Origin: an uncultured beta proteobacterium
Lineage (GTDB): Bacteria; Pseudomonadota; Gammaproteobacteria; Burkholderiales; SG8-41
Assembly (NCBI GenBank): GCA_902825845.1
Contig: CADECM010000011.1
Span: 17,054-66,529, forward strand
Reading direction: 5' to 3'
Length of the DNA: 49,476 bases
The translations under genes and the position numbers were made by a program. The notes below the pieces were generated by a model, which saw only the letters and a list, made by a program, of their open reading frames with translations, had not been told where the DNA came from and did no database searches. Positions 1 to 49,476 of the stretch are shown one piece after another (the first letter of the stretch is position 1; each line of letters starts with the position of its first letter).

Positions 1-2
1 CC

Positions 3-110
3 GTCGGCTACAACCAGTGCCGCGTGCGCTACATCACCCACGCCGTCAACGGTCTTTCCGAGAATGATTTCATCTGTGCTGCCAAGCTCGATGCACTGTT
101 TGATTTGTGA
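3..110 (+). CDS. phhB: Pterin-4a-carbinolamine dehydratase, C-terminal part (5' end outside window)
   Basis: The first 35 residues in frame 3 read through [16 protein letters not shown] and [10 protein letters not shown] to a TGA stop at 108-110. The GLSxNDF..A..ID pattern is the C-terminal signature of the 4a-hydroxytetrahydrobiopterin dehydratase (PCD/DCoH) family, small cytosolic enzymes that dehydrate the carbinolamine formed by aromatic amino acid hydroxylases. The start codon and N-terminal two thirds lie before the window. The stop overlaps the GTG start of rsgA (GTGA), so the two are probably translationally coupled. Confidence 0.85.
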
Positions 111-1021
111 CTGACCCAAAGTCCCGTGCAGCACCGGCGCTGCTCGATGGCCAGGTGGTCGCCGCCTTTGGCCGCAGTTACCGCATCGAACTGGCCGATG
201 GCACGCAGGTCGACTGCGCCACCCGCGGCAAGCGGAGCGACATCGCGTGTGGCGACCGCGTCGCCTTTCGGCGCAGCGGCGACAACAGCGGCATCATCGA
301 ATCCGTGCTGCCGCGCACCACATTGCTCTACCGCTCCGACGCACACCGGCAAAAGCTGATCGCGGCCAACATCACGCAAGCGGTAGTCGTGGTCGCGGCG
401 GAGCCGAGCTTCTACGATGACCTGATCAACCGCTGCCTCGTTGCCTGCGAGCATGGCGGCATCACGCCGCTGATCGTACTCAACAAGGACGATCTGCCGC
501 AAAGCGCCGCGGCCTGGGAGGCGCTCGCCATCTACCGCACGCTGGGCTACCGCGTGCTGCGCCTCTGCGCCAGACAGGATGTTGCGCCGCTGGTGCCGCT
601 GCTGGCGGATCACACCAGCGTGCTGGTCGGACAAAGCGGCATGGGCAAATCCACGTTGATCAACCACCTGATACCGGGAACGGCCCTGCGCGTGGCGGAG
701 ACCTCCGCCGCGCTCGATTCGGGCAGGCACACCACCACCGGCGCGCGCCTGCTGCATATCAATGCGCGCAGCCACCTGATCGATTCACCCGGGCTGCAGG
801 TATTCGGCCTGCATCACATCAGCCTCGATGACACCGCACAGGCTTTTGTCGAATTCCGGCCCTGGCTCGGGCAATGCCGCTTTCGCGACTGCACACATCG
901 CGTTGAACCGGACTGCGCCATCGAACGCGCAAGCCACGAAGGCGGCATCAGCGCGCCACGGCTCGCCGCCTATCGCGCGCTGGCTGAGGAAAGCGTGCGC
1001 GCCCGCACGACGCGCTACTGA
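107..1021 (+). CDS. rsgA: Ribosome small subunit-dependent GTPase A
   Basis: 304 aa, GTG start overlapping the phhB stop. RsgA is a circularly permuted GTPase that binds the 30S subunit late in assembly. The permutation is visible: G4 (NKDD, residues 126-129) comes before the P-loop GQSGMGKST (about 175-183), followed by G3 as DSPG. An OB-fold-like N-terminal part (residues about 12-70) and a C-terminal Cys/His zinc finger (C-x5-C-x-H-x5-C around residues 255-270) complete the family architecture. Length is normal for the family. The 3' end overlaps the stop of the convergent Bug receptor gene by 7 bp. Identification is firm. Confidence 0.95.
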
Positions 1022-2016
1022 ATGCGGATATTCAGCCGCTTCACCTGCTTTTCCATTTGCACATACTCGCGCGCCATTGACGCCCGCAGTTCCTCCGGCG
1101 TCATGCGCTCCGCGGGTTGGCTACCGTCGGCGACCAGCCGCTGCGTCACCTGCGGCGTGTGCATGCCGTCGCTGATCACGCGATTGATGGCAGCCAGAAT
1201 TGCGGCCGGCACGCCGGCCGGCGCAAGCAACGCATAGCGATTGGTGATCTTGAAGCCGGGATAGCCCTGCTCGGCCACCGTCGGCAGATCCGGCAGCGCC
1301 GGAATGCGTGTCAATCCCAGCGTCGCCAGACCACGCAGCTTGCCGCTGCGCATGGCGCCACTGGCCGCAATCGCACTCGCCCCTGCCATCAGAATCTCTC
1401 CGCCCATCGCCGCGACGATGGCCGGTGCACTGCCTTTGTACGGGATGTACAGCAACTTTGCACCCGAGAGTTGGGCCCACCATTCCATGCCGAGATGGAT
1501 GGTGCTTCCCACACCGGCCGCACCCGAGTAAGTCACGGTCTTCTTCAATGAATAAGCTACCAGTTCTTTCATCGACTTGACCGGCAATGCCGTCCCGACG
1601 AGCAGGATATAGGGCTGCGCGGAGGTGGCTACGACGGGATCAAACGCTTTAAGCACGTCGAAGGGCACACGTTTGGTGGCGCCCTGAAGCAGCACACTCT
1701 CACCCTGACTGAGCAGGGTGTAGCCATCGGGCGGTGATTTGGCGACCAGTTCCGTGGCAATCACGCCGCCGCCGCCCGAGCGGTTGTCGACAACCACATT
1801 CTGGCCCCAGCGATCCGTCAGCATCTGGCCCACCAGACGCGCAATGGTATCGCCGCCCGCACCGGGGGCCACTGCGACGACAATGCGAATCGGGCGCAGC
1901 GGATATTCCCCCGCCTTGCCCGACTTGTTCTGCGCAGCGGCGTGAACAGCCGGGCCGGCCAACGCGAGCGCCGCGGGTATCAGCCAGCCTGCCAACCCCG
2001 CCATCCGGGTATGCAT
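1015..2016 (-). CDS. Bug-family (TctC-like) periplasmic solute receptor
   Basis: 333 aa with an N-terminal signal peptide (Arg near the start, Leu/Ala-rich core, A-V-H-A-A cleavage region about residue 27). It then shows the Bug hallmarks: YPLRPIRIVV, P-G-A-G-G-D-T-I-A-R, NRSGGGG and YIPYKGSAPA. Family members bind small carboxylates or amides in the periplasm. No tctA/tctB membrane genes are nearby, so it is an orphan receptor, which is common in Betaproteobacteria. A candidate ribosome site AAGGTG sits 4-9 nt before the ATG. It is divergent from the CoA-transferase gene, which suggests a shared substrate (inference). Confidence 0.92.
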   Translation of the reverse strand: MHTRMAGLAGWLIPAALALAGPAVHAAAQNKSGKAGEYPLRPIRIVVAVAPGAGGDTIARLVGQMLTDRWGQNVVVDNRSGGGGVIATELVAKSPPDGYTLLSQGESVLLQGATKRVPFDVLKAFDPVVATSAQPYILLVGTALPVKSMKELVAYSLKKTVTYSGAAGVGSTIHLGMEWWAQLSGAKLLYIPYKGSAPAIVAAMGGEILMAGASAIAASGAMRSGKLRGLATLGLTRIPALPDLPTVAEQGYPGFKITNRYALLAPAGVPAAILAAINRVISDGMHTPQVTQRLVADGSQPAERMTPEELRASMAREYVQMEKQVKRLNIRIQ

Positions 2017-2110
2017 GGATACACCTTCATCCTGTCAGAGGGATGATGACTATGCGCCGCGCGCACGACATTCTCAACCGCTGGCCCACGCGCTGGACGC
2101 GCACACACCT

Positions 2111-2138
2111 TTGCGACGGCGCAATGCGGTGCGATACT
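2111..2138 (+). promoter_or_regulatory. Candidate sigma-70 promoter of the CoA-transferase gene
   Basis: TTGCGA at 2111-2116 and GATACT at 2133-2138, 16-nt spacer, in the 174-bp divergent gap between the Bug receptor gene and the CoA-transferase gene. The predicted start falls just at the inverted repeat that follows. Prediction from the sequence only. Confidence 0.45.
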
Positions 2139-2140
2139 GC

Positions 2141-2169
2141 GCGCCAAGGCGTGTGCTGTTGCTTGGCGC
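2141..2169 (+). repeat. Inverted repeat in the CoA-transferase leader
   Basis: GCGCCAAG at 2141-2148 and CTTGGCGC at 2162-2169 are perfect 8-bp reverse complements with a 13-nt loop. The repeat lies between the candidate promoter and the strong ribosome site AGGAGA (2181-2186). It could be an operator or a 5'-UTR hairpin; the sequence does not separate these. Confidence 0.45.
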
Positions 2170-2190
2170 CATTTCCAGTAAGGAGAAAAA

Positions 2191-3381
2191 ATGACCACCA
2201 CCCCCCGCCCGCTGCCGCTTAACGGCTTTTCCGTGCTCGACCTCACCGCCCATCGCGCGGGGCCCACTGCGGTGCGCCAGCTCGCCGACTGGGGCGCCGA
2301 TGTGATCAAAATCGAAGCGCCGGGCGCAGGACTTGACGCCACCGGCAGCCGCCGCGACGGGCCGGATTTCCAGAATCTGCACCGCAACAAGCGCAGCCTG
2401 ACGCTCAACCTGAAAACGCCCGAGGGCCTCAAAATATTCTTTGACCTGGCGAAAAAGGCAGATGTCGTGGTGGAAAACTACAAATCCACCGTCAAGCACA
2501 AACTGGGCGTCGATTATGAGGCTGTGAAAAAGGTCAACCCGCGCATCGTCTACGGCAGCATCTCCGGTTTTGGCCAGGACGGCCCGTACGCCGGCCGTGC
2601 CGGCGTCGACCAGATTGCACAGGGCATGGGCGGATTGATGTCGATCACCGGCCACGCGGGCGGCGGACCGGTGCGCGTGGGCATCGCCATCAACGACACT
2701 TCCGCCGGCCTGCTGCTGGCCAATGCGATTGTGCTGGCACTGCTTGAACGCGAGCGCAGCGGCGAAGGCCAGTGGGTGTCGACCTCACTGATCGAGGCGC
2801 AGATTTACATGCTCGACTTTCAGGCCGCGCGCTACCTGATGCGCGGCGAAGTCGCCGGACAGGAAGGCAACAACCATCCGACTGCGCCGGGCACCGGCAT
2901 GTTTCAGACCGCCGACGGTTACATCAACATCGCCGCTTCGGGCGACAGCCTGTGGGAACGCTTTTGCAAAGCCGCCGGCGCGACAGATCTGCTGAGCAAC
3001 CCCGACTTCACCAGTCCGGCGCTGCGCACCAGGAACCGGCCGGCGCTCAACGCGCGCCTGGCGGAAATCATGCGCGCCAGGACCAACGATCAATGGGTCG
3101 CGCTGATGGACAAGGCGGGCGTGCCCTGCGGACCCATCAATACCATCGACAAGGTGTTTGCCGATCCGCAAGTGCAGCATCTCGGCATCGCCAAGCCGGT
3201 CGATCATCCAAAATACGGCGCGCAGAAAGTGGTGGGACAGCCGATTCACCTCAGCCGCTACCCGCAGCCGGACAAATTGCAGCACACACCCGATGCCGGT
3301 GAGCACACGGTGGAAGTGCTCACCGCGCTTGGCTACAATGCCGACGCCATAGCGGCACTGCGCGCCAAAGGCGCCGTGTAA
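2191..3381 (+). CDS. Class III (CaiB/BaiF, formyl-CoA transferase family) CoA-transferase
   Basis: 396 aa, the usual length for this family, which moves CoA between organic acids through an aspartyl anhydride. The N-terminal segment has the family pattern (LADWGADVIKIEAPG, then HRNKRSLTLNLK). The catalytic Asp is expected at D140 in the segment AGVDQIAQGMGGLMSITG, the usual position in frc/caiB proteins. The start is supported by AGGAGA 4 nt before the ATG. It is followed 38 nt later by an HCCA-isomerase-like gene, so both may process one imported acid. The substrate cannot be read from sequence. Confidence 0.92.
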   Translation: MTTTPRPLPLNGFSVLDLTAHRAGPTAVRQLADWGADVIKIEAPGAGLDATGSRRDGPDFQNLHRNKRSLTLNLKTPEGLKIFFDLAKKADVVVENYKSTVKHKLGVDYEAVKKVNPRIVYGSISGFGQDGPYAGRAGVDQIAQGMGGLMSITGHAGGGPVRVGIAINDTSAGLLLANAIVLALLERERSGEGQWVSTSLIEAQIYMLDFQAARYLMRGEVAGQEGNNHPTAPGTGMFQTADGYINIAASGDSLWERFCKAAGATDLLSNPDFTSPALRTRNRPALNARLAEIMRARTNDQWVALMDKAGVPCGPINTIDKVFADPQVQHLGIAKPVDHPKYGAQKVVGQPIHLSRYPQPDKLQHTPDAGEHTVEVLTALGYNADAIAALRAKGAV

Positions 3382-3419
3382 CCCGGCCTGCGCCGGATCA
3401 ATGCCAAGGAGCCACTGTC

Positions 3420-4022
3420 ATGCCCGCACCGATCGATTTTTATTTCGACTTTTCCTCGCCCTACGGCTATCTGGCGGCCACACGCATCGAGGACGTGGCG
3501 GCAAAGTACGGCCGCTGGGTGAACTGGCAGCCGATTCTGCTGGGTTCGGTGTTCAAGATCACCGGCGGCCAGCCGTTGCCCAGTCTGCCGCTGAAAGGTG
3601 ACTACGCCAAGCGGGACATGGCGCGCTGTGCGCGCCTGCTGGGCATACCGTTTGCTTATCCCGGCAAGTTTCCGATTTCCGGCGTGGCGCCGTCGCGCGC
3701 CGTGACCTGGCTGCAGAGCAGGGATCAGCAGAAGGCAAAGGAACTCGCCCTCGCGTTATACCGCGCGTTCTTTGTCGACGACCGCGACATATCCAACCCG
3801 GACGTCACCATCGAAGTCGCCACCGAGCAGGGGCACGAGCGCGCCGCCGTAACCGCCGGCATCAACGATCAGGCGGTCAAGGACACGCTGCGCAAGGAAG
3901 TCGAAGCGTCGATCGCCAAGGGCGTGTTCGGCTCACCGTACTTTGTCATCGACGGCGAGCCGTTCTGGGGCCACGACCGTATCGACCAGGTCGAGCAGTG
4001 GCTGGCGAAAGGTGGCTGGTGA
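3420..4022 (+). CDS. 2-hydroxychromene-2-carboxylate isomerase family (DsbA/GST-kappa fold)
   Basis: 200 aa. It begins with FYFDFSSPYGYLAA, the characteristic N-terminal strand and glutathione/active-site loop of the HCCA isomerase group (Ser replaces the redox Cys of DsbA). It ends with GVFGSPYFVIDGEPFWGHDRI, the conserved cis-Pro loop and C-terminal motif. Characterised members isomerise 2-hydroxychromene-2-carboxylate in naphthalene degradation using glutathione, but many homologues act on unknown substrates. No other naphthalene genes are here, so the specific role is open. AAGGAG at 3406-3411 supports the ATG at 3420. Likely co-transcribed with the CoA-transferase. Confidence 0.88.
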   Translation: MPAPIDFYFDFSSPYGYLAATRIEDVAAKYGRWVNWQPILLGSVFKITGGQPLPSLPLKGDYAKRDMARCARLLGIPFAYPGKFPISGVAPSRAVTWLQSRDQQKAKELALALYRAFFVDDRDISNPDVTIEVATEQGHERAAVTAGINDQAVKDTLRKEVEASIAKGVFGSPYFVIDGEPFWGHDRIDQVEQWLAKGGW

Positions 4023-4057
4023 TGGCGGTTGGTGATCACGCAGCCGACAAGCACCGC

Positions 4058-5053
4058 CTACAGTTTCAGCAGCGTCTCCAGGTTCTTCCACAGGATTTTG
4101 TCTTTTTCTTCCTGCGATAGCGACTGCAGGCCCTGCACCCAGCCGCCGGGCCCGGGCTTCCACGGCACAAACGGCCAGTCGCTGCCGATCACCACGCGTT
4201 CGGCGCCCACCTGATCGAGCAGGAAGCGCAGCGCTTCCTCGCTGCTGGTCACCGTGTCGTAGTACAACTGCTTCTGGTACGCGCTTGGCGGTTTGGGCGT
4301 GCGCTGTTCCACCGGCAGCCGTTCCCAGCCGCGGTCGAGCCGTCCCATGGCATGGCAGGCGGGACCGCCGCCATGCGCGATGCACACGCGCAGATCAGGA
4401 CACGCGTCCAGCACACCGCCACAGATCAACGTCGCGGTGACGATCGCGTCATCGAGGATGACGCCGAGGCTGTTGAACAAGCCGTGCCGCGGATTGCGGG
4501 CGCGCAGAAAATTGTTCTGCGGCTGAGGATGATAAAACAGCACCGCGCCCATCGCCTCCGCCGCCTTGAAGAACGGCAGAAACTTGGGCTCGTCCCACTG
4601 CTCGCCATTGACGTGCGTATCGAGTTCCGCCCCCTTCAATCCGAGGCGGGTTACCGCATGTTCCAGCTCATCGATGGCCGTCTTGACATCCTGCATCGGC
4701 AGCGTGGCAAGCCCCGCGAAGCGCTTGGGCCACTCGCGCGCGGTGGCGGCGATCTCCTGATTGACATCACTCGCCAGCGCCTGCCCCTGCGCGGCATCCA
4801 GATGGTAGCCAAAAAACGGCGTGTGGATGGACAATACCTGCACATCAACACCCTGCGCATCCATGTCCTTCATCCGCTCCTGCGGCGTGTAGCGCACTTT
4901 CGGCGTGTTGAAGGCGGTGCGCTTGCCGTCGCCGACGATGGTGCCAAGGCCGTCGCCCGGCTCATGGCGGTAGCTGTACCACTCCTGTTTTGCGTCGGCC
5001 GCTTTCCATAGCGACTGCGGCACTACATGCGCGTGGATGTCTATTGTTCTCAT
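4058..5053 (-). CDS. Amidohydrolase 2 family protein, ACMSD-like
   Basis: 331 aa from the ATG that gives MRTIDIHAHVVP. The metal site of the ACMSD/gamma-resorcylate decarboxylase group is present: HxH in IDIHAH, a middle His in FYHP, H-G-G-G in CIAHGGGPACH and Asp in VIGSDWPF. These are Zn or Mn enzymes that decarboxylate or hydrolyse aromatic or semialdehyde acids; the substrate is unknown here. A longer reading frame continues upstream to 5233 but that part overlaps the TauD gene and lacks homology. It lies 56 nt downstream of the TauD dioxygenase on the same strand, consistent with a two-gene operon. Confidence 0.9.
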   Translation of the reverse strand: MRTIDIHAHVVPQSLWKAADAKQEWYSYRHEPGDGLGTIVGDGKRTAFNTPKVRYTPQERMKDMDAQGVDVQVLSIHTPFFGYHLDAAQGQALASDVNQEIAATAREWPKRFAGLATLPMQDVKTAIDELEHAVTRLGLKGAELDTHVNGEQWDEPKFLPFFKAAEAMGAVLFYHPQPQNNFLRARNPRHGLFNSLGVILDDAIVTATLICGGVLDACPDLRVCIAHGGGPACHAMGRLDRGWERLPVEQRTPKPPSAYQKQLYYDTVTSSEEALRFLLDQVGAERVVIGSDWPFVPWKPGPGGWVQGLQSLSQEEKDKILWKNLETLLKL

Positions 5054-5109
5054 AGGGGTCTGGCTCAGCCTTGTTGCAACGTTGAAGAAATCCGGCACAG
5101 CCGGTCGGG

Positions 5110-6000
5110 TTAAGCGGCAATCGCCTCCTGCGCCACGGTCGGCCCCTCGCCCTTGAGCGTGGTACGGCGCACGTCGCGCGCCTCCTCGACAGGAAACGGG
5201 CGGCCGCGGTGCATGGTCTGGCGGTTGTCCCACATCACCAGGTCATTCACCTGCCACTTGTGGGAATAAACAAATTCACGTTGCGTCGCGTGTTCGGTCA
5301 GATCGCGCAGCAACAGCCGTGCCTCGGGCAATTGCCAGCCGATGATGGTGCCGGCATGGGAAGACAGGTAAACGGATTTGCGCCCGGTGCGCGGCAGCGT
5401 GCGCACCAGCCGCTGGCGCACCGGACGGAAGCGCTCGCGCTCCTCCGCGTTGAATTCGCGAAAGCCGATGAGATCGCGCGAAAACATCTGCGAATGCTCG
5501 CAGATCAGCGGCTCGATCAGCGCCTTGGTTTCATCGTCCAGCGCTTCGTACGCCGCACCCATGTGAGCGAACTCGGTGTTGCCGCCGCGGGATGGTATGC
5601 GCACCGCGCGCAGCAGCGAATACTTCGCCGGGACCGCCTTGAACGAGGAATCGGAGTGCCACAGCCGATTGCCGATGGCAAACAGGCGCTTGCGGTCGTC
5701 ACGCCCGAACGGCTTGTCATTGCCATCCAGGTTCGACACGTCCGCCATGGTGGGCGGCAGGCGGAAATCCGCGGCACTGCGCAAGGTGTTGTTCGCGGTG
5801 TTTTCCAGTGTGCCGAGCGCCTGGGTAAACGCGAGATGCTGCTCGTTGGTCAACGGCTGATTATGAAACACCAGCACGGCGTGGCGGTCCATGCCGGCAT
5901 GGATCTGCGCGGCCTGATCGGCAGTCAGCGGCTCGCGCAGGTCGATGCCTTCGACCACGGCGCCAATACACGGTCCAAGCGGGCGAATCTGGATAGTCAT
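5110..6000 (-). CDS. TauD/TfdA family Fe(II)/2-oxoglutarate-dependent dioxygenase
   Basis: 296 aa. The 2-His-1-Asp facial triad is visible: H115 and D117 in LWHSDSSF and distal H264 in NRQTMHRGRPF. The 2-oxoglutarate-binding Arg is at about 278-279 (VRRT). The family hydroxylates sulfonates, aryloxyacids and other acids, releasing products by C-S or C-O cleavage. The GGGAGG ribosome site is 8 nt before the ATG. It is first in an apparent operon with the amidohydrolase, so a hydroxylation followed by decarboxylation or hydrolysis is plausible (inference). A second, distinct TauD gene lies at 32489. Confidence 0.93.
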   Translation of the reverse strand: MTIQIRPLGPCIGAVVEGIDLREPLTADQAAQIHAGMDRHAVLVFHNQPLTNEQHLAFTQALGTLENTANNTLRSAADFRLPPTMADVSNLDGNDKPFGRDDRKRLFAIGNRLWHSDSSFKAVPAKYSLLRAVRIPSRGGNTEFAHMGAAYEALDDETKALIEPLICEHSQMFSRDLIGFREFNAEERERFRPVRQRLVRTLPRTGRKSVYLSSHAGTIIGWQLPEARLLLRDLTEHATQREFVYSHKWQVNDLVMWDNRQTMHRGRPFPVEEARDVRRTTLKGEGPTVAQEAIAA

Positions 6001-6150
6001 GAGACAAACCTCCCGGTAGTATCAAGCGTTCGAAGCGGCATTGCGGCGCGAGCGCGGTATGCAGTGTCCGCAGCGAAATGACCGGCGTTATGCTACCCGG
6101 CTGTCCCGCGCTTGTCACTTTCGCAATCCACCGGTGTTTGCATCAGCGAA

Positions 6151-6161
6151 TTTGGTATATT
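6151..6161 (+). promoter_or_regulatory. Candidate extended -10 promoter of the RND operon
   Basis: TGG directly before TATATT (6156-6161) gives the TGnTATAAT-like extended -10 form; no clear -35 is present. It lies in the 230-bp divergent gap between the TauD and RND adaptor genes, about 70 nt before the adaptor ATG. No clear local regulator gene or operator was seen. Confidence 0.35.
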
Positions 6162-6230
6162 CGCGGCACCCTGCACCCGGCGCACCGGTTGCCCGTCGCC
6201 ACGCCTGGCCACCCGCAACGTCATCTGCCC

Positions 6231-7358
6231 ATGTCGAATGTCTTAGTGCAAATATTGCTACGCCTTCTGCTGGCGCCGGCTTGTCTGGCGATCGCTGCAA
6301 CCGCCGCCGCTCCGGCAAGGGCCGCGGACAGCCGCAATCCCGCAGCGGCCGCCAGACCCGCGCTCACCGTAACCACCGTACAACCGCAACGCATGGACCT
6401 GCCGCTGAGGCTCGCCGCCAACGGCAGCGTCGCCGCCTGGCAGGAAGCCATTGTCGGCGCGCAGGTGAACGGTTTGCGCCTCGCGGAGTTGCGCGTCAAT
6501 GTCGGCGACCGGGTCAAGCGCGGGCAGCTGCTGGCACGTTTCGCGGACGACACCGTGCGTGCCGAACTCGCGCAACAGCGCGCGGCTGTTACAGAAGCGC
6601 AAGCCGCGCTGGCCGAGGCCAATGCGGATGCCGCGCGCGCGAAGACACTGCAGAGCACCGGGGCCATGAGCGCACAGCAGATCAGCCAATACCTGACAAC
6701 CGCCAAGGCCGCGGCGGCACGCCTCGAGGCCGCGCGCGCCATTGCGGATGGCACGCAAATCCGCCTGCGGCATACCCGCGTTCTGGCGCCCGACCACGGC
6801 GTCATCTCCGCCCGCACGGCAACCATGGGCGCGGTGGCGCAGCCCGGGCAGGAACTGTTCCGCCTGATACGCCACAATCGGCTGGAGTGGCGCGCCGAAC
6901 TGACCGCGGCGGAACTCGACAAAATCGCCATCGGTCAGGCGGTGACGGTGATTACGCCGGGCGGCAGGACGGTAGACGGGCGCGTGCGCATGGTGGCACC
7001 GACGGTGGATCCGCAAAGCCGCCTGGCGCTGGTCTACGTCGATCTTCTGGACCACAAGAATGATTCGCTGTTTCCGGCCAAAGCCGGCATGTATGTGAAA
7101 GGCGAGTTTGCGCTCGGCGCCTCGAGCGCGTTGACGGCCCCGGTGCAGGCGGTGGTCATGCGCGACGGCTTCAGCTATGTATTCGAGGTGCGTGCGGACC
7201 AGCGCGTGGCACGGCGCAAAGTCACCATCGGCAGACGTGTCGCCGACCGCACTGAGATTCTGTCCGGTGTCACCGAGGCAACGCGCATCGTCGCCGCCGG
7301 CGCGGGCTTTCTTAACGATGGCGATCTGGTCGCGGTTGGCGGCACACCAGGCAAATGA
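6231..7358 (+). CDS. RND efflux periplasmic adaptor (HlyD/MFP family)
   Basis: 375 aa from the ATG giving MSNVLVQILL; the reading frame is open further upstream, but only this start gives a signal sequence (hydrophobic core, APARA cleavage region about residue 29). A barrel-sandwich/lipoyl half-motif GDRVKRGQLLARF, an Ala-rich coiled-coil hairpin (residues about 105-170), and a second half-motif QPGQELFRLI are visible. Such adaptors bridge the inner-membrane pump to an outer-membrane channel. The TGA overlaps the ATG of the pump gene by 4 nt (ATGA), indicating coupled translation. No outer-membrane factor gene is nearby. Confidence 0.92.
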   Translation: MSNVLVQILLRLLLAPACLAIAATAAAPARAADSRNPAAAARPALTVTTVQPQRMDLPLRLAANGSVAAWQEAIVGAQVNGLRLAELRVNVGDRVKRGQLLARFADDTVRAELAQQRAAVTEAQAALAEANADAARAKTLQSTGAMSAQQISQYLTTAKAAAARLEAARAIADGTQIRLRHTRVLAPDHGVISARTATMGAVAQPGQELFRLIRHNRLEWRAELTAAELDKIAIGQAVTVITPGGRTVDGRVRMVAPTVDPQSRLALVYVDLLDHKNDSLFPAKAGMYVKGEFALGASSALTAPVQAVVMRDGFSYVFEVRADQRVARRKVTIGRRVADRTEILSGVTEATRIVAAGAGFLNDGDLVAVGGTPGK

Positions 7359-10300
7359 ACGTTTCCGCGTGGTCGATCCGCAACCCGCTGCCCACGGTGG
7401 TGTTCTTCGTGTTGCTGACACTGGCGGGTACGGTCGCCTTCCAGTCCAGCATCGTGCAGGATTTTCCCGATATCGAACTGCCGGTGGTCATGGTGAGCGC
7501 CACGTTGCCCGGCGCAGCGCCGGCGCAGATGGAGACCGAAATCGCGCGCAAGATCGAAAACGCGGTGGCGCCGGTGCAGGGCGTCAAGCGCATCTATACC
7601 AACATTCTTGATGGTGTCGCCGCCATCAGCGTCGAGTTCATCCTCGAAAAAAACGCGATGGAGGCAACCACCGAGGTGCGTGATGCCGTCGCCACGGTAC
7701 GCGCCGACTTGCCCGCGGAAATGCGCGATCCGTCGGTCACCCGGGTCAGCACCGCGGGACGCCCGCTGCTGACCTACACCGTGGCCGCGGCGCCCGGCGC
7801 CGATCTCGATGAGGAGGCGATTTCCTGGTTTGTGGACAACACCGTCACCCGGCGCGTGCTGGCGGCGCGCGGCGTGGGACGCGTGGCGCGCATCGGCGGC
7901 GTCACGCGCGAGGTGCGCGTGACGCTGGACACCGACAAGATGGCGGCGCTCGGCGTTACCGCCGCCGACGTTTCAAGGCAATTGCGCCGCGCCCAGCAGG
8001 AAGTGCCCGGCGGCCGCGGCGATGTCGGCGGCGCGGAGCAGGCGGTGCGTACCATCGCCACGGTCCAGTCGGTCGCGGAACTCGGCGCGCTTGACCTCCC
8101 CCTCGGCGACGGCCGGCATGTGCGGCTCGACCGGGTTGCCACGATTGCCGACGCCACGGCCGAGCGCCGTGCGCTCGCGCTGCTCGACGGAAAGCCGGTG
8201 GTGGCCTTTGAAGTCACGCGCACCAGGGGCGCCGGCGAACTGGCGGTGGCGGACGCGGTACGCGCCGCGGTCGACGAACTGCGTGCCGCGCACCCCGATG
8301 TGCGGATCGCGGAAGCCATCGACAATGTGTGGGCGGTGCGGGACAACTTCCGCGGCTCGATGTGGCTGCTGCTGGAAGGCGCGCTGCTGGCGGTCATCGT
8401 GGTGTGGTTTTTCCTGCGCGACCTGCGCGCCACGCTGGTGGCCGCCACCGCGTTGCCGCTGTCGGTGGCGCCGACCTTTCTCGGCATGTATGGCTTCGGC
8501 TTCTCGCTCAACGTCGTGACGCTGCTGGCACTGGCGCTGGTAGTCGGCATTCTGGTCGACGACGCCATTGTGGAAATCGAGAACATCGCGCGCCACATGC
8601 GCATGGGCAAGAGCGCGTATCAGGCGTCGATGGAGGCCGCCGATGAAATCGGCCTCGCGGTGATCGCCACCACGTTTGCGCTGATTGCCGTGTTTCTGCC
8701 GACCGCCTTCATGTCCGGCATCGCCGGCAAGTTCTTCAAACAGTTCGGCTGGACCGCGGTGTTTGCGATCTTCGCCTCGCTGGTGGTGGCGCGAATGCTG
8801 ACACCGATGATGTCCGCCCATCTGCTGCGCGAGGGCAAAATGTCCCGCCCGCGCGAAGACGGCCCCATCATGCGGCGCTATCTTGGCGCTGTGGCCTGGT
8901 GCATTCACCATCGCTGGCTGACCGCCGTTGCGGCAGGCCTGTTCTTTGCCGGATCGGTAATGCTGGTGCCGCTGCTGCCGAAGGGCTTCGTGCCGGCGGC
9001 GGACCGCTCGCAGACGCTGGTCAACATCGAGTTGCCGCCGGGCAGCACGCTTGCCGAAACCCTCTCGGCAGCGGAGACAGCGCGCACGATCGTATCGACC
9101 GATCCGGATGTCAGAACGGTGTTCAGTTCCGTCGGCGGCGGCGTGTCAGGCGATCTGTTCGCGATCGGCACCGCGCCGGAAGCGCGCAAGGCGGCATTGA
9201 CCGTGATGATGACCCACCGCGGCGAGCGCGCCCGCGATCAACAGGCGGTGGAAATCGCGTTGCGCGAAAAACTCGCGAGGCAATCCGGCGTGCGCATCAC
9301 GGTCGGGCCTCAGGACACCGGCGTGAAAATGCAGCTGGTGCTGAAAAGCGATGATCCCGCGGCCCTGGCCACCGCCGCGCGCGCGGTCGAACGCGATTTG
9401 CGCACGCTGCGGGACATCGGCAATGTCACCTCCACCGCCAGCCTGGTGCGCCCCGAGATTATTGTGCGCCCCGATTTCGCGCGCGCGGCGGAACTGGGCG
9501 TGACCGCGGCACAAATCGGCGAAACCGTGCGCGTCGCAACGCGCGGCGACTATGACCAGAATCTGCCCAAGTTCAATGTCAGCGAACGCCAGGTGCCAAT
9601 CCGCGTGCAGTTTCCGTTGGAAACGCGCGCCGATCTGGACAGCATCCGGCGACTGCAAGTGCCGTCCCGCAACGGGCCGGTGATCCTCGCAGCGGTCGCC
9701 GATGTCTCCCTCGACAGCGGACCCGCGCAAATCGACCGCCTGAACCGCAGCCGGCAGGTGACCTTTGATGTTGAACTCGGCACGCGCCAGTTGGGCGAGG
9801 TCTACGACGAGGCGCTGGCGCTGCCCGCGATGAAGGCACTGCCGCCTGGCGTGACGCAGGTGAACCTCGGCGATACCGAGACGCAACAGGAGTTGTTCGC
9901 GAGCTTTGGTCTGGCCATGAGCATCGGCATTCTGTGCATCTTCGCGGTGCTGGTGCTGCTGTTCCGCGATCTGATGCAACCGTTCACGATACTGTCCGCG
10001 CTGCCGCTGTCGATCGGCGGCGCGTTCGTCGCGCTGCTGCTGACCGGCAAAAGTTTTTCCATGCCGTCGCTGATTGGCATACTGATGCTGATGGGCGTGG
10101 TCACCAAGAATTCAATTCTGCTGGTGGACTATGTGATCATCGCGCGGCGTGATCTGGGACTGCCGCGCACCGACGCCTTGATCGACGCCTGCCACAAACG
10201 CGCGCGGCCGATTGTGATGACCACGCTGGCGATGGGCTTCGGCATGCTGCCGATCGCGCTGGGCTTCGGCGCCGATCCGTCGTTTCGCTCACCGATGGCG

Positions 10301-10459
10301 ATCGCGGTGATCGGCGGCCTGATCACCTCCACCGTGCTGTCGCTGGTGGTGGTGCCCGCCGTGTTTACCTTCGTGGACGATCTTCAGCAGGCCGTGCGGC
10401 GCCGGCGCGGAAACGTGTCTGTGCCGCCGCCCACGGCGGCCAAAGACGCCACCGGCTGA
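7355..10459 (+). CDS. RND-family efflux transporter, inner-membrane permease (AcrB/MexF superfamily)
   Basis: 1034 aa, typical for a hydrophobe/amphiphile efflux pump. The order is TM1, a large periplasmic porter loop, TM2-TM6, then a second loop and TM8-12. The proton-relay Asp pair of TM4 is D402-D403 in LVVGILVDDAIVEIEN. The N-terminus (MNVSAWSIRNPLPTVVFFVLL) and QTEIARKIENAV-like ETEIARKIENAVAPVQGV match the family. It acts as a proton-drug antiporter trimer in the inner membrane. Substrates are not predictable. The pair lacks a TolC-like gene and presumably uses an outer-membrane channel encoded elsewhere. Confidence 0.95.
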   Translation: MNVSAWSIRNPLPTVVFFVLLTLAGTVAFQSSIVQDFPDIELPVVMVSATLPGAAPAQMETEIARKIENAVAPVQGVKRIYTNILDGVAAISVEFILEKNAMEATTEVRDAVATVRADLPAEMRDPSVTRVSTAGRPLLTYTVAAAPGADLDEEAISWFVDNTVTRRVLAARGVGRVARIGGVTREVRVTLDTDKMAALGVTAADVSRQLRRAQQEVPGGRGDVGGAEQAVRTIATVQSVAELGALDLPLGDGRHVRLDRVATIADATAERRALALLDGKPVVAFEVTRTRGAGELAVADAVRAAVDELRAAHPDVRIAEAIDNVWAVRDNFRGSMWLLLEGALLAVIVVWFFLRDLRATLVAATALPLSVAPTFLGMYGFGFSLNVVTLLALALVVGILVDDAIVEIENIARHMRMGKSAYQASMEAADEIGLAVIATTFALIAVFLPTAFMSGIAGKFFKQFGWTAVFAIFASLVVARMLTPMMSAHLLREGKMSRPREDGPIMRRYLGAVAWCIHHRWLTAVAAGLFFAGSVMLVPLLPKGFVPAADRSQTLVNIELPPGSTLAETLSAAETARTIVSTDPDVRTVFSSVGGGVSGDLFAIGTAPEARKAALTVMMTHRGERARDQQAVEIALREKLARQSGVRITVGPQDTGVKMQLVLKSDDPAALATAARAVERDLRTLRDIGNVTSTASLVRPEIIVRPDFARAAELGVTAAQIGETVRVATRGDYDQNLPKFNVSERQVPIRVQFPLETRADLDSIRRLQVPSRNGPVILAAVADVSLDSGPAQIDRLNRSRQVTFDVELGTRQLGEVYDEALALPAMKALPPGVTQVNLGDTETQQELFASFGLAMSIGILCIFAVLVLLFRDLMQPFTILSALPLSIGGAFVALLLTGKSFSMPSLIGILMLMGVVTKNSILLVDYVIIARRDLGLPRTDALIDACHKRARPIVMTTLAMGFGMLPIALGFGADPSFRSPMAIAVIGGLITSTVLSLVVVPAVFTFVDDLQQAVRRRRGNVSVPPPTAAKDATG

Positions 10460-10486
10460 AAATCGCCGCTCTCGTGTTGGAAACGG

Positions 10487-11416
10487 CTATCGGACCCAAT
10501 GCGCAATGGTGACCAGCACCAGCAGCAGCATCCAGATCACCATCGCGCGCCAGACCAGGCCCACCGCACTCGCCAGATAATCGGCGTCGGCATCGTCGCC
10601 GGTACCCAGCTCTGGACGGTAGCGAATGCGGTCGAATTCCTTTAGTTCGCCGCCGAGCCGAACGCCCAGCGCGCCCGCGCCGCTGGCAAGTATGATGCCT
10701 TGCAACGGGTCGTACCACGCGGCTGCCTGTGAGCGCCAGCACTCCACGGCATCCTGGAAATTGCCGGCAGCGGCGAACGTTGCTGCAGTGAGCCGCGCCG
10801 GCACCCAATCGATGATCGCAAATGCGCGCGCTGAAAATTGCGCGAACTCGCCCGCCCCCGCAAATTCCGGCCGCGCCCCGACGTGCCACTGTTTGTGCAC
10901 GACCGCCGCCATCCGGTAGAGCAGCGCGCCCGCGGGACCGAACACCAGAAACCATGCGACCGGCGCGAACACATTGCGGTGCGATTGCACCAGACCCAGT
11001 TCGATCGCCACCCGCGCCACTGCGCCGGCATCCAGTTCGCCGGCATCCTCGTTGCGCCACTGGCGCAATTGCTCGCGCGCCGCCGGCACTTCGCCATCAT
11101 TGAGTAACTTGTTGATTTTATTGAAAAAATTACTGAACTGCCGAAAGCCGACCGCGACATACAGCACGCCTGCGCCAAACAGCCAGGCCAGCGTCGCGCT
11201 GATCGACCACAAGACATGTTCGAGGGCATACACCAGCAGCGTCAACGGTGCCACGGCCAACAGCCACGCCACCACGCCCTGCCGCCATTCACCCGCGTCA
11301 AAATGATGCTGCAGGAACAGCGCGTAGCGGGCGAACGCGGCGTGCACCGGATTGCCCTCGCGCAGCGGCCGCAGCTGTTCCAGCAGCAGCGCTGTCAGCA
11401 GCACGATGAATTTCAT
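10487..11416 (-). CDS. CobD/CbiB-family integral membrane protein
   Basis: 309 aa with several hydrophobic segments (about residues 45-65, 68-90, 150-170, 285-305) and the family-like start MKFIVLLTALLLEQLRPL. The segment YALEHVLWSISATLAWLFGAGVLYVAVGFRQF and the later Y-D-P-L-Q-G-I region match the betaproteobacterial proteins usually named CobD/CbiB family, distant relatives of adenosylcobinamide-phosphate synthase and AmpE. No cobalamin genes are near, so a cobalamin role is not supported. It often sits near rsgA/phhB in Betaproteobacteria from memory; here a 9-kb block separates them. No strong Shine-Dalgarno is seen before the ATG. Confidence 0.8.
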   Translation of the reverse strand: MKFIVLLTALLLEQLRPLREGNPVHAAFARYALFLQHHFDAGEWRQGVVAWLLAVAPLTLLVYALEHVLWSISATLAWLFGAGVLYVAVGFRQFSNFFNKINKLLNDGEVPAAREQLRQWRNEDAGELDAGAVARVAIELGLVQSHRNVFAPVAWFLVFGPAGALLYRMAAVVHKQWHVGARPEFAGAGEFAQFSARAFAIIDWVPARLTAATFAAAGNFQDAVECWRSQAAAWYDPLQGIILASGAGALGVRLGGELKEFDRIRYRPELGTGDDADADYLASAVGLVWRAMVIWMLLLVLVTIAHWVR

Positions 11417-11463
11417 GACCCGATCTGTGACGACGTTATGCCGCGAAAGTTCATCCGCGCTGC

Positions 11464-11973
11464 CTACGCGTGCGGCGGCGCATAGTCAACAGCGACGATT
11501 TCAATCTGCACGGCGCCGGCGGGCCGCTGCCAGGTGACGGTATCGCCCTCGCGCGCGCCGATCAGCGCGCGCGCCAGCGGCGACGCCCAGCTGATCTCAC
11601 CCGCGGCGGCGTCGGCTTCGTCGTCACCCACGATATGCACCTGCTGCCGCGCGCCCGCCTCGTCACACACCGTCACGCGTGCGCCAAAGTGCACCGTGTC
11701 GTGCCGGGGTGCGGCCGCCACCAGTTGCGCGCGTTCGAGTTGCGCGCTGAAGTAGCGCAGGTCCCGTTCCAGCGCGCGCAGGTTGTGGCGCGCGCCCGAG
11801 TCCTCGGCGGCCACCGGCCGCAATGCCTCACAGCACGTCGCCAGATCGCGCACGCGTCCCTGCAATTGGTCCAGTCCGCGCGCGGTGACGTAGTTCGCAT
11901 GCGCGGGCAGCGGCCGCTCGGGCAACTCGTCGTCGCCGTCGGCATCGCTTTCCCTGACAAAGGCGCGGCTCAT
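11464..11973 (-). CDS. GreA/GreB-family transcript cleavage factor (GreB-like)
   Basis: 169 aa from the ATG giving MSRAFVRES; this ATG overlaps the stop of the upstream methyltransferase gene (ATGA). An N-terminal antiparallel coiled coil (residues about 35-95) has acidic residues near its tip (AAEDSGAR), and RDLRYFSAQLE resembles the GreB helix. It is followed by an FKBP-like domain (GARVTV, ISWASPLARALIGAREGDTV). Gre factors enter the RNA polymerase secondary channel and stimulate cleavage of backtracked RNA. The C-terminal domain is compact and the sequence is more diverged than canonical GreB, so it may be a GreB paralogue. Confidence 0.82.
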   Translation of the reverse strand: MSRAFVRESDADGDDELPERPLPAHANYVTARGLDQLQGRVRDLATCCEALRPVAAEDSGARHNLRALERDLRYFSAQLERAQLVAAAPRHDTVHFGARVTVCDEAGARQQVHIVGDDEADAAAGEISWASPLARALIGAREGDTVTWQRPAGAVQIEIVAVDYAPPHA

Positions 11974-12590
11974 GGGACCATTGGTGACGTGACGGGCCGC
12001 CGCCACACCAGTGTGCGGTTGTTCGCTGGCATCGCCACGTCGCGTGCCAGCGCGAGCCCGGCGCCGCGCGCGAGGGCGTCCACCGCTTCAAAATCGCGCA
12101 GGGCGCTGCCTACGCCCCGCGCGCGCAAGTGCGCGTCGAACTGGGCATTGCTTGCCGAGGTGAACTGCCCGCCATAATTGAACGGCCCGTAGACCGCCAA
12201 CACGCCGCCTGGCGCCAGCACGCGCGCCACGCCCTGGAAGAACGCCTCTACACAGCCGAAATCCATGATGTGCAGGGTGTTGGCGGTGAACACCGCGTCT
12301 GCCGACGCAACCGGCCACGGCGTCTGCCGCACGTCGAGGGCGAGCGGATATTTCACGTTGGCGAGCCCGCTGTCCGCGATCCACGCGGCAATGCCGGCAT
12401 GATGCGCCTCGATGTCGCTGGTCTGCCATGTCAGATGCGGCAGGCGGCGCGCAAAATAAACCGCGTGTTGCCCGGTGCCCGAACCGATTTCGAGCACCGC
12501 GCGCGCTTGCGCAAAAGCCTCGCGCAAGACGCCCAGTATCGGGTCGCGATTGCGATCGCAGGCCTCGGCGTAGGGCTTCGGCGGCGTCAT
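11970..12590 (-). CDS. DUF938 family SAM-dependent methyltransferase-like protein
   Basis: 206 aa. Motif I of class I methyltransferases is clear (VLEIGSGTGQHAVYFA), with an acidic residue after strand 2 (TSDIEAH) and LDVRQTPWP and ANTLHIMDF further on, which mark the DUF938 group. The reaction and substrate are not established for the family as far as I know. Start and stop overlap both neighbours by 4 nt (patatin upstream, GreB-like downstream), so the three genes form one translationally coupled unit. Confidence 0.88.
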   Translation of the reverse strand: MTPPKPYAEACDRNRDPILGVLREAFAQARAVLEIGSGTGQHAVYFARRLPHLTWQTSDIEAHHAGIAAWIADSGLANVKYPLALDVRQTPWPVASADAVFTANTLHIMDFGCVEAFFQGVARVLAPGGVLAVYGPFNYGGQFTSASNAQFDAHLRARGVGSALRDFEAVDALARGAGLALARDVAMPANNRTLVWRRPVTSPMVP

Positions 12591-13768
12591 GCACGGCGCT
12601 CCGGCCAGCCGAGAAACGTCAGCAGATCGTCCTTGCGTGCCATGGTGTCTTTATAACCGAGTTTGATCAACTCGCGGCAATACGATTTTTCGAACAGCAG
12701 GTAGGACAGCAGATTCGCTCCGCTGCGGCGGGTGCCGCCGACGGTGGACAGCAATGTGCGTATGGTGCGCGGCAGTTCATGCGCATAGTCGGCCGCGATC
12801 TTTTCCAGTTCCTCGCTCGGCGTGAGAACGCGGAATTCGATCTTGTGCAACGGATAATTGGCCTGCCGCCGCACGTCCTCGGGGATCAGCTCCAGGGTGC
12901 GATTGATGCGCTGCAGCCGCTCCAGATCGACCTCCAGACTGTCAAGAAAAATACTGTTCAGCGCATGGCCCGCGATTTGCGCCAGGGTCGGGTACATGCT
13001 GACTTTCAGGCGCTCCGCCGATTGCTGCAACTGGCGCCCGACGCCGATCACCAGCAGGCGCTCCGCGCCCAGGTGCAATGCAGGGCTCAAAGGCGCGATC
13101 TGGCGCATCGAACCGTCGCCAAAGTACTCGCGGTTGATGTGCGTGGGCGGAAAAATAAACGGCAGCGCGCTCGACGCCAGCAGGTGATCGAGGCCGATCG
13201 GCATCGCCACGCCGATACGCCGCGCGCGCTGCCAGTTGCCGAGCTCCGGCCGGCCCTGATAAAACGACACCGACTGGCCCGAGGTATAGCCGGAGCAGGT
13301 GATGCTGAGCGCGTCAAGATGCCCGGCGTCGATGTGGCGCTGGATCGCCGCAAAATCGATGTGCCGGCACAACAGGGCCGCGAGCGGCGCGTTGTCCAGC
13401 AATGAAATCGGGCGCCGGTTCAGGTAACGTCCACGCATGAGCGCCGCCAACACCCAGCGCGCGCTGTTGCGCATCGCGCCAAACACGTCGGCGCGGTAAA
13501 CGTGATCCACATGAAAATTCTTCCACACGGTCACCAGGCGCCGCACCGCGAAGCGGAAGTTTGCCGCGTCCACCGCCAGCACCGCCGCGTTGATCGAACC
13601 GGCGGAGGTGCCGCAAATGACCGGAAACGGCGTGGGCGATCCCCTGGGCGACAATTGCGACAAGGCGCTCAACACGCCCGCCTGGTACGCCGCGCGTGCG
13701 CCGCCACCGGAAAGGATCAGCGCGGTCTTGGGCCGCGCCGCTGCGTCACTGCCGCTGTTGTTTTGCAT
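12587..13768 (-). CDS. Patatin-like phospholipase family protein
   Basis: 393 aa from the ATG giving MQNNSGSDAA (a GTG-type extension to 13795 is possible but less likely). The patatin oxyanion motif SGGGARAAYQ, the nucleophile motif G-T-S-A-G (GxSxG, Ser of CGTSAGSINAAV) and the dyad Asp in GDGSMRQ are present. Members are serine acyl hydrolases acting on membrane lipids, using a Ser-Asp dyad. No signal peptide is seen, suggesting a cytoplasmic or membrane-associated enzyme. The stop overlaps the start of the DUF938 gene by 4 nt. A second, lipoprotein-type patatin lies at 36926-37846. Confidence 0.9.
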   Translation of the reverse strand: MQNNSGSDAAARPKTALILSGGGARAAYQAGVLSALSQLSPRGSPTPFPVICGTSAGSINAAVLAVDAANFRFAVRRLVTVWKNFHVDHVYRADVFGAMRNSARWVLAALMRGRYLNRRPISLLDNAPLAALLCRHIDFAAIQRHIDAGHLDALSITCSGYTSGQSVSFYQGRPELGNWQRARRIGVAMPIGLDHLLASSALPFIFPPTHINREYFGDGSMRQIAPLSPALHLGAERLLVIGVGRQLQQSAERLKVSMYPTLAQIAGHALNSIFLDSLEVDLERLQRINRTLELIPEDVRRQANYPLHKIEFRVLTPSEELEKIAADYAHELPRTIRTLLSTVGGTRRSGANLLSYLLFEKSYCRELIKLGYKDTMARKDDLLTFLGWPERRA

Positions 13769-13819
13769 TGTCGCCCGCCGTCCCCCAGCGCGCATGGTGA
13801 CACAGTTCGCGAGGCGCCG

Positions 13820-14308
13820 TCACTGCGCCATGGCCACCGCGACAGCGTGCGCGCCCAGCAACCGCACCACGGCGTCTGGCGCAATGCGCACCAGAAACCC
13901 GCGGCTGCCGCCGTTGATGTAGATCGCGGGCAAATCCAGCACGCTGCGTTCGACGTACACCGGCATGGTCTTGCGCGTGCCAAAGGGCGAGGTGCCGCCC
14001 ACGCGATAACCGCTGTGGCGCCGCGCGACCTCCGGCGCGCACGGCTCCACCGCTTTCACACCGATTGCCCGCGCCAGCGCCTTGGTCGATACCTTGCGGT
14101 CGCCGTGCATCAGCACGATCAGCGGCACGCCCTTGTCATCGGCCATCACCAGCGTTTTCACCACCGCGTGTTCATCCACGCCCAGCGCGCGCGCCGACAC
14201 CGCCGTGCCGCCCTTCTCTTCATACGTATAAAAGTGCGGCGTGAAATCCACTTTCGCGGCGCGTAACTGTAATACCGCCGGCGTGCTGGGTACGCGTTCG
14301 CCGCTCAT
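13820..14308 (-). CDS. ybaK: Cys-tRNA(Pro) deacylase, YbaK/EbsC type
   Basis: 162 aa, normal length. The opening S-T-P-A-V-L-Q-L-R-A-A, KTLVM and the segment GGTSPFGTRKTMPVYVERSV are characteristic of YbaK, a trans-editing factor that hydrolyses mischarged Cys-tRNA(Pro). The family Lys of the KTL segment is retained, and GYRVGGTSPFGTRK matches the conserved YVxGGISPxGqkk region. The ATG overlaps the stop of the upstream NUDIX gene (ATGA), so the two are co-translated. Confidence 0.92.
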   Translation of the reverse strand: MSGERVPSTPAVLQLRAAKVDFTPHFYTYEEKGGTAVSARALGVDEHAVVKTLVMADDKGVPLIVLMHGDRKVSTKALARAIGVKAVEPCAPEVARRHSGYRVGGTSPFGTRKTMPVYVERSVLDLPAIYINGGSRGFLVRIAPDAVVRLLGAHAVAVAMAQ

Positions 14309-14961
14309 GCCGCCGCGTGCGCCGCGCGGGGCGACAGCACATGCGCGAGGCTCAGCAGCATGCCCGCCGTCGCACCCCAGATATAGCGGCCCTCATATGG
14401 AATCGCCACATAATTGCGGTGCCGCCCGTTGAAATGGTATTCGAGACGCTGGTAGCGCGCGGCATCGAGGAAATGCACCATGGGAATCTCGAAAATATCC
14501 GCGACCTCGTACGGATCGGGCCGCGTTGAAAACGGCGCCTCGATCCAGCCCACCACTGGCGTGATACGAAAGCCCGTGCCCAATTCGTACTCGGGCAGCG
14601 CGCCCAATATCTGCACATGGCTGCGGGCGAGGCCGATCTCCTCCTCCGTCTCGCGCAGCGCCGTATCGATGCGGCTGGCATCCAGCGCTTCAACGCGCCC
14701 ACCCGGGAAGCTGATCTGCCCCGGATGGGCATTCAGATGCTCGGTGCGCTGGGTAAACAACAGGTTTACCTGTCCTTCGCGCGCGACCACTGGTACCAGT
14801 ACCGCGGCATCGTTCACCTTGGTGCCTTGCGCAATGGAATCGCGATGCTTGTCTCGCGGATCGGGCGGCGGCGGCGGCAAACGCAGCATGGCGGCAATCG
14901 ACGATGGATCAAGCGGCATTGAGCGGGACACAGGGGACACGGGGAACATCTCATAAGGCAT
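14305..14961 (-). CDS. NUDIX CoA pyrophosphatase (NudL/YeaB-like)
   Basis: 218 aa. The NUDIX box starts at GGRVEALD and runs to RETEEEIGL (Gx5Ex7REUxEExGU satisfied), and it is preceded by LLFTQRTEHLNAHPGQISFPGG, the UPF0035 signature of CoA pyrophosphatases. The reaction cleaves CoA to 4'-phosphopantetheine and 3',5'-ADP. The start is uncertain: an ATG at 14961 follows a TAAAAT -10-like box (14974-14979) closely, implying a very short leader, while an in-frame ATG at 14919 (MPLDPSS) is the more family-like start. Neither has a clear ribosome site. Confidence 0.9.
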   Translation of the reverse strand: MPYEMFPVSPVSRSMPLDPSSIAAMLRLPPPPPDPRDKHRDSIAQGTKVNDAAVLVPVVAREGQVNLLFTQRTEHLNAHPGQISFPGGRVEALDASRIDTALRETEEEIGLARSHVQILGALPEYELGTGFRITPVVGWIEAPFSTRPDPYEVADIFEIPMVHFLDAARYQRLEYHFNGRHRNYVAIPYEGRYIWGATAGMLLSLAHVLSPRAAHAAA

Positions 14962-15094
14962 TGGTTTGCCGCGATTTTACCGCCGACCGCCGCGGCCGGA
15001 CAGCAAGCGGGCCGCTTGCTTGAGTGCCACCCGGGGCTGGATTACACTGCACCGGCACCACGCGGTCATGTTGAAACCAACTCCGGGAGCTTTC

Positions 15095-15340
15095 ATGAAA
15101 TTCAGGCAAGCGATTGTGGCGGGTATGTTTACGTTGGCAAGCAGCGTCGCGTTTGCGTTTCATTGTCCTGCCGATATGAAGAAGATCGACGCGGCCATGG
15201 CAAAAAATCCCAAACTCACGCAAGCACAAATGGCAGAAGTGAAAAAATTGCGCGCCGAAGGCGAAGCTGCGCACAAGGCCGGCAAACATCAGGAGTCTGT
15301 CGACACGCTCGCCAAGGCGATGAAGATTCTGGCAATCTGA
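15095..15340 (+). CDS. Small secreted helical protein of unknown function
   Basis: 81 aa from the ATG after GGGAG (15085-15089, 5-nt spacing). A signal peptide is clear (MKFRQAIVAGMFTLASSVAFA, cleavage after A-F-A), leaving about 60 residues rich in Lys, Ala and Glu with amphipathic helices. One Cys remains in the mature part. The Q-A-Q-M-A-E-V-K-K-L-R-A-E-G-E-A-A-H-K-A-G-style helix resembles small periplasmic helical proteins seen across Betaproteobacteria, but I do not recognise a characterised family. A likely terminator follows. Confidence 0.75.
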   Translation: MKFRQAIVAGMFTLASSVAFAFHCPADMKKIDAAMAKNPKLTQAQMAEVKKLRAEGEAAHKAGKHQESVDTLAKAMKILAI

Positions 15341-15362
15341 CGCCGCTCGGGTATGGCGCAAG

Positions 15363-15389
15363 CCCTCGCATCGCGCGGGGGATTTTTTT
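15363..15389 (+). terminator. Candidate intrinsic terminator
   Basis: CCCTCGC (15363-15369) can pair with GCGCGGG (15373-15379) with one T/C mismatch, and a run of seven T follows at 15383-15389. It lies 23 nt after the stop of the small secreted protein gene. The short loop and mismatch make it a moderate call. Confidence 0.5.
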
Positions 15390-15460
15390 GGACAGGCGTG
15401 GCATCCGGCGCACTCCGGTAGTTCTCTTAACATAAGTCTTTGTTTTTAAACAACTTTTTA

Positions 15461-15889
15461 ATGATCGAAATCACACACAGCGATGTTGCGGTTGAAGCCC
15501 GCCATGCCAGAATCTTCACCCTCGACATGCCGCTGCGCTTTGCCGACATGGACGCCGATCAGCATATCAACAATGCGCAGTTCTATCGCTACATGGAAGA
15601 AGCGCGCATGGTGTGGATACACTCGCTGGGGCTGGCCATGGTCCCGCCGGCACCGGTGCCCGTGCTCGCCGCGTCGGCGTGCTCATTTCACTCGCCGCTC
15701 CATTACCCGGGCACGGTAACCGTCGAGATCTACCTCGGGCGTTTGGGCAACAGCAGCGTGCGCACCCACTATCTGTTGCGCAGCGGCGATGGGATCGCGG
15801 CGGAAGGCTACTGCGTATCCGTCTGGGTCGATCCGCAGACACAACGCCCGCTACCGCTGCCGGAGGCCGTGCGCAGATTGGCGGGCTAG
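15461..15889 (+). CDS. Acyl-CoA thioesterase, 4-hydroxybenzoyl-CoA thioesterase/FadM (hotdog) family
   Basis: 142 aa from ATG 15461; a TTG 21 nt upstream is in frame but has no ribosome site. The hotdog-fold signature of YbgC/FadM-type enzymes is visible: MPLRFADMDADQHINNAQFYRYMEEAR, with the catalytic Asp of the D-x-D-x-x-x-H-x-N-N segment. These enzymes hydrolyse acyl-CoA thioesters in the cytosol. The AT-rich 70 nt upstream may carry the promoter. Substrate range is not inferable. Confidence 0.88.
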   Translation: MIEITHSDVAVEARHARIFTLDMPLRFADMDADQHINNAQFYRYMEEARMVWIHSLGLAMVPPAPVPVLAASACSFHSPLHYPGTVTVEIYLGRLGNSSVRTHYLLRSGDGIAAEGYCVSVWVDPQTQRPLPLPEAVRRLAG

Positions 15890-15995
15890 CAAACCTCTGT
15901 ATGCGCTGGACGCGTGTATCCAACAGTGCTTGGTACGGGTTATTACGGACTTACGCTGCCGGTGAAAATGACTATGCTCGCCACATACTGAGGTA

Positions 15996-16012
15996 TATCG
16001 AACAATTCGATA
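15996..16012. promoter_or_regulatory. Perfect palindrome upstream of the peptide ABC operon (candidate operator)
   Basis: TATCGAA (15996-16002), CAA, TTCGATA (16006-16012): a perfect 7+3+7 dyad about 95 nt before the start codon of the binding-protein gene. A weak promoter-like pair precedes it (TTACGC, 16 nt, TATGCT). Dyads of this size and symmetry usually bind a dimeric regulator; no regulator gene is adjacent. Confidence 0.45.
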
Positions 16013-16038
16013 CGCCGCAACCCAAAGAGGCGGTCCCT

Positions 16039-16066
16039 GATCGGCAGCGATTCAGGGCTGCCGGTC
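16039..16066 (+). promoter_or_regulatory. Stable leader hairpin of the peptide ABC operon
   Basis: GATCGGCAGC (16039-16048) pairs with GCTGCCGGTC (16057-16066) over 10 bp with one G.U, closing an 8-nt loop, between the palindrome and the ribosome site (GGGAGA at 16093-16098). An alternative 6-bp stem CCCTGA (16035-16040)/TCAGGG (16052-16057) overlaps it and cannot form at the same time. This could be a leader control element or just an mRNA-stabilising hairpin. Confidence 0.4.
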
Positions 16067-16105
16067 CGATCGATTTTCACCAGGTAACAACAGGGAGAGC
16101 AAGGT

Positions 16106-17725
16106 ATGAACCGGTTCCTCACACGGGCGGCGCTGGGGGCGATTGCCGCGATTTTTATCAGCAGCGCGGCCATGGCCGACAACGCCACACTGGGCATCCG
16201 CACTGAACCGTCGTCCATCGACCCGCATTTTCACAATCTCGGTCCGAACAACGGCATGCTGGGTCAGATTTTCGGCCGCCTGGTCGAGTGGTCTCCCGAT
16301 ATGAGAACGCTGATTCCGCGGCTTGCGACCTCGTGGAAAGCGATCAACGACACCACCTGGGAATTCAAGCTCCGTACTGGGGTGAAATTCCACGATGGTT
16401 CTGATTTCACGGCCGATGACGTTGTCTTCTCGTTCAATCGGGCGGACAACTATGTCGGCGGCAACTCCGGCTTCCGCACCTACACCAAGGGCAAGACCGT
16501 CAAGAAAATCGACGACCATACCATTCATATCAGCACCAAAGCGCCCTACCCGTTGATGCCGAATGACATGGCCACGGTGCTGATTTTGTCGTCCGATGCC
16601 AAGGGCACCGGCGAAAAGGACAAGAATTTCGGCGTTAGCGCCAGGGACTTCAATAACGGCAGCGCAACCATCGGCACCGGCCCCTACAAGTTTGTCGAAT
16701 GGAAAAAGGGTGACCGCATCGTCCTCGAAAAATACGCCGGTTACAAAGGGCCCCTGGCGCAGCCATGGGACAAGATGACCTTCAAGTTCATCAAGTCCGA
16801 GCCGTCCCGCGTGTCTGCACTGCTGGCGGGTGACGTCGACTTGATCGACAACGTGCCGGCGGAGGATATCGCAACATTGAAGAAGAACAACAAGGTGACC
16901 TTGAGTCAGGGCGTGTCGAGCCGCGTGATGTATCTGCACATGGACCAGTTTCGCGACCAGTCCCCGTTTGTCACCGACAAGAACGGCAAGCCGCTCGACA
17001 AGAATCCGCTGCGCGATCCGCGCGTGCGCAAGGCGTTGTCCTTGATGATCGACCGTGCGTCCATCGTCAAGAATGTGATGTCGGGCGTTGCCATACCGGC
17101 GGGCCAGTTCCTGCCGGAAGGTTTTTTCGGCCGTTCGCAAAAGCTCAAACCCGATCCGTATGATCCGGCCGCCGCCAAAAAATTACTGGCTGAAGCCGGT
17201 TGGGGCGATGGCTTCGGACTGACCATCCATGGACCGAACGACCGCTACGTCAACGACGCCAAGATCTGCGAGGCGATCGGGCAAATGTTCTCAGCCAATG
17301 GCATCCCGACCAAGGTCGTCACCATGCCCGGCAATGTCTTTTTCAAGCGCGCGAACGGCGGCCCGAAGAGCGACCCGGAGTTCAGCCTGATTCTGGTCGG
17401 CTGGGGCTCGGGTACCGGCGAACCATCCTCGCCGTTGAAGGCATTGCTGGCCACTTACGACAACGCCAAGGGTCTGGGCGCGGCCAATCGTGGCCGACAT
17501 TCCGATCCAGCACTCGACAAGTTGTTGGTGCAAGCCTTGACGATGGTCGACGACACCAAGCGCGGCGCCTTGCTGGCGCAGGCGACCGAACTCGCGATTG
17601 GGAAGAATTATGGCATCATCCCCCTGCACTATCAGGTTAACACCTGGGCCAGCCGCAAGGGGTTGAAGTATCAGGCTCGCGCCGACGAGCGAAGCATCGG
17701 AATCAATCTGATCAAGGACAAATAG
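16106..17725 (+). CDS. Peptide/solute ABC transporter substrate-binding protein (SBP family 5)
   Basis: 539 aa. The signal peptide ends near A-A-M-A-D (cleavage about residue 24). Family-5 hallmarks follow: ATLGIRTEPSSIDPHF, LATSWKAINDTTWEFKLRTGVKFHDGSDFTADDVVFS and IGTGPYKFVEWKKGD. DppA/OppA-like proteins capture peptides, nickel or other solutes in the periplasm and deliver them to the paired permeases. It is first of five co-directional genes forming a complete importer. GGGAGA with 7-nt spacing precedes the ATG. The ligand is unknown; the downstream aspartoacylase-like gene could hint at N-acylated amino acids or peptides (inference). Confidence 0.95.
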   Translation: MNRFLTRAALGAIAAIFISSAAMADNATLGIRTEPSSIDPHFHNLGPNNGMLGQIFGRLVEWSPDMRTLIPRLATSWKAINDTTWEFKLRTGVKFHDGSDFTADDVVFSFNRADNYVGGNSGFRTYTKGKTVKKIDDHTIHISTKAPYPLMPNDMATVLILSSDAKGTGEKDKNFGVSARDFNNGSATIGTGPYKFVEWKKGDRIVLEKYAGYKGPLAQPWDKMTFKFIKSEPSRVSALLAGDVDLIDNVPAEDIATLKKNNKVTLSQGVSSRVMYLHMDQFRDQSPFVTDKNGKPLDKNPLRDPRVRKALSLMIDRASIVKNVMSGVAIPAGQFLPEGFFGRSQKLKPDPYDPAAAKKLLAEAGWGDGFGLTIHGPNDRYVNDAKICEAIGQMFSANGIPTKVVTMPGNVFFKRANGGPKSDPEFSLILVGWGSGTGEPSSPLKALLATYDNAKGLGAANRGRHSDPALDKLLVQALTMVDDTKRGALLAQATELAIGKNYGIIPLHYQVNTWASRKGLKYQARADERSIGINLIKDK

Positions 17726-17772
17726 CGTATCCATCAGGGAGGCGGGCGTTAATTGATGTAAAGCCCTGAATC

Positions 17773-17810
17773 GCGCCGGCCGGAGACAGCGTCACTGATC
17801 CGGTTGGCGC
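17773..17810 (+). repeat. Intergenic hairpin between binding-protein and permease genes
   Basis: GCGCCGGCCGGA (17773-17784) and TCCGGTTGGCGC (17799-17810) form a 12-bp stem with two G.U pairs and a 14-nt loop in the 110-nt gap. Strong hairpins at this place in ABC operons commonly protect the upstream binding-protein mRNA and reduce permease expression. No T run follows, so it is not a canonical terminator. Confidence 0.55.
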
Positions 17811-17835
17811 ATGTGCGCGTATCGACGAATTCCCA

Positions 17836-18813
17836 ATGAGCGTATTCATTATCCGGCGATTGATGCAGGCGGCGGGCGTCGTGTTCCTGATGTCGCTGCT
17901 CGTATTCAGCGGCGTATTCCTGATTGGCGATCCGGTCGAAATGCTGATCGCGGAAGACGCCGAGGAATCCGATCGCGAGATGGTGAAGCGCAACCTCGGC
18001 CTGGATCAGCCCTATTACGTTCAGTACTTGCGGTTTGTCGCCGCGGCGCTGCGCGGCAATCTGGGCGATTCCTTCGTGTTCGAGGAGCCCGCGCTGCTGT
18101 TGATCCTCGATCGGATGCCCGCCACTTTCGAGCTGGCGATTTTCGCGTTGCTGCTGGCCATCGTGATCGGCATTCCGCTGGGGATGTGGGCGGGTCTCAA
18201 ACCGGAATCGATCTCCGCCCGCACCATCATGACCAGCTCGATTCTGGGATTCAGTCTGCCAACCTTCTGGGTCGGCATCATGATGATCATGCTTTTCGCC
18301 GTCGTCCTGGGCTGGCTGCCGTCTACCGGGCGCGGCCCGACCCAGTCGTTTCTGGGCCTGCAGGTGAGCTTTCTGAGCATGGAAGGATGGAGTCATTTGA
18401 TCTTGCCGGCAGTCAATCTGGCACTCTTCAAGCTGTCCCTGGTGATCCGCCTGGCGCGCGCGGGGACGCGCGAGGTCATGCATCAGGACTACATCAAGTT
18501 CGCGCGCGCCAAGGGCGTCAGTCGGTCGCGTATCATCCTGGTGCATGTTTTAAAGAATATTCTGATCCCCGTGGTAACGGTGCTGGGTCTGGAGTTCGGC
18601 GGCCTGGTGGCTTTTTCAGTGGTGACCGAGACGGTATTTGCCTGGCCCGGAATGGGGCGGCTCCTGATTGAATCGATCAGCACCCTCGACCGCCCGGTGA
18701 TTGTCGCCTATCTGATGATCATTGTGCTCCTGTTTGTTCTGATCAACCTTGTGGTCGATGTGCTGTATTCGGTGCTCGATCCACGGGTTCGCCTGACGGA
18801 TGTAAAAGGATGA
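17836..18813 (+). CDS. Peptide ABC transporter permease, DppB/OppB type
   Basis: 325 aa. The N-terminus MSVFIIRRLMQAAGVVFLMS is the standard DppB start with TM1; about six membrane segments follow. The cytoplasmic EAA loop is visible as THEVMHQDYIKFARAKG-like (REVMHQDYIKFARAKGVSRSR), which contacts the ATPases. It forms the heterodimeric membrane channel with the next gene. The stop overlaps the next ATG by 4 nt (ATGA). No strong ribosome site precedes its own ATG, in line with lower expression than the binding protein. Confidence 0.94.
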   Translation: MSVFIIRRLMQAAGVVFLMSLLVFSGVFLIGDPVEMLIAEDAEESDREMVKRNLGLDQPYYVQYLRFVAAALRGNLGDSFVFEEPALLLILDRMPATFELAIFALLLAIVIGIPLGMWAGLKPESISARTIMTSSILGFSLPTFWVGIMMIMLFAVVLGWLPSTGRGPTQSFLGLQVSFLSMEGWSHLILPAVNLALFKLSLVIRLARAGTREVMHQDYIKFARAKGVSRSRIILVHVLKNILIPVVTVLGLEFGGLVAFSVVTETVFAWPGMGRLLIESISTLDRPVIVAYLMIIVLLFVLINLVVDVLYSVLDPRVRLTDVKG

Positions 18814-19748
18814 CAACGCTAAACGATGCTGCCACGGATTCATTGGAACACGGCGCGACCGCCAAAGCCGTGGCGGTGGAGACGCCGTTTCGGCGCTTTC
18901 TTGCCGATTATTGCGAGAGCAAGCTGTCGGTTGTCAGCTTTGGCGTTGTCGTCGGCATCCTCTTGATTGCGATTTTCGCGCCATGGCTGGCGCCGACCGA
19001 TCCCTACGATCTGAGTACCGTCACCGTCCAGGACAAGACGCTGCCGCTGGGTGCCGTCATGGGCAGCGGCCAGATTGCCTATCTGGGTACCGACGGCGCG
19101 GGACGCGATATGCTTAGCGCGATCATCTACGGCCTGCGCATAAGCCTCATCGTTGGCGTCGGCAGCGGCGTGGTGGCCCTGTTGATCGGCGTCAGCCTCG
19201 GCCTGATCGCGGCCTACGCCGGCGGCAAAGTCGACACGCTGATCATGCGGCTGGTCGATATCCAGTTGAGCTTTCCGGCGATCCTGATCGCGCTGGTCCT
19301 GCTGGCAACGCTGGGCAAGGGCATCGACAAAACCATCATCGCGCTGATTGTCGTGCAATGGGCTTATTACGCCCGCACAGTACGGGGCAGCGCCCTGGTC
19401 GAGCGGCGCAAGGAATACATTGAATCCGCCATCTGCCTGGCGCTACCCAAGCGCCGGATCGTGTTTTCGCACCTGCTGCCCAACGTGCTGGCGCCGATTA
19501 TCGTCGTCGGCACCATGCAGACGGCACATGCAATATCGCTTGAAGCCACGCTGTCTTTTCTGGGGCTCGGTCTGCCGCAGACCGAGCCGTCGCTCGGCAG
19601 CCTGATCGCCAAGGGATTCGACTATGTTCACAGCGGCCATTATTGGATCTCCACCTATCCCGGCATTGCGCTGCTGCTGACGATTGTCAGCATCAATCTG
19701 GTGGGCGACCGTTTGCGCGATGTGCTTAATCCGCGTTTGCAGAAGTAA
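18810..19748 (+). CDS. Peptide ABC transporter permease, DppC/OppC type
   Basis: 312 aa. An N-terminal cytoplasmic segment precedes TM1 (SFGVVVGILLIAIFAPWLAPTDP), as is typical of DppC. The periplasmic stretch with YLGTDGAGRDMLSAIIYGLRISL is the conserved LGTDxxGRDxxSR region. The EAA loop ESAICLALPKRRIVFSHLLPN is slightly degenerate compared with the usual ExxxA..xG pattern. It partners with the preceding permease. The start overlaps that gene by 4 nt. Confidence 0.94.
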   Translation: MTTLNDAATDSLEHGATAKAVAVETPFRRFLADYCESKLSVVSFGVVVGILLIAIFAPWLAPTDPYDLSTVTVQDKTLPLGAVMGSGQIAYLGTDGAGRDMLSAIIYGLRISLIVGVGSGVVALLIGVSLGLIAAYAGGKVDTLIMRLVDIQLSFPAILIALVLLATLGKGIDKTIIALIVVQWAYYARTVRGSALVERRKEYIESAICLALPKRRIVFSHLLPNVLAPIIVVGTMQTAHAISLEATLSFLGLGLPQTEPSLGSLIAKGFDYVHSGHYWISTYPGIALLLTIVSINLVGDRLRDVLNPRLQK

Positions 19749-19769
19749 CGTCGCAAAAGGGACGAAAAC

Positions 19770-20768
19770 TTGAGCCAGTCACAGACGGCGCCCACGCTTG
19801 AGGTGCGCGACCTCAAGACCCATTTTTTCACCCGGGTCGGCGTCGTCAAGGCGGTCGACGGGATCAGCTTTTCAGTGCTGCCGGGGAAGATCCTGGGATT
19901 GGTCGGTGAATCCGGGTCCGGCAAGACGGTGACCGGTTTTTCGATTTTGGGGCTGGTTGACGAGCCGGGCCGCATTACCGGAGGCGAAATTCTGTACAAG
20001 GGTGAAAACATCACCCACGCGCCCGAGACGCGGTTACAGCAATTGCGGGGCGCCAATATCGCGATGATCTTCCAGGACCCGATGATGACCCTCAACCCGG
20101 TCCTGCGCATAGACACGCAGATGATCGAAGCCGTGCAGGCGCACCAGAAGGTGGGGCGCGCCGAAGCGCTGGAGATGGCGCGTGAAGGATTGGAGCGGCT
20201 GGGCATTCCGTCGGCGGCTGAAAGGCTCAAGGCCTATCCGCACCAGTTTTCCGGCGGTATGCGCCAGCGCGTCGCCATCGCCATTGCGCTGCTGAACAAG
20301 CCGGATTTGATCATCGCCGACGAACCGACCACTGCGCTTGACGTCACCATTCAGGGCCAGATTCTGTTCGAGGTACAAAAACTGTGCGCGGAAACCGGCA
20401 CGGCGTTGATCTGGATCACGCATGATCTGTCGGTGATCGCAGGCCTGGCTGACGAGATTTGCGTCATGTACGCCGGCCGTATCGTCGAGCATGGCAAGGT
20501 CGACGAGGTGTTGGATCGTCCATTCCACCCCTACACCTCGGGCTTGATCGGCTCGGTGCCCAGTCGCAACCGGCGGGGTCAGCCCTTGAATCAGATTCCC
20601 GGTATGACTCCCTCGCTGCTGAACCTGCCCGCAGGCTGTCCGTTCCAGGCCCGTTGTTTCCGCGCCGACGCGGCATGCAAGACCTACCCCGCGCAAAGCA
20701 GCCCGCTCGCCGGCCGGCATGTTTGCTGCCACCATCCGCTGGTCGAAGCGGCGGAGATCGCGACATGA
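19770..20768 (+). CDS. Peptide ABC transporter ATP-binding protein, DppD/OppD type
   Basis: 332 aa with a TTG start supported by AAGGGA 7 nt upstream. Walker [10 protein letters not shown]-loop region [11 protein letters not shown], signature [12 protein letters not shown], Walker [15 protein letters not shown] and H-loop ITHDLSVIA are all intact. The C-terminal oligopeptide/dipeptide extension has the expected Cys cluster ([14 protein letters not shown]). It hydrolyses ATP at the cytoplasmic face together with the next gene. The stop overlaps the next ATG (ATGA). Confidence 0.95.
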
Positions 20769-21775
20769 GCGTGGCCGGGCCGGATGTCCCCATTCTTGAA
20801 TTGCGAAACGTGTCCAAGCGGTTCGTCAAAAAGCTCGACATCGCCGGCCGCATCGCCCGCAAGCTGGGTGCCGGCATCCGTGAAGAAGTCGTGCACGCGG
20901 TCGATGGCGTCGATCTCGCGATCAAGGACGGCGAGGTGGTTGGTCTGGTGGGCGAATCCGGGTGCGGAAAATCCACACTCGGACGCGTGGTTGCCGGCGT
21001 TCACGAAGCCAGCGCGGGCAGCGTGTTCTATCGCGGCAGCGATGTCGCAACGCTGACCGGCCCCGCCAGACGTGATGCCGCGCTCAAGATCCAGATGATC
21101 TTTCAGGATCCGATGAGTTCGCTCAACCCGCGGCTACGGGTGCGCGACATCGTCGGTGAAGCGCCGCGATTTCACGGCATTGTGGATGCCGGCGGATTGG
21201 ATGCCTATGTTCAGAACATACTGCTGAAGGTTGGCCTCGATCCCGAATTCGTCCGGCGCTATCCCCATCAATTCTCCGGCGGACAGCGCCAGCGCATCGG
21301 CATCGCGCGGGCGCTGGCGGTGAAGCCCGATTTTCTGGTGTGCGACGAGGCGGTGGCGGCCCTAGACGTTTCGATCCAGGCACAGGTGCTCAACTTGTTC
21401 ATGGCCCTGCGCGAAGACCTGAGCCTCACGTATCTTTTCATCAGCCATGATCTGGGCGTGGTGGAGCATCTGAGCGACCGGGTCGTCATCATGTATCTGG
21501 GCCGCGTGGTGGAAATGGCGCCGACCGATGAAGTGTTCAGTACGCCTAACCATCCCTATACCCAGGCCTTGTTGAATGAAGTGCCGCGGCTCGAGAACCG
21601 GCGGCGCCAGTTTGTGCCGGTCAAGGGCGAGATCCCCTCACCCCTCAATCCACCCAGCGGTTGCCACTTCAATCCCCGATGTCCGCATGCAACCCCGCGT
21701 TGCCGCGAAGAGCGCCCGGCATTGCGCGAAATCGCGCCGGGACGGTTGTCGGCTTGCCATCTCAACGATCAGTGA
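20765..21775 (+). CDS. Peptide ABC transporter ATP-binding protein, DppF/OppF type
   Basis: 336 aa from the ATG that overlaps the dppD-like stop; an open frame extends upstream but lies inside that gene. Walker A GESGCGKST, FQDPMSSLNPR, signature FSGGQRQRIGIA and H-loop ISHDLGVV are intact. Walker B reads VCDEAVAALDVS, with Ala where most OppF proteins have Pro after the catalytic Glu; the Glu itself is kept, so activity is expected. The C-terminal Cys cluster (CHFNPRCPHATPRC) is present. An N-terminal insert before Walker A (DIAGRIARKLGAG) is common in this subgroup. Confidence 0.95.
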   Translation: MSVAGPDVPILELRNVSKRFVKKLDIAGRIARKLGAGIREEVVHAVDGVDLAIKDGEVVGLVGESGCGKSTLGRVVAGVHEASAGSVFYRGSDVATLTGPARRDAALKIQMIFQDPMSSLNPRLRVRDIVGEAPRFHGIVDAGGLDAYVQNILLKVGLDPEFVRRYPHQFSGGQRQRIGIARALAVKPDFLVCDEAVAALDVSIQAQVLNLFMALREDLSLTYLFISHDLGVVEHLSDRVVIMYLGRVVEMAPTDEVFSTPNHPYTQALLNEVPRLENRRRQFVPVKGEIPSPLNPPSGCHFNPRCPHATPRCREERPALREIAPGRLSACHLNDQ

Positions 21776-21785
21776 TGTCCGGGCA

Positions 21786-21821
21786 TGCCGCGACACACGG
21801 TGTTCGTGCGGCACCGCGGCA
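21786..21821. terminator. Inverted repeat between convergent genes (possible bidirectional terminator)
   Basis: TGCCGCG (21786-21792) and CGCGGCA (21815-21821) are perfect 7-bp reverse complements within the 49-nt gap between the stops of the ABC operon and the M14-type gene. There is no T run on either side, so it is a weak call. Confidence 0.3.
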
Positions 21822-21824
21822 AAC

Positions 21825-22796
21825 TCAGCCCACCCGCTTGCAAAAGCGAAGTTTGCGGTTACCGACGCCCTGTTTGTAACTGGGCATCATCAATAGACAG
21901 TTGTCGTACGGGGTTACGACGGGTTCACCATCGTCTTTCGCAATCTCAGTGCCCTGTCGCGGGATGACCTCCATGCCAACGAAGGGTTGTGCAAAATGAA
22001 AATTGGCGCTGCGGGCGGTTACCCCGTCGGTGACATCCCACATCTCTGCACGTTTCGCCGTACGCGCCTGATCAGATAAAAAGGGCGATAGCGACGCAGG
22101 ATTGACGGCCCCGCTTGCCAGCAGGAACTTGCACGCGGTATCCATGGCGGCCCTACCGGTAGCCGCCGCCCAGTGCTGGCCGCATTCGACCAACACAGCC
22201 ACCTTGTGATTTGTCGGGTCGTTGAACGGTGTGTATTCGATCATGCGTTTGCCGACGACATGCCCCGAACCGCACATGATATGGCCGGGATAGTCGATGG
22301 CACGGGTGAACAAGCGCTCTTTCTCAAGCCCATTGCAGATCATCAGCGGCAACGAATAGGTTCCCATGGAATGAATGTCGAGCACCATGTCGACAGCGTC
22401 GATTAACGGACGCAGTTCGCGCGCCCGGCGCAGTTCCGCGTTGTCTTCCTTCCCGTCAAGCCGCTGTTCCACCCAGACCCGGTTGAAATCCTCATCCACG
22501 AAACGCGATGCGTCGGGTCTCGCCGCATCGAACCGGGCATATGCCCTATGGTTGTTAAAGCTGAACGTGAGCCTGCCCGCGGCCGGGCGAAGCCCTGCCC
22601 GCAACAACGTGTCCAGCACGATGGCGCCGCAGATTTCATTGCCGTGGGTCAGCGCGTTGAGCAGGACATGGGGTCCGGGTTTGCCGCTGTCGAATGTGGA
22701 GACAAATTCAATGCCGGTGTTGCCGGCTCGATACGGCTCTATGTCTGGCGCCTGCAATTCGACCGGGTAGACGCCTGCAATGGGATTCGTCGTCAT
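21825..22796 (-). CDS. Succinylglutamate desuccinylase/aspartoacylase-family (M14) hydrolase
   Basis: 323 aa from the ATG giving MTTNPIAGVYPVE; an upstream in-frame ATG at 22847 would add 17 residues with no homology. The zinc site H-x-x-E is visible in LTHGNEICG and the third ligand in VLDIHSMGTYS. Asn and Arg substrate-binding positions occur in NNHRAYARFD. Family members remove acyl groups from N-acyl amino acids or act as carboxypeptidase-like amidases. Its position convergent with, and next to, a peptide-type importer suggests it processes the imported compound (inference). Confidence 0.88.
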   Translation of the reverse strand: MTTNPIAGVYPVELQAPDIEPYRAGNTGIEFVSTFDSGKPGPHVLLNALTHGNEICGAIVLDTLLRAGLRPAAGRLTFSFNNHRAYARFDAARPDASRFVDEDFNRVWVEQRLDGKEDNAELRRARELRPLIDAVDMVLDIHSMGTYSLPLMICNGLEKERLFTRAIDYPGHIMCGSGHVVGKRMIEYTPFNDPTNHKVAVLVECGQHWAAATGRAAMDTACKFLLASGAVNPASLSPFLSDQARTAKRAEMWDVTDGVTARSANFHFAQPFVGMEVIPRQGTEIAKDDGEPVVTPYDNCLLMMPSYKQGVGNRKLRFCKRVG

Positions 22797-22997
22797 GTTG
22801 CCGTACCTTACCTTTCGTGCCGCAGTCGTTGTTGTTTCGCGTTGCACACCGATCGCTCATCGAGATCGATGGCACGAATCACGATCAGGGATGATCACCG
22901 AGTGATGATTATACGTGAGGTTAAGCGGCACACGGCCTGGCGCCGCGGAATGACCGTGTCAGGCTATGCCTGTGCCCGCGCACATGAAGACACGGGA

Positions 22998-23027
22998 TTG
23001 ATCTTTCGATCGCGGCCCGCTTATAGT
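22998..23027 (+). promoter_or_regulatory. Sigma-70-like promoter of the jelly-roll protein gene
   Basis: TTGATC (22998-23003), 18 nt, TATAGT (23022-23027), about 28 nt before the ATG at 23055, with AAGGA (23043-23047) between. The rest of the 258-nt divergent gap shows nothing recognisable. Confidence 0.55.
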
Positions 23028-23054
23028 TGACAACCTAAAACAAAGGACACGAAC

Positions 23055-23705
23055 ATGCCTACCAAGACATACAACCGGCCCACACACTCGCTGCCGCCGG
23101 CGATCCCGCCGCTGTTGCAGCCGCAGCCGCCGCTTGCGCCATTGGTGCCGCCGGTGCATGTTGTCGACCTGATGACCGAAGCTGGATCGGCGGCATTCGG
23201 CGCAGTATGGCGGGCCACGGAAGCGAAGCTGGTCGAGTGTCCCGCGTTCACCGACTCACGCCCGCAATTCAAGACCACCTACGACGTCGAACCTCATGCG
23301 GAGCTGGTCGGCTTCGACGACTCCGGGTGGGAGGTGGTGGCGCCCACTGATCTTGACGGCAGGCGCGGCGGCGGCATGGTGTCGTTCTTCTGGTTTCGCG
23401 CGACGTTGACGATCCCGGCCAATGCCGCGGGATTCGACACCGCCGGCGCCAAGGCGGTGCTGCGTGTCAATGTCGATGACTACGCGGAAGTGTGGGTGAA
23501 CGGCGTGCTGCCACGCGCAGCCGGGCGGCCCAGCCCGGCTGCGATTCAAGGCTTTAACATGCCCAACCGCCTCGTGCTCGGCGACAATATCGTGTCTCCC
23601 GGTGACAGGTTCGAAATCGCCGTATTTGCCATCAACGGTCCGATCTCGGCGGCACCGGCGAATTTTCTGTGGTTCCGCGAGGCGAAAATCGAGTTCTTCC
23701 GCTGA
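23055..23705 (+). CDS. Hypothetical protein with Pro-rich N-terminus and galactose-binding-like beta domain
   Basis: 216 aa, start supported by AAGGA at 23043-23047. Residues 8-36 are Pro-rich without a signal peptide (LPPAIPPLLQPQPPLAPLVPP). The rest resembles a sugar-binding jelly-roll of the glycoside hydrolase family 2 N-terminal/CBM kind: FDDSGWEVV, then FWFRATLTIP and VLRVNVDDYAEVWVNGVLP, and GDNIVSPGDRFEIAVFAING near the end. Domains like this often precede SMP-30/gluconolactonase or glycosidase catalytic domains, but no such domain follows before the stop. Function is unknown; carbohydrate or small-ligand binding is the best guess. Confidence 0.6.
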   Translation: MPTKTYNRPTHSLPPAIPPLLQPQPPLAPLVPPVHVVDLMTEAGSAAFGAVWRATEAKLVECPAFTDSRPQFKTTYDVEPHAELVGFDDSGWEVVAPTDLDGRRGGGMVSFFWFRATLTIPANAAGFDTAGAKAVLRVNVDDYAEVWVNGVLPRAAGRPSPAAIQGFNMPNRLVLGDNIVSPGDRFEIAVFAINGPISAAPANFLWFREAKIEFFR

Positions 23706-23720
23706 GCGAAGCACCTGCTC

Positions 23721-25136
23721 TTACCGTCCGGCTTTGCCGGACTTCAGCTTGATCCCGACCATGTCCTCCGGTTTTACCCATTGGTCAAACTGTGCGGACG
23801 TGACATGACCCATCGCGATCGCCGAGTCTTTCAGCGTGAGGCCCTTCTTGTGCGCGTTCTTGGCAATCGCCGCCGCCTTGGCATAGCCGATGTGCGGATT
23901 CAGCGCCGTCACCAACATCAGCGATTCGCGCATCAGCTTGTCGATGCGTTCGCGGTCGGGCTCGATGCCGATGGCGCAGTGCTCGTTGAAGTTCTCGCAC
24001 GCGTGTGCCAGCAGGCTCGCGCTGTGCAGGAAGTTGCGGATCACCATCGGCCGGAATACGTTCAATTCGAAGTTACCCATCGAGCCACCGACGTTGATCG
24101 CCGTATCGTTGCCGAACACTTGGCAGCACACCATGGTCATCGATTCCGACTGCGTGGGATTGACCTTGCCGGGCATGATGGAGCTGCCTGGCTCGTTTTC
24201 GGGAATGACGATTTCGGCGATGCCGCAGCGCGGCCCGCACGACAGCCAGCGGATGTCGTTGGCGATCTTCATCAGTGATGCCGCCAGCGTCTTCAGCGCG
24301 CCGTGCGCATGCACCACGCCATCGCAGGACCCGAGTGCTTCAAATTTGTTCGGCGCCGTCACAAACGGCAGGCCGGTCAGCTTCTTGAGCTGCGCAGCGA
24401 CATCCCTGGCGAATTTCGGATGCGCATTGAGGCCCGTACCCACGGCGGTGCCGCCCAATGCAAGTTCGCACAGGTGCGGCAGCGACGCCTGCACGTGTTT
24501 CAGGCCGTGATCGAGCTGTGCGACGTAGCCCGAGAACTCCTGCCCCAGCGTGAGCGGCGTCGCATCCTGCAGATGCGTGCGGCCGATTTTCACGATGCTC
24601 ATGAATTGATTGGCTTTCTTGTTCAGGGTATCGCGCAGCTTTTTGACCGCGGGCAGCAATTCCTTGTGCAGCGCGATCACCGCGCCCACGTGCATCGCCG
24701 TGGGAAAGGTGTCGTTGGACGACTGGCCCTTGTTGACGTCGTCGTTCTCATGCACAAGGCGCTCCATGCCGCGCTTGCCGCCGAGAATTTCCGAGGCGCG
24801 ATTCGCCAGCACTTCGTTCACGTTCATATTGGTCTGCGTGCCCGACCCGGTCTGCCACACCACCAGCGGAAAATGCGCGTCCAGCCTGCCGGACAAGGCT
24901 TCGTCGGCCGCCTTGACGATCGCCGTGCCCTTCTTTTTGTCGAGCACGCCCAGCGCCATATTGGTCAGCGCCGCGGCCTTCTTGACCAGCACCTGCGCCA
25001 TCACCACCGCATGCGGCATGGTCTCGCCGGGGAAGTGGAAATGATGCAGGCTGCGTTCGGTCTGCGCGCCCCACAGTTTATCGGCGGCGACGGCAATGTC
25101 GCCCATGGTGTCGTGTTCGATTCTGGTCTTGGTCAT
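23721..25136 (-). CDS. fumC: Class II fumarate hydratase
   Basis: 471 aa from the ATG giving MTKTRIEHD, with a strong AAGGGGAG ribosome site; the frame is open to 25190 but that stretch holds the intergenic hairpin. The superfamily signature [11 protein letters not shown] is complete, with [16 protein letters not shown] and [10 protein letters not shown] carrying the other active-site residues. The enzyme interconverts fumarate and malate in the TCA cycle without an Fe-S cluster. It lies next to malic enzyme on the same strand, giving a fumarate to malate to pyruvate route. It is convergent with the jelly-roll gene, only 15 nt apart. Confidence 0.96.
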
Positions 25137-25160
25137 TGTGCTCCCCTTATTGTTTACCGC

Positions 25161-25206
25161 GTGAAGGCGTGAAGGAGGTACTACGTTCATGCCTTCACCC
25201 CTTCAC
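25161..25206. repeat. Long hairpin built from GTGAAGG units between maeB and fumC
   Basis: GTGAAGGCGTGAAGG (25161-25175) is the reverse complement of 25192-25206 except for one central mismatch, with a 16-nt loop. Each arm holds two GTGAAGG/CCTTCAC units. It fills most of the 75-nt gap between the maeB stop and the fumC ATG. There is no T run, so a processing, attenuation or mRNA-protecting role is as likely as termination. Confidence 0.6.
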
Positions 25207-25211
25207 CGAAG

Positions 25212-27485
25212 TCACCGCTGCGCCCCCGCATCCACCACGATCAGCGCCGTCATGTTGACGATACGGCGCACGGTCGATGAGGGCGTGATGATGTGCACGG
25301 GTTTGGCCGCGCCCAGCAGCATGGGGCCGACGGTGATGCCGTCGCCGGCCGCGGCCTTGAGTAGATTGAACGAAATATTCGCTGCGTCCAGATTGGGCAT
25401 CACCAGCAGATTCGCCGTCCCCTTGAGCCGGTTGTCGGGAAGAGCGCGGGTACGGATGGCTTCCGACAGCGCCATATCGCCCTGCATTTCGCCGTCAATT
25501 TCAAGATCGGGCACCAACTGATTGATGAGTTCCAGCGCCGCGCGCATTTTCTGCGCGGTGGGCGTGTCGCCGCCGCCGAAGCTCGAATGCGACAACATCG
25601 CCGCTTTGGGCGTGATGCCAAAGCGGCGGATCTCCTCCGCCGCAAGCACGGTGGATTCGGCGATCTGCTCGGCGGTGGGATCGTAGGTGACGTAGGTATC
25701 GCAAATAAATACGGTGCCCGCCGGCAGCAACAGCGCGTTCATCGCGGCATAGTGATTTACGCCGGCGCGTTTGCCGACCACACGGTCGATATAGCGCAGA
25801 TGGCGGCTGTACTGGCCGAGGATGCCGCACAGCATGGCATCCGCCGCGCCCATGTGCACCAGCATGGCGCCGATCAGTGTCGGCAACCGCCGCATGTCGA
25901 GCTTCGCCAAATCCATCGAAACGCCCTTGCGTTTCATCATCCGGTAGTACTCGCCCCAATACTCGCGATACCGCGGATCGTTGCCGGGATCGACCAGATC
26001 AAAATGCCGGTCGGCCTGCAGCCGCAACCCCAGCCGCTCGATGCGCGCGGCGATCACGTCGGGCCGCCCGATCAGCACCGGCCGCGCCAGACCTTCATCC
26101 ACCACCACCTGCGCCGTGCGCAGGATGCGTTCCTCTTCGCCTTCCGCATACACCACGCGCCGGGGTGCCTGTTTCGCGGTGGCGAACACGGAGCGCATGA
26201 TGTGGCCGGATTGGTACACGAACAAATTCAGCCGTTCGCGGTAGGCGTCAAAATCGGCGATCGGCCGCGTCGCCACGCCGCTCTCCATCGCCGCCCGGGC
26301 GACTGCCGGCGCAATCTGCGCGATCAGGCGCGGATCGAACGGGCGCGGGATGATGTACTCGGGCCCGAAGGGCTGCTGCTGCTCGCCATAGGCCGCGGTC
26401 ACCTCATCGGATTGCACCGCCTGCGCCAGTTCCGCGATGGCATGGACCGCGGCCAGTTCCATTTCCGTGGTGATCGACGTGGCGCCGGCGTCCAGCGCAC
26501 CGCGAAACACAAAGGGGAAGCACAGCACATTGTTGACCTGATTCGGATAGTCCGAACGTCCCGTGGCAATCACCGCATCGGGGCGAGCCTCGCGCGCGAG
26601 GTGCGGCAGAATTTCCGGTTCCGGATTGGCCAGCGCCAGTATCAGCGGCCGCGGTGCCATGCGCCGCACCATCTCCGGCTTGAGCACGCCGCCCGCCGAC
26701 ACCCCGAGGAATACATCGGCACCGTCAATCACCTCACCCAGCGTGCGCGCAGTGGTATCGACGGCGTATTCGTCCTTGTCCGGGTCCATCAGCACCTTGC
26801 GACCCTTGTACACCACGCCTTCGATATCGGTGACGACGATGTTTTCCTTGCGAATGCCGAGTTTCACCAGCAAACCCAGACACGCCAGCGCCGCCGCGCC
26901 CGCGCCCGACACCACCAGTTTGACCGCGCCAATGTCCTTACCGACCACCTTCAGGCCGTTGTACACCGCCGCCCCAACCGTGATCGCGGTGCCGTGCTGA
27001 TCGTCGTGGAACACTGGAATCTTCATGCGCGCGCGCAGTTCGCGCTCGACGATAAAACACTCGGGCGCCTTGATGTCTTCGAGGTTGATGCCGCCGAAGG
27101 TCGGCTCCAGCGCCGCGATAATTTCCACCAGCTTGTGCGGATCGCGTTCGTTGATTTCGAGATCGAAGACATCGATGCCTGCGAATTTCTTGAACAGCAC
27201 CGCCTTGCCTTCCATCACCGGCTTGGCTGCCAGCGGGCCGATGGGCCCCAGGCCCAGCACCGCGGTGCCGTTGGTGATCACCGCCACCAGATTGCCGCGC
27301 GCCGTCAGGTTGCGCGCCTCGGCGGGGTCGGCAACGATCGCTTCACACGCGGCCGCAACGCCGGGGGTGTAAGCCATCGCGAGATCGCGCTGGTTAACCA
27401 GACCCTTGGTCGGCACGATGGCGATTTTGCCCGCGGTGGGCAAACGATGATAATCGAGCGCGGCGATGCGCAGTTGGTCTTCCAT
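25212..27485 (-). CDS. maeB: NADP-dependent malic enzyme with phosphotransacetylase-like C-terminal domain
   Basis: 757 aa. The N-terminal 430 residues are malic enzyme: [12 protein letters not shown] with the catalytic Tyr, the metal-binding segment [10 protein letters not shown] and a Rossmann [13 protein letters not shown]. The remaining 330 residues are the PTA_PTB-like domain ([32 protein letters not shown]). This is the large MaeB type, which decarboxylates malate to pyruvate with NADP and in which the PTA-like domain is thought to be regulatory. ATG 27485 is preferred over a GTG at 27494 because GAGGTGAG gives normal spacing only to the ATG. Downstream of the Fe-S pair genes, 50 nt apart. 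Confidence 0.96.
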
Positions 27486-27493
27486 GGGGGGCA

Positions 27494-27508
27494 CTCACCT
27501 CGGGTGAG
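27494..27508 (-). promoter_or_regulatory. Palindrome covering the maeB ribosome binding site
   Basis: CTCACC (27494-27499), TCG, GGTGAG (27503-27508) is a perfect dyad. On the maeB strand its 3' arm is the Shine-Dalgarno AGGTGAG, so in mRNA the hairpin would hide the ribosome site. A TATAAT box on the same strand (27514-27519, written ATTATA on +) lies just upstream and could act as a -10. Confidence 0.4.
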
Positions 27509-27535
27509 CGCGGATTATAGCGCAGCGAACCTTTG

Positions 27536-28375
27536 CTACTTTGCCGCGGGACGCAGCAATTCCGGCAGAATGGACTCGCGAAACAGTTTCTCGCCGATGG
27601 CGGCAATTCGTGCTTCGCCGACTGCGGCAATCACCGCGGCTTCCGAGCCGGCCAGTTTCCAAGTCTTGTAATCGTCCTGCGTCGGCAGGCCCATGGCCTC
27701 GGTCAGCAAATTGACGTAGTTGACCACCCGGAACGGCTCGCTGCCGTCGAGCGCGCACAGCAGGCGCTGGCACGAGTGAAACACGGTGGCAACGGTGTCG
27801 GCTTCGAGCCGCCGCGCCTCGCCGCACAGCGCGCGGGTCGCATCCTTCAGCGCGGCGGGCACGCGCGACAGCGCGGAGCACATATGACCCGGCGCTGACG
27901 CTTGCGTCACCGCGAGTTCGACGCCGGGAATCAGGCGCAACAGGTCTTCGACCAGTGGATTGACGTCAACTTCATGAAAGCCGAAATGCTGGTGCAGCAT
28001 CACGCGGCGCTCGACGCGATGAGTGAGTTTTGCCGCCAGCACATCGCGCCGCGCGTGCAGCATCTGCGCGAAATTGACCAGCTGAAACTGCGCGTCGGTG
28101 TATTCCTGCATAAAGCCGTTCATGTGGCGGTAACACGACGGGCACCACGACACCACCTGCCCGGTGCCGTGCGCATTGAATTTTTCGACGGTGCGTTTGC
28201 CCATGCCCTCGGCGGCGCGCAGGTTGGCATCCTTCGCCGTGCCGCAGCAGTAACCGGCGCCGCCCGCGGGCGTGACCTCGACCCCCACCGCTTGCAGCAG
28301 CGCGATGGCGCTGTGAATGATGTCGCCGTGGCGCACCACGTTGCAGCCGTACCAGAAGGTGACCTTGTCGGCCAT
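27536..28375 (-). CDS. CCG-domain Fe-S oxidoreductase, HdrB-like
   Basis: 279 aa from the ATG giving MADKVTFWYGCNVVRHGD; longer open frame upstream overlaps the partner gene. The first cysteine-rich CCG module is intact (YGC near the N-terminus, GYCCGTAKD, then CPSC about 35 residues later). The second module is degenerate: the CCG position reads H-M-C-S and the closing motif reads SCQRLLC. Such subunits bind unusual Fe-S clusters in heterodisulfide-reductase-related, LUD/lactate and glycolate oxidase systems. The start overlaps the stop of the 4Fe-4S gene by one base (TAATG), indicating a two-subunit complex. Physiological substrate unknown. Confidence 0.82.
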   Translation of the reverse strand: MADKVTFWYGCNVVRHGDIIHSAIALLQAVGVEVTPAGGAGYCCGTAKDANLRAAEGMGKRTVEKFNAHGTGQVVSWCPSCYRHMNGFMQEYTDAQFQLVNFAQMLHARRDVLAAKLTHRVERRVMLHQHFGFHEVDVNPLVEDLLRLIPGVELAVTQASAPGHMCSALSRVPAALKDATRALCGEARRLEADTVATVFHSCQRLLCALDGSEPFRVVNYVNLLTEAMGLPTQDDYKTWKLAGSEAAVIAAVGEARIAAIGEKLFRESILPELLRPAAK

Positions 28376-28809
28376 TATCGTTGCCAGCGCGCGATTTCCT
28401 CGGCGCTCATCTGGGTTTCGGCAAAGGCGTTGATCACGCGGAAAAAATCCTTCGCGTCGCGCCCGCTCAGCGCGGTCTGTTCCGCCGGCACGCCGAGCGA
28501 GCCCATTGCGCTCATCTGGCCGACGCGCACCATTTTCATGGCGTTGATGCCTTCGGGACAGGCGTCGATACAGCGTGACGACTGCGTGCACACCTTGAGC
28601 CACGCTACGCTTTCGGCGTTGCCCGGCGTTTGAGTTAGCCAGTCCAGCACGCCGGACACAACCGCGCCTGGTTCGGCGTTCGACAAACCGTCGCTGTAGC
28701 GCGTCATCGGACAGGCTTCAAAGCACTTGCCGCAGCGCGTACAGCGCGACAGGGTGTCGGCGATAAAGTCGTCGAGATGCTCGCGCAAAGATGACGGCGT
28801 TTTAGACAT
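28375..28809 (-). CDS. 4Fe-4S dicluster protein, HdrC-like
   Basis: 144 aa. One cluster motif CTRCGKCFEACP (C-x2-C-x2-C-x3-CP) is at residues about 23-34, and a second is spread as CTQSSRCIDACPEG, with fewer visible ligands than a full CxxCxxCxxxC (C..x5..C-x3-CP). This is the HdrC/GlpC-type electron-transfer subunit and is directly followed by its CCG partner. There is no flavin or catalytic gene in the pair, so the electron donor and acceptor are not visible. The 26-nt upstream gap is extremely A/T-rich and lacks an obvious ribosome site. Confidence 0.82.
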   Translation of the reverse strand: MSKTPSSLREHLDDFIADTLSRCTRCGKCFEACPMTRYSDGLSNAEPGAVVSGVLDWLTQTPGNAESVAWLKVCTQSSRCIDACPEGINAMKMVRVGQMSAMGSLGVPAEQTALSGRDAKDFFRVINAFAETQMSAEEIARWQR

Positions 28810-28835
28810 AAAAAATAATTAATAAAAACAATAAC

Positions 28836-29693
28836 TTACCTTCCGGACAACTTGAGTGTCTTATCCAGCACGGCGTTCGAGCGCGCGGGCCGCGGCATCA
28901 GCCACTTGAAGCCCATGGCCACCACCTCGTCGACGTTGTCGGCTTCCACATGCGGATGTCCGCACGCCACGTTGGCCGCCTTGCAGGCTGACAGAATCTC
29001 GTTGATCGCGGCCACCACCACCGGATGTTTGTACTGGCGCGGGAAGCCGAGGTTCTGCGACAGATCGCCTTCGCCGATGACGACCGCGCCGATGCCGGGC
29101 ACTTCTTTCAGGATCTTCGGCAGATTCTTCATGCCCACCACGTCCTCGCACATGATCGCACACAGGATTTCGCCCTTGGGATCCAGCGGCCACACGTCGG
29201 CACGGTCGTAATAGTCCTGCTGTGAAATGCCCCAGTAGCGTGCCGCGTTGGCCGGCGCATCGCCGCGCTGGCCCGCGGGTTCGTAACGCGGCGCGCCGGT
29301 TGGGCGCGCGTAGCGGCAGGCAGCCACCGCGCTGCGCGCTTCTTCCACCGTGCTCACGTGCGGCCACAGAATACCGTAGACGCCCTGATCCAGCACCTGC
29401 TTGGCGACCCATTGGTTCATTTCCACGCCGTTGGGCGGAATGCGCACCATCGGCGTCACCGCCGGCGCGACACTGCCGGCGGCCGCGATTTGCTGGCGGT
29501 TGAGCATGTATTGCAGGCTGTCGCGCAGCGCCTTGATGTCATAGGCGTTGTGCTCCATTTCGAATACCACGCCGTCGTATTTCTCGGTGGCCACCGCTTG
29601 CGCGGCGCCGGTATCGGCCGGTGAAAAACAGACGCAGGCATTCTTGCCTTCCTCTAGCGCCTTGATGATGCCGTTCAATCGGGGAATTGCCAT
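28836..29693 (-). CDS. HpcH/HpaI aldolase-family protein
   Basis: 285 aa from the ATG giving MAIPRLNGI, preceded by GAGAAGG; an open frame to 29813 is not needed. The TIM-barrel family landmarks are present: FEMEHNAYDI (position of the DxEHG motif), MVRIPPNG, QGVYGILWPHVSTVEEARSAVAACRY with the RP..G.R region, metal Glu in MCEDVVG and GEGDLSQNLG. Class II pyruvate aldolases of this type cleave 2-keto-4-hydroxy acids, but homologues with FEMEH rather than DLEHG have other uncharacterised substrates. It precedes the HdrC/HdrB-like pair by 26 nt on the same strand. Confidence 0.85.
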   Translation of the reverse strand: MAIPRLNGIIKALEEGKNACVCFSPADTGAAQAVATEKYDGVVFEMEHNAYDIKALRDSLQYMLNRQQIAAAGSVAPAVTPMVRIPPNGVEMNQWVAKQVLDQGVYGILWPHVSTVEEARSAVAACRYARPTGAPRYEPAGQRGDAPANAARYWGISQQDYYDRADVWPLDPKGEILCAIMCEDVVGMKNLPKILKEVPGIGAVVIGEGDLSQNLGFPRQYKHPVVVAAINEILSACKAANVACGHPHVEADNVDEVVAMGFKWLMPRPARSNAVLDKTLKLSGR

Positions 29694-29734
29694 CTTGCCT
29701 TCTCCTCTGTGTACGTCGCTGCATTGCGGGAATT

Positions 29735-29751
29735 CTCCCCTGCGCGGGGAG
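29735..29751 (+). repeat. Short inverted repeat in the divergent aldolase/iminopeptidase gap
   Basis: CTCCCC (29735-29740), TGCGC, GGGGAG (29746-29751): perfect 6-bp stem in the 197-nt gap between the two divergent genes. Small enough to be chance; nothing else recognisable is in the gap. Confidence 0.25.
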
Positions 29752-29890
29752 GGCGGAACTGTCAATGGCAACCCATCGCAGCCGCGCACTGTTTCATGGC
29801 GTAATCGTAGCACGCGGGCATGGCATGATCGGCCGCGAATTGTGTTATTTTTACGCCACCCGCAGCGTCTCCATCCGAAAGCGAATCACC

Positions 29891-30856
29891 GTGGCCGACC
29901 ACGCTCCAGCCCTGCGCACCGAGTTGTATCCCGAAATCGAACCCTACGATGCCGGCATGCTGCCGCTCGACGGCCGGCATCAGATGTACTGGGAGACCAG
30001 CGGCAATCCCGCCGGCAAGCCGGTGATTTTTTTGCATGGTGGTCCCGGCGCGGGGGCGTCGCCTGCGCACCGGCGCTTCTTCGATCCCCGGCATTACCGC
30101 ATCGTGGTGTTCGATCAGCGCGGCGCGGGACGATCAACGCCACTGGGCGACATCACCGACAACACCACGCCGCACCTGATCGCCGACATGGAAGTGCTGC
30201 GCCGGCATTTGAACATCGAACGCTGGCTGGTATTTGGCGGTTCGTGGGGCAGCACGCTGGCGCTGGCCTATGCCGAAGCGCATCCGCGGCGTTGCAGCGG
30301 GCTCATCCTGCGCGGCATCTTTCTCTGCCGCAAAAGCGAGATCGAGTGGTTTCTGTACGGCCTGAAGAACCTGTTTCCCGAAGCGTGGCGCGCGTTTTCG
30401 GGTTACATCCCCGAAGCCGAGCGCGGCAATCTGCTCGACGCCTATTACAAGCGCCTCACCGATCCAGACCCGGTGGTGCACATGCCCGCCGCGCGCCAAT
30501 GGGGCCGCTATGAAGGCGCGTGCTCGACCCTGATGCCCAATCCGGAGACAGTGGCGTATTTCGGCGGCGACGTGGTGGCGCTGGGGCTGGCGCGCATCGA
30601 AGCGCATTACTTTACACACGATATTTTCCTGCCGCTCAATTCGCTGCTCGACCATGCCGGCCGCATTCGCGACATCCCGGGCGTCATCGTGCAGGGCCGC
30701 TACGACGCGGTGTGCCCGATCATCAGCGCCGACGACCTGCACCGCGCCTGGCCCGAAGCCGAATACCATATTGTGCCCGATGCCGGCCACGCTGCGTGGG
30801 AACCCGGCATCTGCCGGCAGTTGGTCGTGGCCTGCGAAAAATTCAAACACCTCTAA
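29891..30856 (+). CDS. pip: Proline iminopeptidase
   Basis: 321 aa from GTG 29891, which gives VADHAPALRTELYPEIEPY and matches the family length of about 310-320; the open frame runs upstream without homology. An alpha/beta hydrolase of peptidase family S33: HGGPGAG oxyanion loop (residues 49-55), DQRGAGRS, nucleophile GGSWGS (S118), Asp in GRYDAVCP and His in DAGHAAWEP. The enzyme removes N-terminal proline from peptides in the cytosol. It stands between the aldolase (divergent) and the FAH gene (same strand, 21 nt apart), so it may share a transcript with FAH. Confidence 0.93.
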   Translation: MADHAPALRTELYPEIEPYDAGMLPLDGRHQMYWETSGNPAGKPVIFLHGGPGAGASPAHRRFFDPRHYRIVVFDQRGAGRSTPLGDITDNTTPHLIADMEVLRRHLNIERWLVFGGSWGSTLALAYAEAHPRRCSGLILRGIFLCRKSEIEWFLYGLKNLFPEAWRAFSGYIPEAERGNLLDAYYKRLTDPDPVVHMPAARQWGRYEGACSTLMPNPETVAYFGGDVVALGLARIEAHYFTHDIFLPLNSLLDHAGRIRDIPGVIVQGRYDAVCPIISADDLHRAWPEAEYHIVPDAGHAAWEPGICRQLVVACEKFKHL

Positions 30857-30877
30857 TCGTCAAACAGGGAACACCCC

Positions 30878-31789
30878 ATGAAACTGGTCACCTTTTCCGA
30901 ATCCGCACGCAAGCCTTTAAAGGTCGGCGTGATCGGCGCCGACGGCGGCATCATCGACATTGCACGCGCGGCAAAGTCCGCGCGGGTGGCACTGCCGTTT
31001 GACGCCAACGACATGATTTCACTGGTGGCCTCCGGCAAGAAAGGTCTCGCGGCGATCAAAAAGGCGACAGCCGGAATCAAAGCCAGTCATCACAAGCTCA
31101 CCAAAGTCAAACTGCACGCGCCGATCCCGCGCCCGCGCAAGAACGTATTCTGCGTCGGCTGGAATTATCTGGATCACTTCAACGAAGGTGCGGCGTCACG
31201 CCCGCAGCAGCAGGAAATGCCGGCACATCCGGCGTTTTTCTCCAAACAGCCGCTGACCGTGAACAGCCCTTTCGGCAATGTCCCGGCGCACGGCGGCGTT
31301 ACCGAAAAGCTCGACTGGGAAGTGGAACTCGCGCTGGTGATCGGTCCCGGCGGCACCAACATCAAGGAAGCCAACGCGATGAAGCACGTGTTCGGCTACA
31401 TGGTCGCCAACGACGTGTCCGCGCGCGAAGTGCAGCGCCATCACGGCCAACAGTGGTTCCGCGGCAAAAGCCTCGACGGGCATGCGCCGATGGGACCGTG
31501 GATCGTCACCGCCGACGACGTGCCGGACCCGAACAATCTCAATCTGCAATGCCGCGTCAACGGCGTGGTGAAGCAAAGCTCCAACACCCGCCATCTGTAC
31601 TTCAAGCTGCCGCGCATCATCGCCGAATTGTCGGCGGGCATCACGCTGGAGCCCGGCGACATCATTCTCAGCGGCACGCCGTCAGGTGTGGGTCATGCGC
31701 GCACACCGCCCGAGTTCATGAAACCCGGCGACGTGATGGAAACCGAGGTCGAAAGCATCGGGCTGCTGCGCAATCGCATCGTTCGCTAG
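30878..31789 (+). CDS. Fumarylacetoacetate hydrolase (FAH)-family protein
   Basis: 303 aa. The FAH fold segment is clear: VFCVGWNYLDHFNE, then the metal site in DWEVELALVIG with Asp in VANDVSAREVQ, and GDIILSGTPSGVGHARTPPEF near the end. Members hydrolyse C-C bonds, hydrate oxopentadienoates, or decarboxylate oxaloacetate. The specific substrate is unknown, but the neighbouring HpcH/HpaI aldolase would fit a meta-cleavage-type lower pathway (inference). An N-terminal domain of about 85 residues precedes the core, as in the YcgM/2-hydroxyhepta-diene-dioate group. Confidence 0.9.
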   Translation: MKLVTFSESARKPLKVGVIGADGGIIDIARAAKSARVALPFDANDMISLVASGKKGLAAIKKATAGIKASHHKLTKVKLHAPIPRPRKNVFCVGWNYLDHFNEGAASRPQQQEMPAHPAFFSKQPLTVNSPFGNVPAHGGVTEKLDWEVELALVIGPGGTNIKEANAMKHVFGYMVANDVSAREVQRHHGQQWFRGKSLDGHAPMGPWIVTADDVPDPNNLNLQCRVNGVVKQSSNTRHLYFKLPRIIAELSAGITLEPGDIILSGTPSGVGHARTPPEFMKPGDVMETEVESIGLLRNRIVR

Positions 31790-31816
31790 ACGCGCCGATT
31801 TGGGCGGGCGTATACT
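31787..31816 (+). promoter_or_regulatory. Candidate promoter of the TPR protein gene
   Basis: TAGACG (31787-31792), 18 nt, TATACT (31811-31816). If used, transcription starts near 31823, which argues against the in-frame TTG at 31800 and favours the GTG at 31851. Confidence 0.35.
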
Positions 31817-31850
31817 GATTGCACAGCCCTTCAGGACCACACCACGCCGA

Positions 31851-32393
31851 GTGCTTTACGCCGACACGCTCAAGCTGGTCAGCCGGTTGCCGCAACGACA
31901 ACCCGCTGCAGTGTTGCCCTCGCGGCTCAACGAATTGTTCGACAAACTGCAGGCCTGTCCCGGCCCCGCCGCCGCCGTGCCGATCGAGGACGCGATCTGG
32001 GACGTGTGGATGTACGACAGCCACGAAGGCGCGGAACGCGCGCTGGAAAAAGCCTGCGCCGATATCGCGGCGCGGCGCTTCGATATTGCCGAAACCCGGC
32101 TGGCGACACTGGTGCGCCGGCGCCCGGACTGGGCGGAGGCGTGGAACAAGCTCGCCACACTCCTTTATCTGATGGAGCGCGACGACGAGAGCGTGGCCGC
32201 CATCCACCAGACACTCGAAATCGAGCCGCGGCATTTCGGCGCGATGTGCGGGCTGGGCGAAATCCTGCGCACGCAGGGTAACGTGGAAGCCGCCTGCCTC
32301 GCCTTCAACATGGCGCTACGCGTGCATCCGCGGCTGGGCGGCGTGCGCGAAACGGTGCTCAGGCTGCTGCAAGGCACCGGCTCGCCGCCGTAG
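31851..32393 (+). CDS. Tetratricopeptide repeat protein
   Basis: 180 aa from GTG 31851 (start uncertain; TTG 31800 is also in frame). Two to three TPR units are visible from residue about 75: ARRFDIAETRLATLVRRRPD, AEAWNKLATLLYLMERDDES and HFGAMCGLGEILRTQGNVEA. Similar proteobacterial TPR proteins usually have a signal peptide; none is seen here from any in-frame start, so either the protein is cytoplasmic or the exported N-terminus has been lost. The role is probably protein-protein scaffolding. Confidence 0.7.
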   Translation: MLYADTLKLVSRLPQRQPAAVLPSRLNELFDKLQACPGPAAAVPIEDAIWDVWMYDSHEGAERALEKACADIAARRFDIAETRLATLVRRRPDWAEAWNKLATLLYLMERDDESVAAIHQTLEIEPRHFGAMCGLGEILRTQGNVEAACLAFNMALRVHPRLGGVRETVLRLLQGTGSPP

Positions 32394-32466
32394 CATGCGC
32401 GCCGCGTCGCTTGCCGGGCCGGTGGTATTATCACTATCGACACTTAGCCTCTCAAAAAATATCGTT

Positions 32467-32486
32467 TATAATCAAATAGTTATAAT
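32467..32486 (+). promoter_or_regulatory. Two TATAAT boxes directly before the second TauD gene
   Basis: TATAAT occurs at 32467-32472 and at 32481-32486 in a strongly A/T-rich stretch inside otherwise GC-rich DNA, with the ATG at 32489. No Shine-Dalgarno is present, so the mRNA may be leaderless or have a leader of a few bases. Confidence 0.45.
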
Positions 32487-32488
32487 AT

Positions 32489-33373
32489 ATGGATACTGCA
32501 TCGAACACCCGCATTACTGTCAAGCCCTCGGGCGCCGCCCTCGCAGCTGATATTGTCGGCCTCGATTTGTCGCGGCCGCCAGGACAGGACACTTACGCCC
32601 AAATCCGCAAGGCCTGGAACGATCATCTGGTGTTGCGCTTTCGCGGACAGAAACTCGACGATCCGCAGTTTCTGAATTTCGCGCGTCTGTTTGGCGAGCT
32701 CGACAGCGCGCCGATACATGCCGGCAAGGATGTGGTGAATCCGTATCCTGAAATTACCGTGATGTCGAACATCAAGGTTAATGGCAAGTCGATCGGCAAT
32801 CTCGGCCACTATGAAGCGGTATGGCATAGCGATATGTCGTACAACGAACGCACCCCCATCGGCAGCCTGCTGTACGCGCTGGAAGTGCCGCCGGTGGGCG
32901 GCAACACCGGCTTTTCGAACATGTACGCGGCGTACGATACGTTGCCCGCCGAACTCAAGCGTGAAATCGTGGGCAAGACCTGCCGCCACGATTCCAGCCG
33001 CAACAGCGCCGGCGAACTGCGCAAGGGATTCAAGGACGTTGCCGATCCACGCGAGGCCCCCGGTGCCAATCATCCAATAATCCGCACGCATCCGGAAACG
33101 CGCCGCAATGCGCTGTTTCTCGGGCGCCGCCAGTCAGCCTACATCAACGGCCTGCCGCTCGACGAAAGCGAAGACCTGCTCAACCGCCTGTGGGCGCACG
33201 CCACGCAGCCGGCCTTTGAGTGGTATCAGGTGTGGCAGGTCGGCGATCTGGTGATGTGGGACAACCGGTCGGCCATGCACCGGCGCGATGCGTTTGACCC
33301 GGACACGCGGCGCCTGATGCACCGCACACAGATCAAGGGCGATCAGCCCTTCTTCGATCCGGCAACCGCCTAG
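32489..33373 (+). CDS. TauD/TfdA family dioxygenase (second copy, distinct)
   Basis: 294 aa. Fe(II) ligands H113 and D115 (VWHSDMSYNE) and H264 (DNRSAMHRRDAF), with the 2-oxoglutarate Arg at about 275-279 (RRLMHRT). It shares architecture with the TauD at 5110 but differs widely in sequence, so it is not a recent duplicate. Probable role is alpha-ketoglutarate-dependent hydroxylation of an acid substrate. The TAG stop is followed after 2 nt by the gluQ GTG, so the two are likely co-transcribed. Confidence 0.93.
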   Translation: MDTASNTRITVKPSGAALAADIVGLDLSRPPGQDTYAQIRKAWNDHLVLRFRGQKLDDPQFLNFARLFGELDSAPIHAGKDVVNPYPEITVMSNIKVNGKSIGNLGHYEAVWHSDMSYNERTPIGSLLYALEVPPVGGNTGFSNMYAAYDTLPAELKREIVGKTCRHDSSRNSAGELRKGFKDVADPREAPGANHPIIRTHPETRRNALFLGRRQSAYINGLPLDESEDLLNRLWAHATQPAFEWYQVWQVGDLVMWDNRSAMHRRDAFDPDTRRLMHRTQIKGDQPFFDPATA

Positions 33374-33375
33374 CG

Positions 33376-34266
33376 GTGTACCGCGGCAGATTCGCGCCCT
33401 CGCCCACCGGGCCGCTGCATTTCGGCTCGCTGGTCGCCGCAGTCGGCAGTTATCTGGAAGCGAGGACGCGCGGCGGCGAGTGGTTGCTGCGCATGGAAGA
33501 CCTCGATACGCCGCGTACCATGCCCGGCGCTGCTGACGCCATCCTGCGCTGCCTCGAGGCCTTCGGCATGGGCTGGGACGGCGCCATCCTGTATCAAAGC
33601 ACGCGCGCCGATGCCTATCGCGACGCGCTCGCCCAACTCGCCGCACACGACATGCTCTATCCGTGCAACTGCAGCCGTCGCGAAATCGCCGATTCCGCCG
33701 TGCAGGGCATCGACGGCCCCGTCTATCCGGGCACTTGCCGCGGCGGCCTGCGCGGCAACCGCGACGCGCGCGCCACGCGCGTACGCACGCAGGGCGCGTT
33801 CATCAGTTTCCGCGACGACCTGCAGGGCGAGATGGCACAGGACGTGGAACAGGCGGTGGGCGACTTCATCGTCGCGCGCGCGGACGGGCTGATTGCATAC
33901 CAGTTGGCGGTGGTGGTGGACGACGCAGCGCAAGGTATCACCGATGTCGTGCGCGGCGCCGATCTCCTCGATTCGACGCCGCGCCAGATCTGGCTGCAAC
34001 GCTTGCTCGCGTTGCCCTCACCACGCCATGCGCACCTGCCGGTTGCCCTTAACGCGCAGGGCGAAAAAATGTCCAAACAAACGCGGGCGGCCGCGATCAA
34101 CTACGCGCATCCCGTGCCGGCACTGTTCGATGCCCTGCAGTTTCTCGGGCAGGATCCCCCAGCGGCGTTGCGTTGTGAGCCGCTGGCCGACGTCTGGGGC
34201 TGGGCCGGCGCGCATTGGCGGCTGCAGCGGGTAGCGCCCGCCCGGACCGCGCAATACCCGGGCTAG
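33376..34266 (+). CDS. gluQ: Glutamyl-Q tRNA(Asp) synthetase
   Basis: 296 aa with a GTG start 2 nt after the previous stop. The class I signature region R-F-A-P-S-P-T-G-P-L-H-F-G-S-L (HIGH-equivalent), zinc ligands in YPCNCSRRE and YPGTC, and the KMSKQ loop are present. There is no anticodon-binding domain, as expected for GluQRS, which attaches glutamate to queuosine at position 34 of tRNA(Asp). Length fits the family. Other queuosine genes are not in the window. Confidence 0.94.
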   Translation: MYRGRFAPSPTGPLHFGSLVAAVGSYLEARTRGGEWLLRMEDLDTPRTMPGAADAILRCLEAFGMGWDGAILYQSTRADAYRDALAQLAAHDMLYPCNCSRREIADSAVQGIDGPVYPGTCRGGLRGNRDARATRVRTQGAFISFRDDLQGEMAQDVEQAVGDFIVARADGLIAYQLAVVVDDAAQGITDVVRGADLLDSTPRQIWLQRLLALPSPRHAHLPVALNAQGEKMSKQTRAAAINYAHPVPALFDALQFLGQDPPAALRCEPLADVWGWAGAHWRLQRVAPARTAQYPG

Positions 34267-34476
34267 CGGCCATCGCCGGGCACGCCCCGATTCCAATGGC
34301 GCGCACGGTCGCCAGTCAAAGATCTCACGGCATTCCGCAGAATGGGACAGTACGCCGCGGGCATATCCAAGGCAACGGCGCACTTCACGGGTCAGGCTTT
34401 TCCCGACGGGTTCGCTTCGCACATGCGACCAGCAACGGGCTACCCGTGGCGCGTTTTGCGCTACCATAGCCGCGCC

Positions 34477-37005
34477 ATGGACAAAAAGAAAAAGTTGGGT
34501 GCCAGGCAACGCACAGCGACCGGTTCACGCCGTCACGCTACGCTGCCAACCGTAAGTGCCAAGCGCTATAACGAACTGCTGTTCGCGCTCACCGAAGGCG
34601 TGATCATGGTTTCCAGTCGCGGCAAGATTCTGGTTGCCAATCCGAGTGCCGAAGCCATACTCGGCGTGCCCCGCGGGGAGATGGAAAAGGCGCTGGGGGA
34701 CGACAGCGCGTGGCATGCGACAACCAAAGACGGAAAGCCGTTTCCGCCGCAGAATTTTCCCATCCGCAAGACCCTGCACACGGGCAAGGCGCAACGAAAC
34801 GTGCTGGTCGGCATTCGTCTCAGGGGCAAATCCATGCGCTGGCTGCAGGTCAATACGCAGCCGCTGTTCGCGCGCGGCGCGCGCAAGCCCAACGCCGTGG
34901 TGGCCTCGTTCGAGGACGTCACGCGGCAGCGGCGCGTCGAAACCGAACTCGCGCGCCACGCTGCCGCGACACAGGCGTCGCCAGACGCCATCACCAGCAC
35001 CGACCGCGATGGGCACTTGATCAGCTGGAATCCCGGTGCGGAGCGTCTGTTCGGCATCAGCGCAGCTGACGCCATCGGGCGGCCGGCCGAATGGCCGTTT
35101 GACGGCCCCCAAAGCGAAGTGCTGTCCGGGTTTCGCGAACGCGTGCTCGAGGGAGAAACCATCGCCGGCTGGGAAACCAGGCGCACGGGCAATGACGGCG
35201 CACACGTCTATTTCGAAAGCAGCTACGCGCCGATTCGCGGCAAAAACGGGCGGGTCATCGGCACGGTTGGTGTGCACCGCGACGTCACGCCAATGAAACG
35301 CATGTTGCTGCAGATCGAATCGAGCAAGGAACTGCTGCGGCTGGCGCTGAACGGCATACCCGACGTCTTTCTCATTTACGATCCGCAATTGCGCATTCAG
35401 TTCGTCAACGAGCGCGGCGCGGCATTTTATGCCTTGGGCAACGCCGACATCATCGGCAAACGCGATGAAGACCTGCTACCGGCCGACGTCGCACGGACCT
35501 TTGAGCCGCTGCTGGCGCAGGCCGTCGCCAGCAGGACAACACAATCGGGAGAACTGAGTTTCCCGCTGCGCGGCACCACGTTTGCCGTATCCGCCACCTA
35601 TGTGCCGATGGTCGACGACAACGGCGCCATCCGCCAGATCCTCGGCCTGCTGCACGATGTCTCTCAGCGCCGCCAGACCGAAGAACGCCTGGCTTACCTT
35701 GCGCAATACGACTCGCTCACCGGCCTGCCCAATCGCTACCTGCTACTCGACCGGCTGGACGCCGCGATGCAGCGCGCGCGGCGCAGCAATACCCTGCTGG
35801 GGTTGATGTTCCTCGACATCGATCGGTTCAAGGAGATCAACGATACGCGCGGTCACGCCGCCGGCGATGCGCTGTTGAAGCAGATCGCCGAGCGCCTGAC
35901 CGGCACCCTGCGTGCATCCGACACCATTGCCCGGCTCGGCGGCGACGAGTTCACGGTATTGATGGAGAATGCCGGCAACGTGGACGAAATCACCGCCGTT
36001 GCGGAAAAGGTCAGGAACGCCTTTGCCACGCCCTTCACTACCGACTCGGGTGTCGTGTTCACCACCACCAGCGTCGGCATCACGATTTTTCCGTTCGACG
36101 ACCAGGACCGTGACGCGCTGCTGAAAAACGCCGACATTGCGATGTACCACGCCAAACAGGAGCGCAACACCTGGGCACTGTACCGGCCCGAGATGAATGC
36201 AAACACGGCGCAGCGTCTGCACATGGAAACCGAACTGCGGCATGCGCTGGTACGCAACGAATTCGAACTGCACTACCAGCCGCAGTTGAATGTGAAAAGC
36301 GGCGACGTGGTCGGTCTGGAAGCGCTGGCGCGCTGGAACAACGGCACGCTGGGGCGCGTCTCCCCCGGCGAATTCATTCCCCTGGCGGACGACACGGGTC
36401 TCATCGTGCCCATTGGCGAGTGGATCCTGCGCGCCGCCTGCGCGCAGTGCAAAATCTGGGAAAAAGCCGGACTGGCCCCGATTCCCGTATCCGTCAATAT
36501 CGCCGCGCCGCAGTTTCGGCGCGGCAACCTTTTGCAACTGGTCAGCACGGTGCTTGCGGAGTACGAGCTCGACGCGCGCTGGCTGGCACTGGAGATCACC
36601 GAGAGCAGCATCATGCGGCACGCCGAACAAACCACAAGAACGTTAAGCGAATTGCGAGAGTTGGGGATTTCCATCGCCATCGACGATTTCGGCACCGGCT
36701 ATTCCAGCCTCAGCTATCTGAAACGGTTCCCGGTAAACAAGATCAAAGTGGACCAGGCGTTCGTGCGCGACATCAGCAGCGATCCCAATGACGCAGCCAT
36801 CGTTTCGGCCATCATCGCCATGAGCCGGCAACTGGGCATCAAGACCATGGCGGAAGGCGTGGAAACCAGGGCGCAGCTCGAGTTTCTGTCACGCCTCGAT
36901 TGCGACGAATATCAGGGCTATCTGTTCAGCAGGCCGCTGCCCGCGGCCGAAGTGCTGCCGCTGTTGCAGGCGCACCAGGCGCGCCGCGAGTACACGGCAC
37001 GTTAG
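34477..37005 (+). CDS. PAS-PAS-PAS-GGDEF-EAL cyclic-di-GMP signalling protein
   Basis: 842 aa from the ATG giving MDKKKKLGAR; an earlier in-frame ATG at 34342 gives a non-conserved leader. Three PAS domains (about residues 35-145, 165-285, 293-400) precede the diguanylate cyclase domain with intact GGDEF (488-492) and the phosphodiesterase domain with intact EAL (615-617), plus the DDFGTGYSSL motif. No membrane segments are seen, so it is probably a cytosolic sensor. Both catalytic motifs are intact; the net direction is not predictable. The last 80 nt overlap the 3' end of the convergent patatin gene. No clear ribosome site. Confidence 0.93.
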   Translation: MDKKKKLGARQRTATGSRRHATLPTVSAKRYNELLFALTEGVIMVSSRGKILVANPSAEAILGVPRGEMEKALGDDSAWHATTKDGKPFPPQNFPIRKTLHTGKAQRNVLVGIRLRGKSMRWLQVNTQPLFARGARKPNAVVASFEDVTRQRRVETELARHAAATQASPDAITSTDRDGHLISWNPGAERLFGISAADAIGRPAEWPFDGPQSEVLSGFRERVLEGETIAGWETRRTGNDGAHVYFESSYAPIRGKNGRVIGTVGVHRDVTPMKRMLLQIESSKELLRLALNGIPDVFLIYDPQLRIQFVNERGAAFYALGNADIIGKRDEDLLPADVARTFEPLLAQAVASRTTQSGELSFPLRGTTFAVSATYVPMVDDNGAIRQILGLLHDVSQRRQTEERLAYLAQYDSLTGLPNRYLLLDRLDAAMQRARRSNTLLGLMFLDIDRFKEINDTRGHAAGDALLKQIAERLTGTLRASDTIARLGGDEFTVLMENAGNVDEITAVAEKVRNAFATPFTTDSGVVFTTTSVGITIFPFDDQDRDALLKNADIAMYHAKQERNTWALYRPEMNANTAQRLHMETELRHALVRNEFELHYQPQLNVKSGDVVGLEALARWNNGTLGRVSPGEFIPLADDTGLIVPIGEWILRAACAQCKIWEKAGLAPIPVSVNIAAPQFRRGNLLQLVSTVLAEYELDARWLALEITESSIMRHAEQTTRTLSELRELGISIAIDDFGTGYSSLSYLKRFPVNKIKVDQAFVRDISSDPNDAAIVSAIIAMSRQLGIKTMAEGVETRAQLEFLSRLDCDEYQGYLFSRPLPAAEVLPLLQAHQARREYTAR

Positions 37006-37846
37006 CGCCGCCAGCGCGCGCCTTGTTCACGGCGGCGGTGGCGATGCGTGTACGAATGTGCCCGATCACCGCCAGTGCGGCCGCTTCGCCTGCCGCGATA
37101 TTGGCCTGGCGATGACGAAAATCGTTCATGCGCGAGCGCACCGTTTGCGGGCGTATCACCACGTCGGCCGCGTCCGCCTCGTCCGCCGGACGGCGCGAAA
37201 TATCCACCGCGATCACCACGTCCGCGCCCATTTCGCGCGCCAGCGCCGCCGGCACGCGGCTTGCCACGCCGCCGTCGACATAGGATTGGCCATGGATCAT
37301 CACCGGCCAGAAGAAACGCGGCACGCTGGCCGACGCGCGCACCGCAATGCCGGTGTTGCCGCGATTGAATACCGCCATGTGCCCGCTGTCCCGCGCCGTG
37401 GCAACCGCTGCAAAAGGCTTGTGCAGACGCTCGATCGCCCGCCCGTCCAGCGTGCGATTGACGAAATGCTGCAGCCGCGCCCCTTCCACCCGGCCCGGAC
37501 CAAACAGCGTGAAATCGAAGATATCGCTGTCCTCGAGTTCGAGCGCCATCGCTTCCAGCGTGCGCGCTTTCATTCCCGCCGCATAAAACGATGCCACCAG
37601 GGCGCCGGAACTGGCGCCGACCACCACATCCGCTTCCACACCGGCGGCTTCCAGCGCCTTGATTACGCCCACGTGCGCGAAGCCCCGTGCGCCGCCGGCG
37701 CCCAGCACCAGGCCGATCACGGGCCGCTGCGCCTTGAGCGGCACGATGGATGCGGTGCGCGGCGCATCCTTGCCGTTGTGATCGGCGGGCGCGATCGCGC
37801 ACCCTGCCAGAACCGCCGAGAGTAAAATGACTGCAGCCAGTTTCAT
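36926..37846 (-). CDS. Patatin-like phospholipase, predicted lipoprotein
   Basis: 306 aa from the ATG giving MKLAAVILLSAVLAGCA; LAGC is a lipobox, so the protein should be lipid-anchored. The patatin motifs follow: LVLGAGGARGFAHVGV (oxyanion GGxR/K), GASSGALVASF (GxSxG nucleophile) and DGGVASRVP (catalytic Asp). This is the RssA/NTE-like bacterial group. The C-terminal ~26 residues run antisense into the end of the GGDEF-EAL gene and are low-complexity (Ala/Pro/Arg), so the native protein may simply have acquired a read-on tail after loss of an earlier stop. Confidence 0.9.
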   Translation of the reverse strand: MKLAAVILLSAVLAGCAIAPADHNGKDAPRTASIVPLKAQRPVIGLVLGAGGARGFAHVGVIKALEAAGVEADVVVGASSGALVASFYAAGMKARTLEAMALELEDSDIFDFTLFGPGRVEGARLQHFVNRTLDGRAIERLHKPFAAVATARDSGHMAVFNRGNTGIAVRASASVPRFFWPVMIHGQSYVDGGVASRVPAALAREMGADVVIAVDISRRPADEADAADVVIRPQTVRSRMNDFRHRQANIAAGEAAALAVIGHIRTRIATAAVNKARAGGANVPCTRGAPGAPATAAALRPRAAAC

Positions 37847-37980
37847 GTTGTTGATTGTTGTTAGGACAGGCGTAGTGTCCAGACAATCGCGCGCGGCTGC
37901 AAGTTCCGCCAGCGGCCGCATCCGGCTCGCGCACTGAATAAATTATTATTTATAATCAATAACTTAACAAAGGATCCTCC

Positions 37981-38367
37981 ATGGCCAGCGATCTGTTCAA
38001 CAAAGGCATTACCATCCGCCGCGAGGTGCTGGGCGCGGAATACGTCGACAAGTCGATGCAGGGCGTCGACGAATTCAGCATGGCGATGCAGGAGTACGCC
38101 ACGGAAACCGCGTGGGGCATGATCTGGAGCCGCCCCGGCCTGCCGCGCAAAACGCGCAGCCTGCTCAACATCGGACTGCTCGCAGCATTCAACCGGCAGC
38201 ACGAATTCAAGCTGCATGTGAAGCGTTCCTTCGGCAACGGCTGCACCAAGGACGAAATCAAGGAAGTGCTGCTGCAGATTTCCTGCTACGCCGGGGTGCC
38301 CGCGGGCATCGAAGCGTTTCGCTGGGCAAAAGAGGCGTTCGCCGAGATGGAGAAAGAAAAAGCGTGA
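37981..38367 (+). CDS. Carboxymuconolactone decarboxylase (CMD)-family protein
   Basis: 128 aa, ATG after AAAGGATCC. All-helical AhpD/PcaC fold: LPRKTRSLLNIGLLAAFNRQHEFKLHVKRSF, then GCTKDEIKEVLLQISCYAGVPAGIEAFRWA, which is the CMD signature with conserved Glu and His. PcaC decarboxylates gamma-carboxymuconolactone in protocatechuate breakdown; other members are peroxidase-like or unknown. There is only a single Cys in the signature (no CxxC), which favours the decarboxylase rather than the AhpD type. The stop overlaps the start of the following LeuC-N-like frame (GTGA), indicating co-translation. Confidence 0.88.
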   Translation: MASDLFNKGITIRREVLGAEYVDKSMQGVDEFSMAMQEYATETAWGMIWSRPGLPRKTRSLLNIGLLAAFNRQHEFKLHVKRSFGNGCTKDEIKEVLLQISCYAGVPAGIEAFRWAKEAFAEMEKEKA

Positions 38368-38660
38368 ACGCGCCGCTATCGCTGTTCGACCGCGTATGGG
38401 CGCGCCACGTTATCGTTGCGAATGACAGCGGCGCCGGCGGCGAGGATCTGCCTGCCGTGGACCGCAACCTGTTGCACGAAGGCGGCACTTTTCTCGCGTT
38501 TGACCCGATGCGCGCCGAAGGACTTCGCGTGCGCAAGGCCCGGCAAACGCTGGCGGTAACAGATCATTATCCGCACTCCACCCGGCGCGCAACGGTGCCC
38601 GCCAGCATCGCGAATCCGGCGATCCGGCGCACGTTGATTGCGCTGGGCATGTCGAAGTAA
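38364..38660 (+). CDS. Isolated N-terminal domain of a LeuC-like (aconitase superfamily) protein
   Basis: 98 aa with a GTG start overlapping the CMD stop. Read in frame it gives S-L-F-D-R-V-W-A-R-H-V, D-L-P-A-V-D-R-N-L-L-H-E-G, then D-P-M-R-A-E-G-L-R-V-R and T-D-H-Y-P-H-S-T, matching by eye the start of the isopropylmalate dehydratase large subunit (LYEKxWxxH, DRHLxHEVTSPQAFEGLR, DHNVPT). It ends at TAA after I-A-N-P-A-I-R-R-T-L-I-A-L-G-M, about one fifth of LeuC length. The cluster-binding cysteines lie far beyond this and are absent, and the downstream DNA belongs to another gene. Either a truncated remnant or a stand-alone domain used with CMD. Confidence 0.6.
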   Translation: MNAPLSLFDRVWARHVIVANDSGAGGEDLPAVDRNLLHEGGTFLAFDPMRAEGLRVRKARQTLAVTDHYPHSTRRATVPASIANPAIRRTLIALGMSK

Positions 38661-38672
38661 GACGCGCGGCCC

Positions 38673-41267
38673 CTACGCGTCCTGTCGCGCGTCCGGCCAG
38701 CGCGGCACCACGGTGAGGCCGTGCGCGCCTGCCGTGCGCGGCTTGCGATCGGCATCGAGGAGGTCCGATATTTCCGCGGCCATCATCGGCCGGCCGCCCC
38801 AGTAGCCCTGAAATTCCCCGCAGCGTTCGACCCGCAGAAACTCCAGCTGGTGCGGGCTTTCCACGCCCTCGGCAATGACGTCCAGCTGCAACGCGTGCGC
38901 CAGCGCGATCAGCGCGCGTACCAGTTCCGCGCCGTCCGCGCCATCCTCGATCGAACCGACGAAGGACTTGTCGATTTTCAGGCGGTTCAGCGGCAGATGC
39001 TTGATGCGCGACAGCGAGGAATAGCCCATCCCGAAATCGTCCATCGCGATGGAAACCCCGGCCGAACGCAACTGGCGCAGCACCAGGATCGACGCGTCGA
39101 GATCGCGCATGATCAGCGATTCGGTGATTTCCACTTCGAGCAGCCCGGCGTCAAGGCCGGCGAGATTGGCCCTGACACTGTCGACGATGGTGCTGGAGGA
39201 CAACTCGCGTACCGACAGATTGACCGACATGCGCAGCGGCCGGCCAGCGGCCGCCCATTCCCGTGCCTGGCGGCAGGCCTCGCGCAGCACCCACCCGCCA
39301 AGCGGCACGATCAGGCCCGTGGCCTCGGCCACCGGGATGAACTCGTCCGGCAGCACCATGCCCCATTTCGGATGCTTCCAGCGCAACAAGGCTTCCACCC
39401 CGACCAGCGCCCCGGTGGCAACCGAACGCTGCGGCTGGTAATGCAGGAAGAAGTCATTGTTATCCAGCGCCCGGCGCAATTCGTCGGCGACCTCAACGCG
39501 GCGCGTGGCATTGATGGTGAGGTCCTTGCTGTAGTAATTGAAGCGGTTGCGGCCCTCCTCCTTCGCCCGGTAGAGCGCGCTGTCCGCCGCCTTGAGCAGC
39601 GTCAGGGCGTCCTGGCCATCATCCGGGTAGGTGCTGATGCCGATGCTGGCCTGGCAAAAGAGCTCGAACTCGCCGACCATGATGGGCAGCTTCGCGGCGT
39701 CCAGTATTTTGCGTGCCAGGATCGCCGCGTCTTCGCGCAGTTCCATTTCCGTCATCAGCACCACGAACTCGTCGCCGCCCATGCGCACCACAACATCGTC
39801 TTCGCGCACGCAATGGCGCAAACGTTTCGCCACGGCCTGCAGCAGTTCGTCGCCCACGTCATGACCCTTGGTGTCGTTCACTTCCTTGAAGTGATCGAGG
39901 TCAACATACAGGACGGCAAAACGTGTCCTGGAGCGCTTGGCGCGCGAAATCGACTGCTCAATGCCGTCGGCCAGCGCGCGCCGGTTGGGCAGACTGGTCA
40001 GCTCGTCACGTACCACCAGTTCGGACAGCTTGAGGTTGGACGCATGCAACGCGTCCTGCGCCTGGCGCCGTTCGCCGATTTCGCGCTGCAGTTGCCGCTG
40101 GCTGGCTTCCAATTCGAGTTTGCTGACCGTGGTGGCGTTCAACTGTTGCAGCATGCGGTTGACCTGCGTGCTGATCTCGCGCACTTCAGGCGCACCGCGC
40201 GATTCCACCCGCACGCTGAGGTCGCCGGTATCCTGCACCTGCGTCAAGGCGCGGTGCAACCTGCGCACGGGCATCACCACGTTGATCCTCGCATAGGCCA
40301 CGGCCGCCGCCAGAATCAGCAGCAACAGAATCGTCAGTGCCGCCGCAAACAGCGTGATCTGGTTGAGTGTATGGAGGATGCCGTCAGTCGCCGTATCCAG
40401 CGAACGCACCGCCAGCAACTGCGCACCGTCGTCGAGCAGTGCATCCAGGGCGCTGCGAAATCCGCCCAGTTCGCCGCGCTGCCTGAGCAACGCGGCTTCC
40501 AGCTCAAGCAAAGCCTGCACGCTGCGGATGCCGGTGCCAAATTGCGCCTTGATCTCCGCCGGCAACAACAGTTGCTCAAGGGGGTAACGGAATCGTTCAA
40601 TGGCGGCGATATTGGCGTTGAACGACACGATTTTCCGGTAGATCGATTCGCGGGCCGATGCGTTCTGCGTGCGCAGATATTCGGACAAATGGGCCTGGAT
40701 TTCCGCACCGTCCGCCTTGAGCAGCGTCGCGAGACGCAGGCGCTCCGTGCGGTTGGGATCGCGCAGATCGACCTTGCCCACCAGATCGGCATCGATCTTC
40801 GCGTTCACCGCTTCGAAATTGCGAAAGATCGTTGCCAGCAACTGTTCCGAGTCGACACGGCGGTCAAGGATGGCCAGCGTCGCCAATTCAAAGGTTTTAA
40901 ACGCGGCTTCCAAACTGGCGGCATGTACGGCATGTTTGGAATGGGCCGCGGCCACCTTGCTGTAGCGCGCCAGATGGTCGTTGAAATCCGCAATACGCTT
41001 CAACACACGCTCACGCATCGGTGGCGACGGCACCGCCAGATACTCGCGGGTTCTGATCGCCAGTTCGCTGATACTGACCTTCATTTCCAGCGTGGACACC
41101 AGCATGCCGTAATCGTAGCGGGCCAGCACCTGAACGCGGTCGCGGGTGCCGGAAATCGCATTGTAGGCCATGATCGCGAAGGCGATGACGACCGCAAGCA
41201 GCGCGGCCACCCCCAGTGGAATCACGTCGCTCAGCCGCAACGGGAACAATGTACTTTTTCCGGTCAT
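38673..41267 (-). CDS. Membrane-bound HAMP-GGDEF-EAL cyclic-di-GMP signalling protein
   Basis: 864 aa from the ATG giving MTGKSTLFPL (GTG 41291 also possible; neither has a ribosome site). TM1 is at about residues 14-36, then a helical periplasmic sensor region of about 270 residues, TM2 at about 311-333 (LFAAALTILLLLILAAAVAY), and HAMP. GGDEF is intact (497-501) and EAL is intact (625-627). It senses an external signal and turns over c-di-GMP in the cytosol. It sits tail to tail with the LeuC-like fragment and two genes from the soluble GGDEF-EAL protein, which is unrelated in its sensory part. Confidence 0.93.
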   Translation of the reverse strand: MTGKSTLFPLRLSDVIPLGVAALLAVVIAFAIMAYNAISGTRDRVQVLARYDYGMLVSTLEMKVSISELAIRTREYLAVPSPPMRERVLKRIADFNDHLARYSKVAAAHSKHAVHAASLEAAFKTFELATLAILDRRVDSEQLLATIFRNFEAVNAKIDADLVGKVDLRDPNRTERLRLATLLKADGAEIQAHLSEYLRTQNASARESIYRKIVSFNANIAAIERFRYPLEQLLLPAEIKAQFGTGIRSVQALLELEAALLRQRGELGGFRSALDALLDDGAQLLAVRSLDTATDGILHTLNQITLFAAALTILLLLILAAAVAYARINVVMPVRRLHRALTQVQDTGDLSVRVESRGAPEVREISTQVNRMLQQLNATTVSKLELEASQRQLQREIGERRQAQDALHASNLKLSELVVRDELTSLPNRRALADGIEQSISRAKRSRTRFAVLYVDLDHFKEVNDTKGHDVGDELLQAVAKRLRHCVREDDVVVRMGGDEFVVLMTEMELREDAAILARKILDAAKLPIMVGEFELFCQASIGISTYPDDGQDALTLLKAADSALYRAKEEGRNRFNYYSKDLTINATRRVEVADELRRALDNNDFFLHYQPQRSVATGALVGVEALLRWKHPKWGMVLPDEFIPVAEATGLIVPLGGWVLREACRQAREWAAAGRPLRMSVNLSVRELSSSTIVDSVRANLAGLDAGLLEVEITESLIMRDLDASILVLRQLRSAGVSIAMDDFGMGYSSLSRIKHLPLNRLKIDKSFVGSIEDGADGAELVRALIALAHALQLDVIAEGVESPHQLEFLRVERCGEFQGYWGGRPMMAAEISDLLDADRKPRTAGAHGLTVVPRWPDARQDA

Positions 41268-41290
41268 CCGCTGGAATATACACGTACCCA

Positions 41291-41309
41291 CAACGCCTCA
41301 TGGGCGTTG
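41291..41309 (-). repeat. Inverted repeat upstream of the membrane GGDEF-EAL gene
   Basis: CAACGCC (41291-41297), TCATG, GGCGTTG (41303-41309): perfect 7-bp stem with a 5-nt loop, 24-42 nt before the start codon. It could be a short leader hairpin or operator. Confidence 0.35.
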
Positions 41310-41378
41310 CGCCGGCGCGTGCGGCGCTGGCCGGCGTCCATCAATAAATCGTCACAAACGTTCACACGACTGAAGCAA

Positions 41379-41402
41379 TTTATGTAACCGTTTGATTTTA
41401 TT
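41379..41402. repeat. AT-rich 24-nt element, copy 1 (flanks the alpha/beta hydrolase gene)
   Basis: 20 of 24 positions match 42664-42687 in the same orientation (shared core TTGATTTTATT and GTAAC). This copy is in the 210-nt gap between the hydrolase stop and the start of the membrane GGDEF-EAL gene; the rest of that gap holds only an A/T-rich stretch and the short inverted repeat. Confidence 0.5.
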
Positions 41403-41477
41403 TATTTTTATAAAGCACAGGCGCATGAGGCGCGGCGCCGTCAGCCACACTCGCATGCGTGCCGCACGGCCGCCGCG

Positions 41478-42641
41478 TTACAAATTGTCCGCCACCCAAT
41501 CAGCGACGTAGTTGGAGCCGACAATGCGATTGTCCCCATGGCAATGCTCCGAACCGCCATCGGCAATGGTGAACACCTTGAAGGTCTTCTTGCGCGAGCG
41601 CGTTACCGCCTTGTCGAGCTGGTGGGCAATTTCCACCGGCACAATGGTGTCATGCTCGCCATGCACGATGAGAATCGGACATTCGACCTTGTCGGCGACG
41701 CCCTCCAGCGTGAAATCCTTGACCTTGACCATGGCGCTGTCCATGTCCGGCGTGCCGAGCACCCACGGCAGCTGAAACATCGCCGACGAGGCGTTTTTGC
41801 CGCCCGCTTCCATGTGCGCGCGGCGCTTTACCCACACCGCGTGATAATCGTAGTGCGCGCCCCACGCCACCGCGGCCGCGTAGCGCTTTTCGAAGGCCGC
41901 GATGCGCGGCGTGTAGTAACCACCGAGACTGAAGGCCATCACGCCGATGCGTCTGGCGTCGACGTCGGCGCGCCCCGCCACGTAGTCGAATGCCGCCGTG
42001 CCCGGCACTTCATAGTCGTAGCGGCTCGGAATATCGCGCAGGCGCAGTGCTTCGCCCTGCCCCGGCCCGTCGATGGCGAGCGTGTTGTAGCCGCGATTGG
42101 CGAGTTCGACGCCGATAAACAGCACGCTCATTTCCTTGCACAGGTCCAGCCCGTCGAAACACACAATCGTGGGTTTGGGTCCCGCGCCCGGCGCCTTCAT
42201 GAACAACGCCGGAAGTTGCTTGCCGCCCTCATACGGCACCTCCACGCGCTCGATGCCGGGGTAGCGCCGCTTGTAGCCTTCCTCGAAGCAGTGCATGCAG
42301 CGTCGGTAGCTCTCGAACTTGCGCTCGCTGGGCGGAATGAAACGCTCCGCGTAGAGGTGATACGTGCCCGCGTGCAGGTAATTGGTGCCCGCGGTCAGCT
42401 GATGATTCGCCGCGGCTGCGGCAAGCGCCTTGCGTTCCTGGTCTTCGGCCAGCGCCTGCCACTCGCTGAACCAGGCTTCGTTGTCGCCCTGCTTGTGCAT
42501 GAGCCTGCGGCCCACCTGATCGATTTCACCCATCGACGAGGCGCCCCAGTTCGCCATGTCGATCATCGAATTGATCGACTGCGACCACACGAAATTGCCG
42601 GGAAAGTATTCGTACAGATGGGATCGGGATTGTTCGCTCAT
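41478..42641 (-). CDS. Alpha/beta hydrolase (FrsA / C-C hydrolase-like)
   Basis: 387 aa from the ATG giving MSEQSRSHLY (an in-frame TTG 15 nt upstream is unlikely). A helical N-terminal domain of about 150 residues precedes a canonical hydrolase core: nucleophile in VMAFSLGGYYTPR, Asp in HGEHDTIVP and His in GSEHCHGDN. The YNTLAIDGPGQGEALRL segment is typical of the DUF1100/FrsA and 2,6-dihydroxypseudooxynicotine hydrolase group. Esterase or C-C bond hydrolysis of an aromatic breakdown product is plausible; the substrate is unknown. Confidence 0.87.
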   Translation of the reverse strand: MSEQSRSHLYEYFPGNFVWSQSINSMIDMANWGASSMGEIDQVGRRLMHKQGDNEAWFSEWQALAEDQERKALAAAAANHQLTAGTNYLHAGTYHLYAERFIPPSERKFESYRRCMHCFEEGYKRRYPGIERVEVPYEGGKQLPALFMKAPGAGPKPTIVCFDGLDLCKEMSVLFIGVELANRGYNTLAIDGPGQGEALRLRDIPSRYDYEVPGTAAFDYVAGRADVDARRIGVMAFSLGGYYTPRIAAFEKRYAAAVAWGAHYDYHAVWVKRRAHMEAGGKNASSAMFQLPWVLGTPDMDSAMVKVKDFTLEGVADKVECPILIVHGEHDTIVPVEIAHQLDKAVTRSRKKTFKVFTIADGGSEHCHGDNRIVGSNYVADWVADNL

Positions 42642-42663
42642 ACTCGGATCTCTCAAAAAGCGT

Positions 42664-42687
42664 TTTACGTAACTAATTGATTTTATT
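42664..42687. repeat. AT-rich 24-nt element, copy 2
   Basis: Partner of 41379-41402. It lies 23 nt before the alpha/beta hydrolase ATG on the minus strand, so it may form part of that promoter. Confidence 0.5.
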
Positions 42688-42702
42688 GAATTATTTATTC
42701 AA
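42686..42702. promoter_or_regulatory. Palindrome upstream of the alpha/beta hydrolase gene
   Basis: TTGAAT (42686-42691), TATTT, ATTCAA (42697-42702): a perfect 6+5+6 dyad next to the AT-rich element, in the 94-nt gap before the hydrolase ATG. Candidate operator. Confidence 0.4.
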
Positions 42703-42735
42703 CACGAAAACCGGCCGCGCGCCGCCTATCGCCGC

Positions 42736-43494
42736 CTATTTTGCGGCCGCAGCGGTGGCCGGCGCGCTCTTCAACGACGCCAGTTTCTTGAAATCGATGG
42801 CGCTGAGCGCCTGCTTGAGGTCTTTCATTTCGATGCCGGTGCCGCGCAGCTCAACCACAAAGCGCCCGCCGACAATGACATCGACTTCGCCCCGTTTGTC
42901 CTTGGCGTTCCACTTTTCATGCATCTTGCGGCCATCGACAGTCGACGTTTTCTCGTAACCCCGGTCCGTCTCGCGATCGATCTCCACCATCGCCCAGCCC
43001 GCCGCCGCCATTCCCGCAATGCCGCTCATCGACCCGGTATCGATGATCTTCAAACGAACCCGCGTGTTGGCATCGCCCGCGTACCGCGCCTGAACCTGCG
43101 ACACCTTCACGCCCATGGCCGCGGTTTTTTCGCCGGAAGCCTCGCCGCGCTTCAATCCCGCCATCGTCTCCGGCAGCAAGGCCTTCAAATCGCGGAAATC
43201 CACCGGCTCCACCGCGCCCTTGCCGTCGCCGCCCGCCATCGCGCCCATCATCGCCGACGCCGCCGCCATCGCATCCGCGCCCTGCTTGATCGCTTCCTGC
43301 GGCGTTTGCGGCGGACTGGACTTGCCTGCCCGGGCAACCGCCTCCATTTTTTTCGCCGCTTCCGCCATTCTGGCGGCAGCCGCCTGAGCCGCCTCGGCGG
43401 CCTCCTGCTCCTTGCTCTTGCCGCAGCCGGTCAATTGTGTGAGGCAAAGAACCGCGATCGACACCCCTGACAGTATCGTCTTCCCGCTCACCAT
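42736..43494 (-). CDS. Predicted lipoprotein of unknown function
   Basis: 252 aa from the ATG giving MVSGKTILSG, with GGGGAG upstream. The signal sequence ends in LTQLTGC, a lipobox, so the protein is probably lipid-anchored. Residues about 25-60 are an Ala/Glu/Lys-rich predicted coiled coil (KEQEAAEAAQAAAARMAEAAKKME). The C-terminal half is a soluble domain (FRDLKALLPETMAGLKRGEASGEK, then VEIDRETDRGYEKTSTVDG and VIVGGRFVVELRG) that I do not recognise as characterised. The gene is divergent from the retron promoter, 113 nt away. Confidence 0.7.
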   Translation of the reverse strand: MVSGKTILSGVSIAVLCLTQLTGCGKSKEQEAAEAAQAAAARMAEAAKKMEAVARAGKSSPPQTPQEAIKQGADAMAAASAMMGAMAGGDGKGAVEPVDFRDLKALLPETMAGLKRGEASGEKTAAMGVKVSQVQARYAGDANTRVRLKIIDTGSMSGIAGMAAAGWAMVEIDRETDRGYEKTSTVDGRKMHEKWNAKDKRGEVDVIVGGRFVVELRGTGIEMKDLKQALSAIDFKKLASLKSAPATAAAAK

Positions 43495-43607
43495 GGCTCG
43501 CTCCCCGTTTGATGTTTTCGCCAGCAATGGTGTTATGCGACGCAGGTGTTGTCAATCGCCATCGCCACACGGCCCACCTCGCGGCGCCGCGATGCCGCAA
43601 CACCCAT

Positions 43608-43636
43608 TTGACACGCGCGGTTGCTCTCCGTATCTT
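43608..43636 (+). promoter_or_regulatory. Retron promoter, near-consensus sigma-70
   Basis: TTGACA (43608-43613), exactly 17 nt, TATCTT (43631-43636). The predicted start (about 43643-43644) falls on the first base of the retron a1 repeat, the expected 5' end of an msr-msd RNA. This agreement was not imposed: the promoter and the repeat were found separately. Confidence 0.8.
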
Positions 43637-43643
43637 GCACACG

Positions 43644-43811
43644 GCAGCATGCTTCAAGCCGATGCGCGGTTGAACCATCCCCGTGATGCCAGCCGCAAGT
43701 CTCCGCGGGGTTACCCCGCGGGAAAGCACTATCGCACCACTCAGCGCATGAGCCGCGCTGCACCCTGTGCAGACACGCTCATGCAAGACCAGCAGCGTTG
43801 AAGCGTGCTGC
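43644..43811 (+). ncRNA. Retron msr-msd non-coding RNA
   Basis: About 168 nt. The ends are a1 GCAGCATGCTTCAA (43644-43657) and a2 TTGAAGCGTGCTGC (43798-43811), reverse complements over 14 bp with one G.U. The base after a1 is G43658 in an A-G-C context, as expected for the branch guanosine. The msr part holds a 6-bp stem (43666-43671/43691-43696) and a GC-rich hairpin CCGCGGGG-TTA-CCCCGCGG (43703-43721). The msd part holds a hairpin with GCATGAGC/GCTCATGC (43746-43753/43777-43784) enclosing CTGCAC-CCT-GTGCAG (43758-43772), separated by a 4x4 internal loop. The predicted cDNA would be about 60-70 nt. Six T follow a2. Confidence 0.82.
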
Positions 43812-43832
43812 TTTTTTCGTCGTCCCGCATCC

Positions 43833-45170
43833 GTGACCGCACGCCAACGCATCGCACTGGGCATTGCCGACGCCCTGCTCGCCGGAGAGTGCGAGGCCAC
43901 ATCCGCGCGCCTGCGCTGCGAGCGCGCACTCGCCAGCCGCGCGCGCTGGATCGGACGTTTGGCGCGGCAAATAGTGGCGCAGTTTGCGGATAACTGGCGC
44001 GACACCGCGCGCCATGAGATGGCAAAAGCGATAGTGCTGTCGCAAGCGTTCGACGATGCATGGCGCGGCAGGCGGCCGCCGCGGCTGCGCCGTTTTCCAC
44101 TGACGCCGCCGCGCATGAGCGCGTTGCCGCGCGCACTGATCGATTGCGTGGTGCCCGATTTGCCGACACCGCGCGACATTGCGCAATGGCTCAACCTGAG
44201 TGACGGCGAACTCGCCTGGCTCACCGGGCCGTTGCAACACCCGCGCACGAATGACGCGCGCCATTCACACTACAACCACCGCTGGCTGCCCAAACGCAGC
44301 GGCGGCCTGCGCCTGCTGGAAATCCCCAAGGCGCAATTGTGCGCCGTTCAACACCGCGTGCTGCGCGGCCTGCTCGAATACGTGCCTCCGCATCAGGCCG
44401 CGCACGGCTTCCGCCAACGGCATTCCTGCATCACCAACGCCCGCCCGCACGTCGGGCAGGCTGTCGTTGTACGCATGGATCTCGAAGATTTCTTCGGCCA
44501 CGTCGGCGGCGGAAAAGTGTATGAACTGTTTGCCGCGCTCGGCTACCCGGCCGCGGCGGCGCGCACGCTCACGCGGCTCACCACCTGTGCCACGCCGCGG
44601 CAGGCACCAAGCCATGCGGCAGACGGTGCCCGCGCCGCGGCATGGCACGCCCGCAAGCGCCTTGCCTCGCCCCACCTGCCACAGGGTGCGCCCACCTCGC
44701 CCGCGCTGGCCAACCTGTGCGCCTTCAACTTCGATGTGCGGGTGCAGGCGCTGGCCGACTCATTCGGCGCGCAATACACGCGTTACGCCGATGACCTGAC
44801 CTTCTCCGGCAACGACATGCTGGCGCGCCGCGTGCAAACCTTCGCCGCCCATGTGGCCGCGATTGCGCTCGACGAGGGATTTCGCGTCAATCACCGCAAG
44901 ACGCGTGTCATGCGCGCCGCCACCCGCCAGCAAGTGACGGGGATCGTGGTCAATCGCGTGCCCAACCTGCCGCGCGAACACTTCGACCAGCTCAAAGCCA
45001 CGCTGCACAATTGCCTAAGGCAGGGTCCCGCGTCGCAATGCCCCGCGGGGATGCAGCAATTCAGAAATCATCTTGCCGGCCATATCGCACAATATTCCGC
45101 GATCCATTCGGCGCGCGGCGCGCGCCTGCTGGACATGTTTATGCGCATCGCCTGGGATGACGCCGTGTAG
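43833..45170 (+). CDS. Retron reverse transcriptase
   Basis: 445 aa from GTG 43833, the first usable start after a2; an earlier GTG at 43767 lies inside the msd hairpin. Residues 1 to about 110 form a basic, helical N-terminal extension. The RT core follows: HYNHRWLPKRSGGLRLLEIPK, retron NAxxH motif as NARPH (202-206), RMDLEDFF with the first catalytic Asp (D216), QGAPTSPALANL (from 284), YADD (318-321) and the retron VTG motif in VTGIVVN (368-370). This is the myxobacterial-type (Mx162-like) retron RT organisation as I recall it. It would make msDNA from the upstream RNA. No effector gene is adjacent. Confidence 0.93.
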   Translation: MTARQRIALGIADALLAGECEATSARLRCERALASRARWIGRLARQIVAQFADNWRDTARHEMAKAIVLSQAFDDAWRGRRPPRLRRFPLTPPRMSALPRALIDCVVPDLPTPRDIAQWLNLSDGELAWLTGPLQHPRTNDARHSHYNHRWLPKRSGGLRLLEIPKAQLCAVQHRVLRGLLEYVPPHQAAHGFRQRHSCITNARPHVGQAVVVRMDLEDFFGHVGGGKVYELFAALGYPAAAARTLTRLTTCATPRQAPSHAADGARAAAWHARKRLASPHLPQGAPTSPALANLCAFNFDVRVQALADSFGAQYTRYADDLTFSGNDMLARRVQTFAAHVAAIALDEGFRVNHRKTRVMRAATRQQVTGIVVNRVPNLPREHFDQLKATLHNCLRQGPASQCPAGMQQFRNHLAGHIAQYSAIHSARGARLLDMFMRIAWDDAV

Positions 45171-45181
45171 GCGTGACGGAT

Positions 45182-45201
45182 GGCGCCCGGCGCCGGACGC
45201 C
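45182..45201. terminator. GC-rich inverted repeat between convergent retron RT and oxidoreductase genes
   Basis: GGCGCCCGG (45182-45190) and CCGGACGCC (45193-45201) are reverse complements with one mismatch, in the 39-nt gap between the two stops. The loop is very tight and there is no T run, so a terminator role is tentative. Confidence 0.3.
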
Positions 45202-45209
45202 CGGCACGG

Positions 45210-46178
45210 CTACGGAATGCGCACCACCACTTTGCCCAGCAACTGATCCGTCTCCACATACGCCTTCGCCGCCGGCAGTTCGTCAAAACCGAATACGCGG
45301 TCGATGACCGGCACAATGGCGCCAGACGCCAGCGCCGGATACACGTCGCGCATGAAGCCCTGCATCGAGGCGGCGCGATGCGCGGGGGTAAGCGGTGTGT
45401 TGGAAATGCCGCTGATCTGCAGCCGCTTGCCGTGCACCGCCTCGAGGTCGAAATCGGCGTGCATCTGGCCATCGACGTAGCCCACAATGATCACGCGGCC
45501 AAAATCAGCGGCTGCGCGCACGCACCCCGGGAAAGCGCTGCCGCCGACGAGGTTGACGGCGACGTTGACACCCTTGCCGCCGGTGGCCTGCAGTGCCGCG
45601 TCGGCAAACGCGCCGCCGCGCCCCTCGATGCCCACATCAAGGCCCAGGGTCTTTAACACGGCGAGCTTGCGCGCGGCGCCCGACACGCCGATCACGCGCG
45701 CGCCCAGCGCTTTCGCGATTTGCAACGCGGCGACACCCACGCCCGAGGACGCGCCCAGCAGCAGCACCCACTCGCCGGCCTGCGCGCGGCCGAACTCGAC
45801 GACGGCTTCCCACGCGGTAATGTACGCCGCCGGCAGCGCCGCTGCCTGTTCCCACGACAGGTTGTCGGGCATGATCGCGGCCAGCGCCGGATTCACCGCC
45901 GCATACTCGGCAAAGCAGGCGTGGGCACGAAACAGCACGCGATCGCCCGCGTTGAAGCGGCTGTTGCCCGCGTCGATGACTTCACCCGAGCCGTCGATCC
46001 CCGCAGGCCGCCCAGCCGCGGCACTGTGGCGGTGAATGCGCGCCAGCATGTCGCCGCGATTGATCGACGTCGCGCGCATGCGCACCAGCATTTCACCCGC
46101 CGCGGGTTGCGGCAACGGCTGGTCGCGCAATTCGAGTTCGGTGCGATCGCCGGTCTTCTTGATCCAGTAAGCTTGCAT
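45210..46178 (-). CDS. Zinc-independent MDR-family NAD(P)H:quinone/enone oxidoreductase
   Basis: 322 aa, ATG after AAAAGGAC. Medium-chain dehydrogenase/reductase of the quinone oxidoreductase type: GroES-like N-domain (MLVRMRATSINRGDMLARI, GIDGSGEVIDAG) and a Rossmann domain with GASSGVGVAALQIAKALGARVIGV. The zinc-binding Cys/His set is absent, which separates it from alcohol dehydrogenases. It reduces quinones or enones using NADPH in the cytosol. The 3' end is convergent with the retron RT gene; no functional link is implied. Confidence 0.9.
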   Translation of the reverse strand: MQAYWIKKTGDRTELELRDQPLPQPAAGEMLVRMRATSINRGDMLARIHRHSAAAGRPAGIDGSGEVIDAGNSRFNAGDRVLFRAHACFAEYAAVNPALAAIMPDNLSWEQAAALPAAYITAWEAVVEFGRAQAGEWVLLLGASSGVGVAALQIAKALGARVIGVSGAARKLAVLKTLGLDVGIEGRGGAFADAALQATGGKGVNVAVNLVGGSAFPGCVRAAADFGRVIIVGYVDGQMHADFDLEAVHGKRLQISGISNTPLTPAHRAASMQGFMRDVYPALASGAIVPVIDRVFGFDELPAAKAYVETDQLLGKVVVRIP

Positions 46179-46218
46179 CGATTGTCCTTTTTATCCGTTA
46201 CCGCCCGCGGCCGGGGCG

Positions 46219-47076
46219 CTACGTGCCGACCGCGCCTTTGGAGCGCTCCATGGCCTTGGGTATTGCGTTCATGAACCGCGCCACCGCTGCAAGCAGCGCG
46301 TCGCGCAGACCCGCCGTGCCAATGCGTTGATAGGCCGCGCCGCTGGGCGAACGCGCAAACCGGATATAGGTTTCGATGTCACTGTCCGCGAGCGGGCGGT
46401 AGGTATAGAGCATGCTCGACATGACAAATTGTTCGGTCTGCCTTTGCACCTCCGGCATGCCCGATTTAATCTGCTTGCGCAGGGCTTCGGCAGGCACCTG
46501 CCGCTCCCTGGGCTGCGCGGCGTTAACCCCGAGCGCGCTTCCCAGCAGAATCGCCTCCATAATGTCGTTCATCACGTCCTGCGCGCCGGTTGCACGGTTC
46601 AAATCCTCAATCAGGCGCACGCGGCCGGCGGGTGCCGGTTTTGTCTGCAATGACTGCACGTAGGCCTCGATTTTTGCCGCCGCTCCCGGTTCGGCCGCTG
46701 CATTTTCCAGTGCAGTAATGCGGCGTCCCAGCGGTGTATCCAGCCATCGCAGCGCATCATCGACCTGAGCGGCGCTCAGCGTGCCCAGCCTCGCGCGGAA
46801 TGTCTCCAGCATCGGTGCGGACCGGAAACTCTGCATCGCGGCATCGCGCAGGGCCGCGCGCACCTGGGCCGGCATCGGCTGCCGCGTTTCATCCAGGCCG
46901 CCCAGTATGCCGGGCAACACTTGCCCGATCGAATGATTGATGCCGGATGCTTCCATCAAGCGGTCGATTCTGGCGGCGTGCGGCGACGCGGCGTGCGCCG
47001 CTGCGACGCACAGCAGCATCGCCAGCACCAGCGGCAAGGCACGCAACAGGGCAAACCATCCGCGCAATCGTTTCAT
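46219..47076 (-). CDS. Secreted helical protein, DUF2059-like
   Basis: 285 aa, ATG after CGGGAG. A signal peptide is clear (Arg-rich start, LPLVLAMLLCVAAAHAA, cleavage A-H-A-A about residue 29). The mature part is helical with R-I-D-R-L-M-E-A-S-G-I near its start and again a helical segment (TYIRFARSPSGAAYQ) near its end, features of the DUF2059 family found in many Gram-negative exported proteins of unknown function. I cannot assign a role. Upstream lies the second Bug receptor gene on the same strand, 46 nt away. Confidence 0.7.
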   Translation of the reverse strand: MKRLRGWFALLRALPLVLAMLLCVAAAHAASPHAARIDRLMEASGINHSIGQVLPGILGGLDETRQPMPAQVRAALRDAAMQSFRSAPMLETFRARLGTLSAAQVDDALRWLDTPLGRRITALENAAAEPGAAAKIEAYVQSLQTKPAPAGRVRLIEDLNRATGAQDVMNDIMEAILLGSALGVNAAQPRERQVPAEALRKQIKSGMPEVQRQTEQFVMSSMLYTYRPLADSDIETYIRFARSPSGAAYQRIGTAGLRDALLAAVARFMNAIPKAMERSKGAVGT

Positions 47077-47122
47077 GACGCACTCCCGGAGGCCGGCAAG
47101 TGCCGGGCGTCAGCATACATGT

Positions 47123-48085
47123 TTATTCGATGCGAATACCGACTTCCCGGATGACCTTCGCCCAAGTGACGAATTCACGCTTGATGAATGCGCCGAATTG
47201 CTCCGGCGTGCTGGCCACGGGCTCGGCACCCAGCGTAACGATGCGGCTTCGCACCTCGGGAATCGCGATGGACCTGGCGATGGCCTGGTACAACCTGTCG
47301 ATCGCCGCGCGCGGCGTGCCGGCCGGCACCAGCGCGCCGTTCCATTCATTGGCTTCGAAGCCGGGCACCGCCGCTTCCGCAATGCTCGGCACATCGGGCA
47401 AGGCCACGCTGCGCTTCAGGCTGGACACCGCCAGCGGCCGCAGGCGGCCCGAGGTGAAATGCTGGATGGCCGAAGGAATCGTCGCGAACAGTGCCGCGGT
47501 CTCTCCCGACACCAGCGACACCACGGCCGGTCCGCCGCCCTTGTAGGGTACGTGCGTCATCTTGATGCCGGTGGCCGAACTGAAGCGCTCGGTCGCCAGA
47601 TGATTGGCGCTGACGTTTCCAGCCGACGCGTAGTTCAGCGCGCCCGGCGATTGTTTGGCCAGCGCGATCAGCGCCTTGACCGATCTCGCGGGCACCGAGG
47701 GATGCACCGACAGCACCAGGGTGACGATGGAGATGTGCGATACAGGCAGCAGATCCTTCTCCGAGTCATAAGGCATTTTCTTGAACAGGCTCGGATTGGC
47801 GCCGAACGCGATGTTGGGCACCCCCACGGTGTGGCCATCCGGCGTGGCTTTCGCGGCGAGGTCAAGACCGATGGTGGACGATCCGCCCGGCCGGTTTTCG
47901 ACGACCACCTGCTGGCCGAGAATGTCACTCATGCGCGGCGCCAGCAGACGCAACAACACATCGGTGGAGCCGCCCGGTGAGTAGGGCACGATGACGCGGA
48001 TGGGCCGCGTCGGAAAATTCTGCGCCCACACGGCACTCGCCCACAACGCGGCACCGACAACCATAAGTAATTGTTTTAATTTCAT
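47123..48085 (-). CDS. Bug-family (TctC-like) periplasmic solute receptor, second copy
   Basis: 320 aa from the ATG giving MKLKQLLMVVG with GGAGG upstream. Signal peptide with cleavage near A-V-W-A-Q. Bug hallmarks are FPTRPIRVIVPYSPGGSTD, NRPGGSSTIG and HVPYKGGGPAVVSLVSG. It differs clearly from the receptor at 1015-2016, so the two likely bind different acids. No tctAB-type membrane genes are present. It is divergent from the Gfo/Idh/MocA gene with a 280-nt gap containing a clean palindrome. Confidence 0.92.
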   Translation of the reverse strand: MKLKQLLMVVGAALWASAVWAQNFPTRPIRVIVPYSPGGSTDVLLRLLAPRMSDILGQQVVVENRPGGSSTIGLDLAAKATPDGHTVGVPNIAFGANPSLFKKMPYDSEKDLLPVSHISIVTLVLSVHPSVPARSVKALIALAKQSPGALNYASAGNVSANHLATERFSSATGIKMTHVPYKGGGPAVVSLVSGETAALFATIPSAIQHFTSGRLRPLAVSSLKRSVALPDVPSIAEAAVPGFEANEWNGALVPAGTPRAAIDRLYQAIARSIAIPEVRSRIVTLGAEPVASTPEQFGAFIKREFVTWAKVIREVGIRIE

Positions 48086-48291
48086 TTTTCCTCCAATGAT
48101 CGGGTTATGCCCTGGCCGCAACAAACGCCTTGCCGCAGCGGCATCGCGCGGCGAACGCCGTGCACGGATTGCGATTGGACACTACGGGATTTGGCACTGC
48201 GTGATATGCCGTAACGCACACCCCGATTCGGATGTGTCCCGGCAATGCGCGGCAAGGTTGTAACGACCGTGGCCGACGATACCTTGTTCGC

Positions 48292-48317
48292 TTTTGGTGG
48301 TCAACGCGACACCAAAA
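48292..48317. promoter_or_regulatory. Palindrome upstream of the Gfo/Idh/MocA gene (candidate operator)
   Basis: TTTTGGTG (48292-48299) and CACCAAAA (48310-48317) are perfect 8-bp reverse complements, 10 nt apart (18-bp centre spacing, close to two helical turns). It lies about 50 nt before the ATG and overlaps a weak promoter-like pair (GTCAAC, 17 nt, TTAAAT at 48323-48328). The other 200 nt of this divergent gap show nothing recognisable. Confidence 0.5.
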
Positions 48318-48365
48318 CATGATTAAATGCAGGCCCGTTTCATCAACGCAGCAGGAGAGTTTGGC

Positions 48366-49439
48366 ATGAGTTTTCCGGTCAAAATGGGCATCGTCGGTCT
48401 CGGCCGCTGGGCCAAGGTACTGACACGCGCCGTTTCCGGCAAGTCGGAACGACTGCAGATTGTCGCCGGCTACAGCCGTTCGCAGGTCAAGCGCGACGAA
48501 TTCCAGAAAGAATTCAACGTGCCCGGGGTCCCCGACATGCAGGCCATGCTGTCCGATCCGGACATCAAGGGCGTGATCCTCACGGTGCCCAATGAACAAC
48601 ATCTGCCGCTGGCGGAAATGGTGGCAAAGGCGGGCAAGCACGTTTACACCGAAAAACCGATCGCGCAAACGCTGGCAGACGGGCTGAAAATCGAGGCCCT
48701 GGAAAAACAGTACGGTGTCACCGTCACCGTCGGCCACAGCGCGCGGCTGATGGCGGGCATCCGCATCATCAAGGACCATATCGACCGCGACGCACTCGGC
48801 CGCGTCGGTTTCATGGAGGCGAATTTTTCCAACGAGCGCGCACTGGAACTCACGCCCCAGACCTGGCGTTGGTACAAGGACCGCGCCCCCGGCGGCAATC
48901 TGTCGCAACTGTGCATTCACCAGTTCGATGTACTGCATCTGCTGGGCGGGCCGGTGGTCGAAGTCAGTTCGATGGCATCGAAACTGTCGCCGGTGGGCGC
49001 CGAGGTCGACGACCAGTCGATGAACATCATCCGCTTTGCGGACGGCAAACTGGGCTACGTCGGCTCCAGCTGGACCTCGCCCGGCATCTTTGCCGTGCGC
49101 GTGTTCGGGTCCAAAGGCCTGATGCACTACGAAATCGATTTCGGCACCTGGGATACCCCGCACCTGCTGCACAAGGCGTCGGTGCTCTACATCCAGCGCG
49201 GCAAAGACGGCTGGGGCAAGCGCGAGGAACTCAGGATTCCGGAGAGCGACATGTTCCGCGCCGAACTGGAAATGTTCGCCGACAGCTGCGTCAGCGGTAA
49301 ATCCGGCGAACTCACCGCCTACAACGGCAATGTGGCCGTGGCGATGGTCGATGCCGCGCTGCGTTCCATCGAAAAAAACGGCCAGGCGGTGAAAGTGGCC
49401 GATATTCTGAGTGAAACCCGCAATAAAGTTGGCATCTGA
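48366..49439 (+). CDS. Gfo/Idh/MocA-family oxidoreductase
   Basis: 357 aa from the ATG after AGGAGA; an in-frame ATG at 48327 precedes the ribosome site. The Rossmann motif G-I-V-G-L-G-R-W (GxGxxG) is at the N-terminus, and the family signature EKPIAQT follows with HSARLMAG. The C-terminal half is the GFO_IDH_MocA_C beta-sheet domain (YVGSSWTSPGIFAVRVFGSKG). These enzymes oxidise or reduce sugars, inositols or other polyols and bile pigments with NAD(P). The substrate is unknown. Proximity to a Bug receptor and the palindrome suggest regulation by an imported acid or sugar acid (inference). Confidence 0.92.
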   Translation: MSFPVKMGIVGLGRWAKVLTRAVSGKSERLQIVAGYSRSQVKRDEFQKEFNVPGVPDMQAMLSDPDIKGVILTVPNEQHLPLAEMVAKAGKHVYTEKPIAQTLADGLKIEALEKQYGVTVTVGHSARLMAGIRIIKDHIDRDALGRVGFMEANFSNERALELTPQTWRWYKDRAPGGNLSQLCIHQFDVLHLLGGPVVEVSSMASKLSPVGAEVDDQSMNIIRFADGKLGYVGSSWTSPGIFAVRVFGSKGLMHYEIDFGTWDTPHLLHKASVLYIQRGKDGWGKREELRIPESDMFRAELEMFADSCVSGKSGELTAYNGNVAVAMVDAALRSIEKNGQAVKVADILSETRNKVGI

Positions 49440-49476
49440 GCGAAAATTCGCAAAGATCGGCCGTTACACAGCAGTT

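What the first reader, a model, noticed from the sequence alone, without database searches (positions are those of the whole stretch)
43608..45170. Complete retron: promoter, msr-msd RNA and reverse transcriptase
All parts of a retron are present and agree with each other. TTGACA-17-TATCTT predicts a transcript starting at the first base of a1. a1 and a2 are 14-bp reverse complements 140 nt apart. The base after a1 is a G in AGC, the expected branch site. The enclosed RNA has a strong msr hairpin and a two-tier msd hairpin. 21 nt after a2 the RT begins, and it has YADD, NAxxH and VTG. Known: NAxxH and VTG are retron RT hallmarks, and most retrons are anti-phage systems with an effector. Inference: this is a functional retron in a betaproteobacterium, with an msDNA of about 60-70 nt, and its RNA is not one I recognise.
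Basis: partly seen in the sequence, partly recalled or inferred. Interest (0 to 1): 0.93.

Follow-up and report, generated by a model that had tools for sequence, protein, structure and literature searches.

The report
Solitary retron with conserved msr-msd RNA
The window holds a retron, a bacterial gene for a reverse transcriptase next to the structured RNA it likely copies into a small DNA; relatives of this pair occur in at least seven phyla, no recognisable toxin gene sits beside it here, and its role, perhaps phage defence, is untested.

Summary
A sigma-70-like promoter, an msr-msd RNA (43644-43811) and a 445-residue retron reverse transcriptase (RT, 43833-45170) lie in order. The RNA belongs to a conserved family: a covariance model finds it upstream of the RT in 77 of 80 relatives, including 44 of the 47 not used to build it. 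The a1/a2 stem covaries and the branch G (CAA|G) is invariant in 36 aligned rows. Rfam 15 has no match. The RT fits PADLOC's untyped retron profiles (RT_other, RT_outgroup) better than any typed one; the group II intron model scores far lower.

New here: no effector gene was recognised beside it. Its flanking genes lie 36-51 bases apart in a sister genome that lacks it, and no gene recurs beside the RT across relatives, apart from close kin sharing surroundings and one planctomycete group. The RT has an N-terminal five-helix domain with no significant PDB match. The likely mechanism is the standard one: self-primed copying into a branched msDNA of about 65-75 nt. That step, and the role, are inferred. 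Most novel open reading: a self-contained two-part retron whose N-terminal domain is the output.

The parts
43608..43636 (+). Predicted sigma-70 promoter TTGACA-17-TATCTT
   Evidence: 10 of 12 consensus matches, 0.1 expected; TTGAC at -48..-22 of the RNA in 38 of 76 rows, shuffled mean 1.4, highest of 200 shuffles 7
43644..43657 (+). a1 arm of the msr-msd RNA
   Evidence: pairs with 43798-43811; 12 of 15 pairs of this stem change on both sides among 36 rows
43658..43658 (+). Predicted branch (priming) guanosine, in CAA|GC
   Evidence: CAAG in 36 of 36 aligned RNAs, AAGC in 31 of 36; position as described for retrons in PMC6868368 (passages)
43666..43696 (+). Variable msr hairpin
   Evidence: minimum-free-energy fold; length and sequence vary among relatives
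43702..43722 (+). Conserved msr hairpin, CCGCGGGG-UUA-CCCCGCGG type
   Evidence: 98.6% of cells paired, 4 of 8 pairs changed on both sides
43723..43797 (+). msd template region (predicted extent), up to 75 nt
   Evidence: stretch between the conserved msr hairpin and a2; inferred by analogy with known retrons
43746..43784 (+). Two-tier msd hairpin GCATGAGC..CTGCAC/GTGCAG..GCTCATGC
   Evidence: inverted repeat, 18-nt arms, 78% complementary; covarying helices 3-5
43798..43811 (+). a2 arm of the msr-msd RNA
   Evidence: GTTG (the G before a2 and its first three bases) in 36 of 36 rows
43833..45170 (+). Retron reverse transcriptase, 445 aa, GTG start
   Evidence: PADLOC RT_other 453 bits; AlphaFold pLDDT 93.1; best PDB match Ec86 retron RT 7v9x, E 2.3e-20
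43833..44072 (+). N-terminal five-helix domain of the RT (residues 1-80)
   Evidence: separate model of residues 1-112 pLDDT 94.0; no PDB match at E<=0.001

Best explanation
This is a retron made of a structured msr-msd RNA and a reverse transcriptase, with no recognisable effector gene at the locus, and the enzyme likely copies the RNA into a branched msDNA of about 65-75 nucleotides. Inferred steps: transcription from about 43644; a1 pairs with a2; the RT recognises the conserved msr hairpin and primes on the 2'-OH of G43658; it copies from G43797 back through the msd hairpin and stops near the msr hairpin; RNase H trims the template; the RT keeps the msDNA as a ribonucleoprotein. The most likely role is a phage-triggered guard complex, in which the N-terminal helical domain, or a partner encoded elsewhere, gives the output. 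Shown: the parts, their order, RNA conservation with covariation, the retron affiliation of the RT, and the lack of a recognisable effector in cis. Not shown: msDNA, defence, or the role of the N-terminal domain.
For: RNA: covariation score 0.481 against 0.160 shuffled and at most 0.117 when slid; 91.1% of cells paired. 26 of 34 RNAalifold pairs change on both sides in at least one row. Model R1 hits 77 of 80 loci on the RT strand upstream of the RT, among them 44 of the 47 not used to build it. In 399 genomes of the order the RNA is found in 7, all 7 with an RT match at E<=3.1e-68. RT: untyped retron profiles lead; fold closest to retron RTs; dN 0.13, dS 1.09 over 163 codons against a sister-genome fragment. 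No effector: the four neighbours scanned match no defence profile beyond one hit at E 0.025; empty site in G169; the next gene is co-directional in 36 of 76 loci and within 150 nt in 23 of 76. No match in 50,697 phage records at E<=1e-40.
Against: No msDNA or transcript data exist here. Typed retron systems are defined with an effector (general knowledge), so a solitary unit may not defend at all. The 36-row alignment was picked from 59 rows for a visible a1/a2, which favours helix 1. The empty site rests on one sister genome. Gene calls around relatives used a longest-ORF heuristic, and only four neighbours of the window itself were scanned against defence profiles. The N-terminal domain shows no catalytic motif that I recognised and no fold that would mark it as an output. 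Exact NAxxH and VTG are not universal in the family (41 and 54 of 91).
Confidence: 0.85

Rival explanations
1. A tripartite anti-phage retron of the usual kind whose effector is encoded elsewhere in the genome and is held inactive by the RT-msDNA complex.
For: Retrons are described as guard systems with a sequestered toxic effector (PMC12548924, abstract in the listing, passages). The RT lineage sits in a defence database and is patchy: of 14 genomes of the genus 3 have any RT match and 2 a match of this family, one of them a fragment.
Against: The unit between the flanking genes is RNA plus RT only; no neighbour recurs across the main group. An effector left behind on transfer would give no benefit in a new host (reasoning).
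Confidence: 0.3
2. A solitary retron with a non-defence role, for example msDNA as a decoy or regulator of a DNA-binding or repair protein.
For: The msd hairpin is conserved in sequence as well as structure; no match in 50,697 phage records at E<=1e-40; among 56 relatives in viral contigs the best is 34% identical over residues 109-445. Some retrons seem to lack a proximal effector (PMC8867640 passage).
Against: Patchy presence within the genus does not fit a core function. No target is known.
Confidence: 0.25
3. A selfish or decaying retroelement without function.
For: A sister genome (G404) carries only a C-terminal RT fragment, 83% identical over 163 residues, before the same dehydrogenase gene.
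Against: dN/dS about 0.12 against that fragment, covarying RNA in at least seven phyla, conserved promoter.
Confidence: 0.08
4. Not a retron: a group II intron or other RT with a chance hairpin upstream.
For: RVT_1 alone is shared by such RTs; the tree is poorly resolved at depth.
Against: Retron profiles 453 bits against 56 for the group II model; the RNA is conserved and covaries.
Confidence: 0.02

Closest known systems
PADLOC RT_other / RT_outgroup retron RTs (untyped)
   Same: The RT scores 453 and 426 bits over nearly its whole length, N-terminal part included
   Different: These profiles name no effector and no type; here the RNA family and the solitary arrangement are described
Retrons Mxa1 (Mx162), Mxa2 (Mx65), Sau1 (Sa163), Nex2 (Ne144) of myxobacteria
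   Same: N-terminally extended RT; priming G in CAGC (Mxa1, Sau1) or GAGC (Mxa2) (PMC6868368 passages). That no effector is known for them is my recall
   Different: In one myxobacterial genome (G408, that of L046) three further RTs, L149, L151 and L153, score best as RT_XIII, while L156 of that genome is of the query's family; R1 gives no match at E<=1 at L149-L153. That these correspond to the Mx65 and Mx162 kinds is my recall, from length and start of the protein only
PADLOC retron type XIII
   Same: Third-best profile for the query, 307 bits
   Different: Score far below RT_other; no accessory profile hit any of the four neighbours scanned; that its accessory genes are ARM and WHSWIM proteins is recall
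Single-gene retrons I-C (RT-Toprim), XI (RT-protease), XII (RT-TIR)
   Same: One protein gene plus RNA
   Different: There the effector is fused to the RT, C-terminally by recall; here the extra domain is N-terminal, helical and of unknown function

Membership tests
Retron | Retron-type RT with YADD and regions X (NAxxH) and Y (VTG) | tested here: met
   YADD 318, NARPH 202, VTG 368; PADLOC retron RT profiles lead
Retron | msr-msd RNA upstream, bounded by a1/a2 inverted repeats, covarying among homologues | tested here: met
Retron | Conserved branch guanosine in AGC at the inner end of a1 | tested here: met
   the G is in 36 of 36 rows (CAAG); full AAGC in 31 of 36, the window among them
Retron | Production of 2'-5' branched msDNA | not testable with these tools
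   no sequencing or gel data available
Typed (tripartite) retron defence system | Cognate effector next to or fused with the RT | tested here: not met
   no effector profile in four neighbours; empty site shows RNA plus RT only; a partner in trans, or the N-terminal domain acting as one, is not excluded
Retron type XIII | RT_XIII is the best profile and type XIII accessory genes are adjacent | tested here: not met
   RT_XIII 307 bits against RT_other 453; no accessory hit in four neighbours
Group II intron RT | Match to the group II RT/maturase model above its cut-off | tested here: not met
   56 bits, curated cut-off 300
Known Rfam RNA family | Match at gathering score | tested here: not met
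   0 matches in the window; only match at E<=10 in 43580-43860 is isrK, 11.7 bits, E 3.4
PADLOC msr-msd covariance models | Match to one of the PADLOC ncRNA models | not tested
   the models exist (PMC9252829 passages) but are not held here

The most novel reading that the evidence does not exclude
A pan-phylum class of self-contained two-part retrons: one RNA, one protein. The N-terminal five-helix domain of the RT is the built-in output of the msDNA complex, and one planctomycete branch has exchanged that domain for a short amphipathic leader plus a membrane protein encoded next door.
Probability: 0.3. Interest if true: 0.78.

Novelty: new variant of a known kind. Interest (0 to 1): 0.52.

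Why it matters
Retrons are now understood as toxin guards (PMC12548924 abstract), yet the first ones found, in myxobacteria, have to my knowledge no known effector, and in 2019 the role of retrons was still called poorly understood (PMC6868368 passage). This locus is a clean solitary case: an empty site marks its borders, one RNA model tracks its RT across phyla, and the unit is about 1.6 kb. That makes the question 'what does a retron do without an effector gene' directly testable in a laboratory strain. The RNA family is also a possible new scaffold for making ssDNA in cells.

Tried and rejected
Rejected: group II intron or chance hairpin; type XIII; a phage-borne element (no match in 50,697 phage records at E<=1e-40; viral contigs: 56 relatives, best 34% identical over 109-445); a mobile-plasmid element (3 of 72,556 records at E<=1e-40, all Burkholderia replicons of 0.9-1.3 Mb predicted non-mobilizable).

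Errors of mine kept in view: treated L084 and L086 as + strand, which is wrong; they are not in A4 (R1 later hit them on the right strand). One search set wrong anchors in several rows and was replaced, where L016 and L077 were then corrected by hand for A4. One search read some loci on the wrong strand and was replaced.

Full report
What is there. The window lies in a 6.0-Mb genome of 207 contigs. Between a lipoprotein-like gene (42736-43527, minus strand) and a zinc-type dehydrogenase gene (45210-46178, minus strand) sit a promoter-like site, a structured RNA and an RT gene, all on the plus strand. One a1/a2 pair is G-U.

Is it more than chance? The RT has thousands of relatives: 7667 proteins at E<=0.001 of the 7997 candidates scored, the best 74% identical. 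A plain inverted-repeat scan was suggestive only: in many loci the best score lay within five shuffles. From 59 rows (58 loci and the window) I took 36 in which a1/a2 could be anchored by eye and aligned them. This choice favours the a1/a2 helix. RNAalifold, given no structure, returned the a1/a2 stem, the msr hairpin and the msd hairpin: 34 pairs, 26 with a change on both sides in at least one row. With the window's own structure (37 pairs), 91.1% of cells pair (73.8% shuffled), 222 cells change on both sides (64.3 shuffled) and the covariation score is 0.481 (0.160 shuffled; 0.081-0.117 slid). CAAG and GTTG are in 36 of 36 rows; the full AAGC in 31.

The less biased test is the covariance model R1. 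Over the 80 loci it hits upstream of the RT, on its strand, in 77, with E at most 2.7e-5; of the 47 loci not used for the model, 44. The three misses: L068 (only 149 nt upstream held), L081 (none) and L062 (a hit on the opposite strand). Across 399 genomes of the order R1 finds 7 (strict filters), each with an RT at E<=3.1e-68; one further genome with an RT at E 9.0e-64 (G198) was missed there but found on its locus at E 2.7e-4 (L090). No copy of the RNA without such an RT was seen in those genomes; the own genome has one copy. By record titles the hits span Pseudomonadota, Myxococcota, Acidobacteriota, Planctomycetota, Verrucomicrobiota, Actinomycetota and Gemmatimonadota, many of them metagenome-assembled genomes. 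The promoter is conserved too: TTGAC in 38 of 76 rows against 1.4 by shuffling (76 of the 78 rows, two with too little upstream sequence left out).

What RT is it? PADLOC: RT_other 453 bits, RT_outgroup 426, RT_XIII 307, then typed families. NCBIfam: three retron models at 174-176 bits, all below their cut-offs, group II 56. The AlphaFold model (pLDDT 93.1, pTM 0.89) is closest to solved retron RTs, Ec86 first. In a 63-row tree the query groups with Burkholderiales members, weakly (82/30); L001, the genome's own second RT, which I take for a group II intron RT (PADLOC names it only 'RT'), stands alone at the midpoint root on a long branch. No other group II or DGR RT was in that tree. In one myxobacterial genome (G408) a member of this family, L156 (RT_other 552 bits), lies beside three RTs that score best as RT_XIII (L149, L151, L153); a second such genome (G409) has counterparts of two of them in the tree (L150 with L153, L152 with L151) that were not scanned. 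R1 does not hit L149-L153 at E<=1. So the family is separate from those, which by length and recall are the Mx65 and Mx162 kinds. Mx65 is listed with a 1284-nt gene in PMC8934634 (passage).

No effector at the locus. The two genes on either side match no defence profile, save one hit at E 0.025. In sister genome G169 the lipoprotein and dehydrogenase genes are adjacent, 36-51 nt apart depending on the ATG, with no RT and no R1 match in that genome; the window has 1.68-1.72 kb there. Of the 14 genomes of the genus, G169 is the only other one with both genes on one contig. G404 has a C-terminal RT fragment (163 residues, 83%) before the same dehydrogenase, with another gene in between. Across 76 of 81 loci (five with little downstream sequence left out) the next gene points the same way in 36 and lies within 150 nt in 23 (longest-ORF heuristic). 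Clustering of neighbours over all 81 gave mostly antisense ORFs over the RT; a group of 8 loci at mixed strands and distances of 262-4982 nt; locally shared surroundings among close kin (for instance four Burkholderia loci with a common downstream ORF, L006, L008, L014, L015); smaller groups further off; and one gene right behind the RT in 8 planctomycete loci.

The N-terminal domain. Residues 1-80 form five helices with W39 in 91 of 91 A3 rows and a median net charge of +4, range -1 to 9; in the more diverse A5 set the median is +3, range -14 to 12. No PDB match is significant. Short proteins bearing it mostly look like cut RTs. The planctomycete branch lacks it, by eye, and starts MGLFxFLxxLFG-like instead; members of that branch have the downstream gene, 8 loci, 45-58% identical to the first, without a family in Pfam (5 of 8 scanned), PADLOC (3 of 8) or NCBIfam (2 of 8, only chance-level hits). 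A swap of output modules is a tempting reading, unproven.

Mechanism. By analogy with studied retrons (PMC6868368 passages; RNase H role, PMC8989520 abstract start and passages), the RT would prime at G43658 and copy from G43797 to near the msr hairpin, at most 75 nt. All of that is inferred. dN 0.13 and dS 1.09 over the shared 163 codons say that this part of the protein has been kept by selection.

Novelty. The RT lineage is already profiled in PADLOC without a type. Retrons without a clear proximal effector are mentioned in print (PMC8867640 passage). The RNA is absent from Rfam 15; PADLOC's own RNA models could not be tested. I therefore call it a new variant of a known kind.

Noticed in passing
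L070:7019-7741, L039:7100-7930, L045:5330-6196, L050:4398-5138, L063:7174-7914, L078:6196-6870, L080:5065-5637, L081:7019-7735: Planctomycete relatives lack the helical N-terminal domain of the RT and carry, 14-288 nt downstream on the same strand, a conserved, apparently membrane protein without a known family in the scans made: a candidate new retron partner.
   Followed up: partly
L062:5743-5914: In one Solirubrobacterales assembly the RNA model hits on the strand opposite to the RT (49.9 bits), as if the RNA were inverted.
   Followed up: no
window 43791-43812: a2 overlaps a terminator-like hairpin with a T tail (8 pairs, 6-nt loop; 0.3 expected). It would compete with a1/a2 pairing and could split the RNA from the RT message. 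Its conservation was not tested.
   Followed up: no
L134:397-888 (G404): A sister genome holds a C-terminal RT fragment, 83% identical, before the same dehydrogenase, with a gene that looks like a Bug-type receptor in between: the site seems to have been occupied there too.
   Followed up: yes
G000:C152 (L001:398-1789, minus strand): The genome has a second reverse transcriptase, 464 aa, likely of a group II intron.
   Followed up: partly
L089, L090, L095: RTs of about 480-500 aa in one family of the order carry a weaker relative of the RNA (27-46 bits), a possible sister RNA family.
   Followed up: no
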